DNA from: Lachnospiraceae bacterium
GTDB taxonomy: Bacteria; Bacillota; Clostridia; Lachnospirales; Lachnospiraceae
NCBI GenBank assembly: GCA_030524525.1
Contig: JAUNGI010000023.1
Coordinates: forward strand, 1 to 38,369
DNA length: 38,369 nt
Direction: 5' to 3'
The notes beneath the pieces were generated by a model, which had not been told where the DNA came from, ran no database searches, and saw only the letters and a list, made by a program, of their open reading frames with translations. Positions 1 through 38,369 of the stretch are shown one piece after another. The stretch's first letter is position 1, and the number at the start of each line of letters is the position of its first letter. The position numbers were made by a program, and so were the translations under genes.

Positions 1-60
1 GTCAACGAAATTTCAAGGTTGTTTCACTGTTCAGTTTTCAAGGTTCCTTTGTTGCACATA
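1..60 (-). other. pre-rRNA leader / spacer segment (rRNA operon continues off the left edge)
   Basis: Read on the minus strand this stretch contains ACCTTGAAAACTGAACAG, a sequence typical of Firmicute pre-rRNA leaders and 16S-23S spacers, followed by a related ACCTTGAAATTTCG. Together with the strong promoter and tRNA-Ser just upstream, it suggests that an rRNA gene, probably 16S, begins beyond position 1 on the minus strand. No mature rRNA sequence lies inside the window, so which rRNA follows is inferred. Confidence 0.55.
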
Positions 61-75
61 AGCGACAACTCATAT

Positions 76-104
76 AGATTACCATGAACTCGTCGCTTTG
101 TCAA
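76..104 (-). promoter_or_regulatory. possible second rRNA-operon promoter
   Basis: On the minus strand TTGACA (99-104) is followed after 17 nt by TAATCT (76-81), preceded by a TG extended -10. The -10 is weak but the -35 is perfect. The site lies between tRNA-Ser and the rRNA leader, where tandem rRNA promoters are common. The same bases also form a long inverted repeat (AAGCGAC / GTCGCTT, 60-98), so a structural role is also possible. Confidence 0.4.
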
Positions 105-105
105 C

Positions 106-131
106 AACTTTTTCAATTTTTTGAAAAAGTT
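106..131 (-). other. perfect 11-bp hairpin 3' of tRNA-Ser
   Basis: AACTTTTTCAA and TTGAAAAAGTT flank a 4-nt loop just after the tRNA 3' end. No U-tract follows in the transcript direction, so it is not a standard intrinsic terminator. A processing site or weak pause between tRNA and rRNA leader is the likely role. Confidence 0.5.
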
Positions 132-133
132 TC

Positions 134-221
134 CGGAGAAAGAGGGATTTGAACCCTCGCGCCGCGTGAGCGACCTACACCCTTAGCAGGGGCGCCTCTT
201 CAGCCTCTTGAGTATTTCTCC
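134..221 (-). tRNA. tRNA-Ser (anticodon GCT)
   Basis: The minus strand folds as a class II tRNA. The acceptor GGAGAAA pairs with TTTCTCC, followed by discriminator G. The anticodon loop CTGCTAA gives anticodon GCT, which reads AGC/AGU serine codons. There is a long serine-type variable arm and a T-arm with GGTTCAAATCC. CCA is not encoded. It lies about 100 nt downstream of a near-consensus promoter and just before a pre-rRNA leader, so it is probably co-transcribed with an rRNA operon off the left edge. Confidence 0.93.
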
Positions 222-321
222 TAGCTAAATGCCCTGTCAATTATGCAGTTGTAATCGCATCAATGACCTCTCACCACGCGAAAGACTCGTGTTTTTTTGT
301 CATTTTTGTGGCGCATTGGTT

Positions 322-350
322 AGTATAGCAAAGGAAGATTTCTTTGTCAA
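322..350 (-). promoter_or_regulatory. strong sigma-A promoter for tRNA-Ser and the rRNA operon
   Basis: Minus strand: perfect TTGACA (345-350), 17-nt spacer, TATACT (322-327). This near-consensus promoter faces the tRNA-Ser gene and, beyond it, the presumed rRNA operon. Strength and placement fit a stable-RNA promoter. Confidence 0.85.
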
Positions 351-511
351 CCCATTTTTTTGACTTTTTTTCGTCCTTTCTATTTATATAGACCATAACC
401 ACAGGATATAGACTTTATCCCTTTTTTCCATGCAAAATCTTGATTTTTCTTCCCAAATTTTTTTTCTGCCTCGTCTCGAAAAACATCGGCGCAAAGCCCT
501 CTCTGCCCGGA

Positions 512-1114
512 TCACTCGTCCAGCATAGGAAACGCATACCACTTTCCGTCCACCTGAAAGCACCAGTACGTCTCGTCAAAGGTTTCCTCCTGCGCCTTTC
601 CGTCATCGCCGGTATAGCTGGAATTTGCCGAAAGCGTCACCTTGGCGACCTCCACAATATTACTGTCCCGGATCGAATAGATATTGGAAAAGAGCGTCAC
701 GCCGGTCTTGTATTCCTCTTCCAGCGCATCAAAGGTCTCCGCCTTTACCCCTGTTACCCGATAGGTCTCGCCGGTCTGCTTCATCCAGTCCGCCATTTCA
801 TCAAACTCCGCTTCCATCACGGCGATATCCTCGCTGGCGTCCATCCCCAGCTCCTTCTGACAGGCTTCATTATAAATGGTAGCCTCCAGAAAATCTTCAA
901 AGTCGCAGGAATAGATCGCTTCAAAGGCGGCCTTGCCGCAAGCCTCCGGCGAACGATTCGGCCGCGCAAAGACCCGAAACAATACCGCGCCGACCACAAC
1001 AAGCACGATCGCGGCGGCGCCGATTCGGAAAACCCATTTTGCACGGTTCTTGGTATTCTGGTTGATTTCCTCCCGATTGATTTCCGGAGTGTTCTTCTGC
1101 TTTTCTCTCTTCAT
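512..1114 (-). CDS. uncharacterised single-pass membrane protein
   Basis: A 200-residue protein of unknown function. Residues 1-27 are charged and lysine-rich. One hydrophobic helix spans about residues 28-50, followed by an extracytoplasmic domain of about 150 residues beginning with a Ser-Pro-Glu-Ala segment of the kind seen in small secreted stress-type domains. The arrangement suggests a cytoplasmic N-terminus with the bulk of the protein outside. AGAGG lies 6 nt before the ATG. It follows the zinc-ribbon membrane protein on the same strand but is separated from it by a terminator and a repeat, so it is probably transcribed alone. I recognise no catalytic motif. The overall plan (tail, one helix, outer domain) is the same as in the upstream neighbour, but I see no clear sequence similarity between them. 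Confidence 0.8.
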   Translation of the reverse strand: MKREKQKNTPEINREEINQNTKNRAKWVFRIGAAAIVLVVVGAVLFRVFARPNRSPEACGKAAFEAIYSCDFEDFLEATIYNEACQKELGMDASEDIAVMEAEFDEMADWMKQTGETYRVTGVKAETFDALEEEYKTGVTLFSNIYSIRDSNIVEVAKVTLSANSSYTGDDGKAQEETFDETYWCFQVDGKWYAFPMLDE

Positions 1115-1273
1115 ATTTACCTCTTATAGCGGAGCAAACCTATTTGCGTAGTGCCGCGCCAAGAATTTCAGATTCCCGGCCGCCGAATTTCAGTATACTT
1201 CATTTTTGCGCAAAAAGCAACGAGAGCATGCCGCCTCTGCCGCCGTTTTCTGTTTCAGGCAAGCGGAAATTCC

Positions 1274-1337
1274 GTGCGATCCCCGCGGAGCGTTTTTTGA
1301 TTCTATAGGAAACGCAGTTTCCTATAGAATCAAAAAA
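1274..1337 (+). repeat. dispersed intergenic repeat, copy A (perfect 45-bp palindrome)
   Basis: The copy begins GTGCGATCC and continues GCGGAGCGTTTTTT into a perfect inverted repeat at 1293-1337: 21-nt arms around a 3-nt centre, with T6 at one end and A6 at the other. It can terminate transcription in either direction. It matches the repeats at 7591-7920, 15804-15856, 20194-20303 and 32487-32549. Confidence 0.85.
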
Positions 1338-1365
1338 CGTCGGCATGTCATAAAACATGCCGACG
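1332..1365 (-). terminator. intrinsic terminator after the zinc-ribbon gene
   Basis: Minus strand: CGTCGGCATGT and ACATGCCGACG form a perfect 11-bp stem with a 6-nt loop, followed directly by T6. The T-run is shared with the outer end of repeat copy A. It lies about 30 nt past the stop codon of the 1395-2165 gene. Confidence 0.92.
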
Positions 1366-1394
1366 CAAAAGGAATAATATCCTCAAACAACATC

Positions 1395-2165
1395 TTACTT
1401 GTAATTATCCTTCAGATAATCCTTGATATCGTCCTTGCTGACGCCGGTCACGAACCAGTCGCCGCCCAGCTTTACAAGCAGATACTCGGTCGTGGAGGTT
1501 TCGCTGTCCTCTTTGTCGCCGTCCTCATAGTACTCCAGCTTTACGCGAGCCTTTACGATGGCAAACTTCTGGATCTTATCCACGTCGTAATCGTCGTTCC
1601 GGTCTTCCATGAGATCGCACGCCCATTCAAATTCCTTGTCGCCCTTGCCGATCTTCTCAACGTCCTTGATGTCGACCTTTATCTTGATCTTCTGATCCTC
1701 GTCGTTCATCTCTTCCTTGAGTTTCTCGAAGCTGTCCTTAGCGTCCTCGTAAGCATCCTCGTAATCGTCCGCATCGTAAACATCCAGCTTCTTCTGCGCC
1801 TTCTTCGCATTCAGGGAATTGTTCCAGTAATCCTTAAAATCGAACGTTACGCTTCCTTCCAGATAGTTCTTCAGAGCCTTCTTGGGGGAGCTTCCGAACA
1901 GACCGTTAAAGATCAGGAAAAGCGCCAGCAGCGCTACCACGGCAACAGCGCCGATAATCAGAAGCTGCTTGTCGTTTTTCTTTCCGTTCACAATATCGTT
2001 TACGCTGTTTTTAATCGTGTCTACCGGACTTGCATTTTCCGTCGCCGTTGCTTCCTCTGCTCCGAGCGAATCCTGAGTTCCGGCGGACTCGTCAAACTTT
2101 TCGCCGCAGAATTCACAGAACTTGGAGTCGTCCGGAATCTGCTGACCACACTTTGTACAAAACAT
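1395..2165 (-). CDS. zinc-ribbon single-pass membrane protein
   Basis: This 256-residue protein opens with a classic zinc ribbon: CTKCG at residues 3-7 and CEFCG at 17-21, a two-CxxC zinc knuckle. An acidic linker follows, then one transmembrane helix (about residues 70-90) and a lysine/aspartate-rich outer domain of about 165 residues. Proteins of this plan (zinc_ribbon_2-type head, helix, extracytoplasmic domain) are common in Firmicutes and mostly uncharacterised; a sensing or envelope role is a guess. AAAGGTGG precedes the ATG. The gene has its own promoter, a structured leader of about 110 nt and a strong terminator, so it is probably monocistronic. It is divergent from the metal-type ABC ATPase gene at 2436. 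Confidence 0.85.
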   Translation of the reverse strand: MFCTKCGQQIPDDSKFCEFCGEKFDESAGTQDSLGAEEATATENASPVDTIKNSVNDIVNGKKNDKQLLIIGAVAVVALLALFLIFNGLFGSSPKKALKNYLEGSVTFDFKDYWNNSLNAKKAQKKLDVYDADDYEDAYEDAKDSFEKLKEEMNDEDQKIKIKVDIKDVEKIGKGDKEFEWACDLMEDRNDDYDVDKIQKFAIVKARVKLEYYEDGDKEDSETSTTEYLLVKLGGDWFVTGVSKDDIKDYLKDNYK

Positions 2166-2185
2166 CTTGCTTCCACCTTTCTTCT

Positions 2186-2279
2186 ACACAGGTAATTTAT
2201 GCCGATAAACCAACCGGCAATCCTGTTCCCGATTTTGCCAATAGATATTCTCCGCAGAATGCGACAGGATTACCTATTT
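2186..2279 (-). promoter_or_regulatory. structured 5' leader of the zinc-ribbon gene
   Basis: In the minus-strand transcript, GGTAATCCTGT (2264-2274) pairs with ACAGGATTGCC (2216-2226) in an 11-bp helix with one G-U pair, enclosing a CGCA-TTC-TGCG hairpin (2253-2263). AGGTAAT (2269-2275) can instead pair with ATTACCT (about 2190-2196) close to the ribosome site, giving a competing fold. The predicted start site lies at the 5' edge of this element. Confidence 0.45.
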
Positions 2280-2285
2280 ACAAGA

Positions 2286-2314
2286 ATAATACCCTATTTT
2301 TTTTCAAATTGCAA
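2286..2314 (-). promoter_or_regulatory. promoter of the zinc-ribbon gene
   Basis: Minus strand: TTGCAA (2309-2314), 17-nt spacer, TATTAT (2286-2291). Transcription would start near 2279, leaving a leader of about 115 nt before the ATG. Confidence 0.65.
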
Positions 2315-2360
2315 TACGAAAACCAAATTCTCTTTTTCGCACAAAAATTCCTCCAGACTA

Positions 2361-2389
2361 TTGACACTATCCAGAAGAATGACTAAAAT
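2361..2389 (+). promoter_or_regulatory. promoter of the ABC ATPase - araD group
   Basis: TTGACA (2361-2366), 17-nt spacer, TAAAAT (2384-2389), about 45 nt before the ATG at 2436. I see no clear Zur or Fur palindrome overlapping it. Confidence 0.75.
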
Positions 2390-2435
2390 GAAACCACTTT
2401 TATAATAGGTTGGAACACAAAGAAACGAGGCGTTT

Positions 2436-3176
2436 ATGAGACCGATTTCCTGCTGCGACAAGCATCAGCCCATCCTGACCTGCGACCGGCTTTCCCTTGG
2501 CTACGATAACCGTCCGGTGCTCACGGAGCTGAGCTTTCAAATTTATCCCGGCGACTATCTGAGCATTATCGGCGAAAACGGCGCGGGCAAATCAACGCTG
2601 ATGAAAACGCTTCTGGGGCTTATGAAGCCCGTCTCCGGAAAGGTGACGGTCAACTGCCGGCGGGGCCGAAACTGCATCGGCTATTTGCCCCAGCAAACGC
2701 AGATCTCGCGGGATTTCCCCGCCACGGTCTGGGAGGTCGTTCTCAGCGGGCTGCTTGGACGAAACGGCTGGCATCCCTTTTTTACAAAGAAGGAAAAAGC
2801 CGCTGCCATGGAAAATCTTGACCGGCTGCACATTGCCGATCTGAAAAACGCATCGTTCAAAAATCTGTCGGGCGGTCAGCAGCAGCGCGTTCTTCTGGCA
2901 AGGGCGCTGTGCGCGGCGCACGAGATCCTTATGCTGGACGAGCCGGTGACCGGACTGGACGCCGTAGCCTCGACGGAGCTTTACGAAGCGCTGACGGAGC
3001 TGAACCGCAGGGACGGCATGACGATCGTCGTCGTTTCGCACGATATTCACAATACGATCCTCCAGTCCACCCGCATTCTCCATCTTGGAAAAGACGGCTA
3101 TTTCTTCGGAACGCCCGCGCAGTATATGGTCAGCGAGGAAGCAAAGATGTTCTTCCCTTCGGAGGAAAACGAATAA
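2436..3176 (+). CDS. ABC transporter ATPase, zinc/manganese (ZnuC/MntB) type
   Basis: A 246-residue nucleotide-binding subunit. The Walker A motif GENGAGKST is at residues 46-54, the Q-loop region (YLPQQ) at 83-87, the signature LSGGQQQR at 144-151, Walker B ILMLDEP at 164-170 and the H-loop SHD at 201-203. The overall sequence resembles the metal-ion family that powers uptake of zinc or manganese. Such ATPases normally sit beside a permease and a substrate-binding lipoprotein, but neither is in this window; the next gene is araD, 19 nt downstream. The protein must partner with subunits encoded elsewhere, or the operon has been broken up. The ATPase call is certain; the substrate is inferred. 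It runs head-on to replication, unlike most genes left of oriC. Confidence 0.88.
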
Positions 3177-3195
3177 TTTTTTTGAGAGGTCAGTC

Positions 3196-3894
3196 ATGTT
3201 AGAAGAATTAAAGAAAAAAGTCTGGGAAGCCAATCTGATGCTTCCGAAATACGGTCTGGTCACGTTTACATGGGGAAACGTTTCCGGCATCGACCGTGAA
3301 AGCGGTCTGATCGCGATCAAGCCCTCCGGCGTGGAATACGAGGGGATGCAGCCCGAAGACATGGTACTTGTGGATCTGAACGGCAGCGTCGTAGAGGGGC
3401 GCTACAAGCCCTCCTCCGATACCCCCACGCATCTGGAGCTGTATAAGGCATGGCCGGAGCTGGGCGGCGTCGTCCACACCCACAGCCGCTACGCAACCTC
3501 CTTTGCGCAGGCAGGCTGCGACATCGTCCCCGGCGGGACGACGCAGGCGGACTATTTCTACGGCCCCATTCCCTGTACCCGCTGCATGACGCCCGAGGAG
3601 ATCCGCGGCGAATACGAGAAAAATACCGGCACGGTGATCCTGGAAACCTATCGCGAGCGCGGCATCGCCCCGATGGACGTCCCGGCGGCGCTTGTGAAAT
3701 CCCACGGCCCCTTTGCATGGGGAACCGATCCCGCCAACGCGGTCCACAACGCCGTTGTGCTGGAGGAGGTCGCTTTTATGACGATGCACAGCACGCTGCT
3801 GTGCGGCGGTACGATGCCGCAGATGCAGCAGGAGCTGCTTGACAAGCACTACCTCAGAAAACACGGGAAAAACGCATATTACGGACAGAACTGA
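3196..3894 (+). CDS. araD: L-ribulose-5-phosphate 4-epimerase
   Basis: The enzyme interconverts L-ribulose 5-phosphate and D-xylulose 5-phosphate in arabinose use, by a zinc-dependent retro-aldol mechanism of the class II aldolase fold. The 232 residues match the family length of about 231 and align end to end with the E. coli enzyme as I recall it. Metal ligands are His94 and His96 (HTHSRYA) and His170 (SHGPF). The catalytic Asp is Asp119 (QADYF), and the usual C-terminal tyrosine lies in the final [10 protein letters not shown] segment. The ATG at 3196 follows TTGAGAGG and starts the conserved MLEELKK; an in-frame extension to 3085 overlaps the ATPase gene and is unlikely. No other arabinose genes are in the window, so regulation by arabinose cannot be judged. 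Confidence 0.95.
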
Positions 3895-4026
3895 ATGAGC
3901 GCTCCGGATTTCGGATATCCTAGCTTTAGACTCATGCATACAACGGCGGCAGCTTCTGCGGCTCCGCCCCAACACCTGCGGCGCAAGAAATACATTTGCC
4001 CCGCTCTACGAGGTAACAACGATACA

Positions 4027-5529
4027 ATGACAAAGAAATTGCGAAATGGCATTGTGCGAACGGCGGCGCTTCTAACCGCCCTGTTTGTCATTGCCTCCCT
4101 TCTGCCTGCCGCAGCTCCGAAACCGCTGACGCTTTCCGTGGCGCAGGCGGCTCCAGGCGAGGCGCTCAGCTCCGGCGGGCCTGCAATCCAAGCGGAAGCC
4201 GCGGTCGTTATGGAAGTAAACTCCGGCGCCGTGCTCTACGCGAAAAACGGAACGGCCGCGCAGCCGCCGATCAGCCTTACCAAACTTTTGACCTGCCTGC
4301 TCGCGTTTGAAAACGGAACCCTGACCGACTCGGTCTCCTGCTCATACACATCCATTCACGGAATCGGTTCCTCCGTCACCCGCATCGGACTGGTAAATGA
4401 GGAACGGCTTTCCCTGAAGGATATGCTCTACGCGATCCTCGTCGCCTCCGCGGATGAGGCCAGCTATGCCGTGGCAGAACACATTGGAGGTAAGATCGAT
4501 ACCTTTATCACGATGATGAACGACCGCGCCAAGGAGCTTGGCTGCGTCAATTCGAATTTTGCAAACGCGCTGGGCACCGCCTCGGAGGAGCATTATTCGT
4601 GCGCCTACGATCTGGCGCTGATCGCTTCGGAGCTGACCAAGTTTTCAGAATTTTACCAGATCGCAAGCTCGAAATGGTACGAAATTCCTGCCACAAACAA
4701 AAACGAATCGCGCATCATTGCGCAGACCCACGCATTTATGCGTCAGACCAAGAAATATGAATATGCGATCGCCGGAAAAACCGGGGGCAGCCTGAATAAT
4801 TCCTATTCGCTCTGCACCTACGCGGAAAAAAACGGAATGCAGCTCGTCGCCATTATTTTGGGCAGCCCGACCAACGACGGGGCATACGACGATACCGTCT
4901 CCGTTCTGAATTATGCGTTTGAAAATTATCAGGTCTATGATCTGCTGGACGCCGAAAGCCAGATGAGCGATACCTACAACGCCCTGTTCGGAAGCTGCCC
5001 GATGTTTTCACACGGAACAAACGAATTTGTCTATACGAATGACAACGCCACCTTGGTGCTCCCCAACGGAGCGGATATTACGCAGGTCACCAAGTCCATA
5101 GAGTATTATGATGTCGAAGAATATGTCCACGGCGAAAACGTGATCGGCGCCGTTTTGTATCAGTATCAGGGACAGCAGATCGGAAAGACGCAGATCATTT
5201 TCAACAATCCGGAGTTTCCGATGTCGCAGGAAGAGTTTGACGCCGTCTGGCCGAAATTCCTGATCCCGCCGTCCACGCTTGCGTCCCAAGGCGGCAGCGG
5301 AACCAATACCGGAACCGTCACGCCAACGCCGGACGCAACGCCTGCGGCAGCACCGGGAGCCGGCGAAAATACGGACGCATCCCAAGACTCTGTCAAGGTT
5401 CAAAACCGCAGGGCCAAGATCCTTGCGGTCACGCTGTTCGCCGTTCTGTTTCTTGCGTCCCTTGCGGTCATTTATATCGCCGTGCCGATGCAGCGCAGAA
5501 AGAAGAACCGCCGCAGAGCGCGCCATTAA
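4027..5529 (+). CDS. D-alanyl-D-alanine carboxypeptidase (DacA/DacF, low-molecular-weight PBP)
   Basis: A 500-residue exported peptidase_S11 protein that trims the terminal D-Ala of peptidoglycan stem peptides. It has a signal sequence (residues 1-30), the catalytic SxxK as Ser83-Leu-Thr-Lys86, and KTG at 251-253. A beta-rich C-terminal domain is followed by a Gly/Thr/Pro/Ala-rich linker (about 430-460) and a C-terminal membrane helix with an Arg/Lys-rich tail. The second motif, normally Ser-x-Asn, is Ser141-Ala-Asp143 here. The ATG at 4027 is chosen because it starts the signal peptide and has GAGGT upstream, although the spacing is long (about 12 nt); an upstream ATG at 3895 overlaps the araD stop and lacks a ribosome site. 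The C-terminal helix may replace the amphipathic anchor usual in this family. A bidirectional terminator follows. Confidence 0.9.
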   Translation: MTKKLRNGIVRTAALLTALFVIASLLPAAAPKPLTLSVAQAAPGEALSSGGPAIQAEAAVVMEVNSGAVLYAKNGTAAQPPISLTKLLTCLLAFENGTLTDSVSCSYTSIHGIGSSVTRIGLVNEERLSLKDMLYAILVASADEASYAVAEHIGGKIDTFITMMNDRAKELGCVNSNFANALGTASEEHYSCAYDLALIASELTKFSEFYQIASSKWYEIPATNKNESRIIAQTHAFMRQTKKYEYAIAGKTGGSLNNSYSLCTYAEKNGMQLVAIILGSPTNDGAYDDTVSVLNYAFENYQVYDLLDAESQMSDTYNALFGSCPMFSHGTNEFVYTNDNATLVLPNGADITQVTKSIEYYDVEEYVHGENVIGAVLYQYQGQQIGKTQIIFNNPEFPMSQEEFDAVWPKFLIPPSTLASQGGSGTNTGTVTPTPDATPAAAPGAGENTDASQDSVKVQNRRAKILAVTLFAVLFLASLAVIYIAVPMQRRKKNRRRARH

Positions 5530-5582
5530 AGAATTTATAAAACAGGAGCCGTTCGCGGCTGCTGCATAATCCAAAAACGAAA

Positions 5583-5620
5583 AGCCGCCCCGGTATTTCC
5601 GAGACGGCTCTCCGTTTTTT
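5583..5620. terminator. bidirectional terminator between dacA-like gene and amt
   Basis: AGCCGCCCCGG pairs with CCGAGACGGCT (two mismatches) across a short loop, followed on the plus strand by T6 (5615-5620). On the minus strand the stem is followed by a T-rich run. It separates two convergent genes and can serve both. Confidence 0.8.
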
Positions 5621-5661
5621 AATCCTCAGAGTGTAATGTATGTAAAGCGTCTATTTGGCAG

Positions 5662-7431
5662 CTATTCCACGTCCTGCAGGGCATCGTACCCTTCCTCGCC
5701 GGTTCTTACCTTCACAACGTTCTCCACGTCGTAAACGAAGATCTTACCGTCGCCGATATGACCGGTGTAAAGCACCTTCTTCGCAACCTCGATCACACGG
5801 GCAACCGGAACCGCGCTGACAACGATATCGACCTGAATCTTCGGAAGCAGCGTCGGCTCCACGGCAACGCCTCGGTAGAACTCCTGCTTACCCTTCTGAA
5901 TGCCGCAGCCCATAACATGGGAGACGGTCATACCGGTAATGCCGATCGCCATCATCGCATCCTTCAGCGGTTCGAGCATCCGCTCGCGGCAGACGATCTC
6001 GATCTTTGTCATCTTCGGGCCCTCGCCCTCGGCAAACGAAGGGATCTTCTTCACAGGGATCGCTTCTGCAACAGGGGTTTCGCCGGTAACCGCAACAACC
6101 TCGGAACCGCCCACATATTTTTCAACGACCGGAACGAAATCGGCATAAGCCTGCGGAAGTCCATGCTCGGTCGCATCCAGACCGATGATCTCCTCCTCCT
6201 CGGAAGCCCGAAGACCGATCGTAGCTTTAATAATCAAAAAAGTAATGGTGATGGTGACTGCCGCCCATGCCGCAACGCTTGCGAAACCAAGGAGCTGCAT
6301 TCCCAGCTGCTCTACGCCGCCGCCATAAAACAGACCCTCGCCGCGGATCACACCGTTCGCAACTGCGGTCGCATAGCCCGGAGCCGTATCGGTGGCAAAG
6401 AGACCAACCGCAATCGTACCCCAGATACCGTTCAGACAGTGAACCGCTACCGCGCCCACCGGATCGTCCACGTGCAGCTTGTAATCCAGCAGCCATACGC
6501 CGAAAACAACGAGCAGACCGGCTACCGCGCCAATGATGAGGGAACCCGTCACGTCGGTAACGTCGCAGGAAGCGGTGATCGCCACAAGACCTGCCAGCGA
6601 AGCGTTCAGACACATCGTAACGTCCGGCTTGCCGTATTTGACCCATGTAAAGATCATACAAGCAACCGTTGCCACCGCCGGAGCAATGGTCGTGGTTACA
6701 AAGATCGAAGCCAGCTCGCTTACGTTCGTTGCCGCCGCTCCGTTAAAGCCGTACCAGCCGAGCCACAGGATGAACACACCCAGTGCGCCGATCGGAAGGT
6801 TATGTCCCGGAAAAGCGTTTACCTTTGTGACCTTTCCTTTTTCGTCTCTTACAAACTTACCGATACGGGGCCCGAGCAGCTTTGCGCCCACCAGCGCGGA
6901 AATACCGCCGACCATGTGGATCGCGCAGGAACCGGCATAATCATGAAAGCCAAGCTCTGCAAGCCAGCCGCCGCCCCAGATCCAGTGCGCCTCGATCGGA
7001 TAGATCAGCGCGGAAATAACGGCGGAATAAACGCAATACGAAAGGAACTTCGTCCGCTCTGCCATCGCGCCCGAAACGATCGTCGCGGTGGTCGCGCAGA
7101 AAACAAGGTTAAATACGAAACCGGACCAGTTGAAGCTTTCGTATTCGGTAAAAATCTCAATGCCCGGCTTTCCGATCAGTCCGACCAGATCCTCGCCCAG
7201 CAGAAGCCCGAAGCCGATCGCGATAAAAACCACGGTACCGATACAGAAATCCATCAGGTTTTTCATGATGATATTTCCTGCGTTCTTCGCCCGCGTGAAA
7301 CCGGTCTCCACCATTGCGAAGCCGGCCTGCATCCAGAATACCAGCGCCGCGCCGATCAAAAACCAGACCCCGAAGGTCACTTTGTTCGCCTCTTCCAAAA
7401 GACTGGCGTTCAGTTCCAAAAAGGGTAACAT
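5662..7431 (-). CDS. amt: ammonium channel fused to a PII regulatory domain (Amt-GlnB)
   Basis: A 589-residue fusion. Residues 1 to about 410 form an eleven-helix Amt/Rh channel with the twin-histidine pore signatures (HWIWGGG and VHCLNGIWG) and the usual EEEEIIGLD cytoplasmic tail. A linker of about 60 residues leads to a complete PII domain at 474-589, including the T-loop (GKQEFYRG) and the C-terminal GKIF / VRTGEEG ATP-binding signatures. In most bacteria PII (GlnK) is separate and plugs the channel when nitrogen is plentiful; here it is tethered. The T-loop keeps the Tyr46 equivalent but has Val where Tyr51, the uridylylation site in enterics, would be. The start at 7431 has AAAGGAG upstream; an extension to 7521 would translate the structured leader. 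No glnA, glnK or uridylyltransferase gene is nearby. Confidence 0.93.
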   Translation of the reverse strand: MLPFLELNASLLEEANKVTFGVWFLIGAALVFWMQAGFAMVETGFTRAKNAGNIIMKNLMDFCIGTVVFIAIGFGLLLGEDLVGLIGKPGIEIFTEYESFNWSGFVFNLVFCATTATIVSGAMAERTKFLSYCVYSAVISALIYPIEAHWIWGGGWLAELGFHDYAGSCAIHMVGGISALVGAKLLGPRIGKFVRDEKGKVTKVNAFPGHNLPIGALGVFILWLGWYGFNGAAATNVSELASIFVTTTIAPAVATVACMIFTWVKYGKPDVTMCLNASLAGLVAITASCDVTDVTGSLIIGAVAGLLVVFGVWLLDYKLHVDDPVGAVAVHCLNGIWGTIAVGLFATDTAPGYATAVANGVIRGEGLFYGGGVEQLGMQLLGFASVAAWAAVTITITFLIIKATIGLRASEEEEIIGLDATEHGLPQAYADFVPVVEKYVGGSEVVAVTGETPVAEAIPVKKIPSFAEGEGPKMTKIEIVCRERMLEPLKDAMMAIGITGMTVSHVMGCGIQKGKQEFYRGVAVEPTLLPKIQVDIVVSAVPVARVIEVAKKVLYTGHIGDGKIFVYDVENVVKVRTGEEGYDALQDVE

Positions 7432-7446
7432 AGAAAACTCCTTTCT

Positions 7447-7538
7447 ACCGTCTTTTGACGGTTCCGGTATCGGTACGGGAAACAAAAAAGCGTCTCCCCA
7501 GAATACAGTTTCTGTGAACACGCCATTGTGCCGATACC
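7447..7538 (-). promoter_or_regulatory. candidate structured leader RNA of amt-PII
   Basis: In the transcript, GGTATCGG (7531-7538) pairs with CCGATACC (7466-7473) and encloses two hairpins: ACAG-AAA-CTGT (7505-7515) and GGGAGAC...GTTTCCC (7477-7498). Next comes ACCGTC-AAAA-GACGGT (7447-7462), directly before the ribosome site AAAGGAG. The result is a three-way-junction-like fold with a hairpin next to the Shine-Dalgarno, which is riboswitch-like. I recognise no known class. Confidence 0.45.
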
Positions 7539-7590
7539 TATGATTTTTTCTACGAAGTATGGAGCAAAGAATGTGCCTCGCGCATCCTCA

Positions 7591-7920
7591 GCAGCATCTT
7601 CCTCTCCGCCGCTGTGCGATCCTCAGCGGAGCGTTTTTTGTTCGGAGGAAACGAAGTTTCCGATGAACTCAGAAGCTCGCTCTGCGAGATTCTCCGCCTG
7701 CGGCGGGCTGCCACGGCAGCATCTTCCTCTCCGCCGCTGTGCGATCCTCAGCGGAGCGTTTTTGTTCGGAGGAAACAAGGTTTCCGATGAACTTAGAAGC
7801 TGGCTCTGCGAGATTCTCCGCCTGCGGCGGGCTGCCTCAGCAGCATCTTCCTCTCCGCCGCTGTGCGATCCTCAGCGGAGCGTTTTTTGTTCGGAGGAAA
7901 CGAAGTTTCCGATGAACAAA
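7591..7920 (+). repeat. dispersed intergenic repeat, three tandem copies (B1-B3)
   Basis: Near-identical units start at 7591, 7716 and 7840 (period 125 and 124 bp); the third is cut short by a terminator. Each unit contains an inverted repeat CTCCGC...GCGGAG followed by CGTTTTTT, then GTTCGGAGGAAAC...GTTTCC GATGAAC, then CCGCCTGCGGCGG. The open frames across it are by-products of repetition. The unit belongs to the same family as copies A, C, D and E. Confidence 0.92.
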
Positions 7921-7948
7921 AAAGGCACTGTGTCATCCACAGCGCCTT
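7918..7948 (-). terminator. terminator of the pyk - kinase - response regulator operon
   Basis: Minus strand: a GGCGCTGTG / CACAGTGCC stem with a short loop, followed by T6. It lies about 120 nt past the response-regulator stop codon and abuts the last tandem repeat. Confidence 0.88.
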
Positions 7949-8065
7949 TGCTTTCTATGCGACGAATTATAGCTCAGTTTTTTTCGAATGTCAACGAAAA
8001 AACGCGCGATAATTTAGATTTGTTAAAATTCCCTAAACTTTCCCGCCGTTTTCTCCTTTTTTTGC

Positions 8066-8767
8066 CTAATCTGTCTCCGCCATCCGATAGCCCACGCCGA
8101 TCTCGGTAAATATGTACTGCGGCTCCGCCGGATTTTTCTCGATCTTCCTTCGGATGTTCGCCATATGGACGCGTAAAATTTGATTCCCGTCCGTCGCCAT
8201 TGGTCCCCAAAGCTCCCGCTTCATAAAGTCATAGGTCAGCACGCGTCCCGCGTATCTTGCCAGCAGCAGAACGATCTTATATTCATTTTGCGTCAGATGC
8301 ACCTCCTCGCCGTCCACCGCAACGATGTGACGCTCCTGATCTACCGTCAGACCGCCGACGCGAAGCAGGCCGCCTGTCGAGGAGGTTTTCGCGCTTCCTC
8401 CGCGTCCGGTATGGCGCAGAGCCGTTCGAAGCCTTGCCATCAGCTCGGCGGTTCCGAACGGTTTTGTAATGTAATCGTCCGCCCCCGCGTCAAGGGCTTC
8501 GACCTTATCCCGTTCACGGGTTCTTCCGGATACTACGATGACGGGAATTTCCGACCATTCCCGAAGCTGAGAAATCAACTGCATTCCGTCCATATCCGGC
8601 AGTCCCAAGTCTAAAATCACCGCATCCGGGCAATAGGAGGTGATCAATGCGTAGCCAAGCTTGCCGTTCTGCGCCGTAATTACCTGATAGCCGTTTGCTT
8701 CCAGAACCGTCTGCATAAAATGCCCTAAGGACAGATCGTCTTCAATCACAAGAATTCTCAGCTTCAT
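8066..8767 (-). CDS. OmpR-family response regulator (KdpE-like)
   Basis: A 233-residue DNA-binding response regulator. The receiver domain (1 to about 118) has the acidic pair Glu9-Asp10-Asp11, phospho-acceptor Asp53 (ILDLGLPDMDG), Ser80 at the switch position and Lys102 (TKPFG). A winged-helix output domain fills about 135-233 and ends in the usual GVGYRM. The sequence is closest to KdpE, which controls potassium transport in other bacteria, but no kdpFABC genes are present, so the target is unknown. The ATG at 8767 has GAAGG upstream and starts at the conserved MKLRILVIEDD; an in-frame extension to 8878 overlaps the kinase gene. It is last in an apparent pyk operon. Its receiver looks fully functional although the partner kinase next door is degenerate. 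Confidence 0.92.
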   Translation of the reverse strand: MKLRILVIEDDLSLGHFMQTVLEANGYQVITAQNGKLGYALITSYCPDAVILDLGLPDMDGMQLISQLREWSEIPVIVVSGRTRERDKVEALDAGADDYITKPFGTAELMARLRTALRHTGRGGSAKTSSTGGLLRVGGLTVDQERHIVAVDGEEVHLTQNEYKIVLLLARYAGRVLTYDFMKRELWGPMATDGNQILRVHMANIRRKIEKNPAEPQYIFTEIGVGYRMAETD

Positions 8768-8807
8768 TTTCCTTCTTCTCTCCTTGTGAGTAAGGGATAT
8801 CCTCCCC

Positions 8808-9809
8808 TCAATCCTTCTTAGACTCCGCAGGCAATGTAAAAATATATTCCGTACCGCTCTCCGAGCAATTTGCAGCACACAGCTCTCCGTCGTGAGCCTT
8901 TATGATCGCCTTGCAGACCGCAAGACTTTTCTCCCCAACGCCGAATTTACTTCCGCGCAGCCGGAACTCTGCGAAACCTCCGCCATTCCGGACGCACAGC
9001 TCCATCGCCTCCTCTTTTCTTCCGTGCGGCGCCGCGCTTTTCAGCAGTTCAAGCAATGCCAGCTCGATCAGGATCGCGTCCATCGGAACCAAAAACAGCT
9101 CCGGCGGAACCGTAACCCGGACCCGTACCTCCGGAAAATGACGGCGAAGTCTCCATACCGCTTCGCCGACCACCTCCTCTACTGCCTCCGGCTGCTTCTT
9201 CAAAGACGCTCCCACGCCCATTTCTTCCAGGGTCAGCAGCTCCTTCTGCAAACGGGAGATCCATTCCGCATCCTGCCGAATTTCCCGCAGCATCTGTTTT
9301 GTCTGTTTTTCGGTATACAGCTCCCCTTTTTCCAAAAAAACCGCATTGGTACGCAGGATCGCCCGCAGCGGAGCATAAAGCTCCTCGGAAACCGTACGCA
9401 GCAAGGTATCGCGCTGCTGCCGCCGCTCCGCCTCCTTTTGAAGCGCAATCGCCTGCTTACGCCGTTCCTTTAGGCAGCAGGTCAGAAACGCAAGCAGAAA
9501 CAGGCAGAGTCCCGTCAGCGCAAACCCCACGATCCCGATGGAATACGGACGATCGGGATGGGGAAAGCACAGGAAGATCAGCACCATGCCGAGCAGCGAG
9601 CCTCCCATACCGAACAAAAAGCCGTCCGTACAGAGCGCCGTCAGAAAAACGGCGGCGCCAAAAAGCAGCGGGATTATGGGGTCATCCTGCCGGATTTTCA
9701 TAAGAAAAACGCAGCTCGCGGTACAGATGCAGAAAATCAGTACGGCAATGCCCAAATCCCGCCACGAAAAGGTTAAAAGCTCCTCCTTATTTTCCCCTTT
9801 TACTTCCAA
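8808..9809 (-). CDS. KdpD-like membrane sensor, degenerate histidine kinase
   Basis: A 333-residue protein. Residues 18-113 are four membrane helices of the DUF4118 type found in KdpD; the large N-terminal KdpD/Usp part is absent. A dimerisation-like region and a kinase-like C-terminus follow. The H-box, normally SHDLRTPL, reads Ser141-Glu142-Glu-Leu-Tyr-Ala-Pro-Leu, so the phospho-acceptor His is Glu142 (codon at 9384-9386). The N-box Asn is missing (LLKSA for LLxNA), and no DxGxG G1 box is visible. The tail AVCKAIIKAHDG keeps the G2-region shape. It should not autophosphorylate in the usual way. The start is TTG, preceded by AGAGGAG; it lies 21 nt after the pyk stop and 40 nt before the regulator. 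It may act as a phosphatase-like or allosteric partner, or be decaying, but the frame is intact. Confidence 0.85.
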   Translation of the reverse strand: MEVKGENKEELLTFSWRDLGIAVLIFCICTASCVFLMKIRQDDPIIPLLFGAAVFLTALCTDGFLFGMGGSLLGMVLIFLCFPHPDRPYSIGIVGFALTGLCLFLLAFLTCCLKERRKQAIALQKEAERRQQRDTLLRTVSEELYAPLRAILRTNAVFLEKGELYTEKQTKQMLREIRQDAEWISRLQKELLTLEEMGVGASLKKQPEAVEEVVGEAVWRLRRHFPEVRVRVTVPPELFLVPMDAILIELALLELLKSAAPHGRKEEAMELCVRNGGGFAEFRLRGSKFGVGEKSLAVCKAIIKAHDGELCAANCSESGTEYIFTLPAESKKD

Positions 9810-9830
9810 GCCTACTCCTCTCCGGCAAAG

Positions 9831-11249
9831 CTACGGCGTTACGGTCTCCACTTTGATCAGGTTCGTATTGCCCGACATTCCGTTGGTCATTCCGCCGGTA
9901 ATAATGATCGAATCCCCGGGCTGCAAAGCAAACATCTCCGTAACCTTCTTCTTTGCTTCGTACAAAAGCACCTCCAGCGACGGATACATCTCGCTCATGA
10001 CCGGCGTAACGCCCCATGAGAGCGCCAGTCTCCGGTAAGTTCTTTCGCTGGTCGTCATTGCCATCAAATTGACCGGAGAACGGAAGCGCGAAACCATTCT
10101 TGCCGTCGTTCCCGTCAGCGTACAGACCGCGATCGCCTTTGCGTTCAGATCAAAGGAAAGACCGCAGATCGCATGAGAAAGCGCATCGACCTTGTTCTGG
10201 ATCCAGAAATCCATATCGTGGAAATTTCTTTGGTACGGGATTCCCTGCTCCGCCGCCTCCGTGATCCGTGCCATCGCCTTAATGGCCTGCACGGGATAGT
10301 GTCCCGCCGCCGTTTCCCCGGACAGCATGACCGCGCTCGTTCCGTCATAGACCGCGTTTGCCACGTCGGAGGCCTCCGCGCGGGTCGGTCTGGGATTGTT
10401 TATCATGGATTCCAGCATCTCCGTCGCCGTAATAACGCGTTTTCCCATCATCCGGCACTTGGTAATGAGCTTTTTCTGGATCGCCGGCAGCTCCTCGTAG
10501 GGGATCTCCACGCCAAGGTCGCCTCTGCCGATCATGATCCCGCTGCAGGCTTCGCAAATCTCCTCAATATTTTCGATCCCGGCACGGTTTTCAATCTTGG
10601 CGATCAGCTCGATCTCCTCGCCGTGATGCTCCTTCATAAACGCCTGAACGTCCAGCAGATCCTGTTTGCAGGAGACAAACGAGCAGGCGATAAAATCAAC
10701 CTCCTCCTTGATCCCGAACAGAATATCCTCCTTATCCTGCTCGCTCAGATATACCTGCTGAAGAACCTTGCCCGGAAAGCTCATGCTCTTATGGTTGGAA
10801 AGCTCGCCTCCGGCAGTCACACGGCACAGGATATCCGTATCCGTGACTTCCTCCACAACGAACTCCAAAAGTCCGTTATTAAGCAAAATACGGTCCCCCG
10901 CCGCCATTTCCTTGGCAAGGCGCGGATAGGAAACCGAGACCTGCGACGAATCGCCGATGACCTCTCTTGTGGTAAACGTAAATTTGTCGCCCTCGGCAAG
11001 CTGGATCTTACCGTCTGCAAAATCCCCGATCCGATATTCCGGCCCCTTCGTATCCAGCATAACGGCAAGCGGGACCTGCAGCTCCTTCCTGAGCTTCCGC
11101 ACCAGCTCCATTCGCTGCCGGTGTTCCTTATGCGTATTATGCGAAAAATTCATACGCGCCACATTCATTCCTGCAAGGATCATATCCCGCAAGATCCCCT
11201 CGTCCGAGGAAGCAGGCCCTAAAGTTCCAATAATCTTAGTTTTTCTCAT
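9831..11249 (-). CDS. pyk: pyruvate kinase
   Basis: The enzyme transfers phosphate from phosphoenolpyruvate to ADP in the last step of glycolysis. At 472 residues it is the short form, without the extra PEP-utiliser-like domain some Firmicutes carry. The barrel carries the opening RKTKIIGTLGPAS, MNFSHN, LDTKGPE, the catalytic-lysine region IAKIENR, the metal-ligand Asp region GRGDLG and the signature ITATEMLESM. The C-terminal allosteric domain ends in GMSGNTNLIKV. GTGAGG lies before the ATG. The next two genes, a KdpD-like sensor and a response regulator, follow with gaps of 21 and 40 nt and share a terminator at 7918-7948, so the three look like one operon. This is an unusual pairing for pyk. 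Confidence 0.96.
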   Translation of the reverse strand: MRKTKIIGTLGPASSDEGILRDMILAGMNVARMNFSHNTHKEHRQRMELVRKLRKELQVPLAVMLDTKGPEYRIGDFADGKIQLAEGDKFTFTTREVIGDSSQVSVSYPRLAKEMAAGDRILLNNGLLEFVVEEVTDTDILCRVTAGGELSNHKSMSFPGKVLQQVYLSEQDKEDILFGIKEEVDFIACSFVSCKQDLLDVQAFMKEHHGEEIELIAKIENRAGIENIEEICEACSGIMIGRGDLGVEIPYEELPAIQKKLITKCRMMGKRVITATEMLESMINNPRPTRAEASDVANAVYDGTSAVMLSGETAAGHYPVQAIKAMARITEAAEQGIPYQRNFHDMDFWIQNKVDALSHAICGLSFDLNAKAIAVCTLTGTTARMVSRFRSPVNLMAMTTSERTYRRLALSWGVTPVMSEMYPSLEVLLYEAKKKVTEMFALQPGDSIIITGGMTNGMSGNTNLIKVETVTP

Positions 11250-11645
11250 ATTTACCTCACATTTATCTTATATAGCGAAGCGTAAACGATAAAACACCCT
11301 CATGGTTATTTGTGACGCTCCTGCACAAATGACCGCGTGAAAAGTAAGCAGCATCCTTAAAGAAAGTGTCTCCATTATTCCCCGCTATTTTGCTCCTTTT
11401 GTAAAACAGCGCTTTTCATGAGACAGCCTTTCACCTTTGCAGCATATTCTTCCCATGCGCAAAAAAGACTATGTACAATTTTGAATATCCATGCACATAG
11501 CCACTTACATAAGAACGCAGAAGTTGTGTTTCTTCTTAAAATTTTTTATCTGCATGAATTGCGAAAGTATATTGCATTTCTTCCTGTGCAAAAGATGCAT
11601 CTAAAACTGTCCTGCCGACAACAGTCCTCCTTTCATAAACTGAAA
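11250..11645. other. gene-free stretch upstream of pyk
   Basis: Apart from the terminator at 11461-11502 I see no gene here. The short open frames lack ribosome sites and recognisable sequence. A TATACT on the minus strand near 11570 could be a -10 for pyk, but no good -35 sits at the right distance, so the pyk promoter remains unplaced. Confidence 0.5.
11461..11502 (-). terminator. intrinsic terminator between tRNA-Arg and pyk
   Basis: Minus strand: GGCTATGTGCA pairs with TGTACATAGTC in an 11-bp stem (two G-U pairs) with a 14-nt loop, then T6 (11461-11466). It would end the tRNA-Arg transcript about 150 nt past the tRNA. Confidence 0.8.
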
Positions 11646-11719
11646 CGTTCCCGAGAAGACTTGAACTTCCGACCCCTCGCTTAGGAGGCGAGTGCTCTAT
11701 CCAACTGAGCTACGAGAAC
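11646..11719 (-). tRNA. tRNA-Arg (anticodon CCT)
   Basis: The minus strand folds as a standard cloverleaf. Acceptor GTTCTCG pairs with CGGGAAC (one G-U), discriminator G. The D-arm is AGCTCAGTTGGATAGAGC. The anticodon stem CTCGC/GCGAG holds loop CTCCTAA, giving anticodon CCT for AGG arginine codons. The T-loop GTTCAAGTC is normal. CCA is not encoded. It has its own promoter at 11749-11777. Confidence 0.95.
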
Positions 11720-11748
11720 AAAGCGAATGCTTATGCATTCCATGCATT

Positions 11749-11777
11749 ATTATAGTTCGAAAAACAGGGTTCTGCAA
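11749..11777 (-). promoter_or_regulatory. promoter of tRNA-Arg
   Basis: Minus strand: TTGCAG (11772-11777), 17-nt spacer, consensus TATAAT (11749-11754). It lies in the short gap between the DUF3881-like gene and tRNA-Arg. Confidence 0.8.
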
Positions 11778-11806
11778 GCACTAAAATGGTACTTGCCGCA
11801 TTTTCT

Positions 11807-12691
11807 TTATTTCCCAAATTCTACCAGTCCCTGCAGCCAAATGACGCCGCGGAAACGTCTTCCTACGGCAGGCTGTCCCAACAGGTTTTCTTCGTTGATG
11901 CAAACGTCAAAAACCAAGTGGTTGCAGTAAATTTCCATAACGTAAAGGTGTTCGTGCGTAGCCCGATTGACCCGTTCCTCGACCGAAAGAATAACTCCCA
12001 GAATTTTGTAAACCTCGCTTTCCATACCATATGGCGCGAACGAGGTGTCCACAATGGAAAAAACGTCCTCCGTTTTCACTCGCTTTCCGACCAAGGCATA
12101 GTTGTCGATTTCCTCGATCGTCAGCTTTTCGATCGCCTCTTGGTTCCCGTTTTTCGCATCGGAGATCATCTTAACATGCTTTGATATCTCGATTTTACTT
12201 TCATCAATGTCTTTCATCGAACGCAGCGTGGGCAGCAGAATCGCGCCCTCCGCCGCCAGCCCGGAAAGCTTTGTTGGCAGGACAAAATTGTTTGTATCAA
12301 AACGATTGTTCCGCAGAAAGTCTATGGCATTCTGCAAATAAAAGATCAGGGACACCCCAACCCGCATGTCATCGCACAATGCGGCATAGGAATCCGAATC
12401 GCTTCGTTTGTTGATGAAAACCTCTTCGTTTGACGTTATATTTCTCGGACGAAGGTACGGGAAATAATGATCAATATGAAAATTGTCTTCTTCGTCAATT
12501 TGTCCCCGAACCGTAATGCCCATATCTTCGCAAAAGTCGAGCGAATACTCCGCAAATTGAATATCAGTTTCCGGACGAATAGAAATCTGGCTTCTTCGCA
12601 TTGCAGAATCTATTACCTCATCTAGTAGTTTTTCTTCCACTTGGTTTGTTTTGCAGCACGCAAAGCCTATACTTTTCAAGTAACTGTGCAT
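11807..12691 (-). CDS. DUF3881-like protein of unknown function
   Basis: A soluble 294-residue protein with no signal peptide or membrane helix. The opening MHSYLKSIGF and the general make-up resemble the DUF3881 family, which I know mainly from Lachnospiraceae; this match is from memory. Notable segments are an acidic N-terminal third, a central Leu-rich stretch (GLAAEGAILLPTL) and a C-terminal domain with HEHLYVMEIYCNHLVFDVCI. No catalytic motif is evident. ACAGGAG precedes the ATG. It follows the parA-parB-DUF4446 genes on the same strand after a gap of about 120 nt, with no clear terminator between, so read-through from that operon is possible. No terminator is seen after it either; the tRNA-Arg promoter begins about 30 nt downstream. 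Confidence 0.75.
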   Translation of the reverse strand: MHSYLKSIGFACCKTNQVEEKLLDEVIDSAMRRSQISIRPETDIQFAEYSLDFCEDMGITVRGQIDEEDNFHIDHYFPYLRPRNITSNEEVFINKRSDSDSYAALCDDMRVGVSLIFYLQNAIDFLRNNRFDTNNFVLPTKLSGLAAEGAILLPTLRSMKDIDESKIEISKHVKMISDAKNGNQEAIEKLTIEEIDNYALVGKRVKTEDVFSIVDTSFAPYGMESEVYKILGVILSVEERVNRATHEHLYVMEIYCNHLVFDVCINEENLLGQPAVGRRFRGVIWLQGLVEFGK

Positions 12692-12810
12692 GAATTTGCT
12701 CCTGTTTGCATAAAATATAACGTGTTATTTTTTGGATGAATTGCGATTTTTTTGTACCGTTACGATCTATTGTCCCTTTTTTCCGTTTTTTCTCGTCTCA
12801 GAAACACGTC

Positions 12811-13320
12811 TTAAATAAGCTGGATCGTGTCCTTGCTTGCGATCGCTTCCTCCAATACTGCTTTTTCTTCATCAGACAGAAGAACAAAGGTGCTTCCCTT
12901 GATAACCTCTTTTACGTAAGTATAACATCCGTCACGATTGTGCATACTTGTCATGATATATCCATCGTTTTCATCGTTAAGTAAGCAGAGACTGTAGCTG
13001 AGCTTTCCACCCATTTCGTTGAACGCGTCATAGCGCTGGATCGACATTTTCTTAAAAGAGGTGTCCTTTGCCTCTTCCAGCGCCTTGATCCGTTCGTTGC
13101 TGTCGGCTAAGCCCTCTTTGACTTTGTCCAACTCCTGAAAGCGCTGTAAGATTCGTTCTTCGAGGCTTTTGCCGCTGTTGCCGCGCATGAATTCCCGATA
13201 CTTCTCATTCAGCTGATTGAACTTCATGACCATAACCATACAAAAAATCAGCAGAACCATTAAAATAATTAAAATTGCAAGAATCAGAAAGTCCTGATTG
13301 ATTCCTAATTTATCCAACAT
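12811..13320 (-). CDS. DUF4446 membrane protein
   Basis: A 169-residue protein. One transmembrane helix spans about residues 10-35, followed by a coiled-coil-like charged region (about 38-88) and a compact C-terminal domain beginning RYDAFNEMGGKLSYSLCLL, which is the characteristic DUF4446 segment. This family is regularly found immediately downstream of parB in Clostridia, as here (gap of 15 nt to parB); its function is unknown. The position suggests a link to chromosome segregation or the origin region at the membrane, but that is inference from context only. It is probably the last gene of the parA-parB operon. Confidence 0.85.
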   Translation of the reverse strand: MLDKLGINQDFLILAILIILMVLLIFCMVMVMKFNQLNEKYREFMRGNSGKSLEERILQRFQELDKVKEGLADSNERIKALEEAKDTSFKKMSIQRYDAFNEMGGKLSYSLCLLNDENDGYIMTSMHNRDGCYTYVKEVIKGSTFVLLSDEEKAVLEEAIASKDTIQLI

Positions 13321-13335
13321 TTTTTTCTTACCCGT

Positions 13336-14226
13336 TTACCCTTCTACTTGAAAAATTTGCATCAGGCGTTCAAATTCCTCCACGGAATAATACTCGATCT
13401 CGATTTTTCCGGTATTTTTATCTTTTCTTTGAATATTGACCTTGGTTCCCATAACGCTCTTTAGCTTTTCCTCATACGCCGCATAGATTGCATCCTCCGC
13501 CGCATTTCCTTTTTTCTCCTTGGGTTCCGGAGGATGCAGAAGCGCATGGACCCGCTTTTCTACCTCACGAACGCTCAGCTTTTGGTTTTGAATTTCCAAT
13601 GCAAGCTGATACTGCTGCTCGCCGTCCTCTAAGGAAAGCAGCGCCCTTGCATGACCGGCGGAGAGCTGCTTCTGAATGATCATCTCCTGTACGCGGTCGT
13701 CCAACTTCAAAAGGCGCAGCGCATTGGTGATTGCCACGCGGCTCTTGGAAACGCGCTCGGCAACAAGTTCTTGTGTCAGATGATACTCTTCCATCAACTT
13801 CTTGTATGCAACTGCCTCCTCAATGGCATTCAGATCCTCCCGTTGAAGGTTTTCGATCAGGGCAATTTCATACAATTCCTGCTCGCTGTAATTCTTAATC
13901 AGAACCGGAACTTCCTTTAATCCTGCAAGATGCGCCGCGCGAAACCGACGTTCCCCTGCGATGATTTCATACTGCGTACCGCTTTCGCGCACAACAAGCG
14001 GCTGGATGATCCCGTGTACTTTAATGGAATCCGCCAGCTCCTTCAATGCCGCTTCGTCAAAATGATGCCGCGGTTGCTCCCGGTTTGGTTCAATTTTAGA
14101 TAACGGCAGAAAGGTTTCACGTGAAACATCCTGCTTTTTTTCCTCCACCGTCTTCTTTATATCATGGTCAATTTTATTGGAAATCAGAGAATCCAATCCC
14201 TTTCCAAGACCCTTTTTCACTGCCAT
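13336..14226 (-). CDS. parB: chromosome-partitioning protein ParB (Spo0J)
   Basis: ParB is a CTP-dependent DNA clamp that loads at parS, spreads on neighbouring DNA and recruits condensin for origin segregation. The 296-residue protein has the usual three parts. The N-terminal CTP-binding domain carries GERRFRAA and the ENLQRE box. A central helix-turn-helix domain (about 150-210) binds parS, and there is a C-terminal dimerisation domain. The opening KKGLGKGLDSLI is typical of chromosomal ParBs. The codons for residues around 33-38 (VSRET) contain a parS sequence (14113-14128), so ParB can bind within its own gene. parA lies 33 nt upstream and DUF4446 downstream on the same strand. Confidence 0.97.
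   Translation of the reverse strand: MAVKKGLGKGLDSLISNKIDHDIKKTVEEKKQDVSRETFLPLSKIEPNREQPRHHFDEAALKELADSIKVHGIIQPLVVRESGTQYEIIAGERRFRAAHLAGLKEVPVLIKNYSEQELYEIALIENLQREDLNAIEEAVAYKKLMEEYHLTQELVAERVSKSRVAITNALRLLKLDDRVQEMIIQKQLSAGHARALLSLEDGEQQYQLALEIQNQKLSVREVEKRVHALLHPPEPKEKKGNAAEDAIYAAYEEKLKSVMGTKVNIQRKDKNTGKIEIEYYSVEEFERLMQIFQVEG
14113..14128. promoter_or_regulatory. parS: parS site inside parB
   Basis: GGTTTCACGTGAAACA differs from the B. subtilis consensus TGTTTCACGTGAAACA only at the first base. It is within parB, about 11 kb from oriC. B. subtilis also has a parS inside its parB homologue (spo0J). Confidence 0.92.
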
Positions 14227-14259
14227 TTTCTATACTCCTTACTTTCTGTACAATTCCTG

Positions 14260-15066
14260 CTACCTTCGGAAAAGTCCCCGTTTTTTCTTTCCCACGGGCT
14301 TTTTCTTGTCATTCTGCATGACCTCCAAGGCAAACTCGCGGTACGCCTCCGCCCCCACGGATCGGCTATCGTACAAGGTGATCGGCAGCCCATGGCTCGG
14401 CGCCTCCGCAAGACGAACATTTCTCGGAATTACACTGGCATATATATTCTGCGAAAGATTGGCACGGACATTTTCCACGACTTGAAGGGAAAGATTGGTC
14501 CTGCCGTCAAACATCGTAAAGACGACCCCGTCGATCGAAAGATTCTCGTTCAAACGATTGCGTACCAGCTCGATCGTGCGGATCAACTGAGACAATCCCT
14601 CCAAGGCGTAATATTCGCACTGGATCGGCACGATGATCGAATCCGCCGTCGTCATAGCATTCAACGTAAGCGTATTCAGGGAGGGAGGACAGTCAATCAA
14701 TATGTAGTCGTATTCTTCCTTTACTTCGGCAACCTTCTTACAGAGGAGGTACTCCTTGTCCTCCACGTCCAACAGCTCGATCTCTGCGCCTGCCAAATTG
14801 ACGTCCGAGGGAATGATATCCAAACCCTCGACCTCCGTGTGTAAAATGGCTTCCCGAATCCCGCATTCCCCTATCAGAAGCTGATAAATGGAATTCTCAA
14901 CCGAATCCTTATCCACACCAAGTCCACTGGAGCAATTTCCCTGCGGGTCAATATCTAAAACAAGAACTTTCATTCCGTTCTCCGCAAGACATGCCGAGAG
15001 GTTGATTGCGGTGGTCGTTTTTCCCACGCCGCCCTTTTGATTTGTAATTGCGATTGCTTTTCCCAT
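14260..15066 (-). CDS. parA: chromosome-partitioning ATPase ParA (Soj)
   Basis: A 268-residue deviant-Walker ATPase that works with ParB in origin segregation and, in relatives, regulates DnaA. The deviant Walker A motif KGGVGKTT is at residues 11-18. Switch I sequences are LDIDPQGN and the Walker B-like region is YDILIDCPPSL. Residues at the end are Lys/Arg-rich. The ATG at 15066 is preferred: AAAGGGAAG lies 4 nt upstream and it begins directly at MGKAIAITNQKGG; a TTG at 15087 in the same frame has no good ribosome site. The gene is first in the parA-parB-DUF4446 operon and has a hairpin-containing leader (15089-15116). Confidence 0.97.
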   Translation of the reverse strand: MGKAIAITNQKGGVGKTTTAINLSACLAENGMKVLVLDIDPQGNCSSGLGVDKDSVENSIYQLLIGECGIREAILHTEVEGLDIIPSDVNLAGAEIELLDVEDKEYLLCKKVAEVKEEYDYILIDCPPSLNTLTLNAMTTADSIIVPIQCEYYALEGLSQLIRTIELVRNRLNENLSIDGVVFTMFDGRTNLSLQVVENVRANLSQNIYASVIPRNVRLAEAPSHGLPITLYDSRSVGAEAYREFALEVMQNDKKKPVGKKKRGLFRR

Positions 15067-15088
15067 CGTCTTCCCTTTCCTGCCCAAG

Positions 15089-15145
15089 CCGTTTTATCGC
15101 CCTCGCGACAAAACGGACGTACGCAAAACGTACTTCATCAGTATA
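15089..15145 (-). promoter_or_regulatory. parA promoter and leader hairpin
   Basis: Minus strand: TATACT (15140-15145) preceded by TG makes an extended -10; no good -35 is seen. The leader holds CCGTTTTGTCGC / GCGATAAAACGG (15089-15116, one mismatch, 4-nt loop) just before the ribosome site, possibly a control element. Confidence 0.5.
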
Positions 15146-15229
15146 GCACAAATGAAGGTCCTGCGCCACCACAAGATGTTGATGTTTTCTTCTGATTAGA
15201 CACAAAAACTGTTTGCGGGTTGGCAAGAA

Positions 15230-15735
15230 GATGTTTGTTCTTTGCCAAGGAATCGTTTTGGCAGAGAACAGAGAGACTTTTTCTGCGAGCGCTCACGTGT
15301 CCTGCGTTGAGCAGTGCAGTAGCGTTTTTTTCTGCCATGGAGTCGTTCTCGTAGAAAAAACCTTGCCTTGCTGTCCTACCCTCTACACCGTACGGCATAA
15401 GAGATATCTCTTGCCGCAAAGGGATCGCTTCCAAAGAATAAAAATCATTCTCTATCAGCATTCTCATCGTCTACGCTTTGCAGCGCAGCAACGTTTTTTC
15501 TGCCATAAAATCGTTTTCGCAGAGAACAAAGATGTTTGCTTTCTGTACTCGTCGCCTGTGGTAAAGTGTGCAGCAGCGCTTTTCCTGTCAACCAATCGTT
15601 TCCATAGAAATCAAAGAATCTTTTTCTGCGAGCGTCCTCACCCCCTGCGCCGTACGGCGCAGCAGTCTTCTCCCCTCTGCCGCAGAATATTCCCCAGCGG
15701 CGCATTTTATCTGTAGAAAATCTCGGTTCTCATTA
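15230..15735 (+). repeat. degenerate tandem repeat array next to parS
   Basis: About six diverged units with anchors at about 15242, 15333, 15411, 15500, 15585 and 15677 (spacing 78-92 bp). Each anchor resembles CTGCCATxxxxTCGTTTTCGCAGAGAAC split across a small dyad, usually preceded by AGCG and a T-run. The unit shares its layout with the 124-bp units at 7591-7920 and looks like an old, decayed array of the same family. Short open frames here repeat the same peptide pattern (ENDS-A-K-N) and have no ribosome sites, so I do not call them genes. Together with copy C and parS it fills the 835-bp gap between parA and rsmG. Confidence 0.65.
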
Positions 15736-15803
15736 AAGGCTCACAATGTTAAATTTCTTCTTACACGGCAGACTGCAAGGCAGCCACCCGCCACATTACC
15801 CCA

Positions 15804-15856
15804 GTGCGATCTCCGCTGAACGTTTTTATTTTATGGGAAGTACTTTCCTATGAAAA
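15804..15856 (+). repeat. dispersed intergenic repeat, copy C
   Basis: GTGCGATCTCCGCTGAACG is followed by a T-run and the imperfect dyad TTTTATGGGAA / TTTCCTATGAAAA. It is a diverged member of the same family, immediately before parS. Confidence 0.7.
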
Positions 15857-15867
15857 GGAGAAAAGAA

Positions 15868-15895
15868 AGAGAATGTTTCACGTGAAACATTCTCT
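15868..15895. promoter_or_regulatory. parS: perfect parS site in a 28-bp palindrome
   Basis: The core TGTTTCACGTGAAACA (15874-15889) is an exact match to the B. subtilis parS consensus. Symmetry continues for six more bases on each side (AGAGAA / TTCTCT), giving a perfect 28-bp palindrome. It lies directly after the rsmG stop codon; on the minus strand it is followed by TTCTTTTC, so the same bases may also act as the rsmG terminator. Confidence 0.95.
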
Positions 15896-15901
15896 CTTCT
15901 C

Positions 15902-16654
15902 TCATGCCAACGGACTTTTCAAAGGTTTTCCTCCGCCGCGCGGGTATTTTGCTTTCGTGTTTGTCTGTTTTTGTATCACGGGAAAGCTTCGCTTGTAATC
16001 TGACTGTGGTACCGTAAAGGTAATATTTTTCAATCGCTTCGCACCCAATTCCTTTACCGCTGCTTCTGCCCCCTCGATTTCTTCTCTCGCTTCCTCGGTT
16101 TTATAAGGAAGGAAAATGCCGCCCACTTTCACAAAAGGAAGACACAGCTCCGATAAGGAAGCCAGCTTTGCAACGGCGCGAGAAACGCTCAGATCGTACT
16201 TTTCCCGGTACGCCTCCTTTCGCGCCAGTTCCTCGGCACGTCCGTGAATACAAGATACATGGTCTAATTTTAATTCATCCACAACATCTTGTAGAAAGCA
16301 GATTCTTTTATTCAGCGAATCCAAAAGCGTCAACCTAAGCTGCGGAAAAAGAATTTTGATTGGAATGCCCGGAAAGCCTGCGCCGGTTCCCACATCAATG
16401 ACCTGTGCATCCGGTACCTCCAAAATCGCACGAAGCTCCGGAAGCTCAAGCGCCGCCTTCCAGATGCAAAGACTGTCCAGCCAATGCTTTACGACAACCT
16501 CAGAATACTCGGTAATTGCGGTAAGGTTCATTACGCGATTCTTCTCTATCATCCGCTCATAATATACATGGAACTGTTCGCATTGCCTTGGAGATATCTC
16601 CAGTCCCAGTTCGTCCAGTCCGCGCAGAAAAATATCGTCGCCGATATGCTCCAT
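15902..16654 (-). CDS. rsmG: 16S rRNA (guanine-N7) methyltransferase RsmG (GidB)
   Basis: RsmG transfers a methyl group from S-adenosylmethionine to G527 (E. coli numbering) of 16S rRNA. The 250-residue length is normal. The SAM-binding motif is IDVGTGAGFPGIPI (about residues 91-104), preceded by NLTAI and HWLDSL, both family hallmarks. The C-terminal YPRGGGKPLKSPL matches the usual YPR-x-x-G-x-P-x-x-x-P-L ending. Its ribosome site AGAAAGGAG lies within the last codons of mnmG, so the two are translationally close, as in many bacteria. Loss of this gene gives low-level streptomycin resistance in other species. Confidence 0.97.
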   Translation of the reverse strand: MEHIGDDIFLRGLDELGLEISPRQCEQFHVYYERMIEKNRVMNLTAITEYSEVVVKHWLDSLCIWKAALELPELRAILEVPDAQVIDVGTGAGFPGIPIKILFPQLRLTLLDSLNKRICFLQDVVDELKLDHVSCIHGRAEELARKEAYREKYDLSVSRAVAKLASLSELCLPFVKVGGIFLPYKTEEAREEIEGAEAAVKELGAKRLKNITFTVPQSDYKRSFPVIQKQTNTKAKYPRGGGKPLKSPLA

Positions 16655-16660
16655 GGGGCT

Positions 16661-18568
16661 TCACTCCTTTCTCCTTTGCCGGCTCTCCAAATAGACCAAA
16701 AGAACGCTAATGTCCGCCGGAGACACGCCAGAGATTCGAGAGGCTTGCCCCACGCTTGCCGGGCGAAGCTGCGAGAGCTTCTGTCTCGCTTCCAACCGAA
16801 GGGACGGGATTTCCGCATAGTCGATCGTTTCCGGAATTCGACGGTTTTCCAGCTTTTTGAAATGCGCCACCTGCTGCTCCTGACGTTTCAGATAGCCTTC
16901 GTATTTGATATTGATCTCGACCTGCTCGGTTACGTCCGGGGGAAGCTCGGGACGTTCCGGATCCATCGGCGCAAGCATCTCATAGTTCAGTTCCGGACGA
17001 CGGATCAATTCCTCCAAGCTCGTGCCGGTTCGCAGCTCCTGTGAGTCATGCTCCCGCAAAAAGCGCTGGATTTCCCCGGAGGCGCCGAACAACACGGAAG
17101 CCACACGCCTCTGTTCCTCTTTGATCCGTTTCTTTTTTTCAAGAAGCTTTTCATAGCGCTCCTCCGAGATCAAGCCGACCTCGTAACCGATTTCCGTCAG
17201 ACGCAGGTCGGCATTATCCTGCCGCAGAAGCAGACGATACTCCGCTCGGCTCGTCATCATACGGTAGGGCTCGTGGGTCTCCTTGATGACCAGATCGTCG
17301 ATCAGCACGCCAATATACGCCTGTGAGCGATCCAGAACCAACGCCTCTTTTCCCTGCAGCCTTCTGGCTGCGTTGATGCCGGCAATGATTCCCTGTGCGG
17401 CGGCTTCCTCATAGCCGGAGCTTCCGTTCGCCTGTCCGGCGCTGAAAAACCCGTGGATTTCCTTTGCCTCCAGCGAATGCTTCAGCTGCGTCGGATTGAG
17501 GCAGTCGTACTCGATGGCGTAGGCGTTCCGCACGACGTTGGCATGCTCCATTCCGGGAATCGTGCGGTACATCCGGATCTGCACCTCCTCCGGAAGACTT
17601 GAGGACATTCCGGAAAGATACATTTCATTCGTATAATCCCCCTCCGGTTCAATAAAGATCTGGTGCCGCTCCTTATCGGCAAAACGCACGACCTTGTCCT
17701 CAATGGACGGGCAGTATCGCGGCCCGGTGCCTTGGATCTCTCCCGAAAACAAGGGGGAACGGTGAATATTCTCTCGGATGATCCGGTGCGTATTTTCATT
17801 CGTATAGGCAAGCCAGCAGGACTGCTGCTCGCGGGCAATATCCTCCGCTCGGTTCGTAAAGGAAAACGGAACCAGCTTCGCGTCGCCGAACTGCTCCTCC
17901 ATTTTGCTGAAATCAATGCTTCGCTTGTCGATTCTGGCAGGCGTACCGGTTTTGAAACGATAAAGCTCCAAGCCGGCAGCGCGCAAGGAATCCGAAAGAT
18001 GCGTTGCCCTCGGCAGTCCGTTCGGGCCCGTCTCCTGACTGACCTCTCCGAAAATGCAGCGGGAATTCAGATAAACGCCGGAGCAAAGGATCACGCACTT
18101 TGCCGGATAAACGCCGCCGGAAACAGTCTTTACGCCGGTCACCTGTTTCTTCCCGTCCTCGGAAGGCTCCCACAGAATTTCCGCGACCTCCGCCTGCTTC
18201 AGCGTAAGGTTTTCGGTATTTTCCATGACCTTGCGCATTGCGTTGCTGTATTTCTGCTTGTCCGCCTGCGCCCGCAGCGAATGTACGGCAGGCCCCTTCG
18301 ATTCGTTCAGCATCTTGCTCTGGATAAAGGTTTTATCTATATTTTTCGCCATTTCACCGCCGAGCGCATCCAGCTCACGAACCAGATGCCCCTTGCTCGT
18401 CCCACCGATATTGGGGTTGCAGGGCATCAGCGCGATCGTGTCGGTGCTCACCATAAAAACGATCGTTTTCTGACCGAGGCGGGCGCTTGCAAGCGCCGCT
18501 TCGCATCCGGCGTGACCGGCTCCGATCACGGCAACGTCGTAAGCTTCGTTTATAAATTCCGGTATCAT
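16661..18568 (-). CDS. mnmG: tRNA uridine-5-carboxymethylaminomethyl modification enzyme MnmG (GidA)
   Basis: MnmG is the FAD-dependent subunit that, with MnmE, adds the carboxymethylaminomethyl group to U34 of certain tRNAs. The 635-residue length is standard. The FAD Rossmann motif is [12 protein letters not shown] at residues about 14-25. Other family blocks are PCNPNIGG, the catalytic-cysteine segment ([16 protein letters not shown] region), the second signature [16 protein letters not shown], and the C-terminal GISPADI-like [15 protein letters not shown]. The ATG at 18568 is chosen because GAGGAA sits 3 nt before it; a TTG at 18586 in frame lacks a ribosome site. It sits between mnmE and rsmG in the classic order. 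Confidence 0.97.
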
Positions 18569-18630
18569 CGTTTCCTCACATTTCAAAGGGTATTTTCCGT
18601 CTGCCTTTCGTTTTGCCGAAAAGAATTTTT

Positions 18631-20037
18631 CTATTTCCCCATGCAGAATTTTTTGAAAATATTATTGACCAGATCCTCGTCCATTTCTTCCCCTATGATA
18701 TATCCCAGCTCCTGATATGAGTGCAGCAGATCAATGGAGAAAAAGTCCTCCGGCATTCCGGCGGCGATGGACCGCTCTACCTCCCGCAGACTTCCCGCTG
18801 CATTTTGCAGCGCCTCCCGGTGCCGCTCCGCAGTAATGAAAATCTCGTCGTTTTCCGCAAGCTCGCCCTGAAAAAACATGTCCTTGATCTTCTGCTCTAT
18901 TTTCCGACAATCCTCCGGCGCCTTTACCGAAACCGACAAAAAGCTCGCGTCGCAGACCGCCGGCTTTAGGCGATCCCGAAGCTCGTCCTCGGTAATCCGC
19001 GCCTCCAGATCGGACTTGTTCAGAAGAGCCAATACTTTCTTCCCCTGCAGCAGCGGAACGATCTGCTCGTCGTTTTCATCCCACGGGACGGAGGCGTCCG
19101 CCACATATAAGATCAGATCGGCTTCCGACGCCTCTTTTTTTGCAAGGGATATCCCGATCCTTTCCACGGCGTCATCGGAGCTGCGGATCCCCGCCGTATC
19201 GACGACCTGCAAGGAGATCTCGCCCAGCGATATCTCCTCGGTCAAGGTGTCGCGCGTTGTTCCGGCAATATCGGTTACGATCGCCCGCTCCGCGCCCACA
19301 AAGGCGTTCATCAGCGAGCTCTTTCCCACGTTGGGCTTGCCCAAGATCACGGTGCGGATTCCCTGCGAAAGGTATCTGCCGTGCTCCGCCGACGCAAGCA
19401 GCCTCTGGATTTCCTGTAAATTTTCCTGATTTTCTTTTTCCAGCTTCTCGGCAAAGCCTTCGATTTCGATATGCTCGGGATCGTCAAGCGCCGCCTCGAT
19501 AAAGGAGACCTCGTCCAGAATCCGATCCCGCAGCTCCTTCACCTTATGGAGAACCGAGCCCCGAAGCTGCTTTACCGAATTTTTCAGCGCCAGCCTGTTC
19601 TTTGCCTGAATCACATCGGCGACTGCCTCCGCCTGCGAAAGGTCAATACGCCCGTTGAGAAATGCCCGCTTGGAAAATTCTCCCGGCTCGGCAAGCCGGG
19701 CTCCCGCCGCAAGCACAGCTTGAAGCACCCTCCTTGTAACGAACGCACCGCCGTGGCACTGGACCTCGACGGTGTCCTCGGCAGTAAAGCTTCTGGGCGC
19801 GCGCATGATCAAAAGCAGCACCTCGTCGATCGGCTCGTCGTCCTGCACCACATACCCGTAGTGTATCGTATGGGACGCCGTCCGTTCCATCGGAAGCTCG
19901 GAAAATCCGTCCCGCTTTTTTTGCCGAAATACCTTTTGCCCGACGCCCAGCGCTTCCGGGCCGCTGATGCGGATCACGCTCACGCCGGAGCTTGTCATGC
20001 CGGAGGCGATTGCCGCAATCGTATCGGTGTCCTTCAT
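18631..20037 (-). CDS. mnmE: tRNA modification GTPase MnmE (TrmE)
   Basis: The potassium-activated GTPase partner of MnmG. The 468 residues include the N-terminal folate-binding dimerisation domain (1 to about 120), a helical domain, and an inserted G domain with GKPNVGKSS (233-241), the T-rich switch GTTRDT (259-264), DTAG and NKSD. The universal C-terminal FCMGK, with the catalytic cysteine, is present. AGGAGG lies 6 nt before the ATG. A 62-nt gap separates it from mnmG, so the mnmE-mnmG-rsmG trio is likely one operon. Upstream lies repeat copy D and then the khpB-operon terminator. Confidence 0.98.
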
Positions 20038-20193
20038 GGGAAACCTCCTGTAAGAAATGGAAATGTCTGCTTGTACAAACTTAAGTGTAACTCAACTGCT
20101 CCCTGCTCTGCATCCCGCTGCCGCCCCGCACCTGCGATCTATGTTTCCGGGTTATCTGCCCGTTCAACACCTTTTATAATAAAAACATTGTTT

Positions 20194-20303
20194 TGCGAAA
20201 TTTTTCGTCTGCGGCGGGTCGCTCTAGCAACACAATTCCCCTCCGCCGCAGTGCGATCCCCGCGGAGCGTTTTTTGTTTCATAGGACGCTCTTTCCTATG
20301 AAA
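20194..20303 (+). repeat. dispersed intergenic repeat, copy D
   Basis: This near-full copy (110 bp) lies between mnmE and khpB. It aligns with the 124-bp units at 7591-7920 from GCGAGATTCTCCGCCTGCGGCGG through CTCCGCCGC, GTGCGATCC and GCGGAGCGTTTTTTG, and ends in the dyad TTTCATAGGA / TCCTATGAAA. Confidence 0.85.
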
Positions 20304-20338
20304 TAAAAAGGGAACCGGCGGTTTTCCGCGGTTCCCTT
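20304..20338 (-). terminator. terminator after khpB
   Basis: Minus strand: AAGGGAACCGCGG and CCGCCGGTTCCCTT pair around an AAAA loop and run into TTTTTATTT. It begins about 7 nt past the khpB stop and ends the rpmH-rnpA-yidD-yidC-khpB operon. Confidence 0.9.
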
Positions 20339-20344
20339 CTGAAA

Positions 20345-21313
20345 TCATTCCGTTTTTGCTGCTTCCGCCGCTTTCTCTGCTGCCTTTGCTTCCTTGTATG
20401 CAGCATAATCCTTCATATAATCAGGAACAATCTTTTCACCGTTCTCATCCGTATTGGGCTTGTTGTCATAGGGCTTACGATAGCCTCCGTTACCGCGGCC
20501 GTTGCGGTAGCGATTGTTATTGCCGCCGTAACGATTATTATTCCCATAACGGTTATTGCCGTAACGGCTGTTACCGTATCCGCGACCGTAACGTCTGTCC
20601 TCGTAGGTGACTCCCTTCTTCATGCTGACGATCACCTTCCGGTAGGGTTCCTCCCCCTCACTGTGGGTTTCCACATAGCGATCGTTCTGCAAAGCAGCGT
20701 GAATGATCCTTCTTTCGTAAGGATTCATCGGCTCCAAAGCAACGCTCCGATGCGTTTTCTTTACCTTCATGGCGATATTCTTCGCCAAATTCTCCAAGGT
20801 CTCTTTTCTGCGCTCACGATAATTTTCCGTATCGAGCTTGATCTTATAATACTTCCCGCAGACACGGTTTACTACCAGACTTGTCAAATATTGAAGCGCG
20901 TCCAGCGTCTGCCCCCGCTTTCCGATCAGAGTTCCCATTTCCTCGCCCTCAATGTCGATAAAAATGGTCTCCTCGTCTTCCTTGATCTCCGCAGAGATAT
21001 CCGCCTGCAGCTCCATCTGCTTCAATACCTGATAAATAAATTCAACCGCCGTGTCGGACGGGCTGTCCGGATTGTAATTCAGGGAAATTTCAGAGGTCTC
21101 CTTCGGCTCCTCAGACGCTTCCGCAGCTTCCTCCGTCGGCTCTTCCTCCGGAATGCTCACACGGATCTTTGAGCTCTTGAACAATCCGAGAAAGCCGCCC
21201 TTCTCGTTTTCCAATACCTCATAGGAAAGCGCTTCTTCCGTAATCCCTAATTCCTTACAGGCAGCTTCCTTAGCTTCTTCTACTGTTTTGCCTGTGAATT
21301 CTCTATAGTCCAT
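20345..21313 (-). CDS. khpB: RNA-binding protein KhpB (Jag/EloR) with a low-complexity tail
   Basis: KhpB binds RNA together with KhpA and affects cell elongation and division in Gram-positive relatives. The 322-residue protein has the Jag_N domain (1 to about 52), an acidic linker (55-75), a KH domain (about 85-160, with IGKRGQTLDALQ at 130-141) and an R3H domain (about 165-232, with ERRIIHAAL). Residues 240-290 are a striking Arg/Gly/Asn/Tyr-rich stretch with repeats of the RYGNN type, followed by a charged Ala/Lys/Glu tail. Jag proteins usually end soon after R3H, so this tail is extra. The gene directly follows yidC (4 nt apart, ribosome site inside yidC), the typical pairing. Confidence 0.94.
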   Translation of the reverse strand: MDYREFTGKTVEEAKEAACKELGITEEALSYEVLENEKGGFLGLFKSSKIRVSIPEEEPTEEAAEASEEPKETSEISLNYNPDSPSDTAVEFIYQVLKQMELQADISAEIKEDEETIFIDIEGEEMGTLIGKRGQTLDALQYLTSLVVNRVCGKYYKIKLDTENYRERRKETLENLAKNIAMKVKKTHRSVALEPMNPYERRIIHAALQNDRYVETHSEGEEPYRKVIVSMKKGVTYEDRRYGRGYGNSRYGNNRYGNNNRYGGNNNRYRNGRGNGGYRKPYDNKPNTDENGEKIVPDYMKDYAAYKEAKAAEKAAEAAKTE

Positions 21314-21316
21314 TTC

Positions 21317-22651
21317 CTACTTCTCCTTATTTCTTTCCTTCAAAATGTTCGCAATGGAACTGATGCTTCCCTTTTCGGCATTAACCGCTTCGTCCCTTGC
21401 CTCCTGAGAAATGACGGGCGCCTTTGTTTTAATTTCGGACGTCTTCATATTGGAGATCGCCTTTGTAGACGACTTTGCAATGTTGGATGTGGTATTGCCG
21501 TTTGCAACAACGCCCATTTTCTCGTACTTTTCACGCTGCTTCTTTGCATTTTCCTCGATCATATCGTCAATGTCGATCTTATTCAGATGATGATTGATCG
21601 CCAGCTGCTGCACGATCGTAACGACACTGTTGGCTACCCAGTAAATACCGACGCCGATCGGAAGCATAACGCAGATCACGCCGGACATAATGGGCATAAC
21701 CGTATTCATCGTCTTCATGCTGCCGCCCATCGGGTCGTCGTTCTTTTGCGAATCCTTGCTCTTATTGACCGACATGCTGATCTGTCCCTGCAAAAATTGC
21801 AGCAGCGCGGCCAAGATCGGAAGCAGGATCGCCGGAAAATGGAAGCCCGGACTGTCCAAAATGTTAAACTTTCCGAACAGCGAATTGATGCCCAAGATCT
21901 CGTCGATATTGTCGGACTGCTTGTCCATGATCTGTGCATATTCCGGCGTGCTCACCATCGCGTTCCAGTTCTTATATTCCTCGTCCGGATTGTCGTCCTT
22001 GTCGAGAATCTGCTCTCCGTCCCGGAAAGCCTGCCATGTTTCGGTATTGAACACCGAAAGGATGTCAATGACGCGATCGGTGTCGTTTTCCGCCTTGCTT
22101 GCCTTCGTACGCGGCGTTACGCCCTGTTTCTTATAGAATTCCTCCAAGGCGTCCATGTAATCGAAATCCTCTGTGCTGTCGTACTCGTTGATGATCGCGT
22201 CGGACACGCTTTTATACATAGCGTTCACATCGTCTACATATGCCGGTACCGCATAAATGACTCGGTACAGGGCAAAGAGGATCGGCAGAGTGATCAAGAG
22301 CGGAAGGCAGCCTCCAAAGGGACTGGAGCCGTATTTCCGATAGATGTCCTGCTGCTCCTGCTGCATTTTTGCCATAACGGCCTGATTTCTCCGGTCCGCA
22401 TTGGCATACTTCTTTTGCAGCGCCTGCAGCTCCGGATTCATCTTTGCCGAAACCTTTGAAAATTTCTGCTGCTTTATGGTCAGCGGAAGCATCAGCATCT
22501 TTACGACGATCGTAAAGATAACGATGCACAACGCGATATTTGCAAAGCCCACCAAGGAACAAAGCTTATAGATCGCGCTGAGAATCTCCCCCATTACCCA
22601 AGCGAACGGCTTTAAGATACCCCCGACCTGTGTCAAAAAGATAAAGTCCAT
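21317..22651 (-). CDS. yidC: membrane protein insertase YidC (Oxa1 family), enlarged
   Basis: YidC inserts and folds membrane proteins, alone or with Sec. Helices lie at about residues 10-60, with the cytoplasmic hairpin region after LPLTIKQQKF, at about 118-140, and in the C-terminal part (about 275-295 and 330-365). The hydrophilic-groove arginine position looks like Lys (IVVKMLMLP). At 444 residues it is far longer than the usual Gram-positive 250-290. The excess is an insertion of about 120 acidic residues between the second and third core helices, on the outer side, plus a long charged C-terminal tail (about 375-444). No lipobox is seen at the N-terminus, unlike B. subtilis SpoIIIJ. AAGGAGG precedes the ATG. 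It lies between yidD and khpB, as expected. Confidence 0.95.
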   Translation of the reverse strand: MDFIFLTQVGGILKPFAWVMGEILSAIYKLCSLVGFANIALCIVIFTIVVKMLMLPLTIKQQKFSKVSAKMNPELQALQKKYANADRRNQAVMAKMQQEQQDIYRKYGSSPFGGCLPLLITLPILFALYRVIYAVPAYVDDVNAMYKSVSDAIINEYDSTEDFDYMDALEEFYKKQGVTPRTKASKAENDTDRVIDILSVFNTETWQAFRDGEQILDKDDNPDEEYKNWNAMVSTPEYAQIMDKQSDNIDEILGINSLFGKFNILDSPGFHFPAILLPILAALLQFLQGQISMSVNKSKDSQKNDDPMGGSMKTMNTVMPIMSGVICVMLPIGVGIYWVANSVVTIVQQLAINHHLNKIDIDDMIEENAKKQREKYEKMGVVANGNTTSNIAKSSTKAISNMKTSEIKTKAPVISQEARDEAVNAEKGSISSIANILKERNKEK

Positions 22652-22666
22652 GAAATTCCTCCTTCA

Positions 22667-22882
22667 TTACGGTACGGGGTCGATGCCGCCCTTTGCAAAC
22701 GGATTGCACCTCAAAATTCTCTTAATCGCCAGAAAACTTCCTTTCCATGCACCGTATTTTTCCAACGCTTCAATTGCATATTGGGAACAGGTGGGCTGAT
22801 AAATACAGCATGATCTTCCCTTCAAGCCGGAAAGATATTTTTGATAAAAACGGACGCATCTAATTAAAACTCGTTTCATCAT
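22667..22882 (-). CDS. yidD: membrane protein insertion efficiency factor YidD
   Basis: A 71-residue protein with the family core: [11 protein letters not shown], then the three-cysteine block [16 protein letters not shown], then [18 protein letters not shown]. It is thought to help YidC-dependent insertion at the membrane. It overlaps the end of rnpA by 23 nt and ends 15 nt before yidC, the standard order, so it is translated from within the same operon. Two adjacent ATGs are possible starts; GGGGAA precedes the first. Confidence 0.96.
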
Positions 22883-23249
22883 TTCCCCGTTCGGAAACCG
22901 CCGTTTCCTTCTTCAAGATAATCCGGTGCAGGCTTGCCAAATGCAGGATCGCACTTGTGATCTCGGCCTGTCCTTTTCCTTTCGCTGTTCCGCGCGCAAT
23001 TACGATGATGTCCAGCCCTGTGCTGAATCGGTCACCGTGCAGACGTAAGCCTTCTCTGATCAGACGGGTTATCCGGTGCCTGACGACACTGTTTCCGACC
23101 TTTTTGCTTACGCTGATCCCTATTCTGTTGTAATTCAAACCGTTGCCATATACGTACATCACAAGGTAACGGTTGGCAAACGAGCGTCCATTCTGATAAA
23201 CGCTGCCAAATTCCTGTTTGTTTTTTAGAGTGGGCAATGGATGCTTCAC
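22860..23249 (-). CDS. rnpA: ribonuclease P protein component
   Basis: The protein subunit of RNase P, which matures tRNA 5' ends with the RnpB RNA. The 129 residues contain the family signature [21 protein letters not shown] and begin [13 protein letters not shown]. The start is GTG at 23249 with GAGGGAG upstream. The C-terminal part is a little longer than the minimal family and overlaps yidD by 23 nt. It follows rpmH, the universal order. Confidence 0.96.
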
Positions 23250-23315
23250 GGCAGCTCCCTCTCTTAAATCAATTTTTCTTTCCTAAAAAAGGAAAAAGGT
23301 CACACTAAATGCGAC

Positions 23316-23450
23316 CTAAGCAGAAATCTTATGTCTTCCCTTTGCTCTTCTGGCAGACAGAACCTTTCTTCCGCTTGCTGTCAGCATTCTCTGACGGAAG
23401 CCATGTACTCGTGCATGACTCTTTTTCTTCGGCTGGAAAGTCATCTTCAT
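23316..23450 (-). CDS. rpmH: ribosomal protein L34
   Basis: The minus strand encodes a basic 44-residue protein: [19 protein letters not shown], then [20 protein letters not shown], then HKISA. This is the complete L34 signature. AAGGAGGTG lies 7 nt before the ATG. It is the first gene of the rpmH-rnpA-yidD-yidC-khpB operon, has a strong promoter at 23502-23530, and is divergent from dnaA. Confidence 0.98.
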
Positions 23451-23501
23451 AGTTTAAGCACCTCCTTCATGTTTTTTTCATTCGAAAAAACTGCATTTTC
23501 T

Positions 23502-23530
23502 ATTATAGTGACCTGTCGTCCCGCCGTCAA
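23502..23530 (-). promoter_or_regulatory. rpmH operon promoter
   Basis: Minus strand: TTGACG (23525-23530), 17-nt spacer, consensus TATAAT (23502-23507), about 50 nt before the rpmH ATG. Confidence 0.9.
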
Positions 23531-23569
23531 GCATTTTTTTTCTTACAGAAACCCAAAAAAAGTTCATGT

Positions 23570-23644
23570 TGTGGATATTTTTCTCCCATTTTTGTGGATA
23601 ACTTAAAGAAATGCTGATTTTACCTGCATTTTCTTTGTGGATAA
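23570..23644 (-). promoter_or_regulatory. oriC: upstream DnaA-box cluster (part of bipartite oriC)
   Basis: Three DnaA boxes in the same orientation: TGTGGATAT (23570-23578), TGTGGATAA (23593-23601) and TGTGGATAA (23636-23644). The latter two are perfect complements of TTATCCACA. They lie between the rpmH and dnaA promoters and likely serve both origin function and DnaA autoregulation. Confidence 0.88.
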
Positions 23645-23734
23645 GCTGTTAATTTTCAATTTCTATCTCGATTTTCGGCGGAAATATCAAGTCTTCTTTC
23701 CTTATTATAAGTCGGCGGAAACCGAGAAAAAAGA

Positions 23735-23763
23735 TTGAAAATTCATTGATTTTCTGGTATACT
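23735..23763 (+). promoter_or_regulatory. dnaA promoter
   Basis: TTGAAA (23735-23740), 17-nt spacer, TATACT (23758-23763), about 60 nt before the dnaA ATG and downstream of the three DnaA boxes. Confidence 0.85.
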
Positions 23764-23823
23764 TAAATTGCTGTTTTAGCGTTTTCTCGCTTTTTATTAC
23801 TCTTTTGATTTTTGGAGGCCGCC

Positions 23824-25185
23824 ATGTATACGAAACAGATGATCGAGGAAAGATGGGGAGAGATACTGGAATTTATCCGTACACAGTTTGATATCTCTGA
23901 TGTTTCCTTCCGTACTTGGATCTCTCCTTTGAAGATATACGATAAAGAGGACAATATCCTGACGATCATTGTGGACGATACGATCATCAACAGCAACAAC
24001 CTCGGTTTCATCCGAAACCGTTACAGTACCTATATAAAAACCGCCATTGCGGAAATCATTAACGAGGATTATGAGCTCAATTTCGTTCTTCGTACCCAGA
24101 TCAAAAAAATGGAGGACGAAAAAAGAAAGGTTATGAAAGCCTCCGCTCCCGCCAGAGCGCGTTTTCTGAATCCTCAGTATACGTTCGACACCTTTGTTGT
24201 GGGCGACAACAACAATACCGCCCACGCCGCGGCACTGGCGGTTGCGGAGCAGCCCGGTGAAGTATTCAACCCTCTGTACATTTACGGCGGCGCCGGTCTC
24301 GGCAAGACACACTTGATGTATGCCATCGCCAACTACATTTTGGAAAACGATTCTTCCAAGAAGGTTCTTTACGTTACAAGCGAAACCTTTACGAACGATC
24401 TGATCAAAGCCATTCAGTCGGGCAGCACGGCTTCGGAAGAATTCCGAGAAAAGTATCGCAGCAACGACGTTTTTTTGATCGACGATATTCAGTTCCTTAT
24501 AAATAAAGAAAGAACGCAGGAGGAATTCTTCCATACGTTCAACGAAATGAAGGATTCCGGCAGACAGGTCATTATTTCCTCGGATAAACAGCCGCGCGAG
24601 CTGCAGATCCTGGACGAACGTCTGCGCTCCCGCTTTGAGTGGGGATTGACCGTAGACATACAGGCTCCTGCCTTTGAAACACGAATGGCGATCCTGCGCA
24701 AAAAACAGGAAATGAACCATTTGATCATTCAGGACGATATTCTGAATTATATCGCCACAAATATCAAATCCAATATTCGCGAGCTGGAGGGCGCGCTGAC
24801 CAAAGTCGTCGCTCTGAGCCGCCTGCAAAAAAAGGAAATCACGCTTGCCCTTGCGCAGGAAGCCCTGAAAGACATCATCTCTCCGGATTCCAAAAAGACG
24901 GTGACCTTGGAGCTGATTTTGGACGTGGTGGCGGAGCATTTCAATATCACCTCCGCTCAGATCGTTTCCGCAAACAAAAGCCGGAACATCGCCTATCCGA
25001 GACAGATCGCGATGTATCTGTGCCGGGAGCTGACTCCGCTCTCCTTTGACGAGATCGGACGCTCCATCGGAAAACGCGATCATTCCACCGTCCATTACGC
25101 GTACAACAAGGTGGCGGCGGACTATCAGGCGGACGATTCGATCCACAACACGATCGACGTTCTTAAAAATAAGATCAATCCCTGA
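23824..25185 (+). CDS. dnaA: chromosomal replication initiator DnaA
   Basis: DnaA is the AAA+ ATPase that binds DnaA boxes and melts the origin. The 453 residues have all four domains: the N-terminal helicase-loading domain (1 to about 85), a short linker, the AAA+ domain with Walker A GGAGLGKTH (155-163) and Walker B FLIDDIQ, and the C-terminal DNA-binding domain with the signature FDEIGRSIGKRDHSTVHYAY. The ATG at 23824 is preferred over an in-frame TTG at 23812, because TTGGAGG itself forms the ribosome site (5-nt spacing). The gene is divergent from rpmH and flanked on both sides by DnaA-box clusters. Confidence 0.99.
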   Translation: MYTKQMIEERWGEILEFIRTQFDISDVSFRTWISPLKIYDKEDNILTIIVDDTIINSNNLGFIRNRYSTYIKTAIAEIINEDYELNFVLRTQIKKMEDEKRKVMKASAPARARFLNPQYTFDTFVVGDNNNTAHAAALAVAEQPGEVFNPLYIYGGAGLGKTHLMYAIANYILENDSSKKVLYVTSETFTNDLIKAIQSGSTASEEFREKYRSNDVFLIDDIQFLINKERTQEEFFHTFNEMKDSGRQVIISSDKQPRELQILDERLRSRFEWGLTVDIQAPAFETRMAILRKKQEMNHLIIQDDILNYIATNIKSNIRELEGALTKVVALSRLQKKEITLALAQEALKDIISPDSKKTVTLELILDVVAEHFNITSAQIVSANKSRNIAYPRQIAMYLCRELTPLSFDEIGRSIGKRDHSTVHYAYNKVAADYQADDSIHNTIDVLKNKINP

Positions 25186-25440
25186 AGTGGATAATTTCGT
25201 GGATATTCATTTAACAGCGTGTGGATAAAGAATTTTTTCGGTTGAAGCCGATTTTTGACGAACGATTTTCATTCTTTTCCGTCCAACCTTTGCCAACTTT
25301 TTTTTCCACGCGGCGAACGGTTTATTTTTGCGGCTTTCAGCGGCTTATCCACATTTCCACTGCCCTTACTACTATTACTAGTTAATTTTTTATTACTTCC
25401 TTATGGAGCGGCGAGGCAAATCCTCCTATCCACAAAAGGA
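25186..25440 (+). promoter_or_regulatory. oriC: oriC core: DnaA boxes, DnaA-trio element and AT-rich unwinding region
   Basis: The dnaA-dnaN gap holds boxes AGTGGATAA (25186-25194), CGTGGATAT (25198-25206) and TGTGGATAA (25220-25228), then the oppositely oriented perfect box TTATCCACA (25345-25353) and CTATCCACA (25426-25434). After the 25345 box come a short GC-rich spacer, then ACTACTATTACTA (25368-25380). This matches the DnaA-trio repeats described in B. subtilis and is followed by AT-rich GTTAATTTTTTATTA. The order box, GC spacer, trio, AT-rich DNA fits the known unwinding module, so melting probably starts near 25381. Confidence 0.88.
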
Positions 25441-25460
25441 AACAGAAAGGAGCTTTTCTT

Positions 25461-26567
25461 ATGAAATTTATTTGCAGCCAATCCGAGCTACTGAATGCGC
25501 TGAGCATTGCTTTGAAGGCAGTTCCCTCCAAAACCTCTTTACCGATTTTGGAATGTATTTTGATGGAGACCGTGAACGACCGGCTCAAAATCACGACGAA
25601 CGACATGGAGTTGGGGATCGAGACGCTGATCGACGCGCAGATTCAGGAACCGGGAAAGGTCGCCCTCAATGCAAAAATTTTCTCCGAGATCATTCGGAAG
25701 CTTCCGGAGGATACGGTTTCCGTGGAAGTAAACGAGAATCGGACGGCTCTGATTTCCTGCGGAAAAGCGAAGTTTACGATCGCCGGACAGGACGGACAGG
25801 ACTATCCGCCGCTTCCCTCGATTGAAAAGAAGGAAGCCGTTACGATCTCACAGTTTATGTTGAAAGAATTGATCCGTCAGACGATTTTCAGCGTTTCCGA
25901 CAATGAAAATAATAAGATCATGACCGGCGAATTTTTTGAAATCAACGACAATGAATTGAAGGTTACGTCGCTGGACGGTCATCGGATCAGCATTCGGAAC
26001 GTAAGGCTGAAAAATAACTACCCTTCCACAAGCGCCATCATTCCCGGAAAGACATTGCAGGAGATCGGGAAGATCCTGCCGGGAGATATGGAGCAGGACG
26101 TTAATTTGTATTTCATGGATCGCTATGTGATGGTGGAATTCAATCAGACGGTGATTTTGTCGCGGCTGATCGAAGGAAAATATTACAACGTCAATCAGAT
26201 GATAAACTCCGCTTACGATACCAAGGTGGTAGTGAATAAGCGCGAGCTGATGGATTGTATTGACCGCGCCATTCTGCTTGTGAAGGAATCCGAAAAGCGT
26301 CCGGTCATTCTCTCGATCCACGAGGAAGGAATTTCTTTGAATATGAACTCCTCTCTTGGAAATATGGATGAGGAGATCACGGTTTTCAAAGAGGGAAACG
26401 ATCTGATGATCGGCTTCAATCCTCGGTTCTTGATGGATGCGCTGCGGGCGATCGACGACGAGGAGGTTGCCATTTACATGACGAATGCGAAGGCGCCCTG
26501 CTTTATTCGCGACGTCGATAATACTTATATTTATTTGATTCTTCCGGTAAATTTCAACGTAAGATAA
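25461..26567 (+). CDS. dnaN: DNA polymerase III beta subunit (sliding clamp)
   Basis: The clamp dimer encircles DNA and tethers the replicative polymerase. The 368 residues (typical 365-380) form three similar subdomains. The opening MKFICSQSELLNAL, the central FSVSDNENNKIMTGEF segment and the ending YIYLILPVNFNVR are typical for the family. AAAGGAG lies 9 nt before the ATG. It is the first gene after the origin core, followed by the S4-domain gene in the order common to Firmicutes. Confidence 0.98.
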   Translation: MKFICSQSELLNALSIALKAVPSKTSLPILECILMETVNDRLKITTNDMELGIETLIDAQIQEPGKVALNAKIFSEIIRKLPEDTVSVEVNENRTALISCGKAKFTIAGQDGQDYPPLPSIEKKEAVTISQFMLKELIRQTIFSVSDNENNKIMTGEFFEINDNELKVTSLDGHRISIRNVRLKNNYPSTSAIIPGKTLQEIGKILPGDMEQDVNLYFMDRYVMVEFNQTVILSRLIEGKYYNVNQMINSAYDTKVVVNKRELMDCIDRAILLVKESEKRPVILSIHEEGISLNMNSSLGNMDEEITVFKEGNDLMIGFNPRFLMDALRAIDDEEVAIYMTNAKAPCFIRDVDNTYIYLILPVNFNVR

Positions 26568-26608
26568 CAATATTCCGCAGGGGAAGCGCTGCGGGTGGGA
26601 GGCTTTCC

Positions 26609-26823
26609 ATGGAAACAATTTATTTGAGGGACGAGTTTATCAAGCTCGGACAGGCAATCAAGTTCGTCGGCTTTGTCGAGAACGGGGTCGAGGCGAAGGA
26701 GGTCATTACCGAGGGCAAAGTCTTGGTAAACGGCGAGGTCGATACGCGCAGAGGCAGAAAGCTTTATGAGGGAGATACGGTCGAATATCAGGGAAAAACA
26801 ATTAAAATCTGCAAGAGGAGAAC

Positions 26824-26827
<4 letters not shown>
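26609..26827 (+). CDS. rlbA: S4-domain RNA-binding protein (YaaA/RlbA)
   Basis: A 72-residue single S4 domain protein with IKLGQAIKFVGFV and VLVNGEVDTRRGRKLYEGD, the classic S4 RNA-binding loop. Relatives in B. subtilis (YaaA) are implicated in ribosome assembly. It sits between dnaN and recF, as in most Firmicutes, and its stop overlaps the recF start (ATGA), indicating coupled translation. Confidence 0.93.
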
Positions 26828-29828
<3,001 letters not shown>

Positions 29829-29842
29829 GAAAGAGGTGCACG

Positions 29843-32419
29843 ATGGACGAACATGTATTTGATAAGATAGACGACGTCGATCTTCAAAAAATGATGGAGA
29901 AATCCTATATTGAATATGCGATGTCGGTTATTGCCGCGCGTGCGCTTCCCGACGTCAGAGACGGTCTGAAGCCGGTGCAGAGACGAATTCTGCATGCCAT
30001 GAACGAGCTGAACAACGGTCCGGACAAGCCGCATAGAAAATGCGCCCGTATCGTCGGCGATACCATGGGTAAATATCATCCGCACGGCGACAGCTCGATC
30101 TACGGCGCTTTGGTCAATCTGGCGCAGGAATGGAACACGCGTTACCCGCTTGTGGACGGTCACGGAAATTTCGGTTCCGTGGACGGCGACGGCGCCGCCG
30201 CCATGCGATATACCGAGGCGAGACTCAGCAAGATCTCGGTTGAGATGCTTGCCGATATCGGAAAGGACACGGTCGATTTTGTACCGAACTTTGACGATAC
30301 CGAGCGCGAGCCGGTGGTTCTGCCCTCGCGTTTTCCGAATCTGCTTGTAAACGGAACTTCGGGAATTGCAGTCGGCATGGCGACGAATATCCCGCCTCAC
30401 AATCTGCGCGAGGTGATCGGCGCGGTCGTTCGGATCATTGACAACCGACTGGAGGACCGGGATACTGCCATCGAGGAAATCCTGCAGATCATCAAGGGAC
30501 CGGATTTCCCCACCGGCGCGACGATCTTGGGTACGAGAGGAATTGAAGAAGCGTATCGCACGGGGCGCGGAAAGATCCGCGTGCGCGCCGTGACCGAGGT
30601 GGAGCCGATGGAGGGCGGAAAGAACCGCATCGTCGTAAAAGAGCTGCCTTATATGGTAAATAAGGCGCGGCTTGTGGAAAAGATCGCCGAGATGGTGCGC
30701 GACAAGAAGCTGGACGGCATCGTGGGTCTGCGCGACGAATCCGACCGGCAGGGAATGCGTGTCTGCATCGAGCTTCGGCGCGATATCAACCCGAACGTGA
30801 TGCTGAATCTGCTGTATAAGCACACGCAGATGCAGGATACGTTCGGCGTGATCATGCTGGCGCTCGTGAATAACGAGCCGAAGGTGCTTCCGCTGCCGGA
30901 TATGCTGCAGCACTATCTGCGGCATCAGGAGGAGGTCGTTACCCGGAGAACAAAGTACGATCTGAACAAGGCGGAGGAGCGGGCGCACATTATGGAGGCG
31001 CTGCTTCGCGCGCTCGATGTGATCGACGAGATCATCCGGATCATCCGGGCGTCCAAGTCCACGCCGGAGGCAAAGCTTGCGCTGATGGAGGCGTTTGCGT
31101 TCGACGACGTGCAGGCGCAGGCGATCGTCGATATGCGGCTTCGCCAGTTGACCGGCTTGGAAAGAGAAAAGCTTGAGGAGGAATACGCCGAGCTGATGGC
31201 GAAAATCAAGGAATATCGTGAGATCTTGGCGGACGAAAAGAAGCTTTTGCTTGTAATTCGAAAGGAGATCCAGCTGATCGGTGAAAAATACGGCGACGAC
31301 CGCCGTACCTCCATCGGCTTTGACGAATTTGATATGAACGCGGAGGATCTGATCCCGGACGATCCCACGATCATCGCCATGACCCGTCTGGGCTACATAA
31401 AGCGGATGAGCCCGGAGAATTTCCATACGCAGAACCGCGGCGGCAAGGGGATCAAGGCGATGCAGACCATCGAGGACGATTTCATTGAGAACATGTTCAT
31501 GACGACGAATCACCATCTGCTGCTGTTCTTTACGAGCCTTGGCAGGGTTTACCGCATGAAGGCGTATGAGATCCCGGAGGCGTCCAGAACCTCGCGCGGA
31601 ACGGTCATCGTCAATCTGCTGCAGCTTCAGCCCGACGAGAAGATCACGGCGATCATCGCCCTGAAAGAGATCGGGGACGAGCGCTATCTGATCATGGCGA
31701 CGAAAAACGGTCTGGTCAAGAAAACGAAGATGAAGGATTTCCGCAACATCCGAAAGACCGGTATTCAGGGCATCACGCTGCGGGAGGACGACGAGCTGAT
31801 CGGCGTGGGAGCCACCGACAATACGCAGGACGTGCTTCTGGTGACGAAGAACGGACAGTGTATCCGCTTTGGCGAACAGGACGTTCGGGCGACCGGACGC
31901 GGCTCGATGGGCGTTTTCGGCATTCGACTTTCGGAGAACGACGAGGTCGTTTCCATGCAGACGACCGGGGAGGGCGGCAATCTTCTGTTCCTCTCGGAAA
32001 ACGGTTACGGAAAGCAGACGGCGATCACGGAATTTCCGAAACAGCACCGGGGCGGCAAAGGCATTCGCTGCTACAAGATCGTGGAAAAAACCGGTAGTCT
32101 GATTGGCGCAAAGACCGTAACGGAAGAGAACGAAATCATTATCATTACAAACGAGGGCATTTTGATCCGGATCCCGGTCAGCGGCATCAGCGTGCTGGGA
32201 AGAAGCACTTCCGGCGTTCGCTGCATGAACGTTGATTCCGACAGCGAGATCAAGGTCGCAAGCTTTGCCAAGGTGATGGAAGCCGAACAGAAAGAGGCTT
32301 CGGAACTGCTCGCGGAAATGGAGCAGGCGATGAATGCCGAAAATAACGAGGTCGTTGAGGATTCCGAGGAAGCGCCGGAAGAAGGCGGGGAATTTGATGC
32401 GGAATCGGAAGAAAAATAG
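29843..32419 (+). CDS. gyrA: DNA gyrase subunit A
   Basis: The breakage-reunion subunit of gyrase. The 858 residues include the winged-helix/tower core with catalytic Tyr123 ([10 protein letters not shown]), and a C-terminal beta-pinwheel with the GyrA-box-like [10 protein letters not shown]. An acidic tail follows (last 30 residues, rich in Glu). In the quinolone-resistance region, [12 protein letters not shown] has Ser84 at the E. coli Ser83 position and Gly88 where E. coli has Asp87. AAGAGGTG precedes the ATG. It is followed by a strong terminator at 32444. Confidence 0.99.
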
Positions 32420-32443
32420 ACGGTAAATAAAGAAATCGAAAAC

Positions 32444-32486
32444 GGAGCCGTATAGGAGGAAGTTCCTAAACGGCTCTGTTTTTTTT
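32444..32486 (+). terminator. gyrA terminator
   Basis: GAGCCGTATAGGA pairs with TCCTAAACGGCTC (one mismatch) across a short loop, followed by T8 (32479-32486). It lies 25 nt past the gyrA stop. Confidence 0.93.
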
Positions 32487-32549
32487 GTTCCATAGAAAGC
32501 GGCGTTTCCAATAAAAAAATGCTCCGCTAAGGATTGTTCGGTGGCGGAG
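32487..32549 (-). repeat. dispersed intergenic repeat, copy E (reversed)
   Basis: Read on the minus strand it gives CTCCGCC, ATCCTTAGCGGAGCATTTTTTTATTGGAAA and TTTCTATGGAAC, aligning with the 124-bp units at 7591-7920. It is the only copy right of oriC and the only one on the minus strand, so it keeps the same orientation relative to the direction of replication. Confidence 0.75.
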
Positions 32550-32653
32550 ACAAAGCATTTTTCTGGAAAGAAGTTAGTCTGTTTTACTATTTTTGATCTG
32601 AGCGCCAAAAAAGCGAAAAGTTTTACGCAAAAAGGAAAAACGTGCACAAATAC

Positions 32654-32682
32654 TTGACAGACTACAAATAAGGCTGTATATA
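32654..32682 (+). promoter_or_regulatory. promoter of secreted-protein/FtsX cassette 1
   Basis: Perfect TTGACA (32654-32659), 17-nt spacer, TATATA (32677-32682), about 40 nt before the ATG at 32721. Its layout and leader match those of cassette 2. Confidence 0.82.
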
Positions 32683-32720
32683 TAATATATTAGAATAAAT
32701 TCAAAAGAGGAATTTTCAAG

Positions 32721-33143
32721 ATGAAAGGAAAAAGAGTTCTGTTTGCGTCGCTTTTGCTGTTGGCTTGTACGTTTATGATCGGACTGGCTTTTGCCAAGGA
32801 GGATTATGATTTTGAGGTGGAATCAAAGAATGTGAAGGCGTCGGTATGGGGGCGGGTGTCGTATACGGATAATAGTTCCCCTTTGCCGTGGGTAGAGGAT
32901 GTTGTAGATTACAATATCCATCTGATTGGCAGTGATAGCGATCTGATTACGGTAGATAATCAGGCGTGTCTTTATATGGAGGCATACAAGGGAAAAACGT
33001 TTGTTGAATCAAAAGAAGTCTATGTTTGCGATCAGAGACTCAGCGTTAATAACAAAACATGGAAGTTTGCAGATAAGGCTACGGAATTACGCATTAAAAT
33101 TACTATTGACGAAACCGTAGAGAAGAAAACTTTGAGAGATTAG
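32721..33143 (+). CDS. secreted protein of unknown function, cassette 1
   Basis: A 140-residue protein with a signal peptide: Lys/Arg start, hydrophobic core 6-24 and a likely cleavage after Ala-Phe-Ala25. An LLAC sequence at 13-16 could be read as a lipobox, but the hydrophobic run continues beyond it, so ordinary secretion is more likely. The mature domain of about 115 residues appears beta-rich, with alternating polar and hydrophobic segments, two cysteines and no catalytic motif. It has a close paralogue at 35819-36244. The first 50 or so residues are nearly identical between the two, including VKASVWGRVSYTDN, while the C-terminal half differs strongly. AGAGGA precedes the ATG. The FtsX-like gene follows after 59 nt and is presumably the functional partner. 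I recognise no known family. Confidence 0.85.
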   Translation: MKGKRVLFASLLLLACTFMIGLAFAKEDYDFEVESKNVKASVWGRVSYTDNSSPLPWVEDVVDYNIHLIGSDSDLITVDNQACLYMEAYKGKTFVESKEVYVCDQRLSVNNKTWKFADKATELRIKITIDETVEKKTLRD

Positions 33144-33202
33144 TGACCAAACAATGTTCATACGAGTTTCTTATAATCTGCTTATGAAAGGGAAACTTCC
33201 TC

Positions 33203-35671
33203 ATGAAGAAATCTACACAATGTCAGATCGCGATTGATTTTTTGCTGTTAAAGCCCGGAAGATACGTGGGAAACCTCTTGATTTTAGCGCTATCTTTATT
33301 TTCGGTTGGAATAACACTGATTTTTTTGACTCAAACACACTATGTGCGTTTGGGGTTTCAGGAAGCGGTATCGGTTTCTCCAAAGCAGGTTGCGAGATGC
33401 TTTTTTCGTGATATTATAGACCAAGAAGAAACGACAAATGCAAAGAATGACGTTACTGCGATCGAGGAAATTTCTGCTATCGGTTATTTGGAGTGTGCCA
33501 GACTTGAATATGACTTCTTATGCCCGTATACGGAGCTGCAAAACGGACATGCAGTCTCAAATGTAAGCTTGGAGGATGAATGGGGGCGCTATGCCGCGCA
33601 ATTTCCGGAAATTTATCTCATGGGAAGAGATTTCTGGGAATATTTCGATCTCTCCTTGGCGGGGGGAGCCGAACCAAAGAAGGAGCGGGAAGGAAACATT
33701 ACCGAGCTTTATGTTGGCTATGAGCTGCGGAATGTTTATCCCGTTGGGAGCGAATTTGAACTTTTTAACTCAAAGGGGGAGATAACGGGTGTTTGTCGAA
33801 TTTCAGGTGTTCTGAACGCCGGCAGCAGGGTTATGGCTCCGGAGGCGGCTGTGGGAGAAGAAATCGGCGCATATAATACTGATTACATGGTTTTATGGAT
33901 TGAACATCCGGATACCTTCTTTGTCAATGGAGAATTCTTTGTAATTACCGATAGCCCGGAGGACATGAAAACCGTTCAGCGAAAGCTGATCGAGATTGGA
34001 GAAAAGTATCATGTAACTGCGATGGTCAATACGCTCGAAAACGTATTTGCGCAAAGCGAACGGGAGATCCATGCGGACTATGGGCAGATGCAGTATGCCG
34101 TTTTTCTGCTTGCCGTAACCGCCGTAATTTTGCTGTTGGTTTCACAGGTCATGGAGCAGATGGATTTTTCGGAGGTCTACGGCGTTTGGTACGCAAACGG
34201 CGCTTCCAAAAAGGATATGCGCAGAACGCTATTCTATCAGAATCTTCTGCGGTTAATCCCTGCCGAAATTTTTGCGGGAGCAGGAATGTACTATGTGGCG
34301 TGGTATATTTACCAGAAATATCAACAGGGATATCATCACCGTGTTGTTATGCAGCAGATTTTCTTCCACTGGATGCTGCCGGGAATTCTGCTCGCCGGTG
34401 TCTTGATCGTTGCGGCGGCGGTTCTTGTTCCGTTGTTTATCCTGAATCGAAGGAACGCCGTAGAGCTTCTAAACCGCCGCGCTTCGGAAGGAAGGACATG
34501 CCGCCGCTTTTCGAAAGTTGTGCGGGACGGGCGTATGTCGGGGCTGCTGATCTTGGAGATCCTTCTGGTGCTGCTGCTGTTTACCAATGCCGCGATGTAT
34601 TTCCATTCCTATCAATACGCCGGGGAGACGGTAACGCTGAACGGCAGCTACAAAAACCAGCAGACGCTTGGAATCGACGTGGATTGGCAGGCGAATATCG
34701 GCGAGGACGGCTGGACGCCGCAGATACAGGAAAGTACCATTGACGAGCTGCTGGAATTTTGCAGGAGCGTAAAGGACCTGCCGGTTTCCGTTATTCTGTA
34801 TCGAAATTGGATGATCTCCATGCCGCCGGAGTATGCGTCGACAGGGCTGCTTCTTACCGACAGCGAGCCGCCCCAGAGGCTGAGCGAGGGGAAATACGAG
34901 CCTGACCGGCAGGGCATTTATCTTTCCGAGGCGCTGGTACCGCTTTTGGAGACCGACGAAACGGGAGCGTACTTGGAAAGTTTTCACACGAGGTTTCCGC
35001 TGCTTGGAACGGTGGCTGCAAGGGGGCAGGAAACCGAGGATTCGATGTATGTATATTTTCAGACCTTGGAGGAGGCAACGCAGCGGGAAATCCTGACAGA
35101 AATGGTCCGGATGTGTATTGACGCCTCCTACTTTGAACCGCTTGCCTTGGTGGTCGGAAGCAACGACGCGGAGATCGGCGATACGGTGGAAGCCGTTCAG
35201 GCAGCGCTTTCGAGCAAGACGATGATCTCCTGCAAGGAGCTGGAGACGGAGGAGGCGATCGCTGCGATCTCGGGAAATCAGGACATTATGCAGGATCAAG
35301 CGTTGTTCCGGCTGCTGGTCATCGGTATTGTAATGTTTTTCTGCATGGTCAGCCTGCTTCAGGTGCTTTCACTTTGGATGGAACGGAAGCGGGAGGAGAT
35401 CACGATCCGCTGGGCGGTCGGAATGAAAAAGCGGCAGATCCTCGGCGCGCTGATGCAGGAAATGCTTTGCCTGATGGGGGTCTGCCTCCTGTTCGGCGGC
35501 TTCGTTGAGCTGGCGGTCTGCTGGGGCGTGAAGCGATACTCGTTCCTTGTTGCGGCGGGCTATCTGGCGGCGGCATCCGTCGGGACGTTCCTTGTGTTTT
35601 CGGCGCTTTTGGTTCACGTATTCCGCAAAAGCACCCGGAGCATGGAGCTGGCGGTTCTGCTGCGGGAGTAG
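33203..35671 (+). CDS. large FtsX/MacB-type membrane protein, cassette 1
   Basis: An 822-residue protein built as two FtsX-like halves. Helix 1 (about 22-42) precedes extracellular domain 1 (45-293), then helices 2-4 (about 297-317, 346-367, 391-413). Helix 5 (about 446-463) precedes extracellular domain 2 (464-697), then helices 6-8 (about 701-724, 752-772, 781-805). After helix 2 and helix 6 come the cytoplasmic segments VWYANGASKKDMR and EEITIRWAVGMKKRQI, which match the usual FtsX/MacB coupling region. Such permeases normally pair with a MacB/LolD-type ATPase, but none is in the window. Two-gene units of a small secreted protein and a large FtsX-like protein also occur in lactococcin-972-type bacteriocin loci, where the large protein is tied to immunity or export; the likeness here is in layout only. 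AAAGGG precedes the ATG. Confidence 0.88.
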   Translation: MKKSTQCQIAIDFLLLKPGRYVGNLLILALSLFSVGITLIFLTQTHYVRLGFQEAVSVSPKQVARCFFRDIIDQEETTNAKNDVTAIEEISAIGYLECARLEYDFLCPYTELQNGHAVSNVSLEDEWGRYAAQFPEIYLMGRDFWEYFDLSLAGGAEPKKEREGNITELYVGYELRNVYPVGSEFELFNSKGEITGVCRISGVLNAGSRVMAPEAAVGEEIGAYNTDYMVLWIEHPDTFFVNGEFFVITDSPEDMKTVQRKLIEIGEKYHVTAMVNTLENVFAQSEREIHADYGQMQYAVFLLAVTAVILLLVSQVMEQMDFSEVYGVWYANGASKKDMRRTLFYQNLLRLIPAEIFAGAGMYYVAWYIYQKYQQGYHHRVVMQQIFFHWMLPGILLAGVLIVAAAVLVPLFILNRRNAVELLNRRASEGRTCRRFSKVVRDGRMSGLLILEILLVLLLFTNAAMYFHSYQYAGETVTLNGSYKNQQTLGIDVDWQANIGEDGWTPQIQESTIDELLEFCRSVKDLPVSVILYRNWMISMPPEYASTGLLLTDSEPPQRLSEGKYEPDRQGIYLSEALVPLLETDETGAYLESFHTRFPLLGTVAARGQETEDSMYVYFQTLEEATQREILTEMVRMCIDASYFEPLALVVGSNDAEIGDTVEAVQAALSSKTMISCKELETEEAIAAISGNQDIMQDQALFRLLVIGIVMFFCMVSLLQVLSLWMERKREEITIRWAVGMKKRQILGALMQEMLCLMGVCLLFGGFVELAVCWGVKRYSFLVAAGYLAAASVGTFLVFSALLVHVFRKSTRSMELAVLLRE

Positions 35672-35751
35672 GGAATGTGAAATTTATTTTGGATTTCAGC
35701 GTCAAGAGCGCAGAAAATTTTGAAAGGGAAAGAGAAAATGAAGCGAAACAA

Positions 35752-35780
35752 TTGACATGTCAAAAATAATCATGTATATA
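35752..35780 (+). promoter_or_regulatory. promoter of secreted-protein/FtsX cassette 2
   Basis: TTGACA (35752-35757), 17-nt spacer, TATATA (35775-35780): the same hexamers and spacing as cassette 1, in a related but diverged flank. No terminator is seen after the first FtsX-like gene, so read-through is also possible. Confidence 0.82.
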
Positions 35781-35818
35781 TAGCATATGAAAATAAATTC
35801 AAAGGAGGAACTTTTAAG

Positions 35819-36244
35819 ATGAAAGGAAAAAGAGTTCTGTTTGCATCGCTTTTGCTGTTAGCTTGTACATTCATGATCGGACTTGCATTCGCCAAGGAGG
35901 ATTATGATTTTGATGTGGAGGCGAAGAATGTGAAGGCGTCGGTATGGGGGAGGGTATCGTATACGGATAACACATCTATTTTACCGGTGATAAAGGATGT
36001 TATTAATTACAATATTCATCTGATTGGGACGGATAAGGGGTTATTTACACAGCGCAATGCGGCTGAGTTGGAAATGAGTGCTTATAAGGGAAATGTAAAA
36101 GAAAAAACAAAAACAATACGAGTTTATAAAGGAGAAGATAATGTAACAAATGGAGATCCTTGGAAAGTTTCCAACAGTGTTACCGAACTAAGGGTGAAGA
36201 TTGAAATAGACGGAACCATAGTAACACGCAGATTAACGGATTAA
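35819..36244 (+). CDS. secreted protein of unknown function, cassette 2
   Basis: A 141-residue paralogue of the protein at 32721-33143. The 25-residue signal peptide is identical, and the mature N-terminus is nearly so (KEDYDFDVEAKNVKASVWG). From about residue 52 the two differ widely apart from short anchors (YNIHLIG, AYKG, TELR). This copy lacks the two mature cysteines of copy 1. AAAGGAGG precedes the ATG and is stronger than in copy 1. The partner membrane gene starts 36 nt downstream. Function unknown. Confidence 0.85.
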   Translation: MKGKRVLFASLLLLACTFMIGLAFAKEDYDFDVEAKNVKASVWGRVSYTDNTSILPVIKDVINYNIHLIGTDKGLFTQRNAAELEMSAYKGNVKEKTKTIRVYKGEDNVTNGDPWKVSNSVTELRVKIEIDGTIVTRRLTD

Positions 36245-36280
36245 CAAAGTATAGTTTGCATAGAAAGGGACGCGCCTTTT

Positions 36281-38369
36281 ATGAAAACTTCCACACAATG
36301 CGGGATCGCACTTGATTTTATCCTGTTAAAGCCCGAAAAATATATCGGAAATTTGCTCATATTGGCATTTACGCTGGTGTCCGTTGGGTTGATATTTCTT
36401 TTAACCCTTCCAAATCACTATGTACGGCTGGGGGTTCATGAGGCTGTTTCGGTTCCGCCAAAGCAGATAGCAAGATGTTACTATTGGGGCGACGTTGCTT
36501 ATGAGGATCGGGACAGCGCCAGTGATGAGATTATTGCAATCGAGGAAATTTCTGCCATTGGCTGGCTTGATTACGGCAGAATAGAGTATGAGTTTTTACG
36601 TCCGTACACGGAAAAGCAAAACGGTCATACCATTTCAGGATACAGCGAACAGGACGAATGGAGTCGTTATAATGCGCAATTTCCGGAAGTCTACAATTTG
36701 GGAAGAAATTTCTGGGAATATTTTTCTCTCTCTTTATTGGAAGGGACGCCGCCGAAGAAAGAACGAGAAGGAAATCTTACCGAGCTTTATGTGGGATATG
36801 AACTGCGGGATGTATACCCGGTCGGAAGTGAATTTGAAATTCAGGATTCAGAAGGAGAGGTTTGTGAGGTTTATCGGATTTCCGGCATTCTGCAAGCTGG
36901 CGGCATGGTTCTGGCTCCGGAAGCAGGAGAGACAGAGGCGGAGGTCGGTGCGTTTGTTACAGACTATATGCTTCTGAGAATAGAATACTCTGATACGGTT
37001 ACGGTAAGCGGAGAATTTTTTTGCATTACCGATACATTAGAGGATATGAAGACGGTTCAAGGGAAGTTGAATGAGATCGGTGAAAAGTATCATGTAACTT
37101 CGGTGGTCAATACACTTGAAAACGTATTTGCGAAAAGCGAACGTCAGATACATAAGGATTATGCGCAGATGCAGTATGCTGCTCTTCTGCTTGCCGTGAC
37201 CGCCGTGATTCTGCTGTTGGTTTCACAGGTCATGGAGCAGATGGATTTTTCGGAGGTCTACGGCGTTTGGTATGCAAACGGCGCTTCCAAAAAAGATATG
37301 CGGAAGGTTCTTATCTGCCAAAACCTCCTGCGGTTAATTCCTGCCGAAATTTTTGCAGGGGCGGGCTTATATTACGTCTTCCAGCTTCTTTATCGGGGAT
37401 ATCATCGTCGTTTTGTCATGCGGCAGATTTTCTTCCGCTGGATGCTGCCGGGAATTCTGCTCGCCGGTGTCTTGATCGTTGCGGCTGCGGTTCTTGTTCC
37501 GCTGTTTATCCTCAATCGAAGAAACGCCGTAGAGCTTCTGAACCGACGTGTTTCGGAGGGAAAGACACGCCGCAGCTTTTCGAAATTGGTGCGGGACGGA
37601 CGCATGTCGGGGCTGCTGATCTTGGAGATCCTTCTGGTTCTGCTGTTGTTTTCCAATGCCGCGATGTATTTTCATTCTTATCAATACGCCGGGGAGACGG
37701 TAACGCTGAACGGCAGCTACAAAAACCAGCAGACGCTTGGAATCGACGTGGATTGGCAGGCGAATATCGGCGAGGACGGCTGGACGCCGCAGATACAGGA
37801 AAGTACCATTGACGAGCTGCTGGAATTTTGCAGGAGCGTAAAGGACCTGCCGGTTTCCGTTATTCTGTATCGAAATTGGATGATCTCCATGCCGCCGGAG
37901 TATGCGTCGACAGGGCTGCTTCTTACCGACAGCGAGCCGCCCCAGAGGCTGAGCGAGGGGAAATACGAGCCTGACCGGCAGGGCATTTATCTTTCCGAGG
38001 CGCTGGTACCGCTTTTGGAGACCGACGAAACGGGAGCGTACTTGGAAAGTTTTCACACGAGGTTTCCGCTGCTTGGTACGGTGGCTGCAAGGGGGCAGGA
38101 AACCGAGGATTCGCTGTATGTGTATTTTCAAACCTTGGAGGAGGCAACGCAGCGGGAAATCCTGACAGAAATGATCCGCATGTGTATTGACGCCTCCTAC
38201 TTTGAACCGCTCGCCTTGGTGGTCGGAAGCAACGACGCGGAGATCGGCGACACGGTGGAAGCCGTTCAGGCAGCGCTTTCGGGCAAGACGATGATCTCCT
38301 GCAAGGAGCTGGAAACGGAGGAGGCGATCGCTGCGATCTCGGGAAATCAGGACATTATGCAGGATCAAG
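36281..38369 (+). CDS. large FtsX/MacB-type membrane protein, cassette 2 (cut by the window edge)
   Basis: The reading frame opens at ATG 36281 (AAAGGG upstream) and stays open to the window end; 696 codons are visible. It corresponds to residues 1 to about 699 of the cassette 1 protein, so helices 1-5 and both extracellular domains are present while the last three helices lie off the edge. The N-terminal half (helix 1 and extracellular domain 1) has clearly diverged from copy 1. From helix 2 on similarity rises, and a block of about 398 nt in extracellular domain 2 is identical. No frameshift or stop was found at the places checked. Confidence 0.85.
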   Translation, partial: MKTSTQCGIALDFILLKPEKYIGNLLILAFTLVSVGLIFLLTLPNHYVRLGVHEAVSVPPKQIARCYYWGDVAYEDRDSASDEIIAIEEISAIGWLDYGRIEYEFLRPYTEKQNGHTISGYSEQDEWSRYNAQFPEVYNLGRNFWEYFSLSLLEGTPPKKEREGNLTELYVGYELRDVYPVGSEFEIQDSEGEVCEVYRISGILQAGGMVLAPEAGETEAEVGAFVTDYMLLRIEYSDTVTVSGEFFCITDTLEDMKTVQGKLNEIGEKYHVTSVVNTLENVFAKSERQIHKDYAQMQYAALLLAVTAVILLLVSQVMEQMDFSEVYGVWYANGASKKDMRKVLICQNLLRLIPAEIFAGAGLYYVFQLLYRGYHRRFVMRQIFFRWMLPGILLAGVLIVAAAVLVPLFILNRRNAVELLNRRVSEGKTRRSFSKLVRDGRMSGLLILEILLVLLLFSNAAMYFHSYQYAGETVTLNGSYKNQQTLGIDVDWQANIGEDGWTPQIQESTIDELLEFCRSVKDLPVSVILYRNWMISMPPEYASTGLLLTDSEPPQRLSEGKYEPDRQGIYLSEALVPLLETDETGAYLESFHTRFPLLGTVAARGQETEDSLYVYFQTLEEATQREILTEMIRMCIDASYFEPLALVVGSNDAEIGDTVEAVQAALSGKTMISCKELETEEAIAAISGNQDIMQDQ

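Follow-up and report, generated by a model that had tools for sequence, protein, structure and literature searches.

The 38,369-nucleotide stretch analysed here (the window) forms the end of contig C52 of a genome assembled in 62 contigs, and it carries, after gyrA, part of an array of at least three gene pairs, each encoding a small exported protein (A) and a large FtsX-type permease (B). In each pair the exported protein and the first extracellular domain of the permease form a diverged, AT-rich unit, and the second half of the permease is similar among the copies. Our preferred explanation, to which we give roughly even chances, is that the array encodes antibacterial-type proteins secreted through the Sec pathway, that each of them has its cognate FtsX permease for self-protection, and that the permeases apparently share one ATPase.

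The gyrA gene (29843-32419, TIGR01063 match) lies directly upstream of the array. The first unit consists of A1 (32721..33143, forward strand), a 140-residue protein with a signal peptide that is predicted to be exported, and B1 (33203..35671, forward strand), an 822-residue fused double FtsX permease. The second, on the same strand, consists of A2 (35819..36244; 141 residues, predicted to be exported) and B2 (36281..38369), a fused double FtsX permease truncated by the contig end. These reading frames confirm the tandem two-gene unit that an earlier note had described after gyrA, and its claim of equal promoter spacing agrees with our direct reading of the sequence. Promoter-like sites lie at 32654..32682 and 35752..35780 (both forward), and in all three copies, including the one on another contig described below, TTGACA is placed 67 bases before the start codon of A and 17 bases from TATATA. 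The −35 element of unit 2 sits inside a 12-base palindrome, TTGACATGTCAA, which is also present in unit 3 and absent from unit 1. A consensus promoter scan did not list the TTGACA/TATATA site because its rule demands a T at position 6.

The earlier note had described the system as having no ATPase, which is wrong because the window stops at a contig break inside the repeat; its expectation that the array might continue to the right and include an ATPase there was correct. Contig C1 of the same genome begins within the tail of a B gene and then carries A3 (C1:199-627), a third exported protein, B3 (C1:675-3134), a third double FtsX permease, and one LolD/MacB-type ABC ATPase (C1:3230-3910), whose position suggests that it serves the B proteins. 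If B2 and the tail on C1 are one gene, placement on B1 gives a gap of ~320 bases between the contigs; further copies may lie between them. The array is not a product of chance, because it has three open copies (B2 being cut by the contig end) and dN/dS between the copies is 0.07–0.30 wherever it was computable. A mosaic created by misjoined repeats would fit an assembly of 62 contigs with breaks that fall within the repeat, but the three open-frame copies (two on C52, one on C1) change composition at about the same place, which makes such an artefact highly improbable.

B1 contains two FtsX stretches (PF02687, E 1.3e-13), as the earlier note had recognised. Its proposal of eight membrane helices is plausible: hydropathy analysis gave 8 peaks in B3 but only 7 in B1, with two long loops between peaks. 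B corresponds to two FtsX permeases fused into one chain, which relatives encode as separate genes (p1 and p2); p1 of the relatives aligns with the first half of B1, and the match of one relative, G070, spans residues 1–764 over two genes. In a PDB sequence search the p1 profile finds the MacB structures 5nik and 5gko. The ATPase matches ABC_tran, with the Walker A motif GASGSGKS and the motif ISGGE. Its best NCBIfam match is TIGR03608, 'putative bacteriocin export ABC transporter', at 216.4 bits, below the cut-off of 254.85, and it is also close to LolD, DarD and MacB; among four ATPases of relatives, the best match was TIGR03608 in one, DarD in two and MacB in one. PADLOC matches for the array ATPase were to generic ATPases.

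FtsX transmembrane domains, large extracellular domains and an ABC ATPase are the features of type VII (MacB/LolCDE-like) ABC systems, and the array has all of them. It shares its FtsX domains and ATPase type with MacB, LolCDE and DarBCD (darobactin export), but differs in that its permeases are separate from the ATPase and are paired with a hypervariable exported protein; a MacA/TolC-type partner was not noticed beside the array when the region was read without a profile search. The FtsX fold and an ATPase score of 196 bits to FtsE are also what FtsEX-like envelope maintenance would predict, in which the ABC complex would use ATP hydrolysis to act on A outside the cell, and A in turn would regulate a wall enzyme. 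That score is too low for the FtsE model (cut-off 264.85), neither Pfam nor NCBIfam gives a hydrolase match for A, and the patchy distribution and hypervariability described below are unfit for a core role in cell division; we therefore reject plain FtsEX and consider an FtsEX-like function very unlikely.

FtsX-type transporters can sense extracellular ligands, and BceAB-type transporters sense peptides, so A could be an exported signal for which B and the ATPase are the sensor. In BceAB-type systems the permease has ten helices and a single large extracellular domain, and a two-component system is adjacent. LytTR-type regulators were present in 6 of the 61 scanned records (duplicates included), which would favour sensing, but none was found in the window, and B has 7–8 hydropathy peaks and two long loops against the single one of BceB. 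The topology argues against BceAB itself, and a sensing or signalling role is improbable.

By inspection, the signal peptide of A1 has an AFA|KE motif for cleavage after residue 25, and no convincing lipobox was seen in A. A1 and A2 are 64% identical, but A is hypervariable: in an alignment of 21 rows, 18 of the 20 besides A1 are 11–23% identical to it. Selection on A is purifying and not diversifying (dN/dS 0.08–0.30). The view that the small protein belongs to no characterised family stands, since no profile match passed any cut-off. Neither A1 nor A2 matched a Pfam or NCBIfam model above threshold (best sub-threshold E 0.033–0.12), and PADLOC, queried with A1 and the A of locus L061, gave no family over cut-off. 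When all 21 A-like proteins were compared with NCBIfam and Pfam, each match was confined to a single member and none was to a bacteriocin family (best E 2.5e-4). PDB sequence searches with A1 and an A profile (A8) returned nothing beyond weak matches and matches of 18 residues to PPR proteins, in which no single stretch was significant by itself. The description of A as beta-rich can be set beside a mean Chou-Fasman strand propensity of 1.01–1.03 for mature A, compared with 0.99 in GyrA and the ATPase, a weak measure of this property.

The three copies form a mosaic. The variable cassette (32857..34122, forward strand, boundaries approximate) comprises most of mature A1, the intergenic stretch and the first extracellular domain of B1; its DNA identity between copies is 41–84%, except for a 93–97% stretch of copies 1 and 3 near 33526-33750, and dS for the A body and first domain is 1.0–2.4 or saturated. 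The constant chassis (34498..35671, forward strand) is the second half of B1, which is 91–98% identical among copies and GC-rich like the host, with a dS of 0.08–0.24 over residues 431–695 of B. It includes tracts of B1 that are identical to copy 2 (34610-35007) and to copy 3 (34592-34926 and 35375-35616), with copy 3 diverging at 34948-35322 (79–91% to copy 1). Outside the first extracellular domain, protein identity of the permease among the three copies is 86–98%. Codon third positions change accordingly, with GC3 of 41–46% in the three N-terminal halves of B versus 65–69% in the C-terminal halves, the latter resembling gyrA. This step of 22–27 points is present in all three copies and absent from the remaining long ORFs in the window, and the difference between the p1 N-terminal part and p2 averages −1.7 (s.d. 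3.4) in 20 relatives with split permeases versus −28 in B1. The AT-richness of A alone proves little, because in 18 of 20 relatives A has a lower GC3 than the ATPase. Recombination is the probable cause of the divergence pattern.

In Lachnospiraceae-type Clostridia, a small exported protein, two FtsX permeases and an ATPase recur as an operon. A signal-bearing small ORF lies at most 200 bases upstream in 22 of 39 permease-pair operons versus 9 of 98 control ORFs (odds ratio 12.8, p 1.6e-8), under a crude signal-peptide rule: five of the 22 positives are membrane-anchored and one (L095) is a LytTR regulator, and one of the nine control positives is the A of L090. The recurrence supports the earlier idea of an exported protein with a dedicated FtsX partner. 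No A was found apart from such permeases, although the search for a lone A was insensitive. With A1 as query, matches among 299 genomes of the family came from the genome itself and, with E values no better than 0.0026, from 10 others, none convincing; the sensitivity of this search is low, because the A of G070 escaped it. At a threshold of E 1e-15 the p1 profile found 26 of 397 family genomes, including this one, a patchy distribution. A genome of the same genus had no B match at 1e-10, and its gyrA is followed by a tRNA and a contig end. In a genome contig collection the window B protein as a single query found no relative, and an alignment query found 17 named loci, most of which, judged by title, come from Lachnospiraceae or other Clostridia. 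That alignment had no match among viral contigs, which leaves a phage origin unsupported. A phage-defence system was considered and rejected.

Across 24 loci, similarity of A tracks that of the extracellular domain of p1 (rho 0.27, p 0.001) but not that of the p2 domain (rho 0.09, p 0.10) or, in the 20 loci outside the window, that of the ATPase (rho 0.10, p 0.15). The correlation between A and p1 is weak, and that between p1 and p2 has the same strength (rho 0.27). This co-variation fits cargo recognition equally well, as do the FtsX/MacB/LolD-type parts and the pairing of A with permeases in relatives, if B and the ATPase are a dedicated machine that releases A by LolCDE/MacB-like extraction after Sec export, A being an effector, a signal or a surface protein. 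A cleavage motif and the absence of a convincing lipobox should make further release unnecessary, and manual sorting found permeases with no recognisable A in 13 of 39 operons and an A interrupted by a stop in 2 of 39, which is odd for a cargo-dedicated exporter. We regard this alternative as unlikely. Export, sensing and immunity are not separable for B from the present data, and we favour immunity.

The earlier note had likened the layout to lactococcin 972 (Lcn972) loci. The likeness holds for the gene order and the best ATPase match, but all three sequence tests went against membership in the Lcn972 families. Both kinds of locus encode an exported protein with a signal peptide, a long multi-spanning FtsX-like protein and a LolD-like ATPase, in that order. 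Lcn972 loci (TIGR01653/PF09683, TIGR01654/PF07242 and TIGR03608) occur in the same bacterial family, and it is to TIGR03608 that the array ATPase is closest; the mediterrocin locus of Mediterraneibacter gnavus, for example, is described as one of the Lcn972 family (PMC12345188). One genuine Lcn972 locus of this family, L114, has the same order and passes all three models narrowly, with 32.4 bits over 32.1 for TIGR01653 and 32.8 over 22 for PF09683 in its exported protein, 192.7 over 189.35 for TIGR01654 in its membrane protein, and 260.5 over 254.85 for TIGR03608 in its ATPase, where the array ATPase falls below. These cut-offs are strict: the Lcn972-type protein of L117, at 29.5, falls below that of TIGR01653 yet exceeds that of PF09683, and other TIGR01654-type proteins, such as that of L117 (partial, 74.1), also score below theirs.

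Neither A1, A2, A3 nor the other 18 alignment rows matched PF09683 or TIGR01653, and the genome itself had no TIGR01653 match; hhalign aligned A with Lcn972 over the signal peptide only (probability 19, with three rows on the Lcn972 side), to which the likeness is limited. TIGR01653 matched in 7 of 250 family genomes, one of them over the cut-off; a PF09683 search of 246 genomes of the order gave 0 matches, and likewise 0 for its controls, and is uninformative. The array B is a MacB-like double FtsX protein and not of the TIGR01654 type. TIGR01654/PF07242 had no match in B1 or B2 and none in the genome at 1e-5, matched one of 12 p1 relatives at 4.6e-5, and gave hhalign probabilities of 0.5 for the B profile and 24, over 102 columns, for the p1 profile. 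Unlike Lcn972 loci, the array places three effector/permease pairs before one ATPase, and its relatives have two separate permease genes. What links the array to Lcn972 bacteriocin loci is its gene order and, with less certainty, its ATPase.

In Lactococcus, the Lcn972 cluster with orf2-orf3 is reported to raise the MIC from 12.5 to 800–1600 AU/ml (PMC4055356), while one account of Lcn972-type loci states that the roles of the membrane protein and the ATPase have not been individually verified by experiment (PMC11796350). Streptococcin B of Streptococcus pneumoniae (scbABC) likewise combines genes for a bacteriocin, a membrane protein and an ATPase but, unlike the array, is of the Lcn972 type and belongs to the competence regulon (PMC11796350). 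As among the relatives of the array, the partner genes can be kept without A: in 157 of 571 pneumococcal genomes scbBC is retained although scbA is missing (PMC11796350). According to the same source, streptococcin B producers still inhibit lawns of D39, which has scbBC only (PMC11796350), so immunity does not necessarily function at loci that lack A.

In the antibacterial reading, A would be exported by the Sec pathway, as its signal peptide and cleavage motif suggest, and freed as a ~115-residue protein that would attack the cell envelope of competitors. B, judged from its sequence to be two MacB/LolC-type FtsX permeases in a single chain, would combine with the ATPase into an ABC complex of type VII (mechanotransmission), and its first extracellular domain may recognise the cognate A and clear it from the membrane or the target of the producing cell. 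Antibacterial action of A and immunity through B are what we infer. Because the second half of B is similar among copies, and A and the first extracellular domain have diverged, one chassis and motor would serve several effectors. More tentatively, and with less confidence than in the antibacterial reading itself, we propose that the array exemplifies an unrecognised class of clostridial antibacterial proteins that are hypervariable and Sec-secreted. Each would be inherited together with the first extracellular domain of its FtsX-type immunity permease, the rest of which would be homogenised among the tandem copies, with one ATPase for all and with specificities swapped by recombination. If so, recombination could bring in new effector and immunity specificities. 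As the three paralogues differ in the effector and the first extracellular domain and are otherwise alike, the domain that sets self-protection specificity is directly testable, and the array points to small exported proteins of Clostridia that current family models overlook.

In the window, two tandem units lie 3′ of gyrB and gyrA, each consisting of a promoter-like site, a gene for a small protein with a signal peptide (A, 140–141 aa) and a gene for a membrane protein with two FtsX domains (B, 822 aa), and the second B gene (B2) is interrupted by the window end. The genome (2.65 Mb) is divided into 62 contigs, and the window reaches the end of contig C52. Another contig of this genome, C1, opens within a B gene, whose tail is followed by A3 (142 aa), B3 (819 aa) and an ABC ATPase (226 aa). 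This third unit bears out the tandem two-gene unit and rightward continuation proposed in the earlier note; the claim that the system has no ATPase is wrong for the locus because C1 carries one after the third unit. The contig break falls where copies 1 and 3 are almost identical in sequence, and placement on B1 gives a gap of ~320 bases, provided that B2 and the C1 tail are a single gene; the array may also contain additional copies. In units 2 and 3 the −35 box is enclosed by a perfect 12-base palindrome, TTGACATGTCAA (window 35752–35763; C1 132–143), which is absent at unit 1 and is a possible operator. The sequence GCTCCGCGGGGATCGCACTGCGGCGGAG, possibly a dispersed repeat, is present twice 3′ of the ATPase (C1 3970–4180).

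The copies form a mosaic. DNA identity among them is 89–97% over the start and signal-peptide region (32707–32856), 41–84% at 32857–34122, except for a stretch of 93–97% common to copies 1 and 3, and 88–100% in most steps beyond 34122, with dips to 55–80% for copy 1 at 34198–34347 and to 76–91% at 34948–35322, where copy 3 departs. The longest exact tracts common to copies are 398, 335 and 317 bases. Protein identity is 44–51% in the A body, 64–73% in the first extracellular domain of B (ECD1), 86–93% in residues 286–430 and 91–98% beyond. For the A body and ECD1, synonymous divergence is 1.0–2.4 or saturated; it falls to 0.20–0.51 in residues 286–430 and to 0.08–0.24 in residues 431–695. Where computable, dN/dS is 0.07–0.30; the copies are under purifying selection. 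GC3 is 37–45% in A, 41–46% in the first 285 B codons and 65–69% in the rest of B; for the ATPase it is 70% and for gyrA 72%. Of the 15 long ORFs compared from the window and C1, only the three B genes and an apparently over-extended ORF (C1 4262–6160) have a GC3 step of more than 20 points. In 20 relatives with separate permease genes matching the first (p1) and second (p2) halves of B, the p1-N minus p2 difference averages −1.7 (sd 3.4) and goes no lower than −10.1; in B1 it is −28. Given this divergence and the GC3 step, A and ECD1 together have the appearance of a diverged cassette, rich in AT, carried by a host-like chassis.

The split arrangement is illustrated by L021, a relative's locus ordered as exported protein, p1 (420 aa), p2 (374 aa) and ATPase. 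No intact fused B frame was listed outside this genome among the matching genomes (9/299 at E 1e-10 and 26/397 at E 1e-15, both counting this genome). The p1 profile finds MacB structures. The ATPase carries Walker A (GASGSGKS) and signature (ISGGE) motifs, and its best NCBIfam match is TIGR03608, under cut-off, with LolD, DarD and MacB close behind.

We examined 39 regions fetched around p1-profile matches (one listed place, G092:C399, omitted) and 17 named loci, with several contigs common to both; record titles of the named loci are mostly Lachnospiraceae or other Clostridia. A signal-bearing ORF (80–180 aa) lies at most 200 bases upstream in 22 of 39 permease-pair operons, drawn from 43 partly dependent loci (L083 and L084 share a genome, L141 and L142 a genus) and each with at least 600 bases upstream, versus 9 of 98 control ORFs (at least 250 aa) from the same loci, unvetted as genes and scored by the same crude signal rule (odds ratio 12.8, p 1.6e-8). 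The 22 include a LytTR regulator (L095) and five membrane-anchored proteins (L080, L088, L089, L091, L092), with an exported protein farther upstream in L080, L088 and L092; one of the nine control matches is the A of L090. By reading of the regions, the 17 remaining operons comprise two with a stop-broken A-like gene (L060, L083), one with A ~1 kb upstream (L090), the second unit of L072, whose A-like ORF has no recognised signal, and 13 without a recognisable A, among which L087 has a 63-aa remnant-like ORF upstream and L082 and L094 other partial ORFs. In a class-wide draw the p1 profile matched 5/291 genomes at E 1e-20, this genome included; of the other four, two have an A-like gene upstream of the permeases (L143, L144) and two lack one (L141, L142).

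The interrupted A-like genes (L060, 2016–2414; L083, 3454–3834) are followed by open permease frames, and by an ATPase in L060, while the L083 contig ends; both resemble loci retaining a pump but no effector. L072 (G009:C95) and L093 (G131:C45) each hold two tandem permease units, and L072 has a separate ATPase per unit, whereas a single ATPase is seen in the window array. The operons L056 and L065 (G341) and L057 and L069 (G212) adjoin genes that appear by eye to be of gyrB and rpoB type, comparable to the gyrA neighbour here. LytTR DNA-binding regulators lie near six relatives' operons (L061, L068, L090, L093, L094, L095), three with a receiver domain over cut-off.

Some relatives also carry a further family of proteins, membrane-anchored or lipoprotein-like (~140–170 aa) and possibly immunity accessories, next to the permeases or following the ATPase (L077, 5962–6387; L080, 2017–2478; L088, 6694–7197 and 7279–7782; L092, 6358–6810; L141, 6149–6568; L142, 3948–4367; L143, 2967–3443); none was seen in the window array. 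A profile from six members also strongly matches L142 and the second L088 copy.

Across 24 loci, with the window represented by copy 1 alone, A similarity tracks that of the extracellular domain of p1 (rho 0.27, p 0.001), a weak effect that p1 shows equally with p2 (0.27). It does not correlate with the p2 extracellular domain (rho 0.09, p 0.10) or, across 20 loci excluding the window, with the ATPase (rho 0.10, p 0.15).

The array shares the architecture of lactococcin 972 (Lcn972) loci but differs from them in sequence. A genuine Lcn972 locus of the same family (L114: exported protein, 719-aa membrane protein, ATPase) scores over the cut-offs of TIGR01653 (32.4 vs 32.1), TIGR01654 (192.7 vs 189.35), TIGR03608 (260.5 vs 254.85), PF09683 and PF07242, whereas A, B and the ATPase of the array are under cut-off or unmatched for all three TIGR models. 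These cut-offs are strict, since L117 is over PF09683 yet under TIGR01653 (29.5), and L130, a TIGR01654-type locus whose small protein matches no family, reaches 154.9 bits. In this genome neither TIGR01653 (at 0.01) nor TIGR01654 (at 1e-5) finds a match. Profile comparison aligns A with Lcn972 proteins through the signal peptide alone (8 and 3 rows, which limits sensitivity), and TIGR01654-type proteins with B at a probability of 0.5 and with p1 at 24 across 102 columns in the FtsX region. The bacteriocin mediterrocin (89 aa), of Lcn972 type and secreted by a Lachnospiraceae species, has only 18% identity to Lcn972 (PMC12345188), illustrating the extent of drift in such proteins, and A and Lcn972 could therefore still share ancestry. 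L150 (1468–1809) and L151 (1498–1839), from two genomes in the window's family, each encode a 114-aa protein that matches TIGR01653 below threshold and is equal in length to the mediterrocin precursor (PMC12345188); next come an anchored protein of 149 aa and one with a weak TIGR01654 match.

No description of such a tandem array was found in a search by title and abstract start of mostly open-access papers. In PMC11796350, scbBC of the pneumococcal streptococcin B locus occurs alone in 157/571 genomes, and its authors call the roles of B and C unverified; D39 lawns carry scbBC yet are inhibited by streptococcin B producers, which counts against a simple protection reading. When plasmids supply the Lcn972 cluster (lcn972, orf2, orf3) in Lactococcus, the MIC rises from 12.5 to 800–1600 AU/ml (PMC4055356), so that the cluster protects, with the responsible gene not singled out. 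Protection would fit the operons without A better than cargo export, in parallel with pneumococcal scbBC. In the mechanism that we propose, A would act on the envelope of competitors and the producer would be protected by B together with the ATPase, with specificity carried by ECD1 and the three B proteins served by one ATPase.
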